From contig NZ_JAVFJJ010000010.1 in assembly GCF_030908245.1 (NCBI RefSeq), positions 62,001 through 126,000 on the forward strand: a stretch of 64,000 nt of DNA. The letters run 5' to 3'. The notes below the pieces were generated by a model. It had not been told where the DNA came from. It saw only the letters and a list, made by a program, of their open reading frames with translations, and did no database searches. Shown piece after piece: positions 1 through 64,000 of this stretch (its first letter is position 1; each line of letters begins with the position of its first letter). This stretch comes from Sinomonas sp. ASV322. GTDB taxonomy: Bacteria > Actinomycetota > Actinomycetes > Actinomycetales > Micrococcaceae. The position numbers and the translations under genes were made by a program.

Positions 1-471
1 ACCGGCTCGGGCTGCTCGGCGTACAACGCCGCCCTCCCCGCAGCCGCCAACTACAGCACTGGATGCGCCAAGCGGGCCATGAACGACGTCGCCGCCGTCT
101 CGGACCCGAACAACGGCGGCCTCGCCGTCTACTACCCGATTTCGGGCACCACCTCGACGTGGGGCCAGTTCGGCGGCACGAGCGAGGCCGCTCCGATCAT
201 CGCCTCGGTGTACGCCTTGGCTGGAAGCACTGGGGCCTCGGCCAACGGCGTCTCCGCGAACAGCATCCCCTACGCCCACCCCAGCGCATTCTTCGACGTC
301 ACCTCGGGCAGCAACGGCTCCTGCACGACGACGAAATGGTGCACCGCGGGCACTGGATGGGACGGTCCCACGGGGCTCGGCACCCCGAACGGCGCAGGCG
401 GGTTCGCCAACACGGGCCAGGGAGGATCCGGGAGCGGAAGTTCGATTCTCTCGCTGCTCTCGCTGCTCTGA
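1..471 (+). CDS. S53 family (sedolisin-type) serine peptidase, C-terminal part
   Basis: The reading frame is open from the first base of the window, so the gene is 5'-truncated and only about 156 C-terminal residues are present. The motif GGTSEAAPIIASV carries the catalytic serine of S53 sedolisins (G-T-S). The upstream stretch (TGCAKRAMNDVAAVSDPNNG) and the downstream DVTSG, TGWDGPTGLGTPNG segments match the C-terminal, Ca-binding end of this family. S53 enzymes are secreted acid-active endopeptidases made with an N-terminal pro-region, which lies outside the window. The last residues (GGSGSGSSILSLLSLL) form a short hydrophobic tail after a Ser/Gly linker. Family assignment is firm; substrate is unknown. 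Confidence 0.88.
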   Translation, partial: TGSGCSAYNAALPAAANYSTGCAKRAMNDVAAVSDPNNGGLAVYYPISGTTSTWGQFGGTSEAAPIIASVYALAGSTGASANGVSANSIPYAHPSAFFDVTSGSNGSCTTTKWCTAGTGWDGPTGLGTPNGAGGFANTGQGGSGSGSSILSLLSLL

Positions 472-648
472 CGTGTGCGAGGTGCTCACGCTCGGCGCCG
501 GGCTCGTCGTCTCGGGCCACGGCACGTACGTCGCGAGCAAGGCGGCGGCCGCAAGCGGGGCTCGGGACTAGGGGCGCCCTGGCAGGGCCTCCTTCACGGG
601 CGCGGCCATGCGTAGCGTGGACTGCAGACCCGATGAAAGGACGTCAGC

Positions 649-1620
649 ATGGAGTACACCCGCCTCGGCGATTCCGGGCTCAAGGTCAGCCGGATCGCGT
701 TGGGCTGCATGAGCTTCGGAGACACGTCGCGCGGCTTCAACGAGTGGGCGCTCGACGACGACGCGGCCGAGCCGATCTTCCGTCAGGCGATCGAGCTCGG
801 CATCACGTTCTGGGACACCGCGAACGTCTATGGCTTCGGCACGTCGGAGGAGATCGTCGGCCGGGCCATCCGGAAGTACACGCGCCGCGAGGACGTCGTC
901 CTGGCAACCAAGGTCTTCTTCCCGATGCACCGCGGCCCCGGGGGTTCGGGACTCTCCCGGAAGGCGATCATGGAGCAGATTGACGCGTCGCTGCGACGCA
1001 TCGGCACTGACTACGTTGACCTCTACCAGATCCACCGCTTCGATCCCGAGACGCCGATCGAGGAAACCATGGAAGCTCTGCACGACGTCGTCAAGGCCGG
1101 GAAGGTGCGCTACCTCGGCTCTTCGTCCATGTGGGCTTGGCAGTTCGCCACGATGCAGTTCACGGCAGAACTCAATGGCTGGACCCCGTTCGTCTCGATG
1201 CAGAATCAGTACAGCCTCGTGCAGCGCGAAGAGGAGCGCGAGATGTTCCCGCTCCTCGAGGACCAGGGCGTGAGCAGCGTCCCGTGGGCTCCCCTCGCCA
1301 AGGGGCGGCTCGCTCGCCCGTGGGATGAGCAGGGGACGACGCGTTCGACGACGGACCCGCTCCAGAGCCGCTATTCGGACGAAGGCAATCGTCCCATCGT
1401 CGACGCGGTCCAGCGGATCGCGGAGGAGCGGGCCGTGCCTATGGCGCAAGTGGCCCTGGCCTGGGTGCTGCGGAACCCGACCGTGGCCGCGCCGATCGTC
1501 GGCGCGACCAAGCCGCACCACCTCCCGGACGCCGCGGCCGCCGTCGGCCTCGACCTCACGGACGAGGAGGCGAGGCTGCTCGAGGAGCCTTACACCCTCC
1601 GCGAGCCGACCGGGTTCTGA
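649..1620 (+). CDS. aldo/keto reductase
   Basis: 323-residue single-domain TIM-barrel oxidoreductase of the AKR family, expected to reduce carbonyls with NADPH in the cytoplasm. Visible signatures are the N-terminal YTRLGDSGLKVSRIALG strand, DTANVYGFGTSEE holding the conserved Asp and catalytic Tyr, LATKVF with the conserved Lys, and DYVDLYQIHRFD with the active-site His region. Length is normal for the YhdN/Tas-like group. A GAAAGGA ribosome-binding site sits about 9 nt before the ATG. The following MFS gene begins 4 nt after the stop, so the two are probably co-transcribed. The physiological substrate cannot be read from the sequence. Confidence 0.93.
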   Translation: MEYTRLGDSGLKVSRIALGCMSFGDTSRGFNEWALDDDAAEPIFRQAIELGITFWDTANVYGFGTSEEIVGRAIRKYTRREDVVLATKVFFPMHRGPGGSGLSRKAIMEQIDASLRRIGTDYVDLYQIHRFDPETPIEETMEALHDVVKAGKVRYLGSSSMWAWQFATMQFTAELNGWTPFVSMQNQYSLVQREEEREMFPLLEDQGVSSVPWAPLAKGRLARPWDEQGTTRSTTDPLQSRYSDEGNRPIVDAVQRIAEERAVPMAQVALAWVLRNPTVAAPIVGATKPHHLPDAAAAVGLDLTDEEARLLEEPYTLREPTGF

Positions 1621-1624
1621 CCGC

Positions 1625-2848
1625 ATGCGCTTGCCCCGCCTCCTCGTCCCGTCCGCCGCCCTCCTCTGGGGTCTGCAGTTCGCGTTCCTCAATCCCGCCC
1701 TCGCCCTCCTCCTCGTGGCGCTGTTCCACGCGAGCGACGCCGAAGTCGGCCTCGCGCTCGCCCTCTACAACGCGAGCGGCTTCGTCGCGTCCCTCGTGAT
1801 GCCCGCGTACGCTGACCGCACGCACGACTACCTCCGGCCCATGCTCGTGTGCAGCACCCTCGCCCTCGTGGTCGCCGCGCTCCTGCTCGTCGCGTCGTCG
1901 CTGCCGCTCGCCGTCGTCCTCCTCGTTGCCCTCGGCGGGCCCGCGAGCGTCGGCTCGTCGCTCCTGTTCGCCCACCTCAGGGCGAACGAGACCCCGCTCG
2001 CGCAGATGATGAACACGCGGGCGATCGTCTCGTTCGCATGGGTCGCGGGCCCGCCGCTCGCGACGCTCCTCATCGGGTCCCTCGGCGAGCGGTCCATCCT
2101 GATCGCGATCGCGGCGATCGCGGTCCTCGCCTTCGCGACGACGGCGGCTCTCCGCAACCGTGCAAACGCTGCGGGAGCGTCCGCCCAGCCGCAGGCGGCC
2201 GACGACGACGCCGCACCCCTCCCGCGCGGTGCCGTCGCCGTCGTCGTCCTCGCCTTCATCGCGCTCCAGGCGACGAACAACGTCGTCGTCTCGATCATGG
2301 CGCTCTTCACGACGCAGCGGCTCGGGCTGGGGATCGAATGGGCCGGCATCGCGCTCGGAGTCGCGGCAGCGCTCGAAATTCCCGCGCTCTTCGCGATCGG
2401 GAAGCTCACGAAGCGATTCTCGAGCCTCCGCCTCCTCGCGTCGGGATGCGCCGTCGGCGTCGCATACTACGCGGCGATGGCGTTCGTCTCGGGGCCTGTG
2501 CTGCTTGTTGCGGTGCAGGTGCTCAATGCGTGGTTCTTCGCCGTAGTCGCGGGAGTCGGGCTCACGTATTTCCAGCAGATCATCCCGCGCCCAGGCCTTG
2601 CCTCGGGGCTCTTCACGAACACGCGACGGCTCGGGGCGATTGTCTCGGGCGGCGTCATCGGGTTCGGCTCGACGCTGTTCGGCGGCTACAGCGGGGTCTT
2701 CTGGGCCTGCGCGGCGCTCACGATAGTGGCGCTGGCCGCGGTCCTCGTTGTCCCGCGGATCTCGCGGATCTCGCGGCGCGTGGACCGGCACGCAGCGGAC
2801 GGCGCCGGTCCGTCGCGTACGCGTTTGGCCTCGACCGAAGGCGCGTAG
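1625..2848 (+). CDS. MFS efflux transporter, SetA/sugar-efflux-like
   Basis: 407-residue polytopic membrane protein with about 12 hydrophobic helices in two halves separated by a charged central loop (about residues 180-205). The N-terminus LLWGLQFAFLNPALALLLVALFHASDAEVGLALALYNASGF resembles bacterial sugar-efflux MFS proteins (SetA/SetB type), which export sugars or analogues by proton antiport. The ATG at 1625 follows the aldo/keto reductase stop almost directly and begins at the first membrane helix; an in-frame extension into the upstream gene would be soluble and unlike the family. The C-terminal tail is short and Arg-rich. Substrate assignment is tentative. Confidence 0.85.
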   Translation: MRLPRLLVPSAALLWGLQFAFLNPALALLLVALFHASDAEVGLALALYNASGFVASLVMPAYADRTHDYLRPMLVCSTLALVVAALLLVASSLPLAVVLLVALGGPASVGSSLLFAHLRANETPLAQMMNTRAIVSFAWVAGPPLATLLIGSLGERSILIAIAAIAVLAFATTAALRNRANAAGASAQPQAADDDAAPLPRGAVAVVVLAFIALQATNNVVVSIMALFTTQRLGLGIEWAGIALGVAAALEIPALFAIGKLTKRFSSLRLLASGCAVGVAYYAAMAFVSGPVLLVAVQVLNAWFFAVVAGVGLTYFQQIIPRPGLASGLFTNTRRLGAIVSGGVIGFGSTLFGGYSGVFWACAALTIVALAAVLVVPRISRISRRVDRHAADGAGPSRTRLASTEGA

Positions 2849-2903
2849 CCCCGGCCGCCCGCAAGCCGAGGCCCGGAAATCCGCGGATGTGGCGCCCTCG
2901 CGG

Positions 2904-2943
2904 GACCTGTTCCTTCCCGTACGCGTACTGGAAGGAACAGGTC
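2904..2943. repeat. perfect inverted repeat with GTACGCGTAC core
   Basis: The arms GACCTGTTCCTTCC (2904-2917) and GGAAGGAACAGGTC (2930-2943) are perfectly complementary over 14 bp. The 12-nt centre contains the palindrome GTACGCGTAC. It lies between two co-directional MFS genes, 55 bp downstream of the first stop. No T-run follows, so it is not a classical terminator. The same CCTTCC-GTACGCGTAC-GGAAGG layout recurs at 45505-45534 and partly at 45667-45678. Confidence 0.85.
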
Positions 2944-3016
2944 CGGAATGAAACCCGAACTAGGATAGTTACGGAAAGCAACGATCTGTTCATCCCGCGA
3001 CTTCCTGGAGCCTTTC

Positions 3017-4675
3017 GTGTCTCACAGCGCAGCACCCTCCGCGCCCTCGGGCGCACTGTCCAGACGCCAGATCACCGGCGTCATGACGGGGCTCATGCTC
3101 GGCATGTTCCTCGCCTCGCTCGACCAGACGATCGTCTCGACGGCGATCTACACCGTTGCAAACGACCTCGACGGGCTGAGCCTCCAGGCCTGGGCCACGA
3201 CGGCCTACCTCATCACCTCGACCGTGAGCACGCCGCTCTACGGCAAGCTCTCCGACATCTTCGGCCGCCGCCCCCTCTACATCGCCGCGATCGCGATCTT
3301 CCTCGGAGGTTCGGTCTTCGCCGGCTCCGTGCATTCGATGGGCGAGCTCGCCGTGGCCCGCGGCATCCAGGGCCTCGGCGCGGGCGGCCTCATGGCCCTC
3401 GCGCTCGCGATCATCGGCGACATCGTGCCGCTCTCCGAGCGCTCGAAGTACCAGGGCTACTTCATGTCCGTGTTCGGCGTCTCGTCCGTGCTCGGCCCCG
3501 TCATCGGCGGGGCGTTTGCGGGCGCCGACCAGATCCTGTGGATCACCGGCTGGCGCTGGGTCTTCTATGTCAACGTCCCCGTCGGCATCGCGGCGCTCGC
3601 CACCGTGTTCCTGTTCCTGCACCTGCCGGTCCGCCACACCCGGCAGCGGATCGACTACCTCGGGGCCGCTGCGATCACGATCGGCCTCGTGCCGCTGCTC
3701 CTCGTCGCCGAGCAGGGCCGCGGCTGGGGCTGGGGCTCGGCCAGCTCGATCGCGTGCTACGCGATCGGGGCAGCGGGCCTCGCGCTCTTCGTGTGGTTCG
3801 AGAAGCGCGCGGGCGACTACGCCCTCATCCCCCTGCGGCTCTTCAAGAGCGCACAGTTCAGCCTCTCGGCGGTGCTCAACTTCATCATCGGTGTGGGGAT
3901 GTTCGGTGCCATCGCGATGCTTCCGATGTACCTCCAGCTGGTGAAGGGCCTCACGCCGACCGAGGCGGGTCTCCTCATGATCACGTTCACCGTCGGGATC
4001 ATGTCCGCGTCCATCATCGCGGGCCGCACGATCTCGAAGACCGGCACGTTCAAGATCTTCCCCATGATCGGCACGCTCCTGCTCACGGGTGCCTCGGTGA
4101 CCATGGGGCTCGTCCTCACGGTGGACTCGCCCCTGTGGGTCCCGGGCGTCGTCGCGGTGTTCTTCGGGATGGGCCTGGGCTGCTGCATGCAGCCGCTCGT
4201 CCTCGCGATGCAGACGTCGGTCCCGCCCCAGGACATGGGCGTGGGGACGTCCACGGCAGCCTTCTTCAGATCGATGGGGGGCGCCGTCGGAACCGCCGTG
4301 TTCATCTCGATGCTGTTCAGCCTCGCAGCGGACAAGATCACCTCGGCCATGAAGGACGCCGTAACCCAAGCGGACTTCGTCCGCACGATGCGTGATCCCG
4401 CCGTGCTGGCCGATCCCACGAACAAGCCGCTCTTCGATCTCTTCAAGGGCAGCGCGGGCGGCCTCGGCTCGGACAACCTCAACGACACGAGCTGGCTCAA
4501 GAACGCGAACGCCGTGCTCACGCATCCCATCAGGGACGGTTTCTCGCAGGCGGTCGACGGCGTGATGCTCACCGCGGCGGCCCTCGTCTTCGTCGCGTTC
4601 CTCATCACACTCGCCCTCCCGAACGCGAAGCTGCGCGATCCGAAGGCTGCCCTCGAGGAGCCGGCCGCGGCGTAG
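3017..4675 (+). CDS. DHA2-family MFS multidrug transporter (EmrB/QacA type)
   Basis: 552-residue, 14-helix type drug:proton antiporter. It shows the family signature LDQTIVSTAIYTVANDL in helix 1, the motif-A-like loop GKLSDIFGRRPLY after helix 2, and RGIQGLGAGG in the motif-B region. A roughly 75-residue non-helical insert (about 440-515, PAVLADPTNKPLFDLFKGSAGGLGSDNLND) precedes the last helix, as is common in actinobacterial members. The start is GTG with TGGAG 6 nt upstream. A TAGGAT hexamer at 2961-2966 could be its -10 element. It probably exports toxic or antibiotic compounds; no regulator is adjacent. Confidence 0.93.
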   Translation: MSHSAAPSAPSGALSRRQITGVMTGLMLGMFLASLDQTIVSTAIYTVANDLDGLSLQAWATTAYLITSTVSTPLYGKLSDIFGRRPLYIAAIAIFLGGSVFAGSVHSMGELAVARGIQGLGAGGLMALALAIIGDIVPLSERSKYQGYFMSVFGVSSVLGPVIGGAFAGADQILWITGWRWVFYVNVPVGIAALATVFLFLHLPVRHTRQRIDYLGAAAITIGLVPLLLVAEQGRGWGWGSASSIACYAIGAAGLALFVWFEKRAGDYALIPLRLFKSAQFSLSAVLNFIIGVGMFGAIAMLPMYLQLVKGLTPTEAGLLMITFTVGIMSASIIAGRTISKTGTFKIFPMIGTLLLTGASVTMGLVLTVDSPLWVPGVVAVFFGMGLGCCMQPLVLAMQTSVPPQDMGVGTSTAAFFRSMGGAVGTAVFISMLFSLAADKITSAMKDAVTQADFVRTMRDPAVLADPTNKPLFDLFKGSAGGLGSDNLNDTSWLKNANAVLTHPIRDGFSQAVDGVMLTAAALVFVAFLITLALPNAKLRDPKAALEEPAAA

Positions 4676-4700
4676 GCGCGGCCGCAAGCACGGCAGCAGC

Positions 4701-4787
4701 ACTGCGCTCCAGCCCGTTTCTCAGGCCGCCCAAGCCGTGTTGAGCCGCGACGCGTCGCGGCTCGAGTGATTGGGAAAGCACAACCGG
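4701..4787 (-). repeat. 87-bp dispersed intergenic element, copy A
   Basis: Read on the minus strand it begins CCGGTTGTGCTTTCCCAATC and ends CTGGAGCGCAGT. Both end sequences and the exact 87-bp length match the copies at 15805-15891, 16580-16666 and 18160-18246. Inside is a perfect 22-bp palindrome at 4742-4763 centred on ACGCGT. The copy starts 25 bp after the DHA2 transporter stop. Function unknown. Confidence 0.8.
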
Positions 4788-4847
4788 GCTGGAGCGCGGC
4801 CCACAGGCGACCGGCCCGCGCGCAGGGGGATTCTGGAGAGAAAGCAA

Positions 4848-4894
4848 CGGCGCGGGGCGCCTACCGTAAGGGAAGGCGCCCCGCGCCGCGTTTT
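4848..4894. terminator. strong hairpin terminator, probably bidirectional
   Basis: 15-bp perfect GC-rich stem (4848-4862 with 4874-4888), 11-nt loop, then CGCGTTTT on the plus strand. It can end the MFS transcript from the left. On the minus strand a pyrimidine-rich stretch (TTGCTTTCTCTCC) follows, so it may also end the small gene 4964-5179. Confidence 0.88.
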
Positions 4895-4963
4895 GTGGCG
4901 CTGCGCGCCCGGCTTGACGCCGGGGCGCCTGATGCGGCCGCTGGGGGCCGGTCGCTTCAGCCT

Positions 4964-5179
4964 CTACGCGCGTTGATGGGTGAGTCCGTAGGGGACACTC
5001 TCATCGTGCGCGACAACGTATTCGCCGGCAGCCTCGCGCGTGACGAGGATGCCGCAGCAGGGGTTGGCCGCCGCAGTCCGCTGCAGCCTTTCAATTGCCG
5101 AGCCGAGGATGTCGTCGAGCTCGCGGGCATGGTCGACGACGACACGCAGGCTACGGTGATGGTGCACATCGGGGGACAT
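4964..5179 (-). CDS. small conserved-looking hypothetical protein
   Basis: 71 residues reading MSPDVHHHRSLRVVVDHARE and ending in a segment containing NPCCGILVTREAAGEYVV and SVPYGLTHQRA. From memory, the CGILVTR...Y.V...VPYG pattern recurs in short uncharacterised proteins of Arthrobacter relatives, but no function is known to me. The ATG at 5179 is preferred because AAGGAG lies 7 nt upstream; the GTG two codons earlier would leave only 1 nt. The gene stands alone, ends before the hairpin at 4848-4894, and is divergent from the amino-acid permease. Confidence 0.7.
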   Translation of the reverse strand: MSPDVHHHRSLRVVVDHARELDDILGSAIERLQRTAAANPCCGILVTREAAGEYVVAHDESVPYGLTHQRA

Positions 5180-5370
5180 GCGCACGCTCCTTCCGTGGTC
5201 AAGTCAAATGTCGGAACGTTTAGTTTAAGGCACAACCCCGGTCCGACAGCAAATGGGCCAACCAACGATGGCAGCTTGTTCGGCAGAACCGGTCTGAAGG
5301 TAGCGGTAGGCTAGGCAGTGCCCTGTTACGGGCATCACATTTTCCCCACCACCACAAAGGCCTTAGCACT

Positions 5371-6852
5371 ATGACTAAGCTCATACCACCGGGAGCTGCC
5401 TCAGAGGGTCCGACGACGCACCCCACCGGGCAGCACAGCGAACCGCACCTCAGCCGCGGCCTCTCCAACCGCCACATCCAGCTCCTCGCCATCGGCGGGG
5501 CCATCGGCACGGGCCTGTTCATGGGGTCCGGAAAGACGATCTCCGTGGCCGGACCGTCCGTGATCTTCGTGTACATGATCATCGGCTTCATGCTCTTCTT
5601 CGTCATGCGGGCCATGGGCGAGCTGCTGCTGAGCAACCTCAACTACAAGACGTTCAGCGACTTCGCGGGCGACCTCCTGGGCCCGTGGGCCGCGTTCTTC
5701 ACGGGCTGGACGTACTGGTTCTGCTGGGTCGTGACGGGCGTGGCCGATGTCGTCGCGATTGCCGGGTACGCGGACACCCTCTGGCCCGGCGTCCCGCTGT
5801 GGATTCCGGGCGTCGCGACGATCCTCGTCCTCCTCGCGCTCAACCTCCCCACGGTCAAGGCGTTCGGCGAGGTCGAATTCTGGTTCGCGCTCATCAAGAT
5901 CGTGGCCATCACCGCGCTCATCGTCACGGGCCTCGTGATGATCTTCTCCGGCTTCCACTCCCCCGCCGGCTCCGCGAGCTTCGGGAACCTGTGGCAGCAC
6001 GGCGGCCTGTTCCCGAAGGAGTTCATGGGATTCGTGGCCGGCTTCCAGATCGCCGTGTTCGCGTTCGTGGGCATCGAGCTCGTCGGCACCGCTGCCGCCG
6101 AAACGAAGTCCCCCGAGAAGAACCTGCCCAAAGCCATCAACGCGATCCCCGTGCGCGTGGGACTGTTCTACGTCGGCGCGCTCGTCATCCTCATGTCCGT
6201 CACGCCGTGGACCGAGTTCAAGGCCGGACACTCGCCGTTCATCGGCATGTTCTCCCTCGCGGGGCTTGGCGCCGCCGCAACGCTTGTGAACCTCGTGGTG
6301 CTGACGTCGGCCATGTCGAGCGCCAACTCGGGCATCTACTCGACGTCCCGGATGGTGTTCGGCCTCGCGCAGGAGGGGGACGCGCCGTCGTTCTTCGGCC
6401 GGCTGTCGTCGCGGAAGGTGCCGCAGAACGCGCTGTTCCTTTCGTGCGTGCTGCTTCTCGCCGGCGTCGTGCTGCTCTACGCCGGCAAGGACATCGGCAC
6501 AGCGTTCGACATGGTGACGACCGTCTCCGCGGTGTGCTTCATGTTCGTGTGGTCGATCATCCTCGCGAGCTACCTCGTCTACCGGAAGCGCCGGCCGGAG
6601 CTGCACGCGGCCTCGACGTACAAGATGCCGGGCGGGCCGGCCATGGTGTGGGTCACGTACGCGTTCTTCGCGTTCCTCGTCTGGGCGCTCACGACCCAGC
6701 CCGATACGCTCACCGCGCTCCTCGTCACTCCGCTCTGGTTCGCGATCCTGACGGTCGCGTGGCTCGTGCTGCGCCGCTCGCCGGTGCACCAAGCACGGAT
6801 CGCGGCGCACGGCGAGGCACTGCGGGAGCGCGAAGCGACGCCGGCCGTCTAA
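5371..6852 (+). CDS. amino-acid permease, CycA-like (D-Ser/D-Ala/Gly) APC family
   Basis: 493-residue APC-superfamily symporter with about 12 membrane helices. RGLSNRHIQLLAIGGAIGTGLF is the typical N-terminal APC motif. AFVGIELVGTAAAETKSPEKNLPKAIN in the helix 6/7 region and SAMSSANSGIYSTSRM in helix 8 match the AAT/CycA group that imports D-serine, D-alanine, glycine or related amino acids. The nearby alanine dehydrogenase supports, but does not prove, an alanine or glycine role. The start ATG has only a weak AAAGG upstream. The gene ends at the hairpin 6869-6910. Exact substrate is inferred. Confidence 0.9.
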   Translation: MTKLIPPGAASEGPTTHPTGQHSEPHLSRGLSNRHIQLLAIGGAIGTGLFMGSGKTISVAGPSVIFVYMIIGFMLFFVMRAMGELLLSNLNYKTFSDFAGDLLGPWAAFFTGWTYWFCWVVTGVADVVAIAGYADTLWPGVPLWIPGVATILVLLALNLPTVKAFGEVEFWFALIKIVAITALIVTGLVMIFSGFHSPAGSASFGNLWQHGGLFPKEFMGFVAGFQIAVFAFVGIELVGTAAAETKSPEKNLPKAINAIPVRVGLFYVGALVILMSVTPWTEFKAGHSPFIGMFSLAGLGAAATLVNLVVLTSAMSSANSGIYSTSRMVFGLAQEGDAPSFFGRLSSRKVPQNALFLSCVLLLAGVVLLYAGKDIGTAFDMVTTVSAVCFMFVWSIILASYLVYRKRRPELHAASTYKMPGGPAMVWVTYAFFAFLVWALTTQPDTLTALLVTPLWFAILTVAWLVLRRSPVHQARIAAHGEALREREATPAV

Positions 6853-6868
6853 GGCGGCCCCCCGTTTC

Positions 6869-6910
6869 GCCGTCACATCCGCAGGGTGCCCACCCACCGG
6901 ATGTGACGGC
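6869..6910. terminator. hairpin between convergent genes; GTCACATCC-type palindrome
   Basis: 13-bp perfect stem GCCGTCACATCCG (6869-6881) with CGGATGTGACGGC (6898-6910), 16-nt loop. It separates the convergent permease and the DUF4190-like gene and lacks a clear T-run. The arms match the TCACGTCC/GGACGTGA family seen at 10685, 11658, 13600 and 18521. Confidence 0.75.
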
Positions 6911-6925
6911 GCAACCAGGCTGCGG

Positions 6926-7348
6926 TCAATGCGAGTAGCCCATCCCGGCGCCGATGAGTGCACCAAAGACCCCGAACACGACCAGGATGAGCAGGACCCA
7001 GCCCACAAGCATGATCCCGTTGAGGATCAGGCCAGCCACCGCCATTCCCCGCCCCGCAGGCTCACGGCGGAGCCCCACGATTCCGAGAACGAACCCGATC
7101 GTCGGTGCGAGGAAGGTCCAGCCGAAGAAGATACTCACGATCCCAAGGACCATCGAGGCGATGGAAGCACCCTTGGGCTGGGGAACGAGCACCACGTAGC
7201 CCGGAGCGGGCTGGGCGTACGACGGCGACTGGGCGCCTTGGTGCTGTTGGCCGTAGGGGCTCTGGGGCGCCTGGCCGTAAGGGCTCTGGGGCTGTTGGCC
7301 GTAGGGAGCCTGGCCATACGGGTTCGGCTGCTGGGGCGTGTGGCTCAC
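6926..7348 (-). CDS. DUF4190-like small membrane protein with Q/P/Y-rich N-terminus
   Basis: 140 residues. The first half is low-complexity and rich in Gln, Pro, Tyr and Gly (repeats of SPYGQAPQ type). The second half holds two or three hydrophobic helices with GIVSIFFGW...LAPTIGFVLGIVGLRREPAGRGMAVAGLILNGI, the pattern of DUF4190 proteins. The disordered segment presumably faces the cytoplasm and may mediate interactions; function is unknown. The GTG at 7348 is chosen because AGGGAAG sits about 8 nt upstream and the sequence before it is Arg-rich and unlike the family. Confidence 0.82.
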   Translation of the reverse strand: MSHTPQQPNPYGQAPYGQQPQSPYGQAPQSPYGQQHQGAQSPSYAQPAPGYVVLVPQPKGASIASMVLGIVSIFFGWTFLAPTIGFVLGIVGLRREPAGRGMAVAGLILNGIMLVGWVLLILVVFGVFGALIGAGMGYSH

Positions 7349-7617
7349 GGTTCTGCTTCCCTCTCGATGGTGCAAACGAAGGATGCGACCGGTGCTCTCG
7401 CCTGTTCGTATCCCCCGACACCGCATCTTAGTCGCGGCCGATCCTCGCGTCTCCCGGGCGCCCGGCCGACGGTCCGCCTCGCCGCGGGAGTCTCACCAGC
7501 GTCTGGCGGCCGGGCGCGGCGTGTCACCCGAAAGCGGCGGCGCGCCGCGCCGTCGTGCGCTCGAAAACTGGTGAGACCGCGACGCGAGGAACCGGACCCG
7601 TGGCCCCCGCAATTGGC

Positions 7618-7623
7618 TACCCT
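7618..7623 (+). promoter_or_regulatory. -10-like element TACCCT, leaderless start
   Basis: TACCCT ends 7 nt before the ATG at 7631, and no purine-rich ribosome-binding site lies between them. This spacing fits a transcript starting at or beside the A of the start codon. Confidence 0.6.
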
Positions 7624-7630
7624 GAACCGC

Positions 7631-8035
7631 ATGACCCGCTTCGCCCCGCGCACCGCGCCCGCCCTCAGCCCCGAAGACGCCGACGACGTGCGCCGGGCCC
7701 TCGCCGCGGGGGATGTCACGGTCTTCGCCGACGGAACGGCCTATCGGCTCCCCGACCCGGCCCGCGACGCCGTCCTGGACCTCCTCGCACGGCTCTCGCG
7801 CGGCGAGTCCGTGACGGTGAGCAGCGCCGAGGACATCCTGACGGTCGCACAGGCAGCCGAACTCGCGGGGATCAGCCATTCGTACGTGCGGAAGCTGACG
7901 GACGTGGGCACCTGGCCCGTCGAGTACCGCGGGACGCACCGCCGGATCCGGCGCGAGGACGTGCTCGCGTGGGTCGCCACACAGAAAACGGCGCAGCAAA
8001 AGCGCGGGGAAGGGTCCGACCCCGCAACGGCCTGA
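7631..8035 (+). CDS. helix-turn-helix (excisionase-type) DNA-binding protein
   Basis: 134 residues. The C-terminal half contains ILTVAQAAELAGISHSYVRKLTDVGTWPVEYRGTHRRIRREDVLAWV, the winged helix-turn-helix of the excisionase/MerR-like family (HTH_17). The N-terminal 60 residues are acidic and helical. Such proteins act as antitoxins of type II modules or as small regulators. Here no toxin gene follows: the next gene is convergent. It is therefore an orphan antitoxin or a stand-alone regulator. Confidence 0.8.
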   Translation: MTRFAPRTAPALSPEDADDVRRALAAGDVTVFADGTAYRLPDPARDAVLDLLARLSRGESVTVSSAEDILTVAQAAELAGISHSYVRKLTDVGTWPVEYRGTHRRIRREDVLAWVATQKTAQQKRGEGSDPATA

Positions 8036-8050
8036 ATGGCCACGCATCGG

Positions 8051-8100
8051 GCGAGATCAGGCCACGCTTCCGGAACGGTGGACGCGTGGCCGAATCTCGC
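8051..8100. terminator. bidirectional terminator-like hairpin
   Basis: A 17-bp stem with two mismatched positions: GCGAGAT-CA-GGCCACGC (8051-8067) pairs with GCGTGGCC-GA-ATCTCGC (8084-8100), 16-nt loop. It lies exactly between the convergent HTH gene and PucR regulator. No T-run is visible. Confidence 0.7.
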
Positions 8101-8116
8101 GTAACGCGTGCCCACG

Positions 8117-9313
8117 TCAGATCCGCGGGCGCCCGGCCCAGCGGCGCGCCTTGAGCGCGAGATGCAGCTCCTGCCGCACGCGCCCGCCCAGCGGATCCGC
8201 GCCCAGCAGCTTCCGCACGCGGGCGATCCGGTGGTACACGGTCGAGCGATGGACGTGCAGCCTGTCGGCCACGGCCTGGACGGCGCCGTCGCTGTCGTAG
8301 AGCTCCTCCAGGACGGGCAGGAGCTCACCCGTCCGGTCTTCCTCCTCGAGGAGATCCGCGAAGACGCTCGAGGGCTCTGAGTCGAGCGCGGCCATGAGCT
8401 GGTAGGCGCCCACGGATCTCACGTCGACGAGCTCCCCGAGGGCCTCGTCGACAGCGGCTGCCTGCGCCGCGATCTTCGACTGCGCGTACGCCTCGGGGAG
8501 TCCCCGCAGCGACGTGAACGGCTCACTGATCCCGACCAGGACGCGCCCGGCGGGGCGGCCCGAGCGCTTCGCGAGCTCGCGTTCGTAGTGGGTCAGGACG
8601 GCGGCGTGGCTGGCCCGGCCGGTCGAATGGATAAAGAGGACGACGGCGTGTGTGTCCGCTCCCGCCGTGAACAGGGCCGGGTCGATGCCCGCCGTCGCGA
8701 GCATCGCCGCCGTGCTCGTGGCGACAACGGCGGCCTGGGGGTCCGCGGGGTTCACGCCGGCGGGATCGAGGAGTGTCGCGACCTGCCACGGCGCGTGCCC
8801 GTGGACCTCGCGCCAGCCCGCGATCTCCGAGAGCGCGGCCCTATCTCCGCGCGCCGCGGCGAGGAACGTCGATTCGCGCTCGCGCCGATGAGCAGACGCC
8901 GCCGTGTTCGAGTCCAGCAGGAGCCCTGCGATGAGCTCGATCTCGAGCCGCACGCTCGGCAGCGCCGCAAGGATCGCCGTCGCGCTCTGCTCGTCGGGTT
9001 CCTGCTGGACCCACAGGTAGCCGACGCGGAAGCCGCGCACGAGCAGCGGGACGCACACGCGCCCGTACATCCCGAGCCCGGGGTTCGGCGGCACCGCGAC
9101 GGGGCGCACCGCCGTCGCGATCCCGTGCGAGAGCTGCCACGCGCTCACGTCAGCGGGCACGCGCTTGCTGAGCAGGAAGTTCACGCGCACGGGATCGGCA
9201 TGGGCCTGGTTCGACGAATAGGCGACGAGCAGCCCGTCGAGGTCCTCGACTGAGAGCCCTCGGCCAAGCTTCTGGGCGGCCTTCTCGACGAGTTCCTCGA
9301 CCCCTTCGCGCAT
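8117..9313 (-). CDS. PucR-family transcriptional regulator, AdeR-like
   Basis: 398 residues with a C-terminal PucR helix-turn-helix: [29 protein letters not shown] (HTH_30). The middle has a GGDEF-like fold region ([29 protein letters not shown]), as is usual for CdaR/PucR proteins. The gene is divergent from alanine dehydrogenase. In Bacillus subtilis the PucR-type protein AdeR activates ald, so the same role is likely here. The ATG at 9313 is preferred: TATGCT lies exactly 7 nt upstream (leaderless). An in-frame ATG four codons earlier (9325) is the alternative. Confidence 0.87.
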
Positions 9314-9320
9314 GCCTTCC

Positions 9321-9326
9321 AGCATA
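9321..9326 (-). promoter_or_regulatory. -10-like element TATGCT for the PucR gene
   Basis: On the minus strand TATGCT is followed by 7 nt (GGAAGGC) and the ATG at 9313. The GGAAGG is too close to the ATG to be a good ribosome-binding site, so a leaderless mRNA is likelier. Confidence 0.55.
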
Positions 9327-9398
9327 CGGCGACCGCCCGCACAGCAGGGGACATTTGCCGCTCCAACGTGCGACATCTGTCTAATGCCCGACGGCGGA

Positions 9399-9418
9399 AT
9401 CCCCGGAATTCCGGGGAT
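9399..9418. promoter_or_regulatory. perfect 20-bp palindrome in the pucR-ald intergenic region
   Basis: ATCCCCGGAATTCCGGGGAT is self-complementary over all 20 bases. It lies about 85 bp from the regulator start and about 130 bp from the ald start, in a 237-bp divergent promoter region. It is the best candidate operator for the PucR-type regulator; binding is inferred. Confidence 0.6.
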
Positions 9419-9550
9419 CTCACCTCCACAGGGCGCTCGAGAGCGCTGTTGCTTGGCTCACAGCATGCCTACGCTGGAAGCGCCGCGGAAGCCCCCGGAC
9501 AGCACCACGAGGAGCGGCCCTACGAGGGCCTCGAGCAACGGAGACGACAA

Positions 9551-10669
9551 ATGATCATCGGAGTCCCCCAGGAGATCAAGAACAACGAGTTCCGCGTGGC
9601 CATCACGGCCGCGGGCGTGCACGAATTCGTGTCCCGCGGGCACACGGTGCTCGTCGAGGGCGGGGCGGGGCTCGGCTCGGGCATCACTGACGACGAATAC
9701 CGCGTGGCGGGGGCCGAACTCGTCGAGGATGCCGCGGATGTCTGGGCGCGCGCGGACATGGTCATGAAGGTCAAGGAGCCGATCGCCGCGGAGTACCACT
9801 ACTTCCGCAAGGGGCTCATCCTCTTCACGTACCTCCACCTCGCCGCCGAGCCCGCGCTCACGCGTGCGCTCCTCGACGCGGGCGTCACGGCCATCGCGTA
9901 CGAGACGGTCCAGGAAGGCCGCACACTCCCGCTCCTCGCACCCATGTCCGAGGTCGCCGGCCGCCTCTCCGTGCAGGTCGGGGCGCAGTCCCTGCTCGCC
10001 CCGAACGGCGGCAAGGGCGTGCTGCTCGGCGGCGTTCCGGGCGTGCGGCCCGCGAAGGTCGTCGTGCTGGGCGCGGGCGTCGCGGGGACGAACGCGGCGG
10101 TCGTCGCGATGGGCCTCGGCGCTGACGTGACCATCCTCGACATCAACATCGCGCGGCTCCAGGAGCTCGACGCCCTCTACGGCAGTCGCCTCAAGACCGT
10201 CGCGTCCAACAAGTACGAGATCGAGAAGTCCCTCGTCGAGGCGGACCTTGTGATCGGCTCGGTCCTCGTCCCGGGCGCGAAGGCGCCGAAGCTCGTCACC
10301 AACGAGCTCGTATCCCGCATGAAGCCGGGCTCGGTCCTCGTCGACATCGCGATCGACCAGGGCGGCTGCTTCGAGGACTCGCACCCCACGACGCACCAGG
10401 ACCCGACGTTCCGGGTCCACAACTCGATCTTCTACTGCGTCGCGAACATGCCGGGCGCCGTGCCGAACACGTCGACCTACGCGCTCACGAACGTCACGCT
10501 CCGTTACGCCGTGCAGCTCGCTGACCTCGGGGTCGAGACGGCGTTCGAGAGGAACCCCGCGCTCGCGCAGGGCCTCAACGTCGCGGGCGGCCGGGTCACG
10601 AACCGCTCCGTCTCGGAGGCGCACGGCCTCCCCCTCGCGAACGACTGGCACGGGCTCGTCACCGCGTAG
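9551..10669 (+). CDS. ald: alanine dehydrogenase
   Basis: 372 residues, the usual length for NAD-dependent L-alanine dehydrogenase, which interconverts alanine and pyruvate plus ammonia as a cytoplasmic hexamer. The start [30 protein letters not shown] and the segment [31 protein letters not shown] carry the conserved catalytic Lys and His. [30 protein letters not shown] is the Rossmann NAD site, and [24 protein letters not shown] is diagnostic. GGAGA lies 7 nt before the ATG. Divergent from the PucR regulator, so expression is probably alanine-inducible. Confidence 0.97.
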
Positions 10670-10684
10670 GCCACCCGTTCAAGA

Positions 10685-10783
10685 GTCACGTTCCGCGGGT
10701 CCCGAGCCGTTCAGGGGTCACGTCCTGTAGGTCGCGCCCGCGGGACGTGACTTCCAAACGGCGCCGCACCCGCGGGAGGTGAC
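10685..10783. repeat. nested TCACGTCC/GGACGTGA inverted repeats
   Basis: Outer arms GTCACGTTCCGCGGGT (10685-10700) and ACCCGCGGGAGGTGAC (10768-10783) pair at 14 of 16 positions plus one G-U. Inner arms GTCACGTCC (10717-10725) and GGACGTGAC (10743-10751) pair perfectly over 9 bp. It lies just after ald and may also act as its terminator. The rest of the gap (10784-11069) shows no gene; it holds a direct repeat of TGGCGGGGGT near 10870-10895 and a TTGACA at 11012. Confidence 0.75.
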
Positions 10784-11069
10784 CCCTGGACGGCGCAGCA
10801 GCACCGACGACGACGGCGGAACGCGAGCGCCGTCGTCGTCCGGCGTCGGCGAAGGGGGTTGGCTGCATTGGCGGGGGTAGCCCGTATCGGCGGGGGTCCT
10901 GCCCGGCTGAAACGCGGTCAAGCGGCGGAAATGCGCCCCGCCGGCGCGCCCAAGACCGCGCCGTGACGAAGCTCACATAGCCGAACGGAATGGGCAGGCC
11001 TCCCAATTTAGTTGACACTTCACAGAAACGCCGACGACGGCGTGATCACAAGTCAACAAGGAGAGCCCT

Positions 11070-11642
11070 GTGGCCGAGAAGACCATCCTGACCCTCGTCG
11101 GCAGCCTGCGTGCTGAGTCCGTGAACAGCAAGTTCGCCCAGATCGCCGCCGAGACGGCACCCGAGGGCACGGCGATCACGACGTTCGCAGGGCTCGAGGA
11201 AATCCCGTTCTACAACGAGGACCTCGACGTCGAGGGCAAGGTCCCGGCCAAGGCCGCCGAGCTCCGCGCCGCGGTCGCCGCCGCCGATGGCGTGCTCTTC
11301 GTCTCCCCCGAGTACAACGGCACGATGCCGGCCGTCCTCAACAACGCGATCGACTGGATCTCGCGCCCGTTCGGCCAGGGTGCCGCGGTCGGCACGTTCG
11401 CCGCCGTCATCGGCACGTCGGCCGGCCAGTTCGGCGGCCTGTGGAGCCACGACGACATCCGCAAGTCGCTCAAGGTCGCCGGCGCGACGGTCCTCGACGA
11501 CGCGAAGCTCGCCGTCGGCGGCTCGTTCCAGCGCTTCGCCGGTGTTGAGCCCAAGGACGACGCCGAGGTCGTCGAGGGCATTCGCGGCGTGGTCGCGACC
11601 CTCGCGGCTGCGCAGCTGGCCGAGGTCGCGGCCGCGAACTAA
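11070..11642 (+). CDS. NADPH-dependent FMN reductase family protein
   Basis: 190-residue flavodoxin-like protein. ILTLVGSLRAESVNSKFAQIAAE is the phosphate-binding first loop. VLFVSPEYNGTMPAVLNNAIDWISRP is the conserved FMN-binding signature (PEYNGS/T-type) of the FMN_red family, which includes chromate, azo and quinone reductases. It likely reduces flavin or quinones with NAD(P)H in the cytoplasm as an oxidative-stress defence. The GTG start has a strong AAGGAG upstream. The gene is monocistronic and ends at the hairpin 11658-11697. Confidence 0.93.
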   Translation: MAEKTILTLVGSLRAESVNSKFAQIAAETAPEGTAITTFAGLEEIPFYNEDLDVEGKVPAKAAELRAAVAAADGVLFVSPEYNGTMPAVLNNAIDWISRPFGQGAAVGTFAAVIGTSAGQFGGLWSHDDIRKSLKVAGATVLDDAKLAVGGSFQRFAGVEPKDDAEVVEGIRGVVATLAAAQLAEVAAAN

Positions 11643-11657
11643 CTCTTCATTCACGAA

Positions 11658-11697
11658 TCACGTCCCGTGGGTCCCGGCCCCGGGACGTGACTCTTTT
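11658..11697. terminator. hairpin plus TTTT between convergent genes
   Basis: TCACGTCCCG (11658-11667) pairs with CGGGACGTGA (11681-11690), followed by CTCTTTT. It terminates the FMN reductase transcript, and the T-run overlaps the stop codon of the convergent OB-like gene. The stem belongs to the same palindrome family as 13600-13641. Confidence 0.85.
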
Positions 11698-11935
11698 AAG
11701 CTTCCCTCAGCACATCCGGCAGTTCCTCAACGAAAACCGTCTGCGGCGGTTCGTAGTAGATGACCAGCACCTGATCACCCACGTTGAACACGCTGGTCTT
11801 GTCGAAGGGGTGCGCGTGAAAGGCGCTCGTGCCGCCATGGAAGGGCAACATCACTTCTCCCACCGTGCCCGGCCCGATCCGCCCCGTCACCCGACCGATC
11901 TTGCCGGTCAGGCTACGGTCGACATCCTTGTGCAT
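11696..11935 (-). CDS. short NfeD/OB-like protein next to flotillin
   Basis: 79 residues, beta-rich with no membrane helix. GKIGRVTGRIGPGTVGEVMLPFHGGTSAFHAHPF followed by FNVGDQVLVIYYEPPQTVFVEEL has the five-strand rhythm of the soluble OB-fold domain of NfeD proteins (xGxGxV, G..V.V). It starts 8 nt after the flotillin stop on the same strand and is probably coupled to it. NfeD proteins are the usual operon partners of SPFH proteins, which supports the assignment, although this one lacks the usual transmembrane part. Confidence 0.75.
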   Translation of the reverse strand: MHKDVDRSLTGKIGRVTGRIGPGTVGEVMLPFHGGTSAFHAHPFDKTSVFNVGDQVLVIYYEPPQTVFVEELPDVLREA

Positions 11936-11943
11936 CGGGGTCG

Positions 11944-13380
11944 CTATGCCTCGGGAGCTTTCGTGGGGCGCGACGGCGCCACCTTGCCGTTCTTGAGCGC
12001 CCCTGTGATCGACGGCAGGAAATTGCCGACCTGCGCCAAGATCCCGCCCACCATGCTATTGAGCCCTTCGCCGCCGTTCAGGACCGTCAGCTGATCGACG
12101 TGGGCAAAGGGCTCAGCAGCGGCGGCCACGATCGCGGGCATATTCTCGGCAAGCTGCTGGGAGATGACTGCTTCTTGGTTGGCTCCGAGCGCTTCGGCGC
12201 GCGCCTTGATGCCGTCCGCCTCGGCCAAGGACTTTGCCTTGATGGCGGAGGCTGCGGCGTCACCGCGTGCCTTCGTCGCAGCCGCTTCTGCTTCACCCGT
12301 GACCTTGGTGGCCCCCGCCATGGCTGCCGCGGCAGTGGCGTTGGCCTGCGCTTCGACCTCCACTTTGCGGGCATTCGCCTGGGCCTCGAGTTCCGTGCGG
12401 CGTGCCCGCGCCTCGGACGCACTGATGTCAGCGGCCTTCTGGGCTTCCGCCTCGGTACGCAGGGCATAGGCTTTGGCGTCGGCGGGCTTGCGGATGGACG
12501 TCTGCAGCTTCTGCTCCTCGCGGTCGGCCTCCAGCTTCGCGACCTCGGTCTCTTGGACCACGACTTGCTGCCGCGCCGTGGCCTCGGCCAGCGGGCCTGC
12601 CTGAGCGGCGTTGGCCTTGGCCGTCTCCGCGTTGGCCTGGGCCGCGGATTGCCTGATCGCGGAAAGGCTCTGGGCATCGGCGATCTGCGCGGCAGCTTCT
12701 GCCTCCTTTTCCGCGGCTTCGCGGTTCCTCGTCGCCTCGGCAATCCGGGCTTCCATCTTGACCTGCGCGATATGCGGCTTGGCCAGGTTTTGGATGTAGC
12801 CCGTGGGGTCCTGCAGGTCCTTTATTTGGAGAGAATCGACCACGAGGCCGAGCTTCTCCATTTCCGTGCCACTTGCACTGCGGACCAAAGAGGCGAGCTT
12901 GTCGCGCTCCCGGATGATTTCTTCCATGGTCATGCTGCCAATGATCGAACGCAGGTGGCCCTCGAAAACGTTGTAGACCTGGCTTTCCATTTTTGGCTGC
13001 TGGCCGAGAAACCTCCTCGCCGCATTCGCAATGAAGGGTGCAGAGTCGCCAATCTTGTAGATGACTACGCCCTCCACGATCACCTGAATCCCTTGCGAGG
13101 TCACGCAGTTGACCTGAAGCTCTGTTTCGTTGAGGGTGAGCGACAAAGTCCTGACCGTCTGGAGTCCGGGAACCACCAGCGCGCCCTTCCCGGTGACGAT
13201 CTTGAAGTCCATGCCGTCGGTGGTGTCCGCATTTCCCCGGGTCAGGCCCGAAATGATCAGCGCCTCGTTCGGTTCCGCCACTTTCCACATCAATGTGATG
13301 AGCAGCCTGATGACGGCAACAGCGGCGACGACGCCCACCAGAGTCACAAGAATGGGCAAGTAGACCAAGAGGTCGAGCAT
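11944..13380 (-). CDS. flotillin-like SPFH-domain protein
   Basis: 478 residues. An N-terminal membrane helix (LLVYLPILVTLVGVVAAVAVIRLLI) is followed by an SPFH/band-7 domain (about 35-190, including MTMEEIIRERDKLASLVRSASGTEMEKLGLVVDSLQIKDLQDPTGY). Next comes a long Ala/Glu coiled coil (about 200-400, EAEAAAQIADAQ, LEAQANARKVEVEAQANA). Bacterial flotillins organise membrane microdomains and influence membrane fluidity and cell shape. The ATG at 13380 has AAAGGA 6 nt upstream; a TTG seven codons earlier is less likely. First gene of a two-gene unit with the OB-like protein. Confidence 0.92.
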   Translation of the reverse strand: MLDLLVYLPILVTLVGVVAAVAVIRLLITLMWKVAEPNEALIISGLTRGNADTTDGMDFKIVTGKGALVVPGLQTVRTLSLTLNETELQVNCVTSQGIQVIVEGVVIYKIGDSAPFIANAARRFLGQQPKMESQVYNVFEGHLRSIIGSMTMEEIIRERDKLASLVRSASGTEMEKLGLVVDSLQIKDLQDPTGYIQNLAKPHIAQVKMEARIAEATRNREAAEKEAEAAAQIADAQSLSAIRQSAAQANAETAKANAAQAGPLAEATARQQVVVQETEVAKLEADREEQKLQTSIRKPADAKAYALRTEAEAQKAADISASEARARRTELEAQANARKVEVEAQANATAAAAMAGATKVTGEAEAAATKARGDAAASAIKAKSLAEADGIKARAEALGANQEAVISQQLAENMPAIVAAAAEPFAHVDQLTVLNGGEGLNSMVGGILAQVGNFLPSITGALKNGKVAPSRPTKAPEA

Positions 13381-13599
13381 TGACTGTCCTTTCAACCGCA
13401 AGCACTCGGGGGTCTCGTGTAGTCAGTCTGCTGTGGTCCGTTCCGATAGTCCAGCGATTTGTGTTGGCCGAACGGGTCCCGCAGGAGGCAGCCTGCGCTG
13501 GAGGTCTGGTGACCAAGGGACGAGGAAGACCGCGCGGCAACGCCCGACAGCCCGGAGGCCTGGCACCTCAAGCCCAGCTGGAACTGACCCACGCATCCG
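13381..13599. other. intergenic stretch with no supported gene
   Basis: Upstream of the flotillin gene. It presumably holds the flotillin promoter, but no clear -10/-35 pair was picked out. A small inverted repeat GCAGGAGGCAGCCTGC near 13480 is visible. Short open frames on both strands have Arg/Pro-rich translations and are not supported. Confidence 0.4.
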
Positions 13600-13641
13600 G
13601 GGGTCACGTTCCGTGGGTTGCGACCGACGGGACGTGACCCC
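13600..13641. repeat. TCACGTTCC/GGACGTGA inverted repeat
   Basis: GGGGTCACGTTCCGT (13600-13614) pairs with ACGGGACGTGACCCC (13627-13641) over 15 bp with one G-U, 12-nt loop. It stands free in the gap between the divergent flotillin gene and the small acidic gene at 13764, so it is not needed as a terminator for either. Confidence 0.75.
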
Positions 13642-13763
13642 TGGACGTGGGGAGAGCCTCACGTAACCCCGCCGCGCGGGCCATGGCCAGCCGCGACGCG
13701 CGGTCCTAGGCTGGTTTGTGGGGACAAAGGCCACCAACGCGAAAGAATCGAGGCGATTCCCCC

Positions 13764-13901
13764 ATGGCAGCGTTCTCAGGAATCGAAAACGACGAGGACC
13801 GCGTCCACAGCGAGGCACCCGCGGAGGGTGACACCGATCTCGACACGACCGAAATCCGCGCCCACTCCGAAGAGCCGGCCGAAGGCCCCGACGAGGACTG
13901 A
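13764..13901 (+). CDS. 45-residue acidic protein with a repeated HSExPAEG motif
   Basis: The product (MAAFSGIENDEDRVHSE...) contains the motif HSEAPAEG, then HSEEPAEG 18 residues later, and ends PDED. About a third of residues are Asp or Glu. It has no Cys, membrane helix or known domain. GAGGCG lies about 9 nt before the ATG. I have an impression of similar short GIENDEDRV...PAEG proteins in Micrococcaceae but cannot confirm it. It stands alone, 35 bp from the convergent YjdM gene. Function unknown; it could be a small charge-rich regulator or chaperone-like peptide. Confidence 0.6.
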   Translation: MAAFSGIENDEDRVHSEAPAEGDTDLDTTEIRAHSEEPAEGPDED

Positions 13902-13936
13902 TTCGCGCCGTCGAACCTGGACTGCCCTTAGAGGGG

Positions 13937-14296
13937 CTAGGCCTTCTTGACCACAGACGACTTGAGCTGCATCGGACCGACACCGTCGATCTTGCAGTCG
14001 ATGTCGTGGTCGCCCACGCCGTCGACGAGCCGGATATTGCGCACCTTCGTCCCCGCCTTGATGACGAGGGAGCTGCCCTTGACCTTGAGGTTCTTGACGA
14101 CGGTCACCGTGTCACCGTCGCTCAGAACGTTGCCGACGGCGTCCTTGATCTCGTGCGCGCCCTCGCCGCCGCTCTCCTCGGAGCCTTCCGCGACCGCCTC
14201 CCACTCATGCGCGCACATGGGGCACACGAGCAGCGCGCCGTTCTCGTAGGTGTATTCGCTGCCGCATTGGGGGCACGGGGGAAGGGTTTCGCTCAC
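13937..14296 (-). CDS. YjdM/PhnA-family zinc-ribbon protein
   Basis: 119 residues. The N-terminal zinc ribbon has two Cys pairs, [10 protein letters not shown] and VCPMCAHEW. The C-terminal PhnA domain reads [44 protein letters not shown] and [23 protein letters not shown]. The family was once linked to alkylphosphonate use (as PhnA), but its true role is unclear. The GTG at 14296 is chosen because TATCCT lies exactly 6 nt upstream on the minus strand. A longer frame upstream has a Pro/Arg-rich translation unlike the family. Confidence 0.93.
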
Positions 14297-14302
14297 CCTG
14301 TC

Positions 14303-14308
14303 AGGATA
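14303..14308 (-). promoter_or_regulatory. -10-like element TATCCT, leaderless start
   Basis: On the minus strand TATCCT is followed by 6 nt and the GTG start of the YjdM gene. No usable ribosome-binding site lies between. Confidence 0.6.
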
Positions 14309-14379
14309 TCCGGCATGCCCCGGCGCGAGCGGACGGACGACGGCGGGTGCGCGCCCGCCGTCGTCTGCTTGCCCGCCCT

Positions 14380-15762
14380 TCACACCGCCTTGCCGGGGTT
14401 CAGGATTCCGTGCGGGTCGAAGACGTCCTTGATGCGGTGCTGAAGGTCGCGCAGCCGCTCGGACTGCTCGAGCGGGAGCCAACGGAGCTTGAACGAGCCG
14501 ACCCCGTGCTCGCCGGTGATCGTACCGCCCATGGCGAGGGCGACGTCGATCGATTCGTCGAGCGCCTCGTTGAGCCGGGTCACGGCCTCGGCGAGGTCCG
14601 GCGAGCCCGGATCGACCGAGAACTCGGGGTGCAGATTGCCGTCGCCCGCGTGGGCCACGACCTTGACGTCCACGCGGTGCTCCGCGGCCATGCGCTCGAG
14701 CTCGTGCACGTAATCCACGAGGCGCGAGCGCGGGACCGCAACGTCCTCGCCCACGCGGAACTGGCTGTCCTGCCCAATGCCCCGACTGTTGCGCCTCAGG
14801 AAGACGAGGCGTTCGGCTTCCTCGGGGTCGTCGTCGAGCAACGCCGCACCCGTCTCGGCCAGAACTCTCCGCACAACCTCGGCCTCAGGCTCCGCGCCGA
14901 AGCCGTCGGTCTGGATGAGCAGAAGGGCGCGCCCCCGCGACAGGAGGTCGGAGCCGTTGAGCCGATCGGCGTCGGCGAGCGACCCGGCATCCATGAGCTC
15001 CATGATGGCCGGCTGCACGCGGGCGCGCCCGACGGCGAGAACCCCCGCCGCCGCCGACGCAAAGTCCGCGTAGAACGCGGCGATGGTCCGCACGGCGACG
15101 GGAAGGTAGCGCAGACGGACGGTCGCCGCGACGACGATCCCGAGAGTTCCCTCCGAGCCGACGAGGAGTCCCGTGAGGTCGTAGCCTGCGACGCCCTTGA
15201 ACGTGCCCCGGCCGACGCGGACGAGGGTTCCGTCCGCGAGCACGACGTCGAGGCCCAGCACCGAGTCGCGCGTCACCCCATACTTTGCGCACCGGAGACC
15301 ACCCGCGTTCGTGCCGATGTTGCCGCCGATCGTCGAGAAGCCGTGGCTTGCGGGGTCGGGTGCGTACATGAGCCCGTGTTCGGCGGCGGCCGCGTTGAGG
15401 TCCGCGTTGATGACGCCGGGTTCGACGACGGCGACCTCGTCGTCGGGGCGGATCTCAAGGATGCGGTTCATCCGTTCGAAGCTCAGGATGATCGAATTCT
15501 CGATGGCGTGCGCCGCGCCTGAGAGCCCCGAGCCCGCGCCGCGCGGGACGATCCGCGTGCCCGCCGCGGCGCACGCGCGCACCGTGGCCTGAACGTCCTC
15601 GACCGATTCCGCGAAGACGACCGCGAGCGGGACGGCCGCGGCCTCGATGGGGCCCAGGTCGTGGCTGTACTCCTCGAGGACCTCGCGCGCCGCGCTGACC
15701 TTCGAGGCGCCGATGGCGCCTTCGAGGGCGGGCAGCACGCTGTTAGTCGGGCTCGCGGTCAT
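14380..15762 (-). CDS. GlcD-like FAD-linked oxidase (D-lactate/glycolate dehydrogenase type)
   Basis: 460 residues. The FAD_binding_4 (PCMH) domain occupies about 45-220, with [15 protein letters not shown] and [39 protein letters not shown] around the flavin pyrophosphate. The C-terminal FAD-oxidase domain ends in [31 protein letters not shown] and [10 protein letters not shown], diagnostic of the GlcD/Dld group. It probably oxidises a 2-hydroxy acid and passes electrons to the membrane. AAGGAG lies 5 nt before the ATG. It is divergent from a TetR regulator, whose tandem operator in the shared promoter region may control both. Confidence 0.92.
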
Positions 15763-15804
15763 GGGGCTCCTTGCACGATGGTCGATGTCTGTTCGCGCTC
15801 CGGT

Positions 15805-15891
15805 CCGGTTGTCGTTTCCCAATCGGTCTCGAACTCGGCGTGTCACGCCTGAATCGGCGCAAGCAGACCAAGAAGTGGGTTGGAGCGCGGG
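15805..15891 (+). repeat. 87-bp dispersed intergenic element, copy B
   Basis: Begins CCGGTTGTCGTTTCCCAATC and ends GGTTGGAGCGCGGG, with the shared internal segment CTCGGCGTGTC about 30 bp in. Same 87-bp length as copies A, C and D. Unlike them it lies inside a divergent promoter region, ending 10 bp before the TetR operators. Confidence 0.82.
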
Positions 15892-15901
15892 CGGAGCACC
15901 C

Positions 15902-15930
15902 GTAACACTTGTTACGGTAACGGATGTTAC
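15902..15930. promoter_or_regulatory. tandem operator: two GTAAC-N4-GTTAC sites
   Basis: GTAACACTTGTTAC (15902-15915) and GTAACGGATGTTAC (15917-15930) are two 14-bp palindromes repeated at 15-bp spacing, between the FAD oxidase and TetR genes and 38 bp before the TetR ATG. This is the form expected for an autoregulatory TetR operator. Confidence 0.8.
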
Positions 15931-15967
15931 GATCGGGGCGCAAGCGAACCCGCGAAGGAGGCGGAAC

Positions 15968-16552
15968 ATGGCACGGACACGGGACGTCGAAGGGCAGCGC
16001 GCCCGACTTTCGGCCGCGACATGGCAGGTTCTGGCCGAGGGCGGCCTGTCAGCGCTCACGCTCCGGGCCGTCGCCGAGAGGGCCGGCTGCACAACCGGCC
16101 TCGTGCTCCACGCGTTCCCCAACAAGCGCGCGCTCCTGCTCCATGCGAGGCAGCTCCTGCACGAACGCGCCAACTCCCGTGCCGACGCCATCGAGACCAG
16201 GGGCGGAGAGCCGCGCGCGGTGCTGCGCGACGTGCTCCTCGCCATGCTCACGACGACGGCCGAAGGCCACGACGAGGCCCGCGTCTGGGTGAGTTTCCTC
16301 GTGGAGTGCATCGGGGACCGTGAGCTATGCGAAGTTCATGTGGCAGGCAACCGATTCTTCCTCGAGAGGGTCACGCGCCTCGTCCAAGCATGCCGACCCA
16401 GGCTCAATGCCGACGCTGCGAGGACGGCCGCGGTGCAGCTCGTCGGGCTCATGGATGGGCTCAACACCCTGAGCGTGGCCGACCCCGAGTCGTATTCCCC
16501 GGACCGACAGCGCGCGGCCCTCGACGCGGCAATCGCGGGAATCACGCGGTAA
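15968..16552 (+). CDS. TetR/AcrR-family transcriptional regulator
   Basis: 194 residues. The N-terminal TetR helix-turn-helix is LSAATWQVLAEGGLSALTLRAVAERAGCTTGLVLHAFPNKRALL (about residues 14-58). The C-terminal half is helical and ligand-binding (TetR_C_6-like), with few Cys or His. GAAGGAGG precedes the ATG at about 7 nt. Divergent from the FAD-linked oxidase with a tandem GTAAC-N4-GTTAC operator between them, so it most likely represses itself and the oxidase, perhaps sensing the hydroxy acid or a metabolite of it. Confidence 0.92.
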   Translation: MARTRDVEGQRARLSAATWQVLAEGGLSALTLRAVAERAGCTTGLVLHAFPNKRALLLHARQLLHERANSRADAIETRGGEPRAVLRDVLLAMLTTTAEGHDEARVWVSFLVECIGDRELCEVHVAGNRFFLERVTRLVQACRPRLNADAARTAAVQLVGLMDGLNTLSVADPESYSPDRQRAALDAAIAGITR

Positions 16553-16579
16553 CCGCGTCGACGCGGCCCGCGCCGCTTC

Positions 16580-16666
16580 CCGGTTGTTCTTTCCCAATCA
16601 GCCGCGGGCTCGGCGTGTCCCGTCCAAAACGGCAGATGCGGGCCTAGAAGTGGACTGGAGCGCGGG
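16580..16666 (+). repeat. 87-bp dispersed intergenic element, copy C
   Basis: Begins CCGGTTGTTCTTTCCCAATC, has CTCGGCGTGTC about 30 bp in, and ends AGTGGACTGGAGCGCGGG. Starts 28 bp after the TetR stop and ends 20 bp before the 3' end of the frameshifted gene. Confidence 0.82.
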
Positions 16667-16685
16667 ATGCCGGGCCGGAGCGCCC

Positions 16686-17119
16686 TCAAGCCCACTCGAC
16701 GAGCACGCGCGCAGCTTGCTCGGGCACGGAGAGGTCCACGCCCGTGAGCTCGTGGAGCCGCGCGATCCACCGGGCTCCCGCGGCTCCCGCCAGAAGCCGT
16801 ACACAATGCTGCCGGTCTCATAGACATGCACGCGGACGCGGCCGGGCACCCCGCTCCCGAGAGCGCGGATAGCGGCGCCGGCGGCACCCGTCCCCGCGGC
16901 CAGGACGAACGACGCCGCGGGGCTGACCCGGAGCGCGGCCCCGATGCGGGCGAGGACCAGGTGTGCTCCCGGACTATCGGCGGATGCGCCGACACAGCGA
17001 TGCAGCGTCAGCGCGAAAGTGCCGCGGAACCACTCCGGATGCCAGTCAAAACTCGTCCTCGGCGTCGTCCCTTGACACACGCGACCACTCGCGGGGAACA
17101 GGATCAGCCTGTCAGACAC
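16686..17119 (-). pseudogene. frameshifted hypothetical gene
   Basis: From GTG at 17119 (GGGAG just upstream) one frame reads ...FDWHPEWFRGTFALTL... through VYETGSIVYGFWREP near 16785. There it turns into Arg/Ser-rich nonsense. The +1-shifted frame then gives a natural-looking ending, WIARLHELTGVDLSVPEQAA then RVLVEWA, and stops at 16686. Both parts look coding and meet at a GGAGCCGCGGGAGCCCGG run, a plausible slippage site. The intact protein would be about 140 residues. Family not recognised. A sequencing error is the alternative to a true pseudogene. Confidence 0.6.
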
Positions 17120-17175
17120 TTACTCCCGCCAACAAGGCGGTCACGAGTCGTTGGCGGATGCTCGCCCAGCGAGGG

Positions 17176-17454
17176 TCAGAGCCCCTCGATCGTGTAGCGG
17201 CGCTCGATCCCAGCCGTGGCACGTCCCCATTCGCTGCTCGCGACTCGGTCTTGGTGGGCTTTGAATGCCCCGGCGTCGCGGAACAATTCCTCAACCTGCC
17301 ATACCAACGGGTCATCGGTGGGGGTCACGCAAAAAGAGACACAGCCATTTTCGGCGCGCGTGAGCGCGATATGACGTTCAAGATGGTCGACGACGACGGC
17401 AATGTCGTTGTCGTCGCGGCACACGAGCAGTCCATGGAGACGAATTTCAGTCAT
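17176..17454 (-). CDS. ABM-domain putative monooxygenase
   Basis: 92 residues from MTEIRLHGLLVCRDDNDIAVVV. The product has the ferredoxin-like alpha/beta pattern of antibiotic-biosynthesis-monooxygenase proteins: HLERHIALTRAENGCVSFCV followed by WQVEELFRDAGAFKAHQDRVASSEW. Members are small dimeric enzymes or binding proteins, often acting on quinols or aromatics. The start at 17454 matches the family; an ATG six codons earlier (17472) is the alternative. It is the only intact-looking gene in the 16.6-18.6 kb segment. Confidence 0.85.
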   Translation of the reverse strand: MTEIRLHGLLVCRDDNDIAVVVDHLERHIALTRAENGCVSFCVTPTDDPLVWQVEELFRDAGAFKAHQDRVASSEWGRATAGIERRYTIEGL

Positions 17455-17599
17455 CGAGCCATCTTCTCGCATTACCCGTGGACCTCACCTGCCCTAGAGG
17501 ATGAACCGATTCGGAACGCAGCCATCCGAGTTCTCGCCAAAGATAACCGCAGGATTCGCCCAAATCCGTCCCACGAGCGTTCATCCTTGGGATGATCGT

Positions 17600-17653
17600 C
17601 TCGTAGGGCCCAACCGCTTCGGGCATTGGGGTGCGGCGGCTGGGCCCTACGAG
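17600..17653. terminator. 13-bp perfect inverted repeat
   Basis: CTCGTAGGGCCCA (17600-17612) pairs with TGGGCCCTACGAG (17641-17653), 28-nt loop, followed by CCCTCTTTCG. It may be a terminator or the remnant end of a lost gene; no coding frame next to it is convincing. Confidence 0.5.
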
Positions 17654-18010
17654 CCCTCTTTCGACTGACACCGGGAGTATTTTTTGAGCAAGAACCCCTC
17701 CGGACCAGCGGCCTCCGGCCCCGCCGGGCCGCTTTCCTCAACAACGACATCTTGGACCGTCAAGAAGTCGGGCGAATGGGGCGGCGACCCGGACCTCCAG
17801 CCCAGATCGCTGCGGCTCGGTGCGCAGGATCCGACCGGCAGTCTGGCTCCGACCGTAGGCATGTGTCGCGAACTCGAGTGGCCGTCGTTCCAGGCCTAGA
17901 CCGCAAGCAGGCTCTCAAGCGGCTCCCCCGCGCAAATGCGGCGGAGCAGCTCAGGCTCGGCGGCGTCGGATTCCTCGGCGGGGCCGACGACGGCGGAGGC
18001 CGCCTCGGGC
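17654..18010. other. stretch without a supported gene
   Basis: A plus-strand frame from TTG 17684 to 17899 (71 codons) has GGGAG just upstream but a Ser/Thr/Pro/Gly-rich product unlike any family. On the minus strand a frame ends at 17896 with PELLRRICAGEPLESLLAV, which could be the tail of a decayed gene. Neither is strong enough to call as a gene. Confidence 0.35.
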
Positions 18011-18136
18011 GTGCCGAGCGTCGACGGCATCTCGCACAACGAGGCCGAGTTCACGCGGGACGAGGACCTCGTGGCCGGGGTTGCCGTGCTGACCGAGGTC
18101 GTCGAGCGGCTCGCGGCGGGCGATCTGGCGGATTGA
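18011..18136 (+). pseudogene. C-terminal remnant of an M20-type amidase (AllC/carbamoylase-like)
   Basis: The frame VPSVDGISHNEAEFTRDEDL and onward to VVERLAAGDLAD then stop matches the last 40 or so residues of Zn-dependent N-carbamoyl-L-amino-acid hydrolases and allantoate amidohydrolases, where GGISHxPAE(F/W)T is conserved. No in-frame upstream part of the enzyme (about 400 residues) is present, so this is a deletion remnant. It ends 23 bp before repeat copy D. Confidence 0.65.
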
Positions 18137-18159
18137 GCGGGGGCATGCCGCGTTCCTGA

Positions 18160-18246
18160 CCGGTTGCACTTTCCCAATCAGTCGGGAACGCGGCGTGTCG
18201 CCGCGGGGCGCGATCGGCCGGCCGAACAAACGGATAGGAACGCGGG
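18160..18246 (+). repeat. 87-bp dispersed intergenic element, copy D
   Basis: Begins CCGGTTGCACTTTCCCAATC and ends GGATAGGAACGCGGG, 87 bp. The centre is more diverged from B and C, but CGGCGTGTC is kept at the same offset. It follows the amidase remnant. Confidence 0.75.
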
Positions 18247-18606
18247 TCGGGCCTCCCCCGAGCAGCGCAACCCCGGTCGCTGGCGCCGCCGGGCGTGACA
18301 ACTCCGGCGAAATCGTCTAGCGTCACTTCTAACTGCAGCTTTCACGTGGGGGATGAGCATGGCAGCAACAAGATGGCGCGACGCGAGACGCCGAGCACAT
18401 GGCTCGGCAGAACCGCCCTGCACCTCGCCAGCATCGCTTCCCCTCGGTGACCACAAGCTGGCGGCGGTCCGCGTACGCCCCCTCGCGGGCCGCCGTCGTC
18501 CCTCCGGCCCCCTTCCTTCAGGGGTCACATCGCGCGGGTGCAGCGCCGTTCATGGGTCATGTCCCGCGGATGGAGCCACCCAGGGTGACCCCACACGAGG
18601 TGGCGG
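18247..18606. other. intergenic stretch with a degenerate palindrome
   Basis: No supported gene. A frame starting at 18353 after GGGGG has an Arg/Pro-rich product and runs through the palindrome, so it is not called. A degenerate nested palindrome of the TCACGTCC family lies at 18521-18592. Confidence 0.4.
18521..18592. repeat. degenerate TCACGTCC-family inverted repeat
   Basis: Outer arms GGGGTCAC (18521-18528) and GTGACCCC (18585-18592) enclose a further half-site GGGTCATGTCCCGCGG (18554-18569). It lies 15 bp beyond the 3' end of the SRPBCC gene and resembles the nested array at 10685-10783. Confidence 0.6.
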
Positions 18607-19068
18607 TCATACGGTCGTCGCGACCTGCGACAGCCGGGCGAGGCCCTTTTCGAAGTCCTTGCCGACCATCTTGTCCATGTTCATGAAGAGCGCGAAGATC
18701 TGCGCGACGCCGCGGTTCTCGCCCGTCATCGTCCATGTCACGCGCGTGCCACCGGATTGGGGCTCGAGCGTGAAGGACGTGGGGTTGACCGCCTTCCACG
18801 GCTTGAGGAATTCGAGCCGGAGGGCGACGCGGCTGGGCTCGGTCGATTCGACGATCTCCATGCGACCAGACCCGACCTTGCGATTGCCCTGCCAGGCGTA
18901 TTGGGCCCCGACGCCGGATTCCGGGCCGGAATAGGCTCGCTCGAGCGTGGGGTCGAGGTCCTCCCACGGCGACCACGACGTCCAGTTGTGGAAGCTGTTG
19001 ATGTGCGGGAAGATCTGCTCCGGCGGAGCGGGGATGAAGGCGCTACGAGTGATCGTGAAGGCAGACAT
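18607..19068 (-). CDS. SRPBCC-family (START/polyketide-cyclase-like) protein
   Basis: 153 residues. The lipid/ligand-binding helix-grip fold is shown by ITRSAFIPAPPEQIFPHINSFHNWTSWSPWEDLDP (strand 1 plus the helix after PAPPEQ) and by the C-terminal helix FALFMNMDKMVGKDFEKGLARLSQ, typical of polyketide_cyc2/SRPBCC proteins. It likely binds a hydrophobic ligand; no catalytic site is evident. The ATG at 19068 is fixed by TACCAT 6 nt upstream on the minus strand. Monocistronic. Confidence 0.9.
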   Translation of the reverse strand: MSAFTITRSAFIPAPPEQIFPHINSFHNWTSWSPWEDLDPTLERAYSGPESGVGAQYAWQGNRKVGSGRMEIVESTEPSRVALRLEFLKPWKAVNPTSFTLEPQSGGTRVTWTMTGENRGVAQIFALFMNMDKMVGKDFEKGLARLSQVATTV

Positions 19069-19074
19069 GCCCTC

Positions 19075-19080
19075 ATGGTA
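19075..19080 (-). promoter_or_regulatory. -10-like element TACCAT, leaderless start
   Basis: On the minus strand TACCAT-GAGGGC-ATG. The 6-nt gap is too short for a normal ribosome-binding site plus spacer, so the mRNA probably begins at the ATG. Confidence 0.55.
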
Positions 19081-19151
19081 GGGCGCGCGCCGCCGGGTGA
19101 GAACGATCGGCATCGTCGCCGCGCCGTGCCTCGACGTCCGCCGCCACGAGC

Positions 19152-20504
19152 CTACGACGGCGACACGGCCGGGGTTCGGGCCAGGCGACTGAGCAGGCGC
19201 GCCACGATCTCGGCCTCATCGGCCATCGTGAGGCGGTAGTCGCGCACCACGACCCGACCCCCGACTACCACATGCTTCGGCCGCCGACCCGGCGAGGCCC
19301 ACAGGAGCCCGCCGATCGGGTCGTGGACGCCCGCATCGGCTGCCCCGGAGACGTCCCATACGCACAGATCGCCCGCCGAACCCGGGCTGAGATGCCCAAG
19401 CTCGGGGCGCCCGAGCCCAGCGGCGGAACCTGCGGTGGCCATGCCGAGCACGGTCCGCGCGGGGAGCTGCGGCCCCACGAGGCCCGAGACTTGCATCGCG
19501 AGCCGCGCGTCGGCGAGGAGATGCCCCGCGTCGTTGCTTCCCCCGCCGCTCGTTCCGAGGCCGACGACGACGCCCGCCCCGAGCAGGGCCGCAACCGGCG
19601 CGACGCCCCAGCCCATGGGCACGTCGCAGCCCGGCGCATGCGTCGCGCTCACGCCAGCGCGCGCCAGCAGGGAAATCTCCGCGGGCGTGACGTCGCACAA
19701 ATGGGCAATGGTGACGTCTGGCTCGAGCCAACCCCATTCGTCGAGGAGCTCGAGCGGGCGCCGCCCGTAGCGCTCGAACGCGATCGCGGTGTCCACCTGC
19801 TCGTTGGCCTGCGTTCGGCGGCGAAGGCCGTAACGGGCCGCGACGGCTCCGAGCGCGGCATAGGTCTCACGCGAATCGGAGTGCACGCCGGCGGGGCCGA
19901 CGGCGACCTGGATCATCCCGTCGGCGCTCACCCCGCCGGGACGCACGCCGCCGGCTCCGTCCGGGACGATCGCGGTCGCGATCGCCTCGGCGGACTCACC
20001 CGCCCACTCGGGATCGTCCCTCGCCGAGCCCCTCACGAAGGCGAGCCGCGCGCCGAGGGACCGGACGGCGTCGGCCGTCGCACGCGCCAAGGCGACCGCA
20101 TCCGAGATCGGGACCCCGTGCGGCCAATTCAGGTGGTGATCCGCGATGGTCGTCACGCCACACAGGAGGCTCTCGGCGGCGCCCACGGAAGCCGCAACGG
20201 CGTACGCGTCCGGGTCGTGGCCCACGCGCGCGTACGCGGACGCCATCGCGGGCAGCCAGTCCGCCATCGCGACCCCTCGCGTCCCGGGCAGCGTGCGGAA
20301 CGCGCTCTGCAGGAGGTGGTGGTGTGCGTTGACGAGCCCCGGCGTGACGACGCAGCCCGAGGCATCGAGCACCGTCCGGCGCGGGGAACCGTCGTCGAGG
20401 GTGAGATCGCCGCTTCTCTCAGCGAACGAGCCGTGTTCTGCGGACGAGCCGCGTAGCGCGGACGAATCCGCGAAGATGCGCTCGGCGGACGTGATCGTGA
20501 GCAT
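19152..20504 (-). CDS. amidohydrolase-family deaminase (8-oxoguanine/hydroxyatrazine deaminase-like)
   Basis: 450 residues. CVVTPGLVNAHHHLLQSAFR carries the first metal-binding His pair, TIAHLCDVTPAEI a later conserved His, and VGLGTSGGGSNDAGHLLADAR the C-terminal active-site segment of the TrzA/AtzB/8-oxoguanine deaminase group. An Asp is expected in that last loop, and SND is seen. It probably hydrolyses an exocyclic amino group of a purine, triazine or similar N-heterocycle. TATAAC lies 6 nt before the ATG. Same strand as, but 46 bp downstream of, the PDR reductase; part of the catabolic island. Confidence 0.87.
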   Translation of the reverse strand: MLTITSAERIFADSSALRGSSAEHGSFAERSGDLTLDDGSPRRTVLDASGCVVTPGLVNAHHHLLQSAFRTLPGTRGVAMADWLPAMASAYARVGHDPDAYAVAASVGAAESLLCGVTTIADHHLNWPHGVPISDAVALARATADAVRSLGARLAFVRGSARDDPEWAGESAEAIATAIVPDGAGGVRPGGVSADGMIQVAVGPAGVHSDSRETYAALGAVAARYGLRRRTQANEQVDTAIAFERYGRRPLELLDEWGWLEPDVTIAHLCDVTPAEISLLARAGVSATHAPGCDVPMGWGVAPVAALLGAGVVVGLGTSGGGSNDAGHLLADARLAMQVSGLVGPQLPARTVLGMATAGSAAGLGRPELGHLSPGSAGDLCVWDVSGAADAGVHDPIGGLLWASPGRRPKHVVVGGRVVVRDYRLTMADEAEIVARLLSRLARTPAVSPS

Positions 20505-20510
20505 GAGCTG

Positions 20511-20516
20511 GTTATA
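20511..20516 (-). promoter_or_regulatory. -10-like element TATAAC, leaderless start
   Basis: On the minus strand TATAAC-CAGCTC-ATG, a close match to the actinobacterial -10 with a 6-nt gap. The deaminase can therefore be transcribed independently of the reductase gene upstream. Confidence 0.6.
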
Positions 20517-20550
20517 GCAACGAGTTGTGACGGGCTTGTTTCCGTGCGGC

Positions 20551-21507
20551 CTACAGCTCGAGCACGAGCTTCCCGCCGCGCGAGCGGGAGACGCAGATCA
20601 TCATGCTCCGATTCGCGGCCTGCTCGTCCTCGCTCAGGATCGAGTCCCGGTGGTCGGCCGCCCCTTCAAGAATCACGGTCTCGCACGTCCCGCACGTGCC
20701 CTCGCGGCACGACGAGAGCACAAGCACCCCGGCCTCCTCGGCGACGTCGAGGATCGAGCGGTCGCTCGGCACCGCGAGCGTCTGCCCCGAGAGCGCGAGC
20801 TCAACCTCGAACGAAACATCGACCGTCGCGCCGAGGTCCTTGGGCGCGAAGCGCTCCATGCGCAGCGACCCGTGGGGCCAGGCCCCCATGGCCGATTCCA
20901 CGGCGTCCATGAGCCGCGCCGGCCCGCAGCAGTACACCGCGGCTCCCGCCACGGGCTGCCCGAGCAGCTCGTCGAGGTCGAGCCGCATTCCCACGCCGCT
21001 CACCCACAGCTCGACCTTCCCGGGATGCGCGCGCTCGAGGTCCTCGGCGAAGGCCATCGACGCGAGAGAACGCCCGGCGTAGACGAGGCGCCACGGCGTT
21101 CCGCTTGCTTCGGCCGCCTCGATCATGGGCAGGATCGGTGTGATCCCGATGCCTCCCGCGATGAAGAGCGCGGGCACGCCGGGCTGGAACTCGAAATGGT
21201 TGAGGGGGCCGCGGGCTCGCAGCGGGGTCCCGGCGACGAGGCCGTCGTGGACGAACGCCGAGCCGCCTCGGCCGGCGTCCTCACGCAGCACGGCGACGCG
21301 CCACTCCGCGTCGTCGAGCGGCCCGCACAGCGAATACTGGCGTTCCTCGCCGCTCGGCAGGACGAGGTCGATGTGCGCGCCGGGCCGCCACGCGGGAAGG
21401 TCACCGCCGTGCGCGGCGGCCAGATCGAGAACGACGACGCCGTCCGCGACGGCGCGTTTCGACGCCACGACGACGTCGTGTTCAGTGTGGGACGGGGAGT
21501 CGATCAT
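20551..21507 (-). CDS. PDR/VanB-type ferredoxin-reductase (Rieske oxygenase partner-type)
   Basis: 318 residues in the phthalate dioxygenase reductase order: flavin domain (RQYSLCGP, about 77), NAD domain (FIAGGIGITPILPMI, about 130), then a plant-type 2Fe-2S domain with SCREGTCGTCET and a final MMIC, giving the four ligand cysteines. It transfers electrons from NAD(P)H through flavin to an oxygenase. Its start overlaps the stop of the XRE-cupin regulator by 4 nt (ATGA), so the two are translationally coupled. No oxygenase component is present anywhere in the window. Confidence 0.93.
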   Translation of the reverse strand: MIDSPSHTEHDVVVASKRAVADGVVVLDLAAAHGGDLPAWRPGAHIDLVLPSGEERQYSLCGPLDDAEWRVAVLREDAGRGGSAFVHDGLVAGTPLRARGPLNHFEFQPGVPALFIAGGIGITPILPMIEAAEASGTPWRLVYAGRSLASMAFAEDLERAHPGKVELWVSGVGMRLDLDELLGQPVAGAAVYCCGPARLMDAVESAMGAWPHGSLRMERFAPKDLGATVDVSFEVELALSGQTLAVPSDRSILDVAEEAGVLVLSSCREGTCGTCETVILEGAADHRDSILSEDEQAANRSMMICVSRSRGGKLVLEL

Positions 21508-22244
21508 TCATCCTCCAGGGACGTGGCTTCGGGCTTCTGTTTCACGACGACGAGGTGGTAGGGCGATCCGTCGGGCGAGCACCAGCGGTGCGAGGTGCCT
21601 CCGCGGTAGTAGACGGAGTCCCCCGGATCCAGGCGAACGGTCCCCTCGCGATCGAGGTCGAGCAGGATCGAACCGCTGATGACGTAGATGAACTCGTCTT
21701 CGGGGTGGCGGAAATAGTCGCCGAGGTCTGTGTTGGCGCCGCGCCATTCGATGGGGTCGAAGGCCAGCTGCCCGCGCGCGAGCAGCCTCACCTCGCCGTT
21801 CGGGAACTCGCTGCGCGCGCCCTCGCCGGCGCGCAGGACGTCGGGCGCGCCGTCGGTCACGCCGCCCTGCGCCGGATCCCCGGCGGCGAGAAGCTGCACC
21901 TGGGTGGTGCCGAGGGCGGCGGCGATGCGGTCGAGCGAGACCATGCTCGGGCGCGTGTGCCCGCGTTCGAGCTGGCTCAGGAACGGATGCGAGAGACCCG
22001 TGCGCTCAGCGAGCTGGACGAGCGTGAGGCCCCGTGACCGCCGCATCTGCCGGATGCGACTGCCGATGCGCTCTGCCTGCTCGTCCACGACGCGCGACGG
22101 CGCCGGCTCGACATGCAGAGAGGGCGCGCCAGCCGACGGCGCCGGCTCACCGAGCACTTCAGGCACGACGCCCGACGGCGCCGGCTCACCGAGCGCTTCA
22201 GACCCTCCGGAACGGGCCGGATTGGCCGGCGACTTGACGTTCAC
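21504..22244 (-). CDS. XRE-family regulator with C-terminal cupin domain
   Basis: About 246 residues. The helix-turn-helix (IRQMRRSRGLTLVQLAERTGLSHPFLSQLERGHTRPSMVSL) lies in the first half. The cupin (DPIEWRGANTDLGDYFRHPEDEFIYVISGSILLDLDREGTVRLDPGDSVYYRGGTSHRW) is C-terminal and probably senses the pathway substrate. The N-terminal tail carries three EPAPS repeats encoded by a 39-bp tandem repeat. GTG at 22244 with GGGA about 9 nt upstream is preferred; a TTG at 22280 is possible. Divergent from the island's main operon, with a palindromic operator between. Confidence 0.88.
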   Translation of the reverse strand: MNVKSPANPARSGGSEALGEPAPSGVVPEVLGEPAPSAGAPSLHVEPAPSRVVDEQAERIGSRIRQMRRSRGLTLVQLAERTGLSHPFLSQLERGHTRPSMVSLDRIAAALGTTQVQLLAAGDPAQGGVTDGAPDVLRAGEGARSEFPNGEVRLLARGQLAFDPIEWRGANTDLGDYFRHPEDEFIYVISGSILLDLDREGTVRLDPGDSVYYRGGTSHRWCSPDGSPYHLVVVKQKPEATSLEDE

Positions 22245-22323
22245 AGCCGCCGTCCCAGAACTGACTCGCAAGGGAAACAAAGAGAAATCGGGACTTTACA
22301 CATGGGAAACCTCGACTCCGTAG

Positions 22324-22350
22324 CATCAACGATGTTGATGAGATCAACAT
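22324..22350. promoter_or_regulatory. overlapping palindromic operators (ATCAAC/GTTGAT)
   Basis: CATCAAC-GAT-GTTGATG (22324-22340) and ATGTTGAT-GAG-ATCAACAT (22332-22350) are perfect inverted repeats that share the central GTTGAT half-site. They sit in the divergent region between the XRE-cupin regulator and the 22399 operon and stand out as AT-rich. Likely binding site of that regulator. Confidence 0.82.
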
Positions 22351-22398
22351 TCTATCGCCCGCACGATGCCGTGACACCCCCGCCCTTCGGAGGATTCC

Positions 22399-23751
22399 AT
22401 GACGAACTCGCTCCCCCGCCCGGTCACCGCGGTGCGCAATGCGACGCTTGCGGACGGGCGCGTCGTGGACCTCGCGATCGGCTCCGGTCTTGTGAAGGAG
22501 TCCGTGCCGGCGGGCGGGCTAGGTCCCCGAGACCCCGAATCGAGCCTCGACCTCACGGGATGGCTGCTCCTGCCTGCGCCGGCCGAGCCGCACGCGCATC
22601 TCGACAAGGCCCTCAGCTTCGACCGCATCCTCCCGCCGCTCGGCGACCTTCCGTCGGCCATCGCGGCGTGGCGCGCGCACACCGCGACGATGACGGTCGA
22701 ATCGATCGCCGAGCGCGCCCGGACGCAGGCGCTCGCGATGCTCGCCGCAGGCATCACGGCCATCCGCTCCCACGTTGACGTACTGGGCGTGGACGGCCCG
22801 GCGCACGCCCGCGCGAGCATCGAGAAGGCAACGCGCGGGGCCCGCGCCCTCGTGCAGGTCCGCGAGGAACTCGCGGGGCTCATCGACCTCGAACTCGTGG
22901 CCCTCGCGGGCCCGCAGGCCCCGGACCGCCACGTCGAGGCGGTTCTCGACCTCGGCGTCGACCTCGTGGGCGGAGCTCCGCACCTCGCGCCGGACCCCTC
23001 AGCGGATCTCGCCCGGTTGCTCGCCATCGCCGAATGGCGCGGGATCGGCGTCGACCTCCATACGGATGAGAGCCTGTTCGGCCCGGTGACCCTCGACGCC
23101 TTCGCCCGCGCGGTGCGCGGCTGGCCGCGCGACCGCCCGCGCACCGCGGGGCACTGCGTGCGCCTCGGCACGCTCGACACCGATCGGCGGGACCAGATCA
23201 TCGCGGACGTCAGGGCCTCAGACGTCGGCATCGTCACCCTGCCCATCACCAACCTCTACCTCCAGGGCTGGGAGCACCCCGTCTCCATGCCGCGTGGCCT
23301 CGCCCCGCTGCGCGAACTCATCGACGCGGGGGTCCGGCTCGGGGCCGGCGCGGACAATGTCCGCGACCCGTTCAACCCCGTGGGCCGCGGCGACGCGCTC
23401 GAGACGGCCTCGCTCCTCGTCACGGCGGGGCACCTCTCGCCGGACGAGGCGTACGGGCTCGTGAGCGACGGCGCGCGATCCGTCATGGGGCTCCCGCCGG
23501 CCGGAACGGAGGTCGGCGAGCAGGCCGACTTCCTGGCGATCCGCGCCGCGAACCTCACCGAGGCGATCGCGGGCGCGCCGGCCGACCGCATCGTCGTCCA
23601 CCGCGGCCGGATCGTCGCGGCCACCGAACTGCGGCGCGAGCTCCCCGCCGTCCCCACACGGACGACGACGGCGAGCGCCATGGGCGGAATCTCACCGCAT
23701 CCCGCGGCCGCGTTCCCCGCACGCGTCCCGACCGCCGTCCCCGCGTCCTGA
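22399..23751 (+). CDS. amidohydrolase, cytosine-deaminase (CodA)-like
   Basis: 450 residues. EPHAHLDKALSFDR is the metal-binding start of the CodA group (HxHLDK). IRSHVDV, GVDLHTDES, TAGHCVRLG and VRLGAGADNVRDPFNPVG provide the further conserved His, the His of HC, and the terminal Asp. The enzyme probably deaminates or ring-opens a pyrimidine-like or related N-heterocycle. The C-terminal 35 residues are Ala/Pro-rich and poorly structured. CGGAGGATTCC precedes the ATG. First gene of an operon with ABC importer genes starting 11 nt downstream, which suggests its substrate is imported. Confidence 0.88.
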   Translation: MTNSLPRPVTAVRNATLADGRVVDLAIGSGLVKESVPAGGLGPRDPESSLDLTGWLLLPAPAEPHAHLDKALSFDRILPPLGDLPSAIAAWRAHTATMTVESIAERARTQALAMLAAGITAIRSHVDVLGVDGPAHARASIEKATRGARALVQVREELAGLIDLELVALAGPQAPDRHVEAVLDLGVDLVGGAPHLAPDPSADLARLLAIAEWRGIGVDLHTDESLFGPVTLDAFARAVRGWPRDRPRTAGHCVRLGTLDTDRRDQIIADVRASDVGIVTLPITNLYLQGWEHPVSMPRGLAPLRELIDAGVRLGAGADNVRDPFNPVGRGDALETASLLVTAGHLSPDEAYGLVSDGARSVMGLPPAGTEVGEQADFLAIRAANLTEAIAGAPADRIVVHRGRIVAATELRRELPAVPTRTTTASAMGGISPHPAAAFPARVPTAVPAS

Positions 23752-23762
23752 AGGAGACCCCC

Positions 23763-24530
23763 ATGTCCACCCTGACCGCGCCACCGCCCACGGCGGTCTC
23801 GACGCTCCTGGACTTCCGCGATGTCGAACTCGTCTTTCCCAACGGCACCGTCGCGCTGAGCGGCGTCGACCTCACGGTGGACCGCGGCGAGTTCGTCACG
23901 ATCGTCGGGCCGAGTGGATGCGGCAAGTCGACGCTCCTGCGGATCGCATCGGGCCTCGAATCGGCCTCGAGCGGCACCGTGGACGTCGGCGCAAGCCGCA
24001 TCGGCTACGTCTTCCAGGACGCGACCCTCCTGCCGTGGCGCTCGGTGCAGGGCAATGTCGAGCTGCTCGCGGAACTCCACAAGGCCTCCAAAGCCGAGCG
24101 GGCCGCGAAGGCAGCTGCCGCGATCGGGCTCGTGGGCCTCGCGGGGTTCGAGAAGCACCTCCCCAAGCAGCTCTCGGGCGGCATGAAGATGCGCGTCTCG
24201 CTCGCCCGGTCCCTCACGCTCGACCCTGAGCTGTTCCTCTTCGACGAACCGTTCGGGGCTCTCGACGAGATCACGCGCGAGCGCCTCAACGACGAGCTCC
24301 TGCGGCTCTTCGTCGAACAGCGCTTCGCGGGGCTCTTCATCACCCACTCGGTCTCCGAAGCCGTCTACCTCTCGACCAAGGTGATCGTCATGTCCGGGCG
24401 ACCGGGCGCCGTCGTCCATCGCTTCGACGTCCCGTTCCCGATGCCGCGCGATCCCGACATCCGCTTCACTCCCGAGTTCGCCGAGCTCGTCGGCGAAGTC
24501 TCCCACGCACTCCGAGAGGGGCACCGCTGA
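23763..24530 (+). CDS. ABC importer ATP-binding protein (nitrate/sulfonate/NMT1 type)
   Basis: 255 residues. Walker A is GPSGCGKST, the Q-loop FQDATLLPW is typical of SsuB/TauB/ThiZ importers, the signature is LSGGMKMR, and Walker B is LFLFDEPFGALDE, with switch His in ITHS. It energises uptake through the permease that begins at its own stop codon (TGATG, 1-nt overlap). The signature reads GGMKMR rather than GGMRQR, a common variant. Confidence 0.95.
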   Translation: MSTLTAPPPTAVSTLLDFRDVELVFPNGTVALSGVDLTVDRGEFVTIVGPSGCGKSTLLRIASGLESASSGTVDVGASRIGYVFQDATLLPWRSVQGNVELLAELHKASKAERAAKAAAAIGLVGLAGFEKHLPKQLSGGMKMRVSLARSLTLDPELFLFDEPFGALDEITRERLNDELLRLFVEQRFAGLFITHSVSEAVYLSTKVIVMSGRPGAVVHRFDVPFPMPRDPDIRFTPEFAELVGEVSHALREGHR

Positions 24531-25399
24531 TGGCAACGCTCCAGGAAGCCGCTGCGCGCCGGAACGCCGCGGCGACGTCCACGCTCACGCGTCGGCGCCC
24601 CCGCAAGCCAACGTCGTGGTGGCAGCCCGCCGTCGCCTTCGCCGTGTTCGTCGGGCTCTGGTACGCCGCAGCCGCGTACTACGACCAACAGGTCCAGCTC
24701 CCCTATCTCGTCCCGTACCCACACCTCGTGTTCGCGGCGATGATCCACGACACCCGCCCCGATGGCGCCCCGACGAGCTTCAACCCCGACCTGTGGGCGT
24801 CGCTCGGACGCACTACGGTCGTCTCGCTCACGGGCCTCGCGGTCGCGATCGTCATCGGCGTCCTGTGGGCCACGGTCATGGCCCAGGCCAAGGGCCTCGA
24901 GAAGGCGCTGTATCCGTACGCCGTCGTGCTCCAATGCGTGCCGATCCTCGCGCTCGTGCCGCTCATCGGGGCGCTCTTCGGGTACGACTTCGTCTCCCGC
25001 GTGATCGTCACGGTCATGATCGCGCTGTTCCCCATGGTCTCGAACACGCTCTTCGGCCTCCAAGCAGCGGACCACGCCCAGCGCGAGCTGTTCGCGCTGC
25101 AGGGCGCCTCGCCCTTCACGCGCCTCCTCAAGCTGCAGCTCCCGGCCGCGCTCCCCTCGATCTTCGTGGGCCTGCGCACGTCCGCGGGCCTGTCCGTCAT
25201 CGGGGCCATCGTCGGGGACCAGTTCTTCCAGCGCGGAAACCCCGGCCTCGGCGTCCTCATCCAGGTCACGGCCTCACGGCTCATGGGGCCTGAGCTGTAC
25301 GCGACCATCATCATCGCGTCGCTCTACGGGATCGCCGTGTTCCTCGTCTTCGGGCTCATCGGTCGCCTCGCCGTCGGCCGCTGGTTCGACTTCAGCTAG
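24530..25399 (+). CDS. ABC importer permease (SsuC/TauC-like)
   Basis: 289 residues with about six membrane helices after a basic N-terminus. The EAA-type coupling loop ELFALQGASPFTRLLKLQLPAALPSIFVGLR lies at about 185-215. It belongs to the BPD_transp_1 group used for nitrate, sulfonates, taurine, and thiamine or pyrimidine precursors. Overlaps the ATPase gene by 1 nt and is followed 54 nt later by its binding protein. Confidence 0.94.
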   Translation: MATLQEAAARRNAAATSTLTRRRPRKPTSWWQPAVAFAVFVGLWYAAAAYYDQQVQLPYLVPYPHLVFAAMIHDTRPDGAPTSFNPDLWASLGRTTVVSLTGLAVAIVIGVLWATVMAQAKGLEKALYPYAVVLQCVPILALVPLIGALFGYDFVSRVIVTVMIALFPMVSNTLFGLQAADHAQRELFALQGASPFTRLLKLQLPAALPSIFVGLRTSAGLSVIGAIVGDQFFQRGNPGLGVLIQVTASRLMGPELYATIIIASLYGIAVFLVFGLIGRLAVGRWFDFS

Positions 25400-25453
25400 C
25401 TGTACTTCCCCCCACCGCCTTCCCACCCACCCACCCGCAGAAACGGAGCACCC

Positions 25454-26644
25454 ATGCGCACTCGATCCCGTGTTGCCGCCGTCGCCACGGCCGTGACCGC
25501 CCTCGCCGTCGCCCTCACAGGCTGCGGCGGGAGCGGCACCGCCGACTCCGCCGCGAAGGCCACGACGTCGACGGCGACCGGCCCCGCCGTCGACCTCTCC
25601 GGCGTGTGCCCCGCGACCGTCGTCGTCCAGACCGACTGGAACCCCGAATCCGACCACGGGCACGTCTACCAGCTGCTCGGCCCCAACCCGACGATCGACG
25701 CCAACAAGAAGTCCGTCACCGGCGACCTCTACGCGAACGGCAAGGCGACTGGCGTCAAGCTCGAGGTCCGCGCCGGCGGCCCGGCCATCGGCTTCTCGAC
25801 CGTCTCGGCGCAGATGGCCCAGGACAAGTCGATCACCCTGGGCTATGTCTCGACCGACGAGGCGATCGAGTTCTCCGGCAATATGCCGACGACGGCGGTG
25901 TTCGCCGAGAACAACAAGTCGCCCATGATGGTCATGTGGGACCCGAAGACGTACCCGGACGTCTCCACGATCAAGGACCTCGGCTCGAAGCTCTCGTCCA
26001 ACGGCGGTGTGGTGCGGTACTTCAACGGCGCCGCCTACATGACGTACCTCTCCCAGGCGGGCTACCTGCCCCAGGGCGTCCTCGACGGAAGCTACGACGG
26101 CACGCCTGCGAAGTTCGTGACCGCCAAGGGCAAGGACGCGCAGCAGGGCTTCGCGACCGCTGAGCCGTACGTCTACCAGAACGAGGTCGCGGCGTGGGGC
26201 AAGCCGCTCAAGTTCCAGCTCGTCGCGGACACCGGATGGTCCCCGTACCCCGAGACGATGTCCGTCCGCAGCTCCGACCTCGCCTCGCTCTCGCCGTGCC
26301 TCAAGAAGCTCGTACCGGTCATGCAGCAGGCCGACGTCGACTTCATCAAGAACCCGACGGCGACGAACGACCTCATCGTCAAGCTCGTCCAGGCCTACAA
26401 CAACGGCTGGACGTACGACGCCGAGGTCGGCAAGGCCGCCGTCGCCCAGATGAAGGACCTCAAGATCGCGACGGACGCCGGCAGCGGCCACGTCGGCACG
26501 ATGGATGAGAAGCGCGTCTCCGACCTCATCAAGATCGCGGCGCCGATCTTCGACAAGGCGGGCGGTCACGTCAAGAGCGGTCTCGCGGCAAGCGACCTCG
26601 TGACAAACCAGTTCCTCGACCCGAGCATCGGCTTCGGCTTCTAA
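25454..26644 (+). CDS. NMT1/THI5-like ABC substrate-binding lipoprotein
   Basis: 396 residues. A signal peptide ends in the lipobox LTGC with the lipid-bearing Cys at about residue 24, followed by a Ser/Thr/Ala linker. The mature protein has NMT1/THI5-like features (VVVQTDWNPESDHGHVYQLLG, MVMWDPKTYPDVSTIKDLG, GYLPQGVLDGSYDGTP), the fold used for pyrimidine precursors, taurine and aromatic sulfonates. TDWxPE..H resembles riboflavin and pyrimidine-precursor binders, so an N-heterocyclic ligand is plausible. It lies between the permease and the FAD oxidase. Confidence 0.92.
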   Translation: MRTRSRVAAVATAVTALAVALTGCGGSGTADSAAKATTSTATGPAVDLSGVCPATVVVQTDWNPESDHGHVYQLLGPNPTIDANKKSVTGDLYANGKATGVKLEVRAGGPAIGFSTVSAQMAQDKSITLGYVSTDEAIEFSGNMPTTAVFAENNKSPMMVMWDPKTYPDVSTIKDLGSKLSSNGGVVRYFNGAAYMTYLSQAGYLPQGVLDGSYDGTPAKFVTAKGKDAQQGFATAEPYVYQNEVAAWGKPLKFQLVADTGWSPYPETMSVRSSDLASLSPCLKKLVPVMQQADVDFIKNPTATNDLIVKLVQAYNNGWTYDAEVGKAAVAQMKDLKIATDAGSGHVGTMDEKRVSDLIKIAAPIFDKAGGHVKSGLAASDLVTNQFLDPSIGFGF

Positions 26645-26655
26645 GAAGGACCACC

Positions 26656-28032
26656 ATGGCTACCCCTGAGACCCTCGAAGCGCTGCGCGCCGAGCTCGCC
26701 GTCCTCCTCGGCGAGCGCGGCGTGAGCGCGGACCTCAAGACCCGCGAGCGCGCGTCGGTCGACGAGGCCACGATGAGCCCGATCCTCTCCGAGCAGCTCC
26801 CGCTCGGCCTGGCCGATCTCGTGGCCTACCCCGCGACCTCCGAGCAGATCGCTGTCGTCCTCGCCGCGGCGACCCGCCACGGCGTCCCGGTCACGGCGCG
26901 CGGCAAGGGGACCGGCAACTACGGCCAGGGCATCCCGCTGCACGGCGGCCTCGTCCTCGACACGACGCGCGCACGCGCCGTCGTCGAGGTGGGCGACGGC
27001 GTGATCACCGCCGAGGCCGGCGCACCCATGGTGGTTCTCGAGCAGGCCGCGAACGCCCGTGGGCAGCAGCTGTGGATGTATCCGTCGACGGCGCAGTCCA
27101 CCGTGGGCGGCTTCCTCTCCGGGGGCTCGGGCGGCACCGGGTCGATTGCGCGCGGCTCGAACTGGGAGGGCTTCGTCGTCGCGCTCGACGTCGCCCTCCC
27201 GGGCTCCGAGCCCACCCTCGTCCACGTCGAGGGCGCGGAGGCACAGACGTTCGTGCACACGTACGGCACGGCGGGCGTCATCGCCCGCGCGACCGTCCGG
27301 CTCGAGCCCGCCCAGGACTGGCGCGCGGTCTACGCGAGCTTCCCGTCCTTCGAGGAGGCGCTCAGTGCGGTCCGGACGCTGCGCGGGATCGAGCCTGCCC
27401 CGCGGCTCGTGAGCGCAGACCGGGCGTACATCGCCGAGCGGCTCCCCGCCGACCCCGCGATCCCGGCAGGGCGCGCAAGCCTGCGGGCGATCGTCGACGC
27501 CGAGGCGCTCGACGCCGCGACCTCGCTCATCGGCGCGGCCGGCGGCTCCGTCGAGGCTGTGCGCGAGGGCGCCCCGCAGACGGTCAAGGTCTCGATGCTC
27601 TCCTACAACCACCCGATCTGGTGGCTCAAGAAGAACAGCCCGGGCGTGGAGTATTTCCACGTCGAGGTGGGCGGCGAAGCGCTCATCGATCGCATCCACG
27701 AGGTGGAGGCCGTGTATCCGGGCGGGATGCTGCACATCGAGGCGGCGCATCTGTTCCCGATCGGCATGCTCGCGGCGGAGTACGCCGGGGCCGAGGAAGT
27801 CTACGCGGGCTACGCGAAGCTCATCGAGCTCGGGGTCCGTGTGCACAGCCCGCACCAGTTCTACGTGGACCACGGCGTCGAGGACCTCCTCGCGCTCAAG
27901 GAACGCACCGACCCCGGCGGCCTGCTCAATCCGGGTCACCTCGGCGCCCCGGAACTCGCCGCGGCGGGGAATTCGACGGCGTCGGCGCAGCCGGCAGGAT
28001 CAGCGCAGCCGGCAGGATCAGCGCAGCCGTGA
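26656..28032 (+). CDS. FAD-binding (PCMH-type) oxidoreductase
   Basis: 458 residues. The FAD_binding_4 domain lies at about 45-215 (TARGKGTGNYGQGIPLHGGLVLD; STAQSTVGGFLSGGSGGTGSIARGSNWEG). The C-terminus is of the oxidase type (HQFYVDHGVEDLLALKERTDPGGLLNPGHLG). No 2Fe-2S or 4Fe-4S motif. The final 16 residues are SAQPAG repeats encoded by an 18-bp tandem repeat and probably not functional. GAAGGA precedes the ATG, 11 nt after the binding-protein stop. It presumably oxidises an intermediate of the island's pathway. Confidence 0.9.
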   Translation: MATPETLEALRAELAVLLGERGVSADLKTRERASVDEATMSPILSEQLPLGLADLVAYPATSEQIAVVLAAATRHGVPVTARGKGTGNYGQGIPLHGGLVLDTTRARAVVEVGDGVITAEAGAPMVVLEQAANARGQQLWMYPSTAQSTVGGFLSGGSGGTGSIARGSNWEGFVVALDVALPGSEPTLVHVEGAEAQTFVHTYGTAGVIARATVRLEPAQDWRAVYASFPSFEEALSAVRTLRGIEPAPRLVSADRAYIAERLPADPAIPAGRASLRAIVDAEALDAATSLIGAAGGSVEAVREGAPQTVKVSMLSYNHPIWWLKKNSPGVEYFHVEVGGEALIDRIHEVEAVYPGGMLHIEAAHLFPIGMLAAEYAGAEEVYAGYAKLIELGVRVHSPHQFYVDHGVEDLLALKERTDPGGLLNPGHLGAPELAAAGNSTASAQPAGSAQPAGSAQP

Positions 28033-28061
28033 AACCAGCAGCCGGGAAACTAGGAGACTGA

Positions 28062-28868
28062 ATGAACCGCCACATAGCCGAACTCTCGGGGCCAGCCCTC
28101 GCAAGCCGGATCACGAAGGACTCGATCGTCGTCGTTCCCACGGGGGCGATCGAGCACCACGGGCCGCACCTCCCTCTCGTCACGGACGTGCTGCTCGCCG
28201 AAGCGGTGGGGAGTGCCGCCGTCGAACGCGCCGCCGGAGAGGGCCTCGACGTCTGGCAGCTCCCGACGCTCGCCTATACGAAGTCCGACGAGCACAGCTG
28301 GGCCGCCGGCACGGTGTGGCTCGACGCTGAGACGGTGTTCCGCACCGTTGTCGAGGTGGGCCGCGCCGTCGAACTCATGGGAGCTGGGACCCTCGTGTTC
28401 GTCAACGGGCATGGCGGGAACGTCGCGCTGCTGCAGGTGGCGCTGCGGGAGATCCGCAAGCGCTTCGGCCTCAGGACGTTCCTTATGCCCTCGCTGGCGC
28501 CGGCGGCCCCGCCCGCGGGCGAGGGGCTCGACGAGCACGGCCTGGGCATCCACGGAGGCGCAGCGGAGACCTCGCTCGTCCTGCGTCTGCGCCCCGACCT
28601 CGTGGACCTCTCCCTTGCGGAGCGATGGGTGCCCGAACATCTCGCCGAGTTCGCGCTCATCGGATTCAACGGCCGGCCCGTGAGCTTTGGGTGGCTCTCG
28701 AACGACTTCGGCACGCCGGGCGTCGTCGGCGATCCGACCCAGGCGACGCCCGCCTACGGCGAGGTGCTGTGGGAGGCCTCGGTGCACCAGGCCGTCGAGT
28801 CCCTGCGCGAGATCGCCCGCTTCGAGCACAGCCGTCCGCGGGTGCCGGCCGGCGTGGGCGAGGCATGA
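28062..28868 (+). CDS. creatininase-family amidohydrolase
   Basis: 268 residues. VVVPTGAIEHHGPHLPLVTDVLLAE contains the metal ligands Glu, His and Asp of the creatininase fold. VNGHGGNVALLQVALREI and GIHGGAAETSLVLRLRP complete the conserved pattern. The family opens cyclic amides (creatinine) or cleaves related amide bonds. The stop overlaps the next start by 4 nt (ATGA). Its operon position argues for hydrolysis of an imported cyclic amide or of its deaminated product. Confidence 0.92.
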   Translation: MNRHIAELSGPALASRITKDSIVVVPTGAIEHHGPHLPLVTDVLLAEAVGSAAVERAAGEGLDVWQLPTLAYTKSDEHSWAAGTVWLDAETVFRTVVEVGRAVELMGAGTLVFVNGHGGNVALLQVALREIRKRFGLRTFLMPSLAPAAPPAGEGLDEHGLGIHGGAAETSLVLRLRPDLVDLSLAERWVPEHLAEFALIGFNGRPVSFGWLSNDFGTPGVVGDPTQATPAYGEVLWEASVHQAVESLREIARFEHSRPRVPAGVGEA

Positions 28869-29497
28869 TCCCGTTCGACGCCGGAGCGCCGGGTAGTCTC
28901 GCCGCGGCGGGCGAGGCGGACGACGGCGCGCCCGCCGATCCGTTCGCCCTCCTCGCCGCGTGGCTGCCCGGATGGGACGGCGCTCCGCTCGGTCCGATGA
29001 CCCTTGCGACGATCGGCCGCGACGGTTACCCGGCCGCGCGGACGGTGCTCCTCTCGGGGTTCGACGGGGAGCGCTTCTTCTTCCATACCGACGCTCGTTC
29101 GGCCAAGGCCGCCGAGCTCGCGACGAACCCCCGGGCCGCCGCGACGCTCGTGTGGCCCGAGGCAGGCAGACAGCTCGTGGTGACGGGCGACGTCGAGCGC
29201 CTGACGGCGAGCGATGCTGCGGCGGCCTACTCCCACCGCACCCGGTATCTGCAGGTGCTCGCGTGGGCGAATGACGCCGAGATGGCGCAGCATTCGCTGG
29301 CCGAGCGACGGGAGCGCTGGCGCGCGTTCGACGCCGCCCACCCGCCCGGCATGCTCGCGCCGCCCCCGCACTGGGCCGGATACGCGCTCGCTCCCGTGCG
29401 GATCTCCTTCTGGCTGGCCGACGACGCGGGGCCGAGCCATCGCCTCGCCTACGAGCGCGACGGCGGCCGGTGGGCGCTCGCCGCCCTCCCGGGCTAG
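28865..29497 (+). CDS. PdxH-like pyridoxamine 5'-phosphate oxidase family flavoenzyme
   Basis: 210 residues. DPFALLAAWLPGW, AARTVLLSGFDGERFFFHTDARSAKAAELATNPRAA and the end VRISFWLADDAGPSHRLAYERDGGRWALAALPG follow the PdxH layout (FMN-binding RTVLLxGxD and S.K..EL..NP; C-terminal domain with W..R..Y). It lacks the exact RL..R end of classical PdxH, so it may act on another substrate. It is the last gene of the catabolic operon, coupled to the creatininase. Confidence 0.88.
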   Translation: MIPFDAGAPGSLAAAGEADDGAPADPFALLAAWLPGWDGAPLGPMTLATIGRDGYPAARTVLLSGFDGERFFFHTDARSAKAAELATNPRAAATLVWPEAGRQLVVTGDVERLTASDAAAAYSHRTRYLQVLAWANDAEMAQHSLAERRERWRAFDAAHPPGMLAPPPHWAGYALAPVRISFWLADDAGPSHRLAYERDGGRWALAALPG

Positions 29498-29558
29498 CTC
29501 CGCGGTCCAGCGGTCCGTCATTGCGTCAACAAAGGGTGCGTATTTGGAAACTTCACGC

Positions 29559-29564
29559 TACGCT
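29559..29564 (+). promoter_or_regulatory. -10-like element TACGCT, leaderless start
   Basis: TACGCT-GTGTGA-GTG: a 6-nt gap to the GTG of the aminotransferase and no ribosome-binding site. The same TACGCT with a 6-7 nt gap is seen before 44016 and 47195. Confidence 0.65.
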
Positions 29565-29570
29565 GTGTGA

Positions 29571-30857
29571 GTGACTTCACAGGACACCGCCGTCGAACTG
29601 ACCGCCGAAACGCAGACCGCCTTCGAACGCGCCGAGGCCAAGCACCGCCATGAGGCGCTGTACTCCGAGCGCGCGCACAACATCAAGCAGTCCGCCGTGC
29701 GCGACGTCTTCGACATCTCCATCCGCCCCGGCCTCGTCTCGCTCGCGGGCGGCTCGCCGAGCCTGTCCAAGCTCCCCGTCGACCTCGTCGCAGAGACCGC
29801 GAAGCGCGTCATCGCCGAGCACGGCATGACGGCGCTCCACTACGGCGGCGGCAAGGGCACGGAAGAGCTTCGCGAGCTCATCTGCGAAATCATGGCGGAG
29901 GAGGGCATCCTCGGGGCATCGCCCGACGACGTCGTGGTCACCACCGGCTCGCAGTCCGCGCAGGACATCGCGGCCAAGGTCTTCTGCAACCCAGGCGACG
30001 TCGTCCTCGTCGAGGACCCCACGTACGTCGGCGCGCTCAACACGTTCGAGGCGTACCAGGTGAAGGCCGAGCCGATCGGCATGGATGCGAACGGCCTCAT
30101 CCCCGAGGACCTCGAGCGCCGCATCGCCGAGCTCGAGGCCGAGGGCAAGAACATCAAGCTCCTGTACACGATCCCGAGCTTCAACAACCCATCCGGCATC
30201 ACGCTCGCGGCGGAGCGCCGCCAGCGCGTCGTCGACATCTGCCGCGAACACAACATCCTCGTACTCGAGGACAACCCCTACGGCATGCTCCGGTTCGACG
30301 GGCACCCGCTCGCGCCCCTGCGCGCGGACAACCCGGACGACGTCATCTACTGCGGCTCGTTCTCCAAGATCTTCTCCCCCGGCGTCCGGCTCGGCTGGGC
30401 CCTCGTGCCGAAGCACCTCTACCGCCGCTTCTACCTCGCGGCCGAGGCCGTGGTCCTGTGCCCGTCGTCGCTGACCCAGCTGCTCGTGACCGAGTTCTTC
30501 CGCGTCTTCGACTGGCGAGGCTACCTCGCGGAGTCCCGCGCGGTGTACGCCGAGCGGTGCGCGGCGATGCTTCAGGCCCTCGCCGAATACTTCCCCGCGG
30601 AGGCCGAATGGACGACGCCGGATGGCGGCTTCTTCGTGTGGGTCACCCTCCCGGAGGGGATCGACACGTACCCCCTCCTCTACCAGGCGATCGACGCTGG
30701 TGTCGTGTTCATCCCGGGAGCCGCGTTCACGCCGTCGGACGTCCCGAGCAACAAGCTCCGGCTCGCGTTCAGCGGCGTGGCCCCCGAGCAGATCCGTGAG
30801 GGCGTCCGCCGCCTCGCGCCCGTGATCCGCGCCGCCGTGGAGGCCAACGCGGGGTAA
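29571..30857 (+). CDS. PLP-dependent aminotransferase, LysN/2-aminoadipate type (fold type I)
   Basis: 428 residues. RDVFDISIRPGLVSLAGGSPSLSKLP at the N-terminus, HYGGGKGTEELRELI, VVTTGSQSAQDIAAKV, PSFNNPSGITL, LEDNPYGMLRF (PLP-binding Asp and Tyr) and YCGSFSKIFSPGVRLGW (catalytic Lys) are the order found in 2-aminoadipate and branched-chain or aromatic aminotransferases related to MocR C-domains. No N-terminal DNA-binding domain is present. It probably moves amino groups to 2-oxoglutarate in amino-acid metabolism. Starts with GTG on a leaderless-type promoter. Its stop lies 3 bp from that of the convergent DUF2182 gene. Confidence 0.92.
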   Translation: MTSQDTAVELTAETQTAFERAEAKHRHEALYSERAHNIKQSAVRDVFDISIRPGLVSLAGGSPSLSKLPVDLVAETAKRVIAEHGMTALHYGGGKGTEELRELICEIMAEEGILGASPDDVVVTTGSQSAQDIAAKVFCNPGDVVLVEDPTYVGALNTFEAYQVKAEPIGMDANGLIPEDLERRIAELEAEGKNIKLLYTIPSFNNPSGITLAAERRQRVVDICREHNILVLEDNPYGMLRFDGHPLAPLRADNPDDVIYCGSFSKIFSPGVRLGWALVPKHLYRRFYLAAEAVVLCPSSLTQLLVTEFFRVFDWRGYLAESRAVYAERCAAMLQALAEYFPAEAEWTTPDGGFFVWVTLPEGIDTYPLLYQAIDAGVVFIPGAAFTPSDVPSNKLRLAFSGVAPEQIREGVRRLAPVIRAAVEANAG

Positions 30858-30860
30858 GGG

Positions 30861-31628
30861 TCACATCCCCACCGAGGCGTACAACCCGGGCAGCAGGGCC
30901 GGATTCCCCGGCACGAGGAATGCGAAGGCGATCAGCGCCACCCCGACGATCCTGCTGACCGCCCGTCCGCGGCTCCACGTCTTCTCCAGCAGCACGGTTG
31001 CCGCGATGGCCGCCATCCATACAAGGTTCGTCAGGCCGACGGCGGTCAGCACCGCCATGAGGCCCCAGCAGCACCCCACGCAGTACACGCCGTGGTAGAT
31101 GCCGACCCTGACGTCACGGAACGTGCCCTTGTAGCCCGAAACGTGGAGCAGGAACGCAAGCGGCGAACGGCAATGGCGAAGGCAGAAGTCCTTGAGCGGA
31201 GTCAGCTCGTAGACGCCGGCAGCCGCCACGACTCCGGCCCCAACCCACGGCGAGACCGCAGGCGCCGTCGTCGCCAATTGACCGGCCAACAGCGCGGCCG
31301 CGAAGGCGAGCGCCCCGAACAGGGCCCACGAGACGAGGTAGCCGACCACGAGCGCGACGGTCCGAAAAGCGCGGACCGCCGCGCTCGGGGTCGCCCGGAG
31401 GGACCGCAGGTACATCGTGGTCAAGGGGGCCAAGGCCGGGAGCATCATGGCGGCCATCATGAGGGTCCACGCCGCGAGGAACCCTCCGAGGGCGAGTCCC
31501 ATCGTCCCGGGGCCGGGAGGCATGCCCCGGGCTCCCAGGACGGTGAGGTACCACGCGACGGCCGAGCAGCCGAGCAGCACCAGCAGGGCCGCCCGGTTGC
31601 CGACGGCCAGATGGGCCTGCCCCGCCAA
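30861..31628 (-). CDS. DUF2182 integral membrane protein
   Basis: 255 residues with about seven hydrophobic helices. TLMMAAMMLPALAPLTTMYLRSL and GIYHGVYCVGCCWGLMAVLTAVGLTNLVWMAAIAATVLLEK are the DUF2182 signatures; the CVGCC motif suggests metal (copper) binding in the membrane. Starts with TTG one base after the DUF1326 stop, so the two are translationally coupled. From memory such pairs occur widely in actinobacteria and proteobacteria; function is not established. Confidence 0.9.
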   Translation of the reverse strand: MAGQAHLAVGNRAALLVLLGCSAVAWYLTVLGARGMPPGPGTMGLALGGFLAAWTLMMAAMMLPALAPLTTMYLRSLRATPSAAVRAFRTVALVVGYLVSWALFGALAFAAALLAGQLATTAPAVSPWVGAGVVAAAGVYELTPLKDFCLRHCRSPLAFLLHVSGYKGTFRDVRVGIYHGVYCVGCCWGLMAVLTAVGLTNLVWMAAIAATVLLEKTWSRGRAVSRIVGVALIAFAFLVPGNPALLPGLYASVGM

Positions 31629-31629
31629 C

Positions 31630-32235
31630 TCAGGCCGACCAGGCGAACGGGGCCGAGAAGGAATTCTTCCCGGTGTTGTCCCACGACAGGCCGAAGATGT
31701 TCACCGTAGAGGTCGTGGCACGCCCCGCGGCCAAGGTATCGGCGGGGAAGCCGACACCGCTGACCTTGACGCCCGCGCCGGTTGAATCAAACCGGGAGAC
31801 GAAGTCCTCCACGGCAATGTCAATGGCATCGCCGATGCGGACCCTGTGCTCGCGACCGTCCTCGGAATACGAGATCTCGCGCGTCTCCATCCCAAGCATG
31901 TCGCTGACCAACGGGGCGAGGCCCGCGAGCGGTCCCCCGAGTTGACCGCCGAAGACTCCGCCGAGCGCTTCGGCCTGCTGAGCCGAAGCAGCGGCATCCA
32001 TCACCACGCCCATCTTCCAGCCGCCGTCGCCCATGAGCGCCGGTGAATCGGCCACGACGCAGACGGTCAGGCCACCGACGTCGACGCCGTCGACGTCGCC
32101 CTTGTCGACATGGAAGGTCAGCACCACATCGCAGCGGTCATTGTCGGCGGGCGCGGTGAGGCCAGAGGTGGAACATGGGCAGACCATGTCGCAGTTGCAG
32201 TTCTCGAAGTACGTGCCTTCGATGTGCCATGTCAT
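31630..32235 (-). CDS. DUF1326 family protein
   Basis: 201 residues. WHIEGTYFENCNCDMVCPC near the N-terminus supplies four cysteines in a CNC...CPC pattern characteristic of DUF1326 and likely to bind metal. The rest is a soluble beta-rich domain (CDVVLTFHVDKGDVDGVDVGGLTVCVV; SSTVNIFGLSWDNTGKNSFSAPFAW-like end). No signal peptide. GAGGAG precedes the ATG. First gene of the pair with DUF2182. Confidence 0.92.
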   Translation of the reverse strand: MTWHIEGTYFENCNCDMVCPCSTSGLTAPADNDRCDVVLTFHVDKGDVDGVDVGGLTVCVVADSPALMGDGGWKMGVVMDAAASAQQAEALGGVFGGQLGGPLAGLAPLVSDMLGMETREISYSEDGREHRVRIGDAIDIAVEDFVSRFDSTGAGVKVSGVGFPADTLAAGRATTSTVNIFGLSWDNTGKNSFSAPFAWSA

Positions 32236-32332
32236 GTGAGCTCCTCAAAGGACGGCCTCACCCCACACGGAACCCCTACGATCGGCAACTGTCCTCCGAA
32301 CGCCGGCCAAGGTCAAGACGTGGTCTCGCCGA

Positions 32333-33856
32333 CTACCCGCCGATGGCGCGGAGTGCGTTCGCCTGGCCCTTGCCGCTGAACGAGTTGCTGCCCACGCCGC
32401 CCTGGCAGACTTGCGGGGCGCCGTTGTCGACGGCAGGGAACGGCGCGTACATCGCCGTGTCGGGGCACGCGAGCGGATCGGCCGTGGCCGTGATCCGGGC
32501 CGCGACGGCACCCGGCGAGATCACACCCGAGCTCACGACGAGCGCCGCGACGCCCGTGACGTGCGGCGAGGCCATGGACGTTCCCTGCAGGTAGCAGTAC
32601 GTCGCGCCCGAGGCGTCGAACACTTTGCGTCGGCAGTTCTGGATGAGCGACGCCGGCCACGTCGAGAGCACGCGACCGTTGGGGGCCGCGGCCGTCCGTT
32701 GCAGGATCGAGTCGCCGCCCGGAGCCATGACCTGGGTGACGCCCACTCCGTAATTCGAGTAGAACGACTTGAACTCCTTGTTGCCATCCGCGCTCACTCC
32801 GATGACGCCGGGCACCTCGGCCGGGACGACGGCGCACGCGTTCGTGATCTCGCGCGTGACGGGCGTCGTGTTGTCCGGACTCGTGACGTCCTGGGTCGGG
32901 TGCGCGAGGTCGTCGGAGGCGTTGCCGAGGGCCGCGACGACGGTCGTCCCATGCGACTGCGCGAAGCGGATCGCGCGCCGCTCGGACTCCCAGATGGCCC
33001 GCTGCGTCGGATCGTTCTTGCAGTTGAAGAGCCACGGGTCCGCGAAGTAGCTGTTGTTCGTCACCTGGATGCCGTGCTGCCCGGCCCACATGAACGCGCA
33101 CACGACGGCCTCGGGGAAGAAGAACCCAGCCTTGTCCCCGGCCTTGATGCCGGCGACCATGACGTTCGGGGCCACGCCCACGATGCCGATCCCGTTCTTC
33201 GCTGCCGCGATCGTTCCAGCGGTATGAGTGCCGTGGCCGTTGTCGTCCATCCACGCCGACGGCGCCTGATTCGGCACACCGCCCACGCACGAGACGCTGC
33301 GCGAGAAGTCCACGTTCGGGGCGAGATCGGGATGCGAGAAGTCGAGACCCGTGTCGATGTCGCCGACGACGACGGATCGGCTCCCACCGTTGATTGCACG
33401 CGCCTCGGGCGCGTGGATCTGGTTCATGTCCCATTGAAGGCCCGAGAGACTGTCGGCGCCGGGCACGGGGGTCGGCGAGACGGGATCCGCGGCGTCCGTC
33501 GCCGTGTCTTCCCCAAGAGAAACCCCGAACGACGCCGTTGCTGCCGCGGTGTCGACGCTCGGATCGGCGGCTTGGAGACGGGCCGCGAACCCGGACGCGC
33601 CCGATGAGACGATCGCGACGCCGATCTCGGCGTAGTCCTGGACGATCGCTCCGCCAGCCTGGGCGATCGCGTCACGCGAGGCTCCCGCGCTTCCGCCCGA
33701 CTTGTAGAGGACGAGGTAGTTCTGGCTGGGTCCAGTGGCTGCCGGGGCCGTGTCAGCGGCGGCCGGCGAGATCGACGCCGTCGTGAACGCCGCCGCGAGG
33801 GCAACCGCGCCGACGGCCGCGACAATGCGCGCCGAGGTGCGAGTGACAAGGTGCAT
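32333..33856 (-). CDS. secreted S8 family serine peptidase (subtilase)
   Basis: 507 residues. Signal peptide at 1-35 (IVAAVGAVALAAAFTTASISPAAA), then an inhibitor_I9-like propeptide to about 140. The catalytic triad is visible: Asp168 in VGDIDTG, His208 in GHGTHTAG and Ser427 in GTSMASPHVTG, with the oxyanion Asn in LGN at about 312. Several cysteines in the catalytic domain suggest disulfides. The start ATG at 33856 gives a proper signal peptide with GGAG upstream. Monocistronic. Substrate likely extracellular protein. Confidence 0.95.
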   Translation of the reverse strand: MHLVTRTSARIVAAVGAVALAAAFTTASISPAAADTAPAATGPSQNYLVLYKSGGSAGASRDAIAQAGGAIVQDYAEIGVAIVSSGASGFAARLQAADPSVDTAAATASFGVSLGEDTATDAADPVSPTPVPGADSLSGLQWDMNQIHAPEARAINGGSRSVVVGDIDTGLDFSHPDLAPNVDFSRSVSCVGGVPNQAPSAWMDDNGHGTHTAGTIAAAKNGIGIVGVAPNVMVAGIKAGDKAGFFFPEAVVCAFMWAGQHGIQVTNNSYFADPWLFNCKNDPTQRAIWESERRAIRFAQSHGTTVVAALGNASDDLAHPTQDVTSPDNTTPVTREITNACAVVPAEVPGVIGVSADGNKEFKSFYSNYGVGVTQVMAPGGDSILQRTAAAPNGRVLSTWPASLIQNCRRKVFDASGATYCYLQGTSMASPHVTGVAALVVSSGVISPGAVAARITATADPLACPDTAMYAPFPAVDNGAPQVCQGGVGSNSFSGKGQANALRAIGG

Positions 33857-34087
33857 GGAAGGCTCCGTTCTCCCCGCGGAGGTCGTCCGCGTGGGGTAGG
33901 TCCCGAGGACCCTCTCGGCACCACTGCCGGGAGGGCAACGGACCACGGCGCTCCGGCCGGAAGCCGATCCGGCCGATCCGAGCCACGTGCGGCGCGCCCC
34001 GCGCGTCAGAGACTAGTGATGTGGGTCACCTTTTGTGAAGAGTTCGTTGCGCGTTTTCGACGGTCGACGAGGCGTGGGGGGTGACCG

Positions 34088-35686
34088 CTAGTCCTCGGTG
34101 ATCTGAACGATCTGCCAGAGGCGCGGCGCCGGGAGCTGGGCCGTGACGTAATCGCCGTCGACCACAAGGGGCACCTCTGTCAAGCGCGGCTCGAGGTCGG
34201 GGTCCGCCACGCGGAGGCGCGGGAGGCCGCGGCCGGTGCGGCGGTACCTGAGAGTTGCCGTTCCCGGGGTGACTGGTTCCCGCCGAGGAGAGTCCCACAG
34301 GGCGTCTTCTTGGCCCTTGAGGTTGATCAGGTGCATCACGAGCCCGGAAGGACCCTGGGTGATGCGCCGCCACACGGCTCCTGGTGCGGGTTCCTCGGAA
34401 ACGGGGGTGTCCGCGTAGACGACGTCGACGTCATCGTTGTAGCCGCCTGCGTAGGATCCCGTGACGTCGACAATGGCCGGGTCCATGAGCAGTTGATCGT
34501 ACTCGACGAGGAAGTCGTACCAGCGGGCCAGGAACCGTTCGGTGGTCGTGTTGGCCACGTGATTGGTGACGTAGTACGGATCCACGAGAATCCTGTCCGC
34601 CTCGCCGGCCAAGAGCTGGGTGGCCCCGTGGCTGAACGCCGTGGCCATCGTGAGCGCGGTGGCCCTGTCGGCGCTTTCCTGGTCGTCCGAGGACGAGTAC
34701 ACGTGCTGGTAGGCGGCCAGGACGATCGGCTGGCCCCGCCGGGCGCCCTTGGCGCGGTTGATGACGTGGGCGAGGGAACCGAGGGTCGTGTGGGGCGGCC
34801 AGACCTCGATGTACACGGCGTCCTGCGGCGCGCTTGCGGTGGCCCACGTGGGGAAGTCGTTGACGTTGTTGAAGACCAGGCGGCTGTCCGGCAGCTCCTT
34901 CCTAGCCCGCTCGATGAGCTCGACGAACGATGCGGCGAGATCCACGGTGCGGCCATCGGGAGTGGTAGCCCGCTTGGGGTATCCGTACTGGTCGAGGTGG
35001 AAGCCGTCGAAGCCCACCTCGGAAGCAGCCCGGGCGAGTTCGTGGGCGAAGTGGCTGAGCCAGGGCTCCGCGGCGGGATCCAGGAGGTTCAGGAAGTCGC
35101 CGAGGCTGTGGGTGGCCCCGGTAGCCGTGGTCAGCGCATGCGCGTGCCAGAGCGGCCATTCCTCCTTGCCGGACGCGTACACGGCCGCGTAGCCGAGGCT
35201 GTCGGCGCCGACGGCCTTGAGGGCTTTGGCCAGGCTCCGCACGGTGGCCAGAGAGATCGGCTGGCCCAGAGGGTCGGAGTAGTCCTCGCCTCCGCCCAGG
35301 AGATCGGCGTGCCGATAGGCCCAGTCATAGAACTGGATCCCGTTCAGGTGGAGCCGACGAGCCCGGCGCACTACGCCATGGACGTCCTTGTCCGGCGAGT
35401 AGCTTGCCACGAAGCCGTACCGCAGCCGACCTCGGGGATCGGCCGTGACTTCGACGGCGGTGCGCAGTGTCAGCCCGTCTGCCCTGTACTCGATTCCGTA
35501 GCCGCCGGGCTGCAAGCTGCCCAGCGCGCGGAATCCCGGACCGACGTCGTTGAGGCGGAGCACGGGATCACCGAGGCGGAAGACGGTCAGCGTACCTGTG
35601 GTCCCCTCGGGAACGAGCACGTCCAGGGCAACAGTGTCCTCCGGCGTGAAGGAGGCTTTGACAGGGAGGAGTTCGGTGGAGATCAC
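34088..35686 (-). CDS. GH66 family enzyme (dextranase / cycloisomaltooligosaccharide glucanotransferase-like), no signal peptide
   Basis: 532 residues: N-terminal Ig-like beta domain (about 1-85), TIM barrel starting RLRYGFVASYSPDK (88), and a C-terminal beta domain (about 430-532). GFDGFHLDQYGYPK carries the candidate nucleophile Asp232 and YIEVWPPH the candidate acid/base Glu294. Their 62-residue spacing is close to that of characterised GH66 enzymes. GH66 acts on alpha-1,6-glucans. Known members are exported, but this one begins MISTELLPVK with no signal, implying a cytoplasmic role on imported oligosaccharides. Last gene of the sugar operon. Confidence 0.87.
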   Translation of the reverse strand: MISTELLPVKASFTPEDTVALDVLVPEGTTGTLTVFRLGDPVLRLNDVGPGFRALGSLQPGGYGIEYRADGLTLRTAVEVTADPRGRLRYGFVASYSPDKDVHGVVRRARRLHLNGIQFYDWAYRHADLLGGGEDYSDPLGQPISLATVRSLAKALKAVGADSLGYAAVYASGKEEWPLWHAHALTTATGATHSLGDFLNLLDPAAEPWLSHFAHELARAASEVGFDGFHLDQYGYPKRATTPDGRTVDLAASFVELIERARKELPDSRLVFNNVNDFPTWATASAPQDAVYIEVWPPHTTLGSLAHVINRAKGARRGQPIVLAAYQHVYSSSDDQESADRATALTMATAFSHGATQLLAGEADRILVDPYYVTNHVANTTTERFLARWYDFLVEYDQLLMDPAIVDVTGSYAGGYNDDVDVVYADTPVSEEPAPGAVWRRITQGPSGLVMHLINLKGQEDALWDSPRREPVTPGTATLRYRRTGRGLPRLRVADPDLEPRLTEVPLVVDGDYVTAQLPAPRLWQIVQITED

Positions 35687-35749
35687 AGATTTCCTTGGCT
35701 TTCCTTGGCTCGGTGCGCCTGGCTCCGGGCCAGGCCGGTCATGGGAGTT

Positions 35750-36637
35750 CTACTTGACGGCGCCGGCTGTGATGCCGGCAATGAGGTGTCGCTGCCCTGC
35801 GATGTAGACCGCGACAACGGGGATGACGGCGATGGTCGAGGCCGCAAAGACGAGCCCCCACGCAGTGCTGTGCTCGCCTTGGAAGGCCGCGATGCCCAAC
35901 GGGAGCGTGCGCTTGCTGGCGTCGCTGATCACCGTGAGGGCCCAGACGTATTCGTCCCACGCCCCGAGGAAGGCGAACACGGCAGCGGTTGCGAGGGCCG
36001 GGCGCGCGAGGGGCAGATAGAGCCGGACGAACTTCCGCCAGGTGCCAGCGCCGTCGACCGTCATGGCCTCGTCGAGCTCGGTGGGAACCCGTTCGAAGAA
36101 GGCCCGCAGCATGAACGTGGTGAACGCGATCTGGCCGGCCGTGTAGAAGAACACGAGGCCATTGAGGGAGTCCAGCATGCCGAGCGACTTGGCCAGGATG
36201 AACTGGGGCACGATGATGACGATTCCGGGAATCATGAGCCCGGCCAGCAGCACCGCATAGACGACGTTCTTTCCGGGGAAGTCGAATCGGGCGAAGGCGA
36301 AGGCCGTCATCGCCGAGATCGCCACGGCGGCGAGCGTCGTCAGCACCGACACATAGGCGGAGTTGACGAAGTACTGGGCGAAATCGCTGCCCGTCCACGC
36401 ATCCACATAGTTGGCGATCGTCGGGTTCTGGGGGAGGAAATGCGGCGGATTGGGCAGCAGCGCGGTGTTCGGCTCGAACGACGTGGTGACCATGATGACG
36501 AACGGCGCCATGAGGAACAGCGCCCCGATGGCGACCGCCGCCGTCCGGGCTGCAGTCCAGCCGATCGCACTCCGGCGCCTGCTGGGGGTCCGCCGTGCGG
36601 ACGGGGTTCCGACGAGGGTGGCTGGCGCGCTGCTCAT
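35750..36637 (-). CDS. sugar ABC transporter permease, MalG-like
   Basis: 295 residues, six membrane helices after a basic N-terminus. The EAA loop reads VPTELDEAMTVDGAGTWRKFVRLYLPLARPALAT and the C-terminus GVVKG-like IAGITAGAVK, as in CUT1-class MalG proteins. Its start overlaps the upstream MalF-like gene by 4 nt (ATGA). Forms the heteromeric channel with that protein; the ATPase is not encoded here and is presumably a shared MsmK-type protein. Confidence 0.95.
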   Translation of the reverse strand: MSSAPATLVGTPSARRTPSRRRSAIGWTAARTAAVAIGALFLMAPFVIMVTTSFEPNTALLPNPPHFLPQNPTIANYVDAWTGSDFAQYFVNSAYVSVLTTLAAVAISAMTAFAFARFDFPGKNVVYAVLLAGLMIPGIVIIVPQFILAKSLGMLDSLNGLVFFYTAGQIAFTTFMLRAFFERVPTELDEAMTVDGAGTWRKFVRLYLPLARPALATAAVFAFLGAWDEYVWALTVISDASKRTLPLGIAAFQGEHSTAWGLVFAASTIAVIPVVAVYIAGQRHLIAGITAGAVK

Positions 36638-37614
36638 CGCCGCGCCTCCTTCTTCTCACGCGTGATGCGGTACTGCAGATAGGAGACCGCGGAAATGATG
36701 ATGGCCATGACGAAGGACATAGCTGAGGCGAAGCCGAAGTCCAAGAACGAGAAGGCCTGCTTGTACATGTAGGTCAGGGGCACTTCGGTCGAGCCGGCGG
36801 GCCCGCCGTTCGTCATGAGGAGGATCGAGGGGAAGACGTTGAACGCTCCGATGATCTGAACGATCGCGACGAAGATGACGGTCCCGCGGATGCCGGGGAA
36901 CGTCACGTTGGCGAACTTGGCCCACGCGTTCGCGCCGTCGAGCGCCGCGGCCTCGTAAAGGTCCTGCTGGACTCCGCCCAGCGCCGCGAGGAAGACGACG
37001 ATGCACCAGCCGAGGTTCTTCCAGATGCCGAGCATCGAGACCGCAGCGAGGGCAGTCCAGCGCTGCTCGAGCCAGGGCACTGGTTCGGAGACGGCGTGGA
37101 GCACGTCCTGCAGGAACCAATTCACGGCGCCGTTGTCGCTGCTGAAGAGGTACTTGAACAGGAGCGACACCACGACCCAGCTCGTGACCACGGGGATGTA
37201 GTAGAGCACCCGGAAGAGGGTTCTGGCGGGCATGGGGCGGTGCAGGAGCACGGCGAACACGAGCGAGACGGCGATCGTCGCGGGCACCGTCATGAGGAGG
37301 TAGGCCCCCGCGTTGACCACGCTCGTCCAGAACTGCGGGTCGCCGAGAGCCCTCACATAGTTGTCGAACCCGACGAACGGGCTGTCCGTCCCGGGAAGAA
37401 CCGACCACTGGTAGAAGCTGATCTGCAGCGATCGCACGAGAGGGTAGCCGGTGGTGAGCGCGAAGAAGGCCAGCCCTGGCGCGGCAAACGCCCAGGGGAT
37501 CCACCAGTGGGCCGGGCGGCGGGAACTCCCGCCCCGCCGCGGCTTCGAGGGCCGCGACGGAGCGGGAACGTGTTCCGTGCGGGCACGGAACGGCGCTTCG
37601 GTGGACATGGTCAT
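36634..37614 (-). CDS. sugar ABC transporter permease, MalF-like
   Basis: 326 residues with about six helices. PWAFAAPGLAFFALTTGYPLVRSLQISFY at the N-terminus and the EAA loop VQQDLYEAAALDGANAWAKFANVTFPGIRGT at about 225 are typical of CUT1-class permeases (UgpA/MalF type). It overlaps both the binding-protein gene (4 nt upstream) and the MalG-like gene (4 nt downstream), so the three are translationally coupled. Confidence 0.95.
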   Translation of the reverse strand: MTMSTEAPFRARTEHVPAPSRPSKPRRGGSSRRPAHWWIPWAFAAPGLAFFALTTGYPLVRSLQISFYQWSVLPGTDSPFVGFDNYVRALGDPQFWTSVVNAGAYLLMTVPATIAVSLVFAVLLHRPMPARTLFRVLYYIPVVTSWVVVSLLFKYLFSSDNGAVNWFLQDVLHAVSEPVPWLEQRWTALAAVSMLGIWKNLGWCIVVFLAALGGVQQDLYEAAALDGANAWAKFANVTFPGIRGTVIFVAIVQIIGAFNVFPSILLMTNGGPAGSTEVPLTYMYKQAFSFLDFGFASAMSFVMAIIISAVSYLQYRITREKKEARR

Positions 37615-38903
37615 CCTTGCGCGAGCAGGGGGTCAATCTGGGAGGCCGCGGAGTCGAGCGCCTGCTGGACCGTCACTTTGCCCTGGAAGGCGAGCTGGAC
37701 CTGCTTGGTGAAGATGTCGTCGACCTTGGCCCACTGCGGGGTTGCGGGGCGCGGGCGGGCGGTCTTGAGCTGCTCGAGGTAGGGCGCGTAGTACGGCGCG
37801 TACGAGGCCATATCGGCAGCCAGAGCGGGCTCGGCGGAGAGCTGCCCCACCTTGCCCATCGCCTGCTGCGCGTCGGGCGAAAGCATGTACCGGACGAACT
37901 CCGCCGCGAGGGCCTTGTTCTTGGACTGCTGCGTCATGACAATATCTTCGCCGCCGACCACGCTGATGCTCCCGGCCGAGCCCGAGAACATCGGCTCGGT
38001 AGCGGGCTTGAAGCTCGGGTAGGAGGCGGTCAGCCCGGGGAAGGTCCAGGGACCGTCGACGATCGTGTCGTAGAGGCCCTTCGCAAGGCCGTCCGACGTC
38101 GGGGTGTCGCCGCTGCCGCCGAGGATGTTGCCGGGGATCTGCTTGGCCCTGTACATGTCGACGAGCATCTGGATGGCGTCGACCGTCTGGGGGCTGTTGA
38201 GGTAGCCGGTCGCCTTCGAGACCGACGGATCGGTCATCTCGCCGCCGTTGGACCAGATGAAGGGCAGGAGGTTCCAGGCGCCGGACCCGCCCTCGGCGAA
38301 GATGAACTTGCCGCCGCCCACCTTGCTGGCCGCCGCCTTGAGGTCATCGAGGGACTTCGGGACTTGGCTGACGCCCTGGGACGTGAGCGCATCCTGGTTG
38401 TAGATGACGACCCTCGTGTTGGTGTCGAGCGGCAGTCCCCAGTACTTGTCCTTGTACTTGTTGGTGGCCAGGGGCCCGGGGAACATCTTCGCCGCCCAGC
38501 TCTGGAAGTCGGGCATGACGTCGCTCAGCGGTGCGAGGACCCCAAGCTTGGCGAGCTCCGGAACCGTGACGATGTCCGCACGCACGACGTCGGGCAGCGC
38601 ACCGCCCGCAGTTGCCGTGATGAGCTTCTGGTGCATATCGGAGGACGGGACCTGCACGTCGTGGACCTTGACCCCGGGGTGGAGCTTTTCGAAGTTGGGG
38701 ATGATGGTCTTCTCGAGGGCGTTGATCTCTCCGCCACCGGCGCTGTAGGCGTGCCAGAACGTGATTTCGCCGGACACGGATGCACTGGGCGAGAGCTCGT
38801 TGCCGGACGGCGCGCTCTGGGATGATCCGGCGCCGACGCCACAGGCGGCCAGGCCGGTCAGGGCGGCCAGCGCGATGGTCGGCAGGACCAGCGATCGTTT
38901 CAT
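37611..38903 (-). CDS. sugar ABC transporter substrate-binding lipoprotein
   Basis: 430 residues. Lipoprotein signal ending LAAC with Cys at about residue 21, followed by a Ser-rich linker. SBP_bac_1 features are present: GEITFWHAYSAGGGEINALEKTIIPNFEKLHPGVKVHDVQVP, DVVRADIVTVPELAKLGVL, VGGEDIVMTQQSKNKALAAEFVRYML. Co-encoded GH13 oligo-1,6-glucosidase and GH66 enzymes imply an alpha-1,6-linked glucooligosaccharide ligand. Confidence 0.95.
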   Translation of the reverse strand: MKRSLVLPTIALAALTGLAACGVGAGSSQSAPSGNELSPSASVSGEITFWHAYSAGGGEINALEKTIIPNFEKLHPGVKVHDVQVPSSDMHQKLITATAGGALPDVVRADIVTVPELAKLGVLAPLSDVMPDFQSWAAKMFPGPLATNKYKDKYWGLPLDTNTRVVIYNQDALTSQGVSQVPKSLDDLKAAASKVGGGKFIFAEGGSGAWNLLPFIWSNGGEMTDPSVSKATGYLNSPQTVDAIQMLVDMYRAKQIPGNILGGSGDTPTSDGLAKGLYDTIVDGPWTFPGLTASYPSFKPATEPMFSGSAGSISVVGGEDIVMTQQSKNKALAAEFVRYMLSPDAQQAMGKVGQLSAEPALAADMASYAPYYAPYLEQLKTARPRPATPQWAKVDDIFTKQVQLAFQGKVTVQQALDSAASQIDPLLAQG

Positions 38904-38915
38904 GGTGGAACCTTT

Positions 38916-40703
38916 CTATGCCTGGACTTCTGTGTCCAACGGGGCAGGGGGGATGGGGCGAAGCAGGGCGGCGAACTCCCATGGTCTGAGGGCCAGTCCG
39001 TGGGCGTCGGGATAGTTGCCGAGGAGCCGCCGCGCGTCAGCCCAGAGAGGGTCCGCGACCTCGGCAATCCGTGGGTGGGCGCTGAAGTTCCCGAGCACGA
39101 GCAGCTCGTGATCCTCGTGGCGCCGAATGTAGGCGTAGACCTCCTCGTCGTCGGGCAGGAGCATCGTGAAGTCGCCGTGGGCGATCACGGGCAGCTCGTG
39201 GCGCAGCCGGATGAGCATTCGGTAGAAGTTGAAGACCGAGTCCTCGCGCGAGATCTGCTCCTCGGCATTCACGGCGCTGGCGTTCGGGTTGACGCCGATC
39301 CATGGTGTGCCGCTCGTGAACCCGGCTTGAGGTCCTGCGTCCCACTGCACGGGCGTGCGGGCGTTGTCCCGGTTGAGCGGGGCGATCGAGGCGAGGACGA
39401 CGGTGGGGTCCTCCCAGAGCACCTCGGTCGCCTCCCGGAAGTGGTTGAGGACCTCGATGTCCCTGTAGTCGTCGATGGTGGCGAAGGGCATGTTCGTCAT
39501 GCCTAGTTCCTCGCCCTGGTAGACGTACGGGGTCCCGCGGTGAAGGTGCAGCACCCCGGCGAGCATCTTCGCCGAGAGCTCACGGTACTCGGGGCTCTCG
39601 TCCCCGAACCGCGAGACAACCCGCGGCTGGTCGTGGTTGCCCCAGTACAGGCTGTTCCAGCCACGCTCCGCGAGCCCGGCCTGCCACCGCCCGAGCGACG
39701 CCTTGAGCTCGGTCAGGCGCAGCTGGGTGGGGTTCCACTTGCTCCCGTCATGGTCGAGTCCCACATGCTCGAACTGGAACACCATGTCCACCTCGCGGCG
39801 CGCAGGGTCGGTGAAGAGCGCGGCATCCTCGACCGTGACCCCGGGCATCTCCCCCACCGTCAGCAGGGCCTCGTCTCGGCCGGCGAACACCTGTTCGTGC
39901 ATCTCGTTGAGGTACTCGTGGATCCGCGGCCCGGAGATGAACGATGCGCCTCCGTCCGCGTAGAGCCGGCCGTCGCGCTCGGGGCCGTCCGGCAGCGCGG
40001 GATCTTTTGAGATGAAGTTGATGACGTCCATCCGGAACCCGTCCACCCCGCGGTCGAGCCACCACCGCATCATCTCGTAGACCGCCTCGCGGACCTCGGG
40101 GTTCTCCCAGTTCAGGTCCGGCTGCTTCTTCGAGAACAGGTGGAGGTAGTACTCCCCCGTGGCCTCGTCGAGCTGCCACGCGGAACCCGAGAAGAACGAC
40201 TCCCAGTTGTTCGGCTCGGCGCCGGGGATACGGGGCTCGGCCCCGGGCCCGCCAGCCTCGAAACCCGGGCGCGCCGGGCGCCACCAGTACCAGTCCCGCT
40301 TCGGGGAGTCCTTCGACGCGCGGGACTCGACGAACCACGGGTGCTCGTCCGAGGTGTGGTTGACGACGAGGTCCATGACGAGCTTCATCCCGCGGGCGTG
40401 AAGGCCCGCGATGAGCTCGTCGAGGTCCGCGAGGGAGCCGAAGAGGGGGTCGATGTCCCGGTAGTCGCTGATGTCATAGCCGTTGTCGTCGTGCGGGGAA
40501 CGGTAGACGGGCGAGAGCCAGAGGACGTCGACCCCGAGCCGTTCGAGGTAGTCGAGCTTGGAGATGATTCCCTGGAGGTCGCCCACGCCGTCGTCGTTCG
40601 AGTCGGCGAAGCTGCGCGGATAGACCTGGTACACCACGGCGCTGCGGAACCAATCGCGCTCGCGGGGAACGGTTTCGCGTTCTTGGGGGGAGATGACTGT
40701 CAA
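38916..40703 (-). CDS. GH13 oligo-1,6-glucosidase / alpha-glucosidase
   Basis: 595 residues, cytoplasmic (no signal). GH13 regions are clear: DLVVNHTSDEHPWF, DGFRMDVINFISKD (nucleophile Asp226), LLTVGEMPGVT (acid/base Glu285) and YWGNHDQPRVVSR (Asp358). The QPDLNWENPEVR and EELGMTNMPF segments are typical of the oligo-1,6-glucosidase and alpha-glucosidase group. It releases glucose from isomaltose, panose or related sugars. Starts with TTG with GAAGG about 7 nt upstream. First gene of the five-gene operon, 284 bp from the divergent ROK regulator. Confidence 0.93.
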   Translation of the reverse strand: MTVISPQERETVPRERDWFRSAVVYQVYPRSFADSNDDGVGDLQGIISKLDYLERLGVDVLWLSPVYRSPHDDNGYDISDYRDIDPLFGSLADLDELIAGLHARGMKLVMDLVVNHTSDEHPWFVESRASKDSPKRDWYWWRPARPGFEAGGPGAEPRIPGAEPNNWESFFSGSAWQLDEATGEYYLHLFSKKQPDLNWENPEVREAVYEMMRWWLDRGVDGFRMDVINFISKDPALPDGPERDGRLYADGGASFISGPRIHEYLNEMHEQVFAGRDEALLTVGEMPGVTVEDAALFTDPARREVDMVFQFEHVGLDHDGSKWNPTQLRLTELKASLGRWQAGLAERGWNSLYWGNHDQPRVVSRFGDESPEYRELSAKMLAGVLHLHRGTPYVYQGEELGMTNMPFATIDDYRDIEVLNHFREATEVLWEDPTVVLASIAPLNRDNARTPVQWDAGPQAGFTSGTPWIGVNPNASAVNAEEQISREDSVFNFYRMLIRLRHELPVIAHGDFTMLLPDDEEVYAYIRRHEDHELLVLGNFSAHPRIAEVADPLWADARRLLGNYPDAHGLALRPWEFAALLRPIPPAPLDTEVQA

Positions 40704-40846
40704 CGGGGCACCTTCGCAGAAAGTTCGCAGAGAAGAGGATGAGCCGAAGCGGCTGATTCCCGACTGGGAACGCAGTCTCGGGCTGGCTCTGCCTTGCGCC
40801 GCCGATGAGACCGGTTCACCTCAGGATGTGATCTGTTCAACACTCA

Positions 40847-40960
40847 AAGTTTTGTCACAGAAGTCTCATGGTGTCAAGGGATGGCCAACCAGCCTTGCCG
40901 GCCCGGTTATCTCAAGCGTCGAAGTTCTGGCGCAAAAGCCCAAGTTCTGCCAAAATCACA
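40847..40960. promoter_or_regulatory. repeated AAGTTYTG motifs in the GH13-ROK divergent promoter
   Basis: AAGTTTTG (40847-40854), AAGTTCTG (40922-40929) and AAGTTCTG (40942-40949) occur in the same orientation. The last two are exactly 20 bp (two helical turns) apart and each is followed by CAAAA within 10 bp. The region is unusually AT-rich. A likely operator zone for the ROK regulator. Confidence 0.5.
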
Positions 40961-40986
40961 GTGACATACCTGCGAGGAGGCAACCA

Positions 40987-42132
40987 GTGGACGCGACGCC
41001 TGTGCATCCGAGCTGGCTCGGCGAGCCGGGATCGACTCGGGACGTGCTGTATCGGCTGCTGGTCGAGGGGCCCCTGTCTCGCAGCGCCCTCGCCGAGCGC
41101 CTCGGGCTCTCGGCGGCGAGCCTGAGCCGCGTGACCAAGCCGCTGCTGGCCTCCGGAGAGATCAGGGAGACGCCCGACCGCCACGTCGGGCCCACCGGCC
41201 GGCCCACTCAGCCGCTCGAGATCGACGCCGACCGCCATCATTTCATCGGCGTGAAGATCACGGGAACCCATGTTTATGCGGCGCTCGTGAACCTCCGCAC
41301 CGACGTCCTGGCCAGCGCACAGGCTCCTCTCGAGTCCACCGAGCCTCAGCGCGTCGCGGAGCTCGTGGCGCTCATGGCCAAGGAGCTCCGGGAACAGCAT
41401 CCCGTCCCCGTCTCGGGACTCGGCGCGTGCCTTGGCGGGCAGGTGCTGGACGACGGCGAAGTGGGCTACGCACCCTTCCTGCACTGGGAGAATGTCCCGT
41501 TCGCGAGGTATCTCGGCGGGCACACCGAGATACCTGTCACGGTGACGAACGATCTGAATGCCCTCACGCTCATCGAGCATTGGCGGGGTGCCGGACAAGG
41601 CGTGGCCAACCTCGTGATCCTCACGATAGGAGCCGGCGTGGGCTACGGACTCGTCATCAAGAACCAGCTGATCCATGATGCCAACGCGGGTCTGGGACAG
41701 GTGGGCCATACCCCTCTGGACGCGTCGGGGCCCACGTGCGACCTCGGCCATCGCGGGTGCGCGAACGTCATGCTGAGCATCCGGAACATCGAGGCGCACG
41801 CCTCAGTGTCGTTGGGGCGCGTCGTGAAGTATGACGAAGTGCTCCGGCTCGCCGAGGCAGGAGATCCGCTCGCGCGCGCCGCGGTGGATCAGGCGGGCTT
41901 CGCGCTGGGCCGCCTTCTCACGATCGCCTCAGGCTTCGCGATGCCCGAAAAGATCATCCTTACCGGCGAGGGCGTCGGCCTTGCCTACACGGCGGCCGAC
42001 GCCGTCGAGGCCGGCCGCCGACAAGACCGCGAGAGGCATGCCGCAGCAGTTCCCCTCGAATGCATCGAGGTGGACGACATCTATTGGGCGCGCGGAGCGG
42101 CGCTCGCGGCCATGCAGCAGCCGCGGTCCTGA
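40987..42132 (+). CDS. ROK-family transcriptional regulator
   Basis: 381 residues. N-terminal winged helix-turn-helix (DVLYRLLVEGPLSRSALAERLGLSAASLSRVTKPLLASGEI), then a ROK sugar-kinase-like domain with the ATP-like loop VILTIGAGVGYGLVIKN, GQVGHTPLD, and the zinc motif CDLGHRGCANVM (a CxxGxxGCxxx-type ROK motif). XylR/NagC-type repressor that probably senses a glucose oligosaccharide. GTG at 40987 with GAGGAGG 6-7 nt upstream is preferred; the longer open frame upstream is not family-like. Divergent from the sugar operon it presumably controls. Confidence 0.93.
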   Translation: MDATPVHPSWLGEPGSTRDVLYRLLVEGPLSRSALAERLGLSAASLSRVTKPLLASGEIRETPDRHVGPTGRPTQPLEIDADRHHFIGVKITGTHVYAALVNLRTDVLASAQAPLESTEPQRVAELVALMAKELREQHPVPVSGLGACLGGQVLDDGEVGYAPFLHWENVPFARYLGGHTEIPVTVTNDLNALTLIEHWRGAGQGVANLVILTIGAGVGYGLVIKNQLIHDANAGLGQVGHTPLDASGPTCDLGHRGCANVMLSIRNIEAHASVSLGRVVKYDEVLRLAEAGDPLARAAVDQAGFALGRLLTIASGFAMPEKIILTGEGVGLAYTAADAVEAGRRQDRERHAAAVPLECIEVDDIYWARGAALAAMQQPRS

Positions 42133-42294
42133 CTCGGGATCAGCCCTCCGACTGATAGCGAGCTGGCACGCCGATGCGCATCCGGCAGCGCCCCATGACC
42201 CGTGGCGCGAAGCTTTTGTTGCGAAACCCTCAGCATGTCCGGGCGAAGCGTGCCGCCTGCCTCGCATCCGGCAGTCGCTGCACTCACGCGAGCT

Positions 42295-43023
42295 TTACTC
42301 CGTGCGCTCGTACACCCACGGAAGGGACGTCAGGGTCAGGCGGTGCCGCGCGTTCCCGATTGCGCCGGGGTTGAGGTATTGCGCGTCGCCGTTCCACAGG
42401 ACCGCCTCGATCCGGCCGTTCTCGCCGAACAGCTGGAAGCTCGCGAACAGTCTGGGGCCGCGCTCAGCCGCCTCCGCAAGGGCGGCCGCCGACGACTCGG
42501 CGCCCACGAGTCCGTGGAGTGTGACCCACGTGGGCGGGAACAGCGCGAGCTGACCGGCCGCGTGCCGCTCAAGGGCGGCCGCGGGGGCAAGCCATGCGAA
42601 CGCGACGTGCTCGGACTCGTTGAGGACGATCTCGCCCCCCGGATCGGCCGCGAGGAAGAACCACGTGCGCAGCCGCCTCTCGGCGCGCTGCGGCGGGATC
42701 CAGCACGAGAGATCCACGAGATCGGATTCGTTGAGCGCGAGGCCCGTCTCCTCCGCGGTCTCGCGCACGGCCGCACGACGCGCGGCGAGGGGCACCGCGG
42801 CGGGGGCGGCGCCGTCGTCGTCCGCTCGGAGCCGGGCCGGATCGCCGGGGCGGAAGTCCTCCGGGTCCACCCGCCCGCCCGGGAACGCCCATGCGCCCGC
42901 GAACGAGCCTCGGCCGGGCCGTTCGAGCAGGAGCACCTCGACTCCAGCCTCGCCCTCTGGCCCGGAAGTGTCGCGGAGGATCACGACGGTCGCGGCGTCG
43001 TCGGCGGCCTGGGTCTCGGGCAT
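42295..43023 (-). CDS. NUDIX hydrolase (NUDT19/CoA-pyrophosphatase-like)
   Basis: 242 residues. VVILRDTSGPEGEAGVEVLLLERPGRGSFAGAWAFPGGRVDPEDF begins the Nudix fold. The Nudix box is split by a roughly 25-residue insert before RRAAVRETAEETGL (REUXEEXGU), the layout of the NUDT7/NUDT19 RP2p-like group that hydrolyses CoA or nucleotide diphosphates. The end LPWVYERTE is plain. The ATG at 43023 has CATACT 6 nt upstream on the minus strand. A longer frame upstream is Pro/Arg-rich and rejected. Confidence 0.9.
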   Translation of the reverse strand: MPETQAADDAATVVILRDTSGPEGEAGVEVLLLERPGRGSFAGAWAFPGGRVDPEDFRPGDPARLRADDDGAAPAAVPLAARRAAVRETAEETGLALNESDLVDLSCWIPPQRAERRLRTWFFLAADPGGEIVLNESEHVAFAWLAPAAALERHAAGQLALFPPTWVTLHGLVGAESSAAALAEAAERGPRLFASFQLFGENGRIEAVLWNGDAQYLNPGAIGNARHRLTLTSLPWVYERTE

Positions 43024-43029
43024 GCACCC

Positions 43030-43035
43030 AGTATG
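43030..43035 (-). promoter_or_regulatory. -10-like element CATACT, leaderless start
   Basis: On the minus strand CATACT-GGGTGC-ATG with a 6-nt gap. This promoter lies within the 26-bp gap after the HEPN-like gene, so the NUDIX gene may be transcribed separately from it. Confidence 0.5.
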
Positions 43036-43049
43036 GCGCGCGGGACGGG

Positions 43050-43952
43050 CTAGAGGGGCCGGAGCCGGCCGGTGCCCGGGCGGAGCCACCGGACGCCCTC
43101 GGCCTCGAGCACGTCGTGGACGCGGGGGCTGCTGCGGGACCACCGCTCGGGCGTGACGCACACGAGCGGCTCGAGCCCCTGCATCTTCGAAAACAGGAAC
43201 GCGCCGACGAGGGAAAGGTCATTGAGCGCCCGGTCGAAGAACGCAGGATCGTATTGCAGACCCGGGTCATATTTGAACGCCGACTCCTCGAGAAGCTGCC
43301 CGTAGTCCTCCGGGTCGCCGAAGAGCTCCGCGACCATGGGGCGCACGCCACCGTGCACGACAAATCGATTCCGGAGCTCTTTCATCCGGTAGATCAGATT
43401 GATCGTGTCGGGAGCGAGCACCGCGCGCACCCGCAAATCGTCCTTGACCCGCTTGGACAGGATGATCTTGTCCACGAGCACGTTCCTCGCGGCGCCCTCG
43501 CTCAGCCTGCGCACCCACGCGAGCTGCTTGATATACAGCTCGATGACCTTGAAGAATTCGATGATGGCGCTCTCGGGATCGGCCAGGAGCGCATAACCGC
43601 GGGACAACGTGAAGCACGCCTGGATCTGGTAAGGGCTGTTGGATCTCTCGAGGTGGAGGATGGCGTCCGTGACGTCCTGCGAATACCGATTCTCCCCAGG
43701 CTCATCCTCGGACGGAATAGCCGAGAAAGTGCCCGACGAACGCTCGATGAGCCCTTGGCCCTCATAGACGCCGAGCAAGGCCAGCGCCATGGAAAGCCTC
43801 TTGAACGCGGCCTTCCGGTCCAGCTCGTCCGAACACCGCAGCACCACCGACCGCGCGCCGTCGCCGCCGAGGTCGAGCCCATAGACCGGGTATTCCAGAC
43901 CCGAGGACGGGACGGGAACCAGCGGAAACGTATAGGCATAGCTGCGAGCCAT
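43050..43952 (-). CDS. hypothetical protein with a HEPN-like C-terminal helical domain
   Basis: 300 residues, soluble, helical, no signal. The middle reads AIIEFFKVIELYIKQLAWVRRLSEGAARNVLVDKII and then MKELRNRFVVHGG. The Arg-Asn-x4-His element at the start of a helix, after a long helix with aromatic and charged residues, fits the RX4-6H motif of HEPN domains. The N-terminal half (about 1-95) is beta-like and unassigned. Codon use is a little more AT-rich than the neighbours. HEPN proteins are often RNases or adaptors in toxin and phage-defence systems, but no partner gene is adjacent. Assignment by pattern only. Confidence 0.6.
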   Translation of the reverse strand: MARSYAYTFPLVPVPSSGLEYPVYGLDLGGDGARSVVLRCSDELDRKAAFKRLSMALALLGVYEGQGLIERSSGTFSAIPSEDEPGENRYSQDVTDAILHLERSNSPYQIQACFTLSRGYALLADPESAIIEFFKVIELYIKQLAWVRRLSEGAARNVLVDKIILSKRVKDDLRVRAVLAPDTINLIYRMKELRNRFVVHGGVRPMVAELFGDPEDYGQLLEESAFKYDPGLQYDPAFFDRALNDLSLVGAFLFSKMQGLEPLVCVTPERWSRSSPRVHDVLEAEGVRWLRPGTGRLRPL

Positions 43953-44002
43953 GCCTCAATTCTGAGGGACCCCTCGGGGCCGGGGCGGGCCGTGCGCGGT
44001 CG

Positions 44003-44008
44003 TACGCT
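44003..44008 (+). promoter_or_regulatory. -10-like element TACGCT, leaderless start
   Basis: TACGCT-AGAAGGC-GTG with a 7-nt gap to the multicopper oxidase start. AAGG is only 1-3 nt from the GTG, so it is not a working ribosome-binding site. Confidence 0.6.
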
Positions 44009-44015
44009 AGAAGGC

Positions 44016-45503
44016 GTGCTTCTTTCCCGCCGCCAGTTCCTCCGCGCCACCGCGGCGGCCACCGTGCTGGCCCCGGCCCTTGCGTCGAGCCTCTCCTCGT
44101 GCGCCGCGCCCGAGGACGTCCCCAAGGTCGGGTTCGGCACGCCGCTTCCGGTCCCGCCCCTCGCGGAATCGCGGCTCGACGGCGACGTGCGCGTCTTCTC
44201 GCTCGCCGCGCAGGCGGGCAAGCACGAGTTCGTCCCCGGCAAGCCCGCCGACTCGATGGGCTACAACGGCTCCCACCTCGGCCCCACGCTCCGCGCGGCA
44301 CGCGGCGAACGCGTCCGCATCGACATCCGCAATCAGCTCGGCGATCCCACGACCCTCCACTTCCACGGCATGCGGCTCCCGGCGGCGGACGACGGCGGCC
44401 CGCACCTCGCGATCGACCCGGGGGCATCGTCGTCGCCCGCCTGGACGATCGACCAGCCCGCCGCAACGCTCTGGTACCACCCCCACCCGCACGGGAGCAC
44501 CGAGAAGCAGCTTTCGCTCGGGCTCGTGGGAATGTTCTTCGTAGACGAGCCCGGCGCGGGCGTCGCGCTACCCCATACGTACGGCGTCGATGATTTCCCT
44601 CTGATCGTCCAGGACCGCCGCCTGGACTCGAACGGCCAGCTCACGTTCGACTCCTCCGGCAATTCCCTCGGCACGCTCGGCAACTCGATCGCGGCGAACG
44701 GCGTCCTCGGCGCGTCGCTCAAGGTCACGACCGCCCGCGTGCGCCTTCGGCTCCTCAACGCGAGCGGCGGTCGCTGGTTCAACTTCGGCTTCGCGGACGG
44801 GCGCACCTTCCACGTCGTGGCGTCCGACGGCGGGCTCCTCGCCGCCCCGACGCCGGTTACGCGGGTGCAGCTCTCCCCCGCGGAACGCGCGGAGATCGTC
44901 GTCTCGGTGACTCCGGGCGAGTCGATCATGCTCCGCTCGTTCTCGCCGGACCTCGGCTCGGTGAACCCCGCCTCCTCGTTCGGGGGCGGCAAGGACTTCG
45001 ACGTCCTGCGGCTCGACGCGGCGGCGAGCCTCACGCCGTCGCCCGCTCTGCCCGCGGCGCTCGCTGCGATTCCGGCCCTCGACGTCTCCGGGGCCCACAT
45101 CCGCAGCTTCACGCTCAACGGCCGGAACATCAACAACCACACGGTGGACATGAACCGCGTCGACGAGATCGTGAAGAAGAGCTCGACCGAGGTGTGGCTC
45201 GTGGACAACACCAACGCGTATCAGCACAACTTCCATGTGCACGGCGTGCAGTTCCAGCTGCTCGACGTCAACGGGACGCCGCCACCCGCGCATCTGCGCG
45301 GGTGGAAAGATACGATCCCACTGCTCCCCGGCGATCGGAGCCGCATCGCGATGCAGATGCCTGCGTATGCCGACGTGAAGGTCCCGTACATGTACCACTG
45401 CCACGTCGTCACGCATGAGGACCAGGGGATGATGGGGCAGTACCTCGTGACCGAGGACGGCACGGGACCGTCGGCCCTCTCGATGGAGGGCATGCACCAC
45501 TAG
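44016..45503 (+). CDS. Tat-exported multicopper oxidase
   Basis: 495 residues. The N-terminus SRRQFLRATAAATVLAPALA is a Tat signal, followed by a lipobox-like LSSC (Cys29). Copper sites are evident: HFHG (about 115), YHPHPHG (about 155), NFHVHGVQF and the T1 motif MYHCHVVTHEDQGMMGQYLV with axial Met. Length and order match three-domain CueO/SufI-like oxidases. It probably oxidises Cu(I) or phenolics outside the membrane using O2. The GTG start follows TACGCT by 7 nt. Ends at the palindrome 45505-45534. Confidence 0.94.
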   Translation: MLLSRRQFLRATAAATVLAPALASSLSSCAAPEDVPKVGFGTPLPVPPLAESRLDGDVRVFSLAAQAGKHEFVPGKPADSMGYNGSHLGPTLRAARGERVRIDIRNQLGDPTTLHFHGMRLPAADDGGPHLAIDPGASSSPAWTIDQPAATLWYHPHPHGSTEKQLSLGLVGMFFVDEPGAGVALPHTYGVDDFPLIVQDRRLDSNGQLTFDSSGNSLGTLGNSIAANGVLGASLKVTTARVRLRLLNASGGRWFNFGFADGRTFHVVASDGGLLAAPTPVTRVQLSPAERAEIVVSVTPGESIMLRSFSPDLGSVNPASSFGGGKDFDVLRLDAAASLTPSPALPAALAAIPALDVSGAHIRSFTLNGRNINNHTVDMNRVDEIVKKSSTEVWLVDNTNAYQHNFHVHGVQFQLLDVNGTPPPAHLRGWKDTIPLLPGDRSRIAMQMPAYADVKVPYMYHCHVVTHEDQGMMGQYLVTEDGTGPSALSMEGMHH

Positions 45504-45504
45504 C

Positions 45505-45534
45505 GTCCCTTCCAGTACGCGTACTCGAAGGGAC
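45505..45534. repeat. 30-bp palindrome with AGTACGCGTACT core
   Basis: GTCCCTTC (45505-45512), C, AGTACGCGTACT (45514-45525), C, GAAGGGAC (45527-45534): symmetrical except for the C/C opposition. It begins 1 nt after the multicopper oxidase stop. No T-run follows. Same family as 2904-2943. Confidence 0.85.
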
Positions 45535-45666
45535 ACCGACCGTCGTGTACGCGTTCCCAGCCGCAGACGATCGCGCGACCGCGACATTCCGCGGCCGAGC
45601 ACCTGGCCGAGGCCCGGCCACGCGCGAAACCCGTACAGGACTGAACGGGTTTGAGGCGGCCCGTCG

Positions 45667-45678
45667 TGTACGCGTACA
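45667..45678. repeat. partial copy of the GTACGCGTAC palindrome
   Basis: TGTACGCGTACA followed by GGAAGGG, without the left CCTTCC arm. CGTCGTGTACGCGT occurs both here and at about 45541. The stretch 45535-45752 otherwise holds no gene and presumably the promoter of the ABM gene. Confidence 0.6.
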
Positions 45679-45752
45679 GGAAGGGTCGCCTGGATCGGGT
45701 ACGGTTCGACTAGTCCGGTCCGCCGACCAGCCCCCACGAGCCAAGGAGCACC

Positions 45753-46064
45753 ATGACCGTCGTCGTCACTGCCGTCTTCCACCCCGCTGAGGGCCAGCGC
45801 GAGCAGCTCGTCGAGGCCCTTCGCTCGACCATGCCCGCCGTCCACGAGGAGGACGGGTGCCTGCTCTACGCGATCCACGACGCCTCCGACGGCACGATCA
45901 CCATGATCGAGAAGTGGACCTCGGCCCAGCACCTCGACGCCCACGCGCGCGGCACCGCGGTCGCGGCGCTTCAGGCCGTGGTCGACCCGCTCGTCGCGCG
46001 CCCGACGGTCGTCACGACGATGACCCCGCTCAAGGCTGGAACCCCGGAGCAGGGACTCCTCTAG
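45753..46064 (+). CDS. ABM-domain putative quinol monooxygenase
   Basis: 103 residues. VVTAVFHPAEGQREQLVEALRSTMPAVHEEDGCLLYAIHDA and ITMIEKWTSAQHLDAHARGTAVAALQ give the YgiN-like ferredoxin fold with the conserved E(x)KW and HLxxH segment. Such proteins form dimers and may handle quinols or other reactive aromatics. AAGGAG lies 6 nt before the ATG. Monocistronic. Confidence 0.9.
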   Translation: MTVVVTAVFHPAEGQREQLVEALRSTMPAVHEEDGCLLYAIHDASDGTITMIEKWTSAQHLDAHARGTAVAALQAVVDPLVARPTVVTTMTPLKAGTPEQGLL

Positions 46065-46189
46065 CCCGGGGCCAGCCCCGACGCGGCCGTCCGGGCTCCC
46101 CAGTTACAGCGCCGGGCTCCCCAACTTTGACGACCACAACCTGAGCAGGGCCGCGGCGTTCCGGGTGAGTTCCGCCGTCGTCCGGCCAA

Positions 46190-46228
46190 GAGTTGGAGAC
46201 GTTGGCGGAAGAACTGGGGACGTTGGCG
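46190..46228. repeat. 21-bp-period tandem repeat around GACGTTGGCG
   Basis: TTGGAGACGTTGGCG (46193-46207) and TGGGGACGTTGGCG (46215-46228) repeat with a 21-bp period. CCCCAACTTTGACG (about 46110) is a related half in the opposite sense. Within a 207-bp gap between convergent genes with no other feature. Confidence 0.5.
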
Positions 46229-46271
46229 CAGGGCCGAGAAGGATCCCTGCAGAACCCGGGCCCAGCCGAGC

Positions 46272-47195
46272 TCAGTACCCCGCCGCCGGGTCGACGAGCC
46301 CCTCGAGCGGAAGGCCCATCGCGAAGCGCCGAACGTTGATCTCGACCCGCTCGCCGAGGAGCGGCCGGATCATCTCGAGGGTGTCGGCCGTGTGCGGCGT
46401 GATGAGGGCGCGGGGCTCGTCCCACAGGGGGTGGCCGTCCGGGAGGGGTTCGGGGTCGGTCACGTCAAGGCCCGCCCCGAGGATGCGCCCGTCCGCAAGG
46501 GCGCGGACCAAAGCGTCAGTGTCCACAAGCCCGCCCCGCGCGATATTCACGAGCACCGAGCCCGGCTTCATGACCGCGAGCTCGGCCTCGCCGATGAGCT
46601 TGGAAGTTCCAGGGGTCAGCGCCGCCGCAACGACCACGACGTCGGCCTCGGGGAGCAACTCGGGGAGGTGCTCCGCCGTCGTCGTCCGCCGCGCGCCGGG
46701 GACGGGCGCGTCGGTGCGCCGCACGACGTCGATCTGCATGTCGAACGCGGCAAGGAGCCGCAGGAGCTCGATCCCGATCCCACCCGCGCCGATCACGAGC
46801 GCCGTGAGCCCGTGCAGCGACGTGCCCGCGGGCCGCCCCCATGCACGGGCGGCGGCGCGCTCGGGCAAGTGCCGGTACAGGGCGAGCGTGAGCGCGAGGG
46901 CGTGCTCAGCCACGGGCTTCGCGTAGGCGCCCTTCGCGCTCGTCCAGACCTTGTCGGGATGCGCGGCGAGGGCGTGCGTGTACGATTCGATGCCCGCCGA
47001 GGGGAGCTGGACCCAGCGCACCGACGGCGTCGCGTCGAGGATGTCCTGGAGCGCGTGCTTGTCGTTGCCATGGTCGAGGACGAGGGCGTCGGGCTGCTCC
47101 CCGAGGCCGACGACGACGCCGCCCGCCGCGGCGATGGCATCGGTGAGGAAGGGCAGGACGTCGCCGTGGATCGCGATGCGGGGAGTTGTGGTCAT
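46272..47195 (-). CDS. D-2-hydroxyacid dehydrogenase family protein
   Basis: 307 residues. The NAD-binding Rossmann loop ALVIGAGGIGIELLRLLAAF lies at about 133. NIARGGLVDTDALVRAL (catalytic Arg region), DVTDPEPLPDGHPLWDEPRALITPHTA (catalytic Glu and His) and the N-terminal substrate domain match the D-isomer 2-hydroxyacid dehydrogenases. It reduces a 2-keto acid or oxidises a D-hydroxy acid; substrate unknown. The ATG at 47195 is fixed by TACGCT 6 nt upstream on the minus strand; a much longer frame upstream is Arg-rich and rejected. Confidence 0.92.
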   Translation of the reverse strand: MTTTPRIAIHGDVLPFLTDAIAAAGGVVVGLGEQPDALVLDHGNDKHALQDILDATPSVRWVQLPSAGIESYTHALAAHPDKVWTSAKGAYAKPVAEHALALTLALYRHLPERAAARAWGRPAGTSLHGLTALVIGAGGIGIELLRLLAAFDMQIDVVRRTDAPVPGARRTTTAEHLPELLPEADVVVVAAALTPGTSKLIGEAELAVMKPGSVLVNIARGGLVDTDALVRALADGRILGAGLDVTDPEPLPDGHPLWDEPRALITPHTADTLEMIRPLLGERVEINVRRFAMGLPLEGLVDPAAGY

Positions 47196-47201
47196 GGGCA
47201 C

Positions 47202-47207
47202 AGCGTA
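47202..47207 (-). promoter_or_regulatory. -10-like element TACGCT, leaderless start
   Basis: On the minus strand TACGCT-GTGCCC-ATG, 6-nt gap. Only about 80 bp separates this start from the divergent 2H phosphoesterase gene. Confidence 0.65.
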
Positions 47208-47264
47208 ATGGCGCAGCCTGAGCGTAGGGCCTGAGCGTGGAGCCTGAACATGGGCCCCGAACCG

Positions 47265-47270
47265 TAGGAT
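47265..47270 (+). promoter_or_regulatory. -10-like element TAGGAT, leaderless start
   Basis: TAGGAT-CAGGTG-GTG, 6-nt gap to the GTG at 47277. The preceding GTG at 47274 would leave only 3 nt, so 47277 is preferred as start. Confidence 0.6.
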
Positions 47271-47276
47271 CAGGTG

Positions 47277-47783
47277 GTGCATCGATTCGCCGTCGTCCTC
47301 CCCCTCGCGCCCATGGCGCTCGGCGAGCGCTACGCCGTGCGGGACTGGCCCCTCCATGTGACCGTCACCCCGGTTTTCGCGACGCGGGCGACGACGCCGA
47401 TGCTCGCCGCACGCATGGGCGAGGTCGCCGCCCAGCACGGTCCGGTCGACGCCGTCGCGGGGCCGCCCGAGCTCTTCGGCCCGCGGCACGACACGCCCGT
47501 GGCGCTCCTGGACTGCCCCGAGGTCCGCGCGATGCATGCCGTGCTCACGGATGCGCTCGCACCGTTCGGCATCGCGTTCGACTCGCCGGGCTACTCGGGG
47601 GAGGGCTTCCGCCCGCATGTCACGGCGACGTCGAAGGGCGCCGCGGCCGAGGGCCAGAAGCTGTGGCTTGCCCAGCTCGCACTCGTGGACATGGAGCCGG
47701 GGCCGGGCCCGGGGCGCCCGCAGGTCGTGGCGGTCGCGGCACTCGACGCGAGAACCCCCGCCGTTTCCACTGAGGGCGTCTGA
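47277..47783 (+). CDS. 2H phosphoesterase (2'-5' RNA ligase family)
   Basis: 168 residues. Two HxT motifs mark the active site: LHVTVTP near residue 26 and PHVTATS near residue 113. The middle reads VDAVAGPPELFGPRHDTPVALLD. Family members hydrolyse or ligate 2'-5' phosphodiester or cyclic-nucleotide bonds. Divergent from the hydroxyacid dehydrogenase, with no obvious functional link. The start follows TAGGAT by 6 nt. Confidence 0.87.
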   Translation: MHRFAVVLPLAPMALGERYAVRDWPLHVTVTPVFATRATTPMLAARMGEVAAQHGPVDAVAGPPELFGPRHDTPVALLDCPEVRAMHAVLTDALAPFGIAFDSPGYSGEGFRPHVTATSKGAAAEGQKLWLAQLALVDMEPGPGPGRPQVVAVAALDARTPAVSTEGV

Positions 47784-47893
47784 AACGTCCCACTGAGAAC
47801 AAGCATCAATTCGTGCTTCCGGTGGCAAACCAAAATTCACTCGCCAGAAAAGACATTGAGAGACATGCGCGTCGCTGATCAACCCGTGCGGCA

Positions 47894-48424
47894 TCAACGC
47901 GACGCGTCGCGGTAGCCGACGTGGACCTCGGCGTCGAGGCCCCGCAGCGAGCTCAGCTTCGACAGGAGCCCGAACAGCTCGGCGGCCTGCTCAGGGGTCA
48001 GGCCGTCGACGATCGCGGCCTCCTGCGCCTCGGCGGCATATCGCAGCGAACGGAGCACAGAGACCCCGGATTCGGTCAGGCGGAGTTCCTGGATCCGGCG
48101 GTCGGCGGAGCTCCGCGTCCGCGTGACGAGCCCGGCGCCCTCGAGCCGGTCGATGAGCGCAACGACCCGGCTCTGGACCGAGCCGAGCGTGTCGGAGAGC
48201 TCCCGCTGGCTGATGCCCGGGGACCGGCCGATGATGCGGACGACGCCGGCCTCCGAGGGGGTGATGCCCAGGCCACGCGTCTGGTCGGCGAAGAGCTCGG
48301 TTGCGTGCGCGCCGAGCTGCGAGAGCAGGAATCCGATGCGGGCCGGGCGTCCTCCGGTCGGCATGGGGCCGGCCGGCATGAGCCCGCCCGGTCTCGATCC
48401 GTCTGGCCTCGAACTCTCTGGCAT
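47894..48424 (-). CDS. MarR-family transcriptional regulator
   Basis: 176 residues from the ATG at 48424. A winged helix-turn-helix reads GRSPGISQRELSDTLGSVQSRVVALIDRLEGAGLVTRTRSSADRRIQELRLTESG, including the DRR wing typical of MarR. The N-terminal 20 residues are Pro/Gly-rich. TATTGT lies 6 nt before this ATG; an earlier in-frame ATG at 48451 would sit upstream of that promoter and is not favoured. Divergent from a membrane protein it likely controls. Confidence 0.92.
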   Translation of the reverse strand: MPESSRPDGSRPGGLMPAGPMPTGGRPARIGFLLSQLGAHATELFADQTRGLGITPSEAGVVRIIGRSPGISQRELSDTLGSVQSRVVALIDRLEGAGLVTRTRSSADRRIQELRLTESGVSVLRSLRYAAEAQEAAIVDGLTPEQAAELFGLLSKLSSLRGLDAEVHVGYRDASR

Positions 48425-48430
48425 GGATCC

Positions 48431-48470
48431 ACAATACAGCATTGACTGCATGATTCACTAGGTGAATAAT
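48431..48470. promoter_or_regulatory. divergent promoters with shared palindromic operator
   Basis: ATTCAC-TAG-GTGAAT (48453-48467) is a perfect inverted repeat. On the minus strand it covers the -35 position of the MarR promoter (TATTGT at 48436-48431). On the plus strand it overlaps AATAAT (48465-48470), 7 nt before the membrane-protein ATG. One bound regulator could block both promoters. Confidence 0.75.
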
Positions 48471-48477
48471 TACAGCT

Positions 48478-49200
48478 ATGACTGATGTAACGGCACCTCT
48501 CACCCACCACGAGGACGCGCGGTCCCGCCGCCGCCCCGACGGGCCGAACGCGGGGATCCTCGCGATCGTCGTGCTCGCGCTCTCCACCGCCGCGGTCGCC
48601 CTGCCAGCCATCGCCGCGGGCACCATCTACCCCTCGCCGTCGGCCTCGTCCGCCGATGTCGCCCGCTACTTCGCGGACCACTCCTTCTCGGCTGCCCTCA
48701 CGGGCTTCCTCGCCTTCGGGGCCTCGGTCCCGCTCGGGATCTACGCCGCTACCACCTATGCACGTCTCCTCCGGCTCGGCATCCGCGTGCCCGGCCCGAA
48801 CATCGGGTTCTTCGGGGGAATCGCGGCGTCGGTCATGCTCGGCGCGTCCGGCCTCCTCATCTGGGCTCTGAGCCAGACGGCCGCGGAGGCCCCGGCCGCC
48901 GTCGTCCGCCTCGTCGCGGACGCCGCGTTCGCCCTCGGCGGCTTCGGCTTCGCCACAGGCGCCGGGCTTCTCATCGCGGGCACGGCCGTTCCCGCCCTCA
49001 TCCTCCGGCTCACGCCGCGATGGTTCGCGTGGGCCGGGCTTGTGCTCGCAGCCGCGGGCGAGATCTCGTTCCTGGGCATGTTCTGGCAGGGGCTCGACTA
49101 TGTGCTGCCGATCGTCCGATTCGTCGGGCTTGCGTGGCTCGCGGCCGTCGGCTTCATCCTCCCCCGCAACCGGCACGAGGTTCCGAAGCGCGGCGCCTGA
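48478..49200 (+). CDS. DUF4386-like membrane protein
   Basis: 240 residues with about six hydrophobic helices. YFADHSFSAALTGFLAFGASVPLGIYAATTYARLLRLGI and PRWFAWAGLVLAAAGEISFLGMFWQGLDYVLPIVRFVGLAWLAAVGFIL resemble DUF4386 proteins. Function unknown. Divergent from the MarR regulator with a shared operator, so it may be induced by a small toxic compound. Probably leaderless. Confidence 0.8.
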   Translation: MTDVTAPLTHHEDARSRRRPDGPNAGILAIVVLALSTAAVALPAIAAGTIYPSPSASSADVARYFADHSFSAALTGFLAFGASVPLGIYAATTYARLLRLGIRVPGPNIGFFGGIAASVMLGASGLLIWALSQTAAEAPAAVVRLVADAAFALGGFGFATGAGLLIAGTAVPALILRLTPRWFAWAGLVLAAAGEISFLGMFWQGLDYVLPIVRFVGLAWLAAVGFILPRNRHEVPKRGA

Positions 49201-49207
49201 GCCGCCG

Positions 49208-49249
49208 TGCGCGAGAGGTCTTGCGCCCTGCGCGAGAGGTCTTGCGCCC
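49208..49249. repeat. 21-bp tandem repeat, two units
   Basis: The unit TGCGCGAGAGGTCTTGCGCC plus C is repeated exactly twice (49208-49228, 49229-49249). Each unit is itself nearly palindromic (GCGCGAGA-GG-TCTTGCGC). It starts 7 bp after the membrane-protein stop and could act as a terminator or protein-binding site. Confidence 0.7.
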
Positions 49250-49264
49250 GTCGCTCCGGTCTGG

Positions 49265-49284
49265 AATAGTTTATGTTCACTATT
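49265..49284. promoter_or_regulatory. AT-rich inverted repeat upstream of the GH3 gene
   Basis: AATAGT-TTATGTTC-ACTATT: perfect 6-bp arms, 8-bp spacer, 28 bp before the GH3 ATG. Candidate operator for the TetR-type regulator encoded at the end of the same transcript. Confidence 0.6.
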
Positions 49285-49312
49285 ACCCATTCCGACCCCC
49301 GGAGCGACATCG

Positions 49313-51892
49313 ATGTCCACTGGCAACCTCCCCTACGCCGCACTCATCACGCGCCTCTCGCTCGAGGAGAAGGTGCACCTGCTCACGGGCGAGACGGCGT
49401 TCACGCTCCCGGGCAACGACACGATCGGCCTGGCCCCGCTCGCGTTCTCAGACGGGCCCACGGGCGTGCGGGGGCTCAAGTTCATGGGCGGGGACGCCGT
49501 CGCGCTCTTCCCGAACGCGACCCTCATCTCCGGCTCGTGGGACGACTCGGTGGCCGAGGAAGTCGGGCTCATGCTCTCCGAGGAGGCCCACCGCCAGAGC
49601 ATCCACGTGGTGCTCGGCCCGACGATCAACCTCCACCGCTCACCGCTCGGCGGCCGGCTTTTCGAGGCCTACTCCGAAGACCCCTACCTGACGGGCCGCA
49701 CCGCGTCCGCCTACGTGCGCGGCATGCAGGGCAACGGCACGGCGGCGTGCCTCAAGCACCTCGTCGCGAACGAGTCCGAGACGCTCCGCAACTTCATGGA
49801 CTCGCGCGTGAGCGAGACGGCGCTGCGCGAGGTCTATCTCCTGCCGTTCGAGATGGCGGTCGAGGACGCGGGCGCGTGGTCGATGATGGCCGCATACAAC
49901 GACATCAACGGCGTCTCAGCCACCGAGCAGGACCACGTCCAGAACGGGATCGTCAAGGGCGAATGGGGCTGGGACGGCCTCATCATGAGCGACTGGTTCG
50001 CCACGAAGCGCACCGTCGAATCCGCGAACGGCGGCCTCGACCTCGTCATGCCGGGGCCGGCCGGCCCGTGGGGCGAGCGCCTTGTCGCGGCCGTGCGCCG
50101 CGGCGAGGTCGCCGAGACGACGATTGACGATCACCTCGCGCGGCTCCTGCTCCTCGCCGACCGCACGGGCGGGCTCCGCCGCGACGCGGCAGAAACGGCC
50201 GACGGCGGGACGGCCGACGGCGGCGAGAGCCCCTTCCGCTCGGGCATGCCGGCCCCCGGCTCGGAGCTCCGCAAGGAGCAGCTGCGCCGCATCGCGGCCC
50301 GCGGCATGGTGGTAGCAAAGAACGACGGCGGTGCCTTGCCCCTTGCGGGCGGCCCCGAGACTGCAGGCCCCGTGGCCCTCATCGGCCGCCATGCCGTCGC
50401 GACCCAGGACATGGGCGGCGGCTCGGCCCAGGTCAACCCGCCCTACCAGTCGACGGTCGCGGAGGGCCTCACGGAGCGCCTCGGCGAGCGCGTCACGGTC
50501 GTGGACGGCGTGGACGTCCGCCGTCGCCCGATCGCCGCGAGTGCCGCGTTTGTCACGGACCCGGCCACGGGCGAAAGCGGTATGCGTGTGACCTACCTCG
50601 CCGCCGACGGCCGCGAGATCGCGAGCCGCCACGAGAACGGCACGGCCATCACGGTGGGCTGGGACGACGACTTCGCCGAGTCGCCCACCGCCGTCGTCTT
50701 CACCGCGGTGCTCTCGAACGACGCCGGTCGCGTCCGTCTTGGCGGAATCGGCGCGGGCAGCTGGACGATTTCGACGAACGCGGGCACGACCGCTGCCGGC
50801 GCTGAAGGCACCCCGGCGCTCAGCGCCGAGCTCGGGTTCTCGGGCTTCGACCCGGGCGAGGCCGTGCTCCGCCCGCCGGCGTTCGCCGAGGTCGTCACGC
50901 TCCCCGCGGGTGTGACCGTCACCGCGCGCCTCGACCTCAACCCGGTGGACTGGCGGGCAGTCCTCGACGCGCACCCCGCGGTCAAGGTCGCGGACGAGAG
51001 CCACCTGCTGACCATGGCCGGCTTCGGCGCCGTCGCGTTCGTCGCGGAGCCCGCGGGCCGCACCGACGACGAGGCCATCGACGCCTCCGTGGCGGCTGCG
51101 CGCGCGGCGGGCACGGCCGTCGTCGTCGTGGGACTCACGGAAGAGGACGAGACGGAGGCTTCGGACAAGGCCACGCTCGCCCTCCCGGGCCTCCAGAACG
51201 AACTCGTGCGGCGGGTCGCGGCGGCTGCCGAGTGCACCGTCGTCGTCGTCAATGCCGCGACGCCCGTGCTCATGCCGTGGATCGACGACGTCGACGCCGT
51301 GCTCATCGCGGGCCTGCCCGGGCAGGAGGGCGGCCACGCGATCGCCGCGGCGCTCACCGGCGAGGCCGAGCCCACGGGTCGCCTCGTCACGAGCTACCCC
51401 GCCGCGGACGGCGCCGCCCCCGCCTGGAACGTCACACCCGGCGAGGACCTCGGCCTCGAGTACTCGGACGGCACCGCGATCGGCTACCGCGGCTACCACG
51501 CCGGGACCGCCCCGGCCCCGCTGTTCTGGCTCGGCCACGGGCTCGGCTACGGCTCGTGGGAGTACGGAGCGGCCCGCCTCATCGAGGCGACCAACACAGC
51601 CGCCGGCGCCGCTCCCGTCCTCGAGGTCGAGGTCACGAACACGTCCCCGCGGCCCTCGCGCGAGACCGTCCAGGTGTACTTCGCCCCCGCCGAGGCCGAG
51701 CAGCCGGTGCGGCTCGCGGGCTACGCGGGCGTCGACGTCGCCCCCGGCGAGACGGCGACGGTCCGCGTCGCGTGCGACGCGCGGCTCTTCCGCCGCTGGG
51801 ACGAGGCCGCCGCCGCGTGGGCTCCCCTCGCAGGCGGGGAACTCGTCGTCGCGCGCGGCCTCGGCGACGTGAAGGCCCGGGTATCCCTGTGA
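49313..51892 (+). CDS. GH3 family beta-glucosidase
   Basis: 859 residues, cytoplasmic (no signal). GH3 N-domain: PLAFSDGPTGVRG, LKHLVANESETLRN (KH of the substrate site, about 148), GLIMSDWFATK (nucleophile Asp227). The C-domain begins about 330 (VALIGRHAVATQDMGGGSAQVNPP). A PA14-like insert lies at about 420-540, and there is a fibronectin-III-like end. It hydrolyses beta-glucosides or related glycosides. GGAG lies about 9 nt before the ATG. Its stop overlaps the start of the TetR gene by 4 nt. Confidence 0.94.
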   Translation: MSTGNLPYAALITRLSLEEKVHLLTGETAFTLPGNDTIGLAPLAFSDGPTGVRGLKFMGGDAVALFPNATLISGSWDDSVAEEVGLMLSEEAHRQSIHVVLGPTINLHRSPLGGRLFEAYSEDPYLTGRTASAYVRGMQGNGTAACLKHLVANESETLRNFMDSRVSETALREVYLLPFEMAVEDAGAWSMMAAYNDINGVSATEQDHVQNGIVKGEWGWDGLIMSDWFATKRTVESANGGLDLVMPGPAGPWGERLVAAVRRGEVAETTIDDHLARLLLLADRTGGLRRDAAETADGGTADGGESPFRSGMPAPGSELRKEQLRRIAARGMVVAKNDGGALPLAGGPETAGPVALIGRHAVATQDMGGGSAQVNPPYQSTVAEGLTERLGERVTVVDGVDVRRRPIAASAAFVTDPATGESGMRVTYLAADGREIASRHENGTAITVGWDDDFAESPTAVVFTAVLSNDAGRVRLGGIGAGSWTISTNAGTTAAGAEGTPALSAELGFSGFDPGEAVLRPPAFAEVVTLPAGVTVTARLDLNPVDWRAVLDAHPAVKVADESHLLTMAGFGAVAFVAEPAGRTDDEAIDASVAAARAAGTAVVVVGLTEEDETEASDKATLALPGLQNELVRRVAAAAECTVVVVNAATPVLMPWIDDVDAVLIAGLPGQEGGHAIAAALTGEAEPTGRLVTSYPAADGAAPAWNVTPGEDLGLEYSDGTAIGYRGYHAGTAPAPLFWLGHGLGYGSWEYGAARLIEATNTAAGAAPVLEVEVTNTSPRPSRETVQVYFAPAEAEQPVRLAGYAGVDVAPGETATVRVACDARLFRRWDEAAAAWAPLAGGELVVARGLGDVKARVSL

Positions 51893-52530
51893 CCCAAACC
51901 CGCCCGCCCCACCCGCCGCGCCGCTCGAGCGGCCGGCCGAAGGGGGCGGATAGCGCGGCCCGTCGCGAGGAGATCCTCGCGACGGCCGCGCGGGTCTTCT
52001 CCGAGGAGGGGTACCGCGGGACGCCGATGAGCGCGATCGCGCGGGCATCCGGCCTGAGCCAGACTGGCCTCCTGCACTACTTCCCAACCAAGGAGGACCT
52101 CCTCGAGGCCGTCATGGAGCGACGGGACGAGCTCGACTCGGCCCTCGCGCTCGCGCCGACCGGTGAACGACCCCGAGGCTGGGCGTTCATGGAGAGCATC
52201 GTCCGGCTCGTGCGGGTGAATCAGGGGCAGCCGGGGATCGTGCGGCTCTACACAACCGTCTCAGGCGAGGCGGTGGACCCTGCGCATCCCGCGAACGCGT
52301 GGCTCGTCGAACATCACACGAAGGCCCGCGAGATGTTCCGCGTTGTGTTTCGCGAGGCGGCCGAGGACGGTGCGCTCCGTCCCGACGCGCCGGTCGAGTC
52401 CCTGATCCGCTGCCTCGTGGCCGGGATGGACGGACTCCAGATCCAATGGCTCTCCGACGACTCGTACGAGGATATGGCCGGGGATTTCGAGGTACTCGTC
52501 GAGGCGCTCACGGCGCGCTGGAAGGCGTGA
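51889..52530 (+). CDS. TetR-family regulator coupled to the GH3 gene
   Basis: 213 residues. A Pro/Arg-rich N-terminal tail precedes the helix-turn-helix REEILATAARVFSEEGYRGTPMSAIARASGLSQTGLLHYFPTKEDLLEAV. The C-terminal domain has the RLVRVNQGQPGIVRLYTTVSGEA segment of TetR_C-type glycoside-linked repressors. GTG start within GTGA, overlapping the GH3 stop, so it is expressed only with the enzyme and probably represses the operon via 49265-49284. Confidence 0.92.
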   Translation: MTQTRPPHPPRRSSGRPKGADSAARREEILATAARVFSEEGYRGTPMSAIARASGLSQTGLLHYFPTKEDLLEAVMERRDELDSALALAPTGERPRGWAFMESIVRLVRVNQGQPGIVRLYTTVSGEAVDPAHPANAWLVEHHTKAREMFRVVFREAAEDGALRPDAPVESLIRCLVAGMDGLQIQWLSDDSYEDMAGDFEVLVEALTARWKA

Positions 52531-52564
52531 CGCCGCGCCCCACACCATCAATTGCTGCGTAGAT

Positions 52565-52588
52565 GTCGTTACGAGCGTCCATAACGAC
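52565..52588. terminator. short inverted repeat between convergent genes
   Basis: GTCGTTA (52565-52571) pairs with TAACGAC (52582-52588), 10-nt loop, in the 60-bp gap between the TetR gene and the convergent MmyB-like gene. Weak as a terminator, but the only candidate there. Confidence 0.45.
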
Positions 52589-52590
52589 AG

Positions 52591-53472
52591 TTACGGAGCA
52601 GTCGATGACGACGGCGCCCCAGTCGCCGGCTCGGTCGCGGCCCAGCTCGCGAGGAGCCTGAGCCGCTCCTCGCTCGCGGAGCCCGGTTCGGCGATGTACG
52701 AGAACATCGTCCAGCCCGGGTTCGCGGGCAGTTCCATGGCCTCGTACGAGAGCTCGAGGTCGCCGACCACCGGGTGATGGATCCGTTTGAGGCCGGTTCG
52801 GTGGAACCTGACATCGTGCGCGGCCCACCGGATGCGGAACTCGTCGCTCCGGGTCGCGAGCTCGCCGATGAGGTCGGTGAGCGCTCTGTCATGCGGGTTG
52901 CGTCCCGCGTAACCGCGGAGGGTCGCGACGACGTCGTCCATGTTCTTCTTCCAGTCCGGGTAGAACACCCGCGCGGCGGGGTCGAGGAAGAGGAACCGCG
53001 CATTGTTCGGCGGGTTCCCCGAATTCTCCATCGCGGGCGCGTACAGCGCTCGGGCGAGGGCGTTGCACGCGATGAAGTCCATCCGCTCGTTCCGCACCCA
53101 AGTGGGCGCGCCGGTCACGGCGTCCACAAAGCGCTGGAGGCTCGGCCGCACTTGTTGCACCGTCGACGTGCGACGGCGGCTGGCCGGCTGCCGCTGAGCG
53201 GCGCGGGCGAGGTCGAACAGGTGGGCGGCCTCGGCGTCGTCGAGCTGGAGCGCCCGCGCGATCGCGTCGAGGATGTCGTCGGAGGCTCCCGCGAGGTCGC
53301 CGCGTTCGAGGCGCGCGTAGTAGTCGACGCTCACGTTCGCCAGAAGCGCGACCTCCTCGCGCCGCAGCCCGGGCACGCGGCGCCGGCTCCCCGCGACGAT
53401 GCCGGCCTGCTCGGGCGTGACCCGCGCGCGGCGCGTCCTGAGGAACTCGCGCACGTCGCTTCTGCTGTCCAT
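52591..53472 (-). CDS. XRE-family regulator, MmyB-like
   Basis: 293 residues. Helix-turn-helix: FLRTRRARVTPEQAG...RRRVPGLRREEVALLANVSVDYYARLERGD (about 9-60), the hallmark of MmyB-type regulators. The C-terminal MmyB LBD domain follows (WVRNERMDFIACNALARALYAPAM; NNARFLFLDPAARVFYPDW). These regulators often sense fatty acids and control neighbouring oxidoreductases such as SDRs; an SDR gene lies at 55354 beyond the antiporter. TAGCCT lies 7 nt before the ATG (53472). Confidence 0.93.
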   Translation of the reverse strand: MDSRSDVREFLRTRRARVTPEQAGIVAGSRRRVPGLRREEVALLANVSVDYYARLERGDLAGASDDILDAIARALQLDDAEAAHLFDLARAAQRQPASRRRTSTVQQVRPSLQRFVDAVTGAPTWVRNERMDFIACNALARALYAPAMENSGNPPNNARFLFLDPAARVFYPDWKKNMDDVVATLRGYAGRNPHDRALTDLIGELATRSDEFRIRWAAHDVRFHRTGLKRIHHPVVGDLELSYEAMELPANPGWTMFSYIAEPGSASEERLRLLASWAATEPATGAPSSSTAP

Positions 53473-53479
53473 GTGTTCG

Positions 53480-53485
53480 AGGCTA
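53480..53485 (-). promoter_or_regulatory. -10-like element TAGCCT, leaderless start
   Basis: On the minus strand TAGCCT-CGAACAC-ATG, 7-nt gap, no ribosome-binding site. Confidence 0.6.
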
Positions 53486-53609
53486 CGCTCGCGGGCCGGG
53501 GCGTGGGGTGCCCTGTCAGGACACGGATCGGGAGACGTACGCGGCTGCGGTGGCCTGACCGTCCCTCGGGTGCACCGGGCGCCCTTCCCCGCAATTGGGC
53601 TGCGGATCC

Positions 53610-53643
53610 GCGGCACCGGTGCGGGGAAGCGGCACCGGTGCGG
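53610..53643. repeat. two GCGGCACCGGTGCGG units, 19-bp period
   Basis: Identical 15-bp units at 53610-53624 and 53629-53643, each containing the palindrome GCACCGGTGC. They lie just after the antiporter stop and upstream of the MmyB-like gene. Either a terminator for the antiporter or a paired operator. Confidence 0.6.
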
Positions 53644-53652
53644 CGCAGCGCG

Positions 53653-55227
53653 TCACTCCGCCTGCTGCGGCCTCACGAGCCGGACTTCCTCGAGGTCGAG
53701 CTGCGATTGGATCTGCCGGAGGACCGAGTCGTCGATCTCCCGGGCATCACGCAGCCGGACGACGACGGCGCGCTTCCGGGCGATGAGCGCGAGGCGGAGC
53801 TCGGTGTACTGGCGTGAACGGATGACGGCGGGATTGTCGCCGTCGCCGTCGAGGCCTGCGCTCATCGCGGAGAGGTGTTCCTCATATTCGGCCCGGATCC
53901 GGTCGAGCACATCGTCCGTGATGCCGAGCTCGCGCGCGATCCCGGGCATCGCGGCGAACGCCTCCTCGGACGCCGTGCGCTTGGCGAGGGCGAGCTCATC
54001 GGCTGCGGACGTGTCGGCGGGGATATGAGCCCAGCGGATCACGTACGGGAGAGCGGCGCCCTGGACCACGAGAGAGGCCACTACCGCGAAGGCCGCCACG
54101 AAGACGATCGTGTCCCGGGACGGAATCGTCGCCCCGACGGGGACGGAGAGCGCGACGGCGAGCGAGACGGCGCCGCGGAACCCCGCGAACGCGCTCACGA
54201 GCCGCGCCCGGTTCGTGGTCCGCAGCGATCGCTGATAAGGGCGCCGATCGATCGCGCGGATGATGTAGGCCGATAGGACGAGGAATCCGAAGCGGGTCAC
54301 GATGCTCGTGACGAAGACGGCCGCGCCGATGACGATGGCCTGGCCGAACGCGAAGGTCGTGAGCCCCTCGATGACGGACGGGAGCTGCAGCCCGACGAGG
54401 ACGAAGAGCGCCCCGTTGAGCAAGAACGTCACGAGGGTCCACACGGCGCCCGTCTGCTGTCGCGTATACGCGGAGATCGCGAGGGGCGAGGCGTGCGCGA
54501 TGTAGAGACCGCAGGCAACGACGGCGAGGACCGCCGAGGCGTGGATGAGTTCGGCGCCGAGGAACGCGATGAACGGGGTGAGGAGCGTTCCCGCGTTGCC
54601 GTAGAGGGGGTTCGAGATGCGGCGCCGCGCTGCGAGCAGGATCCATCCCACGGCCAGGCCGACGATCACGCCCCCGCCGAACGAGTACACGAACTGCCCC
54701 GAGACCTGGAGCGCGTCGGGCGACGTGCCGGCGAGCGCCGAGCTCAGGGCAACGCCGTAGATCACGAGCGCCATGCCGTCATTCATGAGGCTTTCGGCGC
54801 GGAGCGTCGCGATCTGGCGGCGCGCGAGGCCCCGCCCGAGCGCGGAGACCGCGGTCGCGTCCGTCGGGGCCACCGCGGCGCCGATGATCCATGCCGCGCC
54901 CCAGTCGAGGCCGAGGGCGTGGGCGACGACGGCGATCGCCGATGCCGTGGCGATCACGAGAAGCGTCGCGCTGAGCATGACCCCGCGGATGTACGTGCGG
55001 ATGGTGCGGAGCGACGTCGTGAGGCTCTCCCAATACAGGAGCGCCGGAAGGAAGAGGAGAAGGACCGTCTCGGGCGGCAGCCCGACGCCCCGGAAAGCCG
55101 GGATGAAGCTGAGCAGCACGCCCGCGACCAGGAGGATCACGGGCGCGTTCGCCCTGATCCGCTCGGCAGCGATGCTGCCGAGGACGACGGCGGCCCCCAG
55201 CGCGACCACGAGTTCAAGACCGAGCAT
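53653..55227 (-). CDS. CPA1-family Na+(K+)/H+ antiporter
   Basis: 524 residues: about 11-12 helices followed by a roughly 120-residue cytoplasmic tail (from about 405) that is helical and charged. IIGAAVAPTDATAVSALGRGL (ion-binding Asp pair region), ESLMNDGMALVIYG and AFAGFRGAVSLAVALSVP (FRGAVSLA motif) are CPA1/NhaP-type signatures. It exchanges monovalent cations for protons and maintains pH and salt balance. GGAAGG lies about 7 nt before the ATG. Divergent from the SDR gene. Confidence 0.95.
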   Translation of the reverse strand: MLGLELVVALGAAVVLGSIAAERIRANAPVILLVAGVLLSFIPAFRGVGLPPETVLLLFLPALLYWESLTTSLRTIRTYIRGVMLSATLLVIATASAIAVVAHALGLDWGAAWIIGAAVAPTDATAVSALGRGLARRQIATLRAESLMNDGMALVIYGVALSSALAGTSPDALQVSGQFVYSFGGGVIVGLAVGWILLAARRRISNPLYGNAGTLLTPFIAFLGAELIHASAVLAVVACGLYIAHASPLAISAYTRQQTGAVWTLVTFLLNGALFVLVGLQLPSVIEGLTTFAFGQAIVIGAAVFVTSIVTRFGFLVLSAYIIRAIDRRPYQRSLRTTNRARLVSAFAGFRGAVSLAVALSVPVGATIPSRDTIVFVAAFAVVASLVVQGAALPYVIRWAHIPADTSAADELALAKRTASEEAFAAMPGIARELGITDDVLDRIRAEYEEHLSAMSAGLDGDGDNPAVIRSRQYTELRLALIARKRAVVVRLRDAREIDDSVLRQIQSQLDLEEVRLVRPQQAE

Positions 55228-55340
55228 GACGCACCTTCCGTCCTCAAGCCCCTCCCGCTGTGGATTCTATGCCGCGAGCCTCAGCATGGCCCCTCCGAAC
55301 CGCGCCCTGATAGGGCCTCCCTCGCGCGAGACGGCCCCCG

Positions 55341-55346
55341 TAGCGT
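55341..55346 (+). promoter_or_regulatory. -10-like element TAGCGT, leaderless start
   Basis: TAGCGT-GATGCCC-ATG. The 7-nt gap points to the ATG at 55354; the ATG at 55348 would leave 1 nt. Confidence 0.6.
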
Positions 55347-55353
55347 GATGCCC

Positions 55354-56199
55354 ATGGCTGACAACATCACGACCACATGGCTCATCACGGGATGCTCGAC
55401 GGGACTCGGCCGCGCGCTCGCGCGAGCCGTCCTCGCGAAGGGGGACAACGCCGTCGTCACCGCTCGCAGCGCGGAGACCCTCGCCGATCTGGCCGAGGCC
55501 TACCCCGCGACGGCCCTCGCCCTCTCGCTCGACGTCACCGACGCGGCGCAGGTCGCCGCTGCGGCGAAGTCCGCGGACGAGCGCTTCGGCGGCGTCGACG
55601 TCCTCGTCAACAATGCGGGGTACGGCTACCGCGCGGCCGTCGAAGAGGGCGACGACGGCGATGTCGCCGCGCTGTTCGCGACCAATGTCTTCGGGGCAGT
55701 CGCGATGATGAAGGCCGTCCTCCCGGGCATGCGGGAGCGCCGCCGCGGCGCGATCGTCAACATCTCCTCGATCGGCGCGCGCATCTGCCCGCCGGGATCG
55801 GGCTACTATTCGGCGGCGAAGGCCGCACTCGAGGGCATTTCGGGGGCCGCCCACAAGGAGCTCGCGCCGCTTGGCATCAGCGTGACGGTGGTCGAGCCGG
55901 GCGCCTTCCGCACCGACTTCGCCGGCCGTTCCCTCACGCAGGCCGCCACGCCCATCGCCGACTACGCAGAGACGGCGGGCAAGCGACGCAAGGAGCACGA
56001 CACGGTCCACGGCACCCAGCCGGGCGACCCGGACAAGGCCGCTCTCGCGATCATCGCCGCGGTCGAGGCCGAACATACGCCCGCGTTCCTGCTCCTGGGG
56101 CGCGACGCGATCAGCGCCTACCGCGCGACCGCCGCCGCCCAGGCCGCCGAGGTCGACGCGTGGGAGGCCGTGAGCGCGAGCACGGGGTTCGACGCCTGA
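55354..56199 (+). CDS. short-chain dehydrogenase/reductase (SDR)
   Basis: 281 residues, classical SDR: cofactor loop ITGCSTGLGRALA (about 11-23), VNNAGYG (about 86), catalytic Ser139 in NISSIGA, and Tyr152/Lys156 in YYSAAK. The order and the GAFRTDFAGRSL segment resemble the oxidoreductases annotated as YusZ-like or 3-oxoacyl-type. Arg39 after the second strand (TARS) suggests NADP(H). Substrate unknown. It is the kind of gene MmyB-like regulators often control. Confidence 0.94.
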   Translation: MADNITTTWLITGCSTGLGRALARAVLAKGDNAVVTARSAETLADLAEAYPATALALSLDVTDAAQVAAAAKSADERFGGVDVLVNNAGYGYRAAVEEGDDGDVAALFATNVFGAVAMMKAVLPGMRERRRGAIVNISSIGARICPPGSGYYSAAKAALEGISGAAHKELAPLGISVTVVEPGAFRTDFAGRSLTQAATPIADYAETAGKRRKEHDTVHGTQPGDPDKAALAIIAAVEAEHTPAFLLLGRDAISAYRATAAAQAAEVDAWEAVSASTGFDA

Positions 56200-56271
56200 G
56201 CCTAGCCGTCCAGGTCCCGCGTGTAGCGCTCGGGCATGCGCGCGAAGGCCTCGACGTCCTCCCGTGGACTA

Positions 56272-56306
56272 GGAGGGTGTGCCGCCGAGACCGCGGCACA
56301 CCCTCC
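56272..56306. terminator. strong hairpin between convergent genes
   Basis: 14-bp perfect stem GGAGGGTGTGCCGC (56272-56285) with GCGGCACACCCTCC (56293-56306), 7-nt loop, followed by CCTGCTTATCT on the plus strand. It ends the SDR transcript and probably also the minus-strand transcript ending at 56329. Confidence 0.85.
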
Positions 56307-56328
56307 CCTGCTTATCTGCCCCGGAAGG

Positions 56329-57870
56329 TCAGTGGCAATCCGGGATCGTCACCGACGCGGCCGAGCGACCGAAGTCGAGCCGCGCTGCGTCCGAGGACTG
56401 CAGGAAGCCGACGCTGAACGCAGAGACCGAGTGGGCGCGCGGCACCTGGGTGCCAGCCGCCGTCGTGCACGTGCTCGTCTCCTGGTGGTTGACCTGAATC
56501 GACACGACCTGCGCCGCCGCCCCGAAGACCGGCTGCAGCATGTCGACGACCGACGACGTGAAGCCGAACTTGATCTTGTTGATCGCCAGGTCGAAGATGC
56601 CGTTGCCCGCGTCCGCGATGATCAGGTTGTACGCGGGACGGAACACCGTACCGACCGTGTTGCCCACGACGGAGAGGGTGTTGAGCGTCGTGGCGAGGGT
56701 CGTGCCGAGGACGCTTCCCAGCGTTCCCGTGCTCGCGTTCGTGACGCGTGGCATCGTGCCCGTGACCGCCTGCTGGAGCGAGAAGCCCCACGTGAGGTTG
56801 ATCGTGTTCGTCGGGTTGAGCTGGTTGTTCCAGTTCAGGCCGATGTGCACGGCGTCGAGCGAGTGCTCGATCGTGCCGATCGCGATGTTCGTCGCATCGT
56901 GCATGAGGTCGTGCACGGTCGATGCGATGAGCGGGTAGTCCTTCGAGTTCACGAGCTCCTTGTCTGCCGGCTGGCTGTTGAGGCCGCCCGCGGGGATCTG
57001 GTCGAGGTGGACCGTGACTGTGCCCGTCGAGAAGTCTAGGGTCACGACCTTGTTCCGCGACGTGATCGGCTTGGCGAGGAACGCCGAGAAGACCTTGTCT
57101 CGCGTGTTCGACTGGACCGTCACCGTCGGGGTGAGCTTCGTCGTCCCCGCGAGGAGGCGGAGTGCCGTCAGGTTCAGGTTCTGATTGACGGTCTGCTCGA
57201 TGCTGCGGTCGACGGCGCCGAGGGCCTGATAGAGCTGGGCGGCGGCATCCTTCACGGCGGGCGAGCGGAACATCAGGTCGGCTTGGCCTACGCGGTACTG
57301 GTCAGGCTGCAGAACCCCGCTGACGAACTTCGTCTTCGACGCGAACGCCCCGAGCTGGAGCGTCGCCTGATCGACGAGGGCCGTTGGGAAGAGCCGCCGA
57401 CCGCCCGCCGACAGGAGGTCGATGGTGACCGGATCGGCCGGGTTGGTGCCCGGCTGGAACGTGAAGTTCTCCCCCACCGCGCCCGAGGCCGCGTCCGCGT
57501 CAGTCGCCGAGGTGACCGTGCTGCGCGACGTGAGGAGCCCGCCGCGGCTCGGGTGGACGATCGAGCTCAGCGGAACGCTCGTGCCGCCGATGGTGATGGA
57601 GCCGCTTACCGGCGAGCCGCCCGGGACGCGGCCCTCGTTCGGGCCCGGGTTGCCGGGATACTGAGCCGCGCTGCCGCCGACCGACGCCTGTTCATTCCCG
57701 CCGATGCTGAAGCTGACAGGTGCGGCGGATGCGCTCGGTCCGTTGCAATGGCAATCCGCGGCAAGGGCAGGCGTTGCGGTGCTGAGGGCCAAGGCCACGG
57801 CCGACGCCATGCCAAGCATTTTGACGCGGCGCGGCAGAGACAGCGCGCGGCGTCTTTCGATCTTGAACAT
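56329..57870 (-). CDS. secreted choice-of-anchor-G-like protein
   Basis: 513 residues. Signal peptide at about 1-38 (RRVKMLGMASAVALALSTATPALA) followed by ADCHCNG. The mature part is polar, rich in Ser, Thr, Asn and Gly, with QPADKELVNSKDYPLIASTVHDLMHDATNIAIGTIEHSLDAVHIGLNWN and a Cys-containing end (TCTTAAG, IPDCH). The pattern recalls the choice-of-anchor G family of actinobacterial surface proteins; this member has no visible membrane anchor or sorting motif. GAGGAG lies 8 nt before the ATG. It follows the giant repeat-protein gene on the same strand, behind a strong hairpin. Function unknown, probably envelope-associated. Confidence 0.75.
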   Translation of the reverse strand: MFKIERRRALSLPRRVKMLGMASAVALALSTATPALAADCHCNGPSASAAPVSFSIGGNEQASVGGSAAQYPGNPGPNEGRVPGGSPVSGSITIGGTSVPLSSIVHPSRGGLLTSRSTVTSATDADAASGAVGENFTFQPGTNPADPVTIDLLSAGGRRLFPTALVDQATLQLGAFASKTKFVSGVLQPDQYRVGQADLMFRSPAVKDAAAQLYQALGAVDRSIEQTVNQNLNLTALRLLAGTTKLTPTVTVQSNTRDKVFSAFLAKPITSRNKVVTLDFSTGTVTVHLDQIPAGGLNSQPADKELVNSKDYPLIASTVHDLMHDATNIAIGTIEHSLDAVHIGLNWNNQLNPTNTINLTWGFSLQQAVTGTMPRVTNASTGTLGSVLGTTLATTLNTLSVVGNTVGTVFRPAYNLIIADAGNGIFDLAINKIKFGFTSSVVDMLQPVFGAAAQVVSIQVNHQETSTCTTAAGTQVPRAHSVSAFSVGFLQSSDAARLDFGRSAASVTIPDCH

Positions 57871-57932
57871 TGTGAGAACTCCTCTTAGTCGAGTGAAAAG
57901 CACTGCCGAATACGGGCGATTGGGAAGGCACG

Positions 57933-57969
57933 ATCTGGCTGGCCCGGCGCAGGGCCGGGCCAGCCAGAT
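57933..57969 (-). terminator. 16-bp hairpin terminator of the giant repeat-protein gene
   Basis: ATCTGGCTGGCCCGGC (57933-57948) pairs perfectly with GCCGGGCCAGCCAGAT (57954-57969), 5-nt loop, starting 3 nt after the stop codon. The minus-strand sequence after it is CGTGCCTTCCCAATCG, which shares CTTCCCAATC with the 87-bp element, but no full copy is present. Confidence 0.85.
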
Positions 57970-57972
57970 ACC

Positions 57973-60900
57973 TCAGGCGCGCTGACGGCGTCCGAAGGCG
58001 AGCAGCGGAACACCACTGGCAAGCAGGAGCGCTCCCGCCGTGAGCGGGCCGGAGGGATCTCCGCCTGTCATGGCGAGGAACGGACCCTGCTCGCCGATTC
58101 CGCTGGCGGAATTGCCGTTCAGGGCGGAATTCCCTGCGCCAAATGGGCTCTCCGCGCCTGTTCCGGCCAGAGCGCTGAACCCGGACGTCGGGTACACGGT
58201 GCCCTGGACATTCACGTGAGCTCCGCCGAAGGCGACGTCGCCGGGAACGCCGGCACCGGATGCACGGCCAGTGGCGGCCTCAGGCTGCCCGCCGGACGCC
58301 GCCGCGTCTGGGGTGGTGCCGCCCGGCGTCGTCGTGCCCGGTGTGGTGGCACCTGGGGCGGTGGCACCTGGGGTGACGTCGCCCGGCGTCGTGCTTCCCG
58401 GTGCCGATCCGCTCGGGGTCGTGCCGGCCGGCGTCGTGCTCTGCTGCGGAATGGCGCCGCCGCCCAAAGCCGAAGGCGACCCCACACCCAACGCGCTCGG
58501 CGCGGCGAAGGCTGCTGGTGCGGCCGCGTTCGAGATCGTGCTCAGGGCAGATTCCGTCGCGGCAAGCGGGGTGCCGAGTGCGCTTCCGAGGTTCGTCGGG
58601 TCGCTCGCAATCTGGCCAACCGTGGAAGGGACCGCCGCGACCAAGGCTCCGGCCGCCGACGCGACGGCGCCGAGGACGTCGGCCGGCTGCGAACCGGTCG
58701 GCGTCCCAGCCGGAACCGAACCCGTCGGCACACTGCCCGGCGTACCGCCCGGGAGCGTACCTGTCGGCGAACCACCCGGGAGCGAACCCGTCGGCGAACC
58801 ACCCGTCGGCGTGCCGCTGGGGGTACCGCCCGGGGTACCGCCCGGCAGCGAACCTGGGAGCGAACCCGTCGGGTTGCCGCCCTGCAGCGAACCCGGGAGC
58901 GAGCCGCCCGGCAGACCACCCGGCAGCGAACCCGGGAGCGAGCCGCCCGGCAGACCACCCGGGACCGAACCCGTCGGCGAACCGCCCGGGAGCGAGCCGC
59001 CCGGGAGCGTGCCTATCGGGTTGCCGCCCGGCAGACCACCCGAGACCGAACCCGTCGGCGAACCACCCGGAAAACCACCCGGGACCGTACCGCCCGGAAG
59101 CGAACCCGTGGGCAAACCACCCGGCAGCGAACCCGTCGGCGTGCCGCTGGGGGTACCGCCCGGGGTACCGCCCGGGAGCGAACCCGGCAGACCGCCCGGC
59201 AGCGAACCCGTCGGCGAACCACCCGGCAGCGTGCCGCTTGGGGTACCGCCCGGGAGCGAACCAATCGGGTTGCCGCCCGGGAGACCACCCGGCAGCGTGC
59301 CACCCGGGAGTGAGCCCGTCGGGATGCCGCCCGTCGGCAAACCACCCGGCAGCGAACCACCCGGGAGCGAGCCCGGGAGCGAGCCCGTCGGCGTACCGCC
59401 CGGGAGCGTGCCTGTCAGGTTGCCGCCCGGCAGACCACCCGGGACCGAGCCCGCCGGGTTACCACCCGGGAGCGAACCCGTCGGCGAACCACCCGGCAGA
59501 CCACCCGGGAGCGAACCCGTCGGCGAACCACCCGGCAGACCACCCGGGAGCGAGCCCGTCGGCGTACCGCCCGGGAGCGTGCCTGTCGGGTTGCCGCCCG
59601 GCAGACCACCCGGGACCGAGCCCGCCGGGTTACCACCCGGGAGCGAACCCGTCGGCGAACCACCCGGGAGCGTACCCGGAAGCGAACCCGTCGGCGAACC
59701 ACCCGGGAGCGTACCCGGAAGCGAACCCGTCGGCGAACCACCCGGGAGCGTACCCGGAAGCGAACCCGTCGGCGTACCGCTCGGGACCGTACCGCCCGGG
59801 AGCGTGCCTGTGGGGTTGCCGCCCGGCAGACCACCCGGGACCGAGCCCGCCGGGTTACCACCCGGGAGCGAACCCGTCGGCGAACCACCCGGCAGACCAC
59901 CCGGGAGCGTACCGCCCGGGAGTGAGCCCGTCGGGATGCCGCCCGGCAGCGAACCACCCGGCAGCGAACCCGGGAGCGAGCCCGTCGGCGTACCGCCCGG
60001 GAGCGAACCCGTCGGCGAACCACCCGGCAGACCACCCGGGACCGAGCCCGTCGGCGAACCGCCCGGGAGCGAACCCGTCGGCGAACCACCCGGCAGACCA
60101 CCCGGGAGCGTACCGCCCGGGAGTGAGCCCGTCGGGATGCCGCCCGTCGGCGAACCACCCGGGACCGAGCCAATCGGGATGCCGCCCGGGACCGAGCCAA
60201 TCGGGGTACCGCCCGGGACCGAGCCAATCGGGGTACCGCCCGGGAGCGTGCCAATCGGGGTACCGCCCGGCAGACCACCCGGGACCGAGCCCGTCGGGAT
60301 GCCGCCCGGGAGCGTACCGCCCGGAAGCGAACCCGTCGGCAAACCACCCGGCAGCGAACCCGTCGGCGAACCGCCCGTCGGCGTACCGCTCGGGAGCGTA
60401 CCGCCCGGGAGCGTACCGCCCGGGAGCGTACCGCCCGGGAGCGTACCGGTCGGGACCGAGCCCGTCGGCGAACCGCCCGGGAGCGTACCGCCCGGGAGCG
60501 AACCCGTCGGCAAACCACCCGGCAGCGAACCACCCGGCAGCGAACCCGGGAGCGAGCCCGTCGGCGCACCGCCCGGGAGCGTGCCTGTCGGGTTGCCGCC
60601 CGGCAGACCACCCGGGACCGAGCCCGCCGGGTTACCACCCGGGAGCGAACCCGTCGGCGAACCACCCGGCAGACCACCCGGGAGCGTGCCACCCGGGAGC
60701 GAACCCGTCGGCGAACCACCCGGCAGCGAACCCGGCAGCGTGCCCGTCGGGTTACCGCCTGGCAGACCACTCGGGAGCGAACCCGTCGGCAAACCACCCG
60801 GCAGCGAACCCGTCGGCAAACCGCCCGTCGGCGTGCCGCTGGGGGTACCGCCCGGGAGCGTACCGGTCGGGACCGAGCCCGTCGGCGTACCGCCCGGGAC

Positions 60901-63900
60901 CGAGCCCGCCGGGTTACCACCCGGGAGCGAACCCGTCGGCGAACCACCCGGGAGCGTACCCGGGAGCAGACCGCCCGGCAGCGAACCCGTCGGCGAACCA
61001 CCCGGCAGCGAACCCGGGAACGAACCCGTCGGCGAACCACCCGGGAGCGTACCCGGGAGCAGACCGCCCGGCAGCGAACCCGTCGGCGAACCACCCGGCA
61101 GCGAACCCGGGAGCGAGCCCGTCGGCGTACCGCCCGGGAGTGTACCGCCCGGGAGCGTGCCTGTGGGGTTGCCGCCCGGCAGACCACCCGGGACCGAGCC
61201 CGCCGGGTTACCACCCGGGAGCGAACCCGTCGGCAAACCACCCGGCAGCGAGCCCGTCGGGTTGCCGCCCGGCAGACCACCCGGGACCGAGCCCGACGGG
61301 TTACCACCCGGGAGCGAACCCGTCGGCGAACCACCCGGCAGACCACCCGGGAGCGTACCGCCCGGGAGTGAGCCCGTCGGGACGCCGCCCGTCGGCAAAC
61401 CACCCGGCAGCGAACCACCCGGCAGCGAACCCGTCGGGATGCCGCCCGGGAGCGTGCCACCCGGGAGTGAGCCCGTCGGGATGCCGCCCGGCAGCGAACC
61501 CGTCGGCGAACCACCCGGCAGCGAACCCGGCAGCGTGCCCGTCGGGTTACCGCCCGGCAGACCACTCGGGAGCGAACCGCCCGGCAGCGAACCTGGGAGC
61601 GAGCCCGTCGGGATGCCGCTCGGGAGCGTACCGCCCGGGAGCGTGCCTGTCGGGTTGCCGCCCGGCAGACCACCCGGGACCGAGCCCGCCGGGTTACCAC
61701 CCGGGAGCGAACCCGTCGGCGTACCGCCCGGGAGCGAGCCCGTCGGAAGCGAGCCCGTCGGGAGCGAACCGCCCGGAAGCGAACCCGGCAGACCACCCGG
61801 GAGCGAACCCGGCAGACCACCCGGGAGCGAACCCGTCGGGTTCTGGCCGAGTAGGCCCTCAACAGTGTTCAGCACCATCTCGGGCAAAGAGGATACGAGG
61901 CCAAGAAGGTCCGTGGTCCCGCTGAGCTGCCCGGGCTGCGAACCGGTGGGCATGCCACCCAGGAGCGAACCCGTCGGGAGCGAGCCAATCTGGTTGCCGC
62001 CCGGCAGTGTACCCGTCGGCGAACCACCCGGTACCGAGCCCGTCGGCAAACCGCCCTGCAGCGTACCCGTTGGGAGCGTGCCCGTCGGCAAACCACCCGG
62101 GAGCAGACCGCCCGTCAGCGAACCCGTCGGGAGGGTGCCCGACGGCAAACCGCCCGGGAGCGAACCCGTCGGGAGCGAGCCAATCGGGGTACCGCCCGGC
62201 AGACCACCCGGGAGCGAACCCGTCGGGAGCGAGCCCGTCTGCGAACCGCCCGGCAGACCACCCGGGAGCGTACCCGTCGGCAAACCACCCGGCAGCGAGC
62301 CAATCGGGATGCCGCCCGGCAGCGAGCCAATCGGCGTCCCGCCCGGCAGCGAACCCGTCAGCGTCCCGCCCGGGAGCGAACCGGGCGGGAGCGAGCCAAT
62401 CGGGATGCCGCCCGGCAGCGAGCCAATCGGCGAACCGCCCGGCAGCGAACCCGTCAGCGTCCCGCCCGGGAGCGAACCGGGCGGGAGCGAGCCAATCGGG
62501 ATGCCGCCCGGCAGCGAGCCAATCGGCGTCCCACCCGGGAGCGAACCCGTCGGGAGCAGACCACCCGGCAGCGAGCCAATCGGCGTCCCACCCGGGAGCG
62601 AACCCGTCGGGAGCAGACCACCCGGCAGCGAGCCAATCGGGGTACCGCCTGGCAAACCACCCGGGACCGAGCCCGTCGGGATGCCGCCCGGGAGCGTGCC
62701 ACCCGGGAGCGAGCCCGTCGGGGTACCGCCCGGCAGACCACCGGGGAGCGAGCCAATCTGGTTGCCGCCCGGCAGACCACCCGGGACCGAGCCCGTCGGG
62801 ATGCCGCCCGGGAGGGCGCTGACTGGAACCCCGGCGTTGCCGAGATCCGGCCCGGTCACGATCAGGTGAGGCGCCCCGCCCTGCGTCGGGACAGCGGCAT
62901 CGACATAGACATTCGTGCTGTCGGTGCCGATCCGATCTGTCGTTGAGGCCCCGCGAGGCCCGACCGTCAGATCCCAAACGTCCTTCACACCAGCGACATC
63001 CAGGTTCTTCCCGACACTCACCCCGCCATCAGGGGTAAGCCCCGCGCGAACCGTGCCCACACCCGGAACCGGCACCACAACACCAGCCGGAACTGCAGCG
63101 CCCGGAACCGACCCAGCCGGCGAACCGCCCGGCAGACCCGGAACACCAGGAAGGACACCACCCGGGAGGGAGCCGATCGGCGAACCCAGAGCCCCCGGGG
63201 TCACCCCGGGAACACTCGGAAGCAAACCCGTCGGGGTACCGCCCGGGAGACCCGGAACGCCGGGAGTGCTGGGGTTCCCCAGCGTGTTGCTGAGGTCGTT
63301 GACCACACCGTTCACCGCGGCCTCGGGACCACCCAAAAGCGACCCGGGGTCAACCGCCCCGCCGCCCGGAGTGACACCTGTACCCGGAAGCTGGTCGGTG
63401 CCCGGAAGCTGGCTCACACCGGGGAGCTGGCCGACCATCTGGCCGAGCGAGTTGACCGCCTGCTCAGCGGCAACCACCGGGGTTCCGAGTAGCGAACCCG
63501 GCTCGGTGATGCCCCCGCCCGGAAGCTGGCCACCGCCACTGCCCGGCAGCGCGCCAGGAATCTGGCCGATCGCGCCGTTGACCGGGTCGAGCACGATCGA
63601 CGGAAGTCCCCCCGGAATACCGCCACCCGGCGCACCCGGGATCCCGCCCGGAAGCGAACCGGTGCCGACACCAGGCAGACCGCCAAGGAGCGAGCCCGGA
63701 TCAAGACCCGGGACACCCGGAAGAACCCCACCTTGGAGCGGACCTGGAGTCCCGGGAGTCACGCCGGGCCTGCCCGGCAGCGAACCGGTCGGTGAACCCG
63801 GCGGACCCGGCAATGTGCCGCCCGAGGTGCCTGGAAGGACGCCACCCTGCAGACCCGGGACGCCCGGAAGGGCGCCGCCCGGGATTCCGGCGTTGCCGAG

Positions 63901-64000
63901 GTCGGGCCCCGTCACGAACAGGTGAGGCGCCCCGCCCTGCGTCGGGACGGCGGCATCGACATAGACATTCGTGCTGTCGGTGCCGATCCGATCCGTCGTC
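57973..64000 (-). CDS. giant Pro/Gly-repeat surface protein with LAxTG-type sorting signal (5' end outside window)
   Basis: At least 2009 residues; the frame is open to the window edge. Order (N to C): the end of a domain reading DRIGTDSTNVYVDAAVPTQG; a LPG-rich linker; a full copy of that roughly 100-residue domain (AGVVVPVPGVGTVRAGLTPDGGVSVGKNLDV...); about 1370 residues of PGGx/PTGSx repeats forming a PGGxPTGSL nonapeptide, broken once by a helical segment (DLLGLVSSLPEMVLNTVEGL); an Ala-rich region; and FLAMTG-GDPSGP, a hydrophobic helix and RRQRA at the C-terminus. LAMTG plus helix plus basic tail fits a class E sortase (LAxTG) anchor. Likely a wall-anchored extended fibre or adhesin. Confidence 0.85.
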   Translation of the reverse strand, partial: TTDRIGTDSTNVYVDAAVPTQGGAPHLFVTGPDLGNAGIPGGALPGVPGLQGGVLPGTSGGTLPGPPGSPTGSLPGRPGVTPGTPGPLQGGVLPGVPGLDPGSLLGGLPGVGTGSLPGGIPGAPGGGIPGGLPSIVLDPVNGAIGQIPGALPGSGGGQLPGGGITEPGSLLGTPVVAAEQAVNSLGQMVGQLPGVSQLPGTDQLPGTGVTPGGGAVDPGSLLGGPEAAVNGVVNDLSNTLGNPSTPGVPGLPGGTPTGLLPSVPGVTPGALGSPIGSLPGGVLPGVPGLPGGSPAGSVPGAAVPAGVVVPVPGVGTVRAGLTPDGGVSVGKNLDVAGVKDVWDLTVGPRGASTTDRIGTDSTNVYVDAAVPTQGGAPHLIVTGPDLGNAGVPVSALPGGIPTGSVPGGLPGGNQIGSLPGGLPGGTPTGSLPGGTLPGGIPTGSVPGGLPGGTPIGSLPGGLLPTGSLPGGTPIGSLPGGLLPTGSLPGGTPIGSLPGGIPIGSLPPGSLPGGTLTGSLPGGSPIGSLPGGIPIGSLPPGSLPGGTLTGSLPGGTPIGSLPGGIPIGSLPGGLPTGTLPGGLPGGSQTGSLPTGSLPGGLPGGTPIGSLPTGSLPGGLPSGTLPTGSLTGGLLPGGLPTGTLPTGTLQGGLPTGSVPGGSPTGTLPGGNQIGSLPTGSLLGGMPTGSQPGQLSGTTDLLGLVSSLPEMVLNTVEGLLGQNPTGSLPGGLPGSLPGGLPGSLPGGSLPTGSLPTGSLPGGTPTGSLPGGNPAGSVPGGLPGGNPTGTLPGGTLPSGIPTGSLPGSLPGGSLPSGLPGGNPTGTLPGSLPGGSPTGSLPGGIPTGSLPGGTLPGGIPTGSLPGGSLPGGLPTGGVPTGSLPGGTLPGGLPGGSPTGSLPGGNPSGSVPGGLPGGNPTGSLPGGLPTGSLPGGNPAGSVPGGLPGGNPTGTLPGGTLPGGTPTGSLPGSLPGGSPTGSLPGGLLPGTLPGGSPTGSFPGSLPGGSPTGSLPGGLLPGTLPGGSPTGSLPGGNPAGSVPGGTPTGSVPTGTLPGGTPSGTPTGGLPTGSLPGGLPTGSLPSGLPGGNPTGTLPGSLPGGSPTGSLPGGTLPGGLPGGSPTGSLPGGNPAGSVPGGLPGGNPTGTLPGGAPTGSLPGSLPGGSLPGGLPTGSLPGGTLPGGSPTGSVPTGTLPGGTLPGGTLPGGTLPSGTPTGGSPTGSLPGGLPTGSLPGGTLPGGIPTGSVPGGLPGGTPIGTLPGGTPIGSVPGGTPIGSVPGGIPIGSVPGGSPTGGIPTGSLPGGTLPGGLPGGSPTGSLPGGSPTGSVPGGLPGGSPTGSLPGGTPTGSLPGSLPGGSLPGGIPTGSLPGGTLPGGLPGGSPTGSLPGGNPAGSVPGGLPGGNPTGTLPGGTVPSGTPTGSLPGTLPGGSPTGSLPGTLPGGSPTGSLPGTLPGGSPTGSLPGGNPAGSVPGGLPGGNPTGTLPGGTPTGSLPGGLPGGSPTGSLPGGLPGGSPTGSLPGGNPAGSVPGGLPGGNLTGTLPGGTPTGSLPGSLPGGSLPGGLPTGGIPTGSLPGGTLPGGLPGGNPIGSLPGGTPSGTLPGGSPTGSLPGGLPGSLPGGTPGGTPSGTPTGSLPGGLPTGSLPGGTVPGGFPGGSPTGSVSGGLPGGNPIGTLPGGSLPGGSPTGSVPGGLPGGSLPGSLPGGLPGGSLPGSLQGGNPTGSLPGSLPGGTPGGTPSGTPTGGSPTGSLPGGSPTGTLPGGTPGSVPTGSVPAGTPTGSQPADVLGAVASAAGALVAAVPSTVGQIASDPTNLGSALGTPLAATESALSTISNAAAPAAFAAPSALGVGSPSALGGGAIPQQSTTPAGTTPSGSAPGSTTPGDVTPGATAPGATTPGTTTPGGTTPDAAASGGQPEAATGRASGAGVPGDVAFGGAHVNVQGTVYPTSGFSALAGTGAESPFGAGNSALNGNSASGIGEQGPFLAMTGGDPSGPLTAGALLLASGVPLLAFGRRQRA
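58720..62820 (-). repeat. coding 27-bp-period repeat array (PGGxPTGSL units)
   Basis: About 4.1 kb built from CCCGGxGGx and CCxACGGGxTCG-type blocks that encode PGGx (4 codons) and PTGSx (5 codons), mixed into 9-codon units. Units are near-identical at DNA level, with third-position and Thr/Asn/Ser/Leu/Ile variation at the x position. The array is interrupted at about 61830-61950 by non-repeat sequence. Expected to be unstable by recombination and prone to assembly error. Confidence 0.88.

Follow-up and report, generated by a model that had tools for sequence, protein, structure and literature searches.

A giant Pro/Gly-repeat protein of Sinomonas sp. ASV322, probably a wall-anchored fibre, and its possible maturation by a copper amine oxidase

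The 64,000-nucleotide stretch analysed here (the window) holds most of the gene for a giant protein, giant A, which is probably a fibre anchored to the cell wall; the sequence supports anchoring well, and attachment itself is what we infer from it. The gene lies in a cluster that also encodes a sortase, a copper amine oxidase (CuAO), choice-of-anchor-G (CG) proteins and a second giant, giant B. We further posit, with slightly less than even confidence, that the cluster specifies a system of elastin-like fibres, which a sortase anchors and a lysyl-oxidase-like CuAO matures.

Giant A and its repeat core

The features in the window, all on the minus strand, are the following.

57973..64000, minus: giant A, PGGx/PTGSL repeat protein with a sorting signal, 2008 of 2596 aa in the window
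62830..63084, minus: 85-aa orphan domain, copy 3 of giant A (GVVVPVPGVGTV...GKNLDVAGVKDVWDLTVGP...)
58684..62829, minus: repeat core of giant A, residues 979-2360, tandem PGGx and PTGSL units, lysine-free
57976..58683, minus: C-terminal linker of giant A, Thr/Pro/Gly/Ala-rich, with the sorting signal at its end
58063..58077, minus: LAMTG sorting motif of giant A
57976..58047, minus: membrane helix and basic tail (RRQRA) of the sorting signal
56329..57903, minus: CG protein, 524 aa, signal-peptide-like N-terminus, conserved CG lysine in INKIKFGF; starts 69 bp after giant A

A preliminary description of the window had put giant A at more than 2000 residues, and the complete frame, at 2596 aa, bears this out. 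The gene overruns the window end and continues on the same contig (L005), where it starts with GTG at L005:10553 (65763 if the window numbering is continued). Within the window its minus-strand frame reads without interruption from the window end to the stop at 57973, ending in ...GPFLAMTGGDPSGPLTAGALLLASGVPLLAFGRRQRA; long frames are also present on the opposite strand. The N-terminus, outside the window, reads VNRHVRRALLGTLVAGGLYGIGQTGALA|D and, judged by eye, is signal-peptide-like, which does not refute the anchored fibre first put forward; giants of genus g120 with a visible start begin in a closely similar way. It is followed by three copies of the 85-aa orphan domain (copy 1 lies outside the window and copy 2 straddles its end), the 1382-residue core, and finally LAMTG, helix and RRQRA. 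We rejected the possibility that giant A is a chance or antisense reading frame, because its frame opens with a signal-like sequence, carries a sorting signal and has homologues.

The core makes up 69% of the in-window part, close to the two thirds estimated earlier, and 53% of the whole of giant A. Gly, Pro and Leu are abundant in it. Cut before each Pro, it falls into 294 pieces, 143 of four residues and 135 of five, and the pattern PGG.P.G occurs in it 109 times, where 500 shuffles gave 2.2 on average and 8 at most. The dominant period is 9 (54% self-match), and exact PGGxPTGSL is found 33 times across giant A. Given these unit counts and this period, the core is assembled from intermixed 4- and 5-residue units; the earlier reading of an almost pure nonapeptide holds for its 4- and 5-residue blocks and for the period of nine, and fails as a strict nonapeptide. 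Searches of Pfam and NCBIfam with giant A returned no family at E 0.1; relatives of the same kind do exist. Nor did Pfam yield a collagen-like match, the units being mostly of 4 and 5 residues and not GXY triplets; in a plasmid collection, BLAST with the low-complexity filter on found no match to the 85-aa domain or to a 300-aa repeat piece. Short Pro-Gly turn units characterize the repeats of flagelliform spider silk (GPGGX) and elastin. Giant A shares such units, and differs in being bacterial, in carrying a wall-sorting signal and in alternating 4- and 5-residue PGGx/PTGSL units.

Gly and Leu codons differ among the repeat copies, with PGG in 8 spellings and GSLPGG in 18, and the gene's longest exact repeat at the DNA level measures between 100 and 109 bp. 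Since no exact repeat reaches 110 bp, the assembly of giant A is credible; together with relatives encoded in two single-contig genomes (G437 and G471), this makes an assembly artefact unlikely. The G471 frame, as called, has no visible signal sequence.

Sorting signal, sortases and gene order

The end of giant A reads as first described, with LAMTG, a membrane helix and RRQRA, and so combines an LxxTG motif, a hydrophobic helix and a basic tail. Class E sortases anchor chaplins (PMC5148588) and the hydrophobic CwpA/CwpB (PMC13251363), and giant A has in common with such LAXTG proteins (e.g. ChpC, CwpA/CwpB) the LAxTG-type signal, the membrane helix and the basic tail, while its giant Pro/Gly core sets it apart. 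The genome encodes four sortases, three of them above the class E model cut-off, and one of these three, two genes upstream of giant A, scores 233.3 bits against the NCBIfam NF033747 (class E) cut-off of 160. The class E anchoring proposed earlier thus finds a candidate enzyme, with the caveat that PMC5148588 proposes a Tyr of the beta3/beta4 loop for LAXTG recognition and the clustered sortase has none there: it reads AGHRSGAG, against AGHRRTYG in the solved relatives 5utt and 5go5. A paralogue on contig C6 likewise reads AGHRSGAG, and in the sortase on C31, which also scores as class E, a Tyr lies close to this position (AAHDIGYG). Because the proposed class E Tyr is absent, we call the clustered enzyme class E-type, and it is probably a sortase of this type that anchors giant A. 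Sorting signal, signal-like N-terminus and clustered sortase together support the wall-anchored, flexible fibre that was first put forward.

A different role for the same anchored proteins would be a surface-hydrophobicity coat, in which the giants alter wettability after the manner of the chaplins and hydrophobic proteins that class E sortases anchor in sporulating actinomycetes, with no elastic fibres. The Gly/Pro/Leu-rich, lysine-free core accords with such a coat; however, neither a chaplin domain nor any other family was matched at E 0.1, and the length and repeat design differ, so that we consider a coat very improbable.

The cluster runs B-CG-CuAO-sortase-380aa-A-CG on one strand throughout, and the class E-scoring sortase, the CuAO, one CG protein and giant B lie just outside the window. 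Giant B is a second LAMTG giant whose sequence is known in part, being incomplete at the C2/C3 contig junction. The model of the GBS IgA-binding protein BAC gave 104.7 and 67.2 bits on it, against a cut-off of 1700, which we read as compositional.

A copper amine oxidase paired with surface proteins

The clustered CuAO scores 102.5 bits against the Pfam PF01179 gathering cut-off of 27, matching over the catalytic domain only. Aligned to solved CuAOs, it has the Tyr, Asp, HxH and third His that we take to be the cofactor Tyr, the base and the three Cu-ligand His. In a set of 21 CuAO sequences, collected by similarity and not by motif and including the query, these residues are kept in 20, the exception being a partial frame. 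All 20 have Trp before the cofactor Tyr, where known CuAOs have Asn (W-Y-E-Y versus N-Y-[DE]-Y), and on that account we treat the clustered CuAO as a variant whose catalytic activity is predicted from sequence. The family is minimal and secreted, with 62 of 68 scan ORFs falling between 400 and 530 aa. In that one scan, with sorting signals called by our own rule, 51 of 68 CuAO genes immediately follow, on the same strand, a gene for a CG and/or sorting-signal protein, the gap being 0-242 bp (median 111). The other 17 had no such protein directly upstream; one had a CG protein downstream and 16 had no CG match, and in the three of these that were inspected a small protein is encoded downstream instead.

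Both CG proteins of the cluster exceed the cut-off of the choice-of-anchor G family (NF033766, 45 bits), at 99.0 and 97.0 bits; they lack a C-terminal anchor and carry the CuAO-linked lysine. Many relatives join CG, stalk and an LAxTG/LPxTG-type anchor in one polypeptide, whereas here these are separate genes. The lysine is kept in 46 of 47 distinct CuAO-paired CG proteins (the exception is L101), as well as in the CG protein of the window, and in none of 10 unpaired ones, among them the third CG protein of this genome. Paired and unpaired CG proteins are also different subfamilies, so that the split, with just ten unpaired sequences, may amount to one ancestral event. In Myceligenerans salitolerans the CG lysine is the sole lysine of a 1599-aa CG-LAATG protein. 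We do not use lysine scarcity as evidence, and alone it proves little, because lysine is plentiful in some CuAO-paired CG proteins (K up to 93) and almost absent from the CG giant L173, whose genome gave no CuAO match. That the CuAO acts on the CG lysine is what this pattern tentatively suggests, and we would put it below an even chance.

Classical CuAOs act on small amines. The giants could then be plain wall-anchored spacers, flexible stalks attached through the class E-type sortase, with the CuAO an unrelated amine-scavenging or peroxide-making enzyme that shares the locus. The sorting signals and the sortase speak for this, and the known substrates of the enzyme class fit it. So does genus g120, where the giants are not adjacent to the CuAO-CG pair and are unlinked from it in all three genomes with a close CuAO. 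Counting against maturation by the CuAO are, in addition, G456, one of the four genomes of g120, which has a giant and no close CuAO, the 17 scan loci that have no CG or sorting-signal protein directly upstream, and the observation of a sortase directly beside the pair in the genome studied here alone. Against such a spacer stand the close tie of the CuAO family to surface proteins in the scan and the distribution of the lysine among the CG proteins compared; it is a possible reading, and we hold it to be somewhat doubtful.

Sortase-assembled pili employ an acceptor lysine of this sort. The CG lysine might be a pilin-type sortase acceptor, or form an internal isopeptide bond, and its pairing with the CuAO be coincidental. 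In the same CG protein one Asn (N441) hardly varies and further Asn, Glu and Tyr residues do not vary at all, and many paired CG proteins bear LPxTG/LAxTG-type signals. Yet sortase matches, with the clustered sortase as query, were found near just 2 of the 68 scan loci, about 4 kb away, and the lysine sits inside a predicted long helix (402-435), unlike in known Ig-like isopeptide domains; we regard this explanation as improbable.

A possible fibre-maturation pathway

The six lysines of giant A all lie inside the GKNLDVAGVKD motif of the 85-aa domain, as do both of those in giant B as far as it is known, and the two of each domain (K26 and K34) are present in every one of the 10 copies aligned. 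In the giants of genus g120 most lysines lie outside GKNLxVAGVKD. An AF2 model of the domain alone was uninformative (pLDDT 43). Three weak domain matches in family f13 were rejected, the matching stretch (..RRNLDhAGVGDVVDlMLGPAA..) falling within what by eye resembles a methyltransferase, with a short resemblance to GKNLDVAGVKD.

The pathway that we infer, from anchoring and elasticity to oxidation and cross-linking, would begin with secretion of giants A and B, after which the sortase, probably class E-type, would cut LAMTG and join each giant to the wall. The core, with a Pro every 4-5 residues, would act as a long, flexible, turn-rich stalk holding the N-terminal 85-aa domains and a Cys cluster away from the cell, and the CG proteins encoded alongside would be the partner module of the fibre. 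The secreted CuAO would oxidise the single conserved CG lysine to an aldehyde, which would condense with a neighbour's lysine; either of the invariant pair in GKNLDVAGVKD is a plausible choice, and the outcome would be a fibre-partner cross-link, as lysyl oxidase produces in elastin. Participation of the giants' lysines we consider rather unlikely, and we are equally reserved about a full bacterial counterpart of the elastin-lysyl oxidase system, in which a WYEY CuAO would oxidise a dedicated CG lysine and, here, the giants' lysines as well, welding a surface matrix.

The likeness to animal elastin or collagen and lysyl oxidase (LOX) is one of idea only, namely a Pro/Gly-rich extracellular fibre, rare lysines and a secreted copper amine oxidase; the oxidase here is of the CuAO family, not LOX, and the repeats are neither VPGVG nor GXY. 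The CuAO entry named 'lysyl oxidase' in the PDB, 1rky, is a Pichia enzyme. In the open-access literature searched, we found no papers for "bacterial lysyl oxidase" or "choice-of-anchor G", no description of CuAO-CG maturation of bacterial surface proteins and, judged on titles and abstract openings, no relevant paper linking copper amine oxidase with sortase. Bacterial LOX homologues have been reported with their function left open, and cross-linking of bacterial collagen-like material was thought unlikely, in PMC4448552.

If the fibre reading is true, giant A would be an unusually regular Pro/Gly elastomer-like bacterial protein, possibly useful as a material. If the CuAO does act on the CG lysine, a specific lysine is named as its substrate, together with an enzyme that can be tested, with a bearing on a question close to the one that PMC4448552 leaves open about the role of lysyl-oxidase-type enzymes in bacteria; and as the CuAO-CG pairing recurs in many actinobacterial genera, it would then represent a widespread maturation route for bacterial surface proteins.

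Anatomy of the giant proteins and their gene cluster

The giant reading frame at the window end (57973-63999, minus strand) is real and open up to that end, and the more than 2000 residues first ascribed to it are borne out: continued on a stretch of the same contig beyond the window (L005), the complete gene, giant A, encodes 2596 residues from a GTG start. Read on L005, the N-terminus is a signal-like sequence, followed by a Pro/Ala-rich stretch, a Cys cluster (CNCGTDPCSAHG), 85-residue domains, the repeat core, a Thr/Pro/Gly linker and the anchor, which is as the preliminary description had it: LAMTG at residue 2563, a helix and RRQRA.

Features of giant A and its upstream neighbour
Residues 367, 542 and 894: three copies of the 85-residue domain
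Residues 979-2360: repeat core
L005:10634-11776, minus strand: 380-residue protein that looks secreted, immediately upstream of giant A

The proposed blocks of four and five residues are indeed there: of 294 core pieces, 143 are Pro-led units of four residues and 135 of five; PGG.P.G occurs 109 times in the core versus at most 8 times in 500 shuffles, and no exact DNA repeat of at least 110 bp was found in the gene. At the average of the 32 genes called in the window, about 57 lysines would be expected in giant A; all six that it has, and both in the known parts of a second LAMTG giant (giant B), lie in the motif GKNLDVAGVKD of the 85-residue domain. The Cys cluster (residues 224-235 of giant A, on L005 beyond the window, PCNCGTDPCSAHG; giant B, on stretch L062, PCGCLTSPCPVHG) lies near the N-terminus and is possibly a metal site or a disulfide joint.

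In transcription order the cluster comprises giant B, a choice-of-anchor-G (CG, NF033766) protein of 509 residues, a copper amine oxidase (CuAO, 473 residues), a sortase (229), the 380-residue protein, giant A and a CG protein of 524 residues; gaps calculated from gene coordinates are 89, 24, 286, 80 and 69 bp from the 509-residue CG onward. The 380-residue protein contains TVGGTV-type stretches that resemble the giants' N-terminal parts; it matched nothing in Pfam and NCBIfam. The genome (4.34 Mb) is in 33 contigs, and the window covers C2:62001-126000. The C-terminal part of giant B (1207 residues, ending in LAMTG) runs off contig C2, and a matching N-terminal part (1132 residues, one 85-residue domain, a signal sequence of the same kind) runs off the start of C3; no end overlap was found between them, and we infer that they are one gene. 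As for the expected class E sortase acting on LAxTG, the enzyme of the cluster has a class E score, yet the tyrosine proposed for LAXTG recognition is absent from it. Three further sortases are encoded, two on C6 and one on C31. On C6 (L006, 8993-12490, minus strand) one sortase is closely paralogous to the clustered one, likewise with AGHRSGAG; it adjoins a 511-residue LPLTG protein and another sortase, which scores under the class E cut-off, and the locus is perhaps pilus-like.

With one copy as query, the 85-residue domain is matched in 5 of 149 family genomes, the window's own and four of another genus (g120). Its profile matched 4 of 396 genomes in the order, three of which were rejected as members, and 1 of 396 in the phylum, the window's own. 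In an alignment of 10 of the 18 copies listed by the family search, no member matched Pfam at E 5, and the PDB gave noise-level matches (best E 0.53). The C-terminal sorting motif of three g120 giants is LARTG; a signal sequence closely similar to that of giant A is seen in the two of these with a visible start and in the fourth giant, whose frame is cut off by the contig end. In three g120 giants, 19 of 27, 21 of 29 and 20 of 28 lysines lie outside the GKNLDVAGVKD motif, and in three the Cys cluster is shrunk to PCGC. Repeats of the two fully printed g120 giants are of PGLPG/TPGG type, so the repeats differ in sequence although domain and design are retained. The domain is missing from the six other genomes of the window's genus listed by the family search, and a close CuAO from all 14 same-genus genomes compared (best E 3e-8, 24% identity); the cluster thus has a patchy distribution in the genus.

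The copper amine oxidase and its CG partner

The clustered CuAO matches PF01179 at 3.1e-29, and its alignment with solved CuAOs covers the catalytic domain only. A search of 396 genomes of the order found matches at E <= 1e-15 in 22. The cofactor-tyrosine motif WYEY, the base Asp, HxH and HH[VI].RDE[DE]QSPM are kept in 20 of 21 sequences compared, query included, the remaining one being a partial frame. A contig scan yielded 68 CuAO loci, in genera including Promicromonospora, Brevibacterium, Arthrobacter, Microbacterium, Nocardioides, Nonomuraea and Actinoplanes. The presence of WYEY in all 68 is partly circular, since S[RKE]VGWYEY, one of the two scan patterns, contains it; the independent evidence for its conservation is the 21-sequence comparison. 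In five relatives outside the scan (L072-L076) an LPxTG/LAxTG-type sorting signal ends the CuAO's own frame, so that this WYEY enzyme may itself be wall-anchored.

At 51 of the 68 loci the upstream open reading frame (same strand, within 350 bp; sorting signals by our own rule) encodes a CG and/or sorting-signal protein at gaps of 0-242 bp (CG 45, sorting signal 37, both 31). The contig ends upstream in all six with a signal and no CG match. At locus L110 the CG lies downstream, and at 16 others no CG match was found near the CuAO.

CuAO loci with no CG match nearby
L136-L149, L151 and L152: 16 loci, Actinoplanes/Phytohabitans-type genomes

Inspection of three of these (L136, L142, L147) showed that the gene after the CuAO encodes a small protein bearing KH..NEQ.AEND.M close to its end. 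We found no description of CuAO-CG pairing in the open-access papers searched.

A lysine that accompanies pairing

An alignment of 37 CG proteins (the window's and 36 of 47 usable scan sequences) has one lysine column conserved at 80% or more, K414, occupied by lysine in 36 of 36 sequences with a residue there; because four second CG copies without the lysine are among the 11 omitted sequences, this count applies to CuAO-paired CG proteins. Scored as a lysine that precedes a conserved Asn (N441) by 26-31 residues, with the anchor set by hand for L174, L110 represented by its first CG copy only and two anchorless N-terminal pieces of split CG dropped, it is present in 46 of the 47 distinct CG proteins that form a direct pair with CuAO (L110's downstream), the exception, L101, being a weak CG match, and in none of 10 distinct unpaired ones. 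The window CG, elsewhere in the cluster than the CuAO pair, has it. Among the unpaired are second copies of Brevibacterium-type loci, the L121 CG downstream of CuAO, the second CG of L101, the CG of three genomes (two without a CuAO match, one with a distant CuAO elsewhere) and the third CG of the window genome. Two of the unpaired, L173 and L175, which our profile did not match at 1e-5, entered through an NF033766 match plus a motif. The nominal Fisher p of 2.5e-10 for this split takes no account of relatedness and should not be read literally. The CG protein of Myceligenerans salitolerans (L094) contains no lysine besides the conserved one in its 1599 residues.

Third CG of the window genome
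G000:C15:31407-32270: L174, 1536 residues

L174 has a LAMTG signal, lies away from CuAO and is without the conserved lysine; its repeat region looks IPT/TIG-like by eye.

Lysine oxidation as a proposed mechanism

By its sequence anatomy, giant A would be a secreted, wall-sorted and very long protein whose stalk is lysine-free and presumably flexible and whose N-terminal domains carry two lysines each. The CuAO is a predicted extracellular quinone-type oxidase that accompanies its CG partner across genomes, in many of which one polypeptide joins that partner to an anchor and a long C-terminal part. The CuAO would oxidise the lysine of its CG partner to an aldehyde, which would then condense with a second lysine, and we infer such oxidation and cross-linking as the simplest account joining the anatomy of the giants with their gene neighbours; what the sequences themselves show is gene content, conserved motifs and the distribution of lysines. 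PMC4448552 reports bacterial lysyl oxidase (LOX) homologues and holds cross-linking of bacterial collagen-like proteins unlikely; the present oxidase is of the CuAO family, and there is therefore no contradiction with that paper. As a wall-anchored stalk, giant A would be a variant of known sortase-displayed fibrillar proteins, but a fibre matured by a copper amine oxidase would, if this reading is true, be new.
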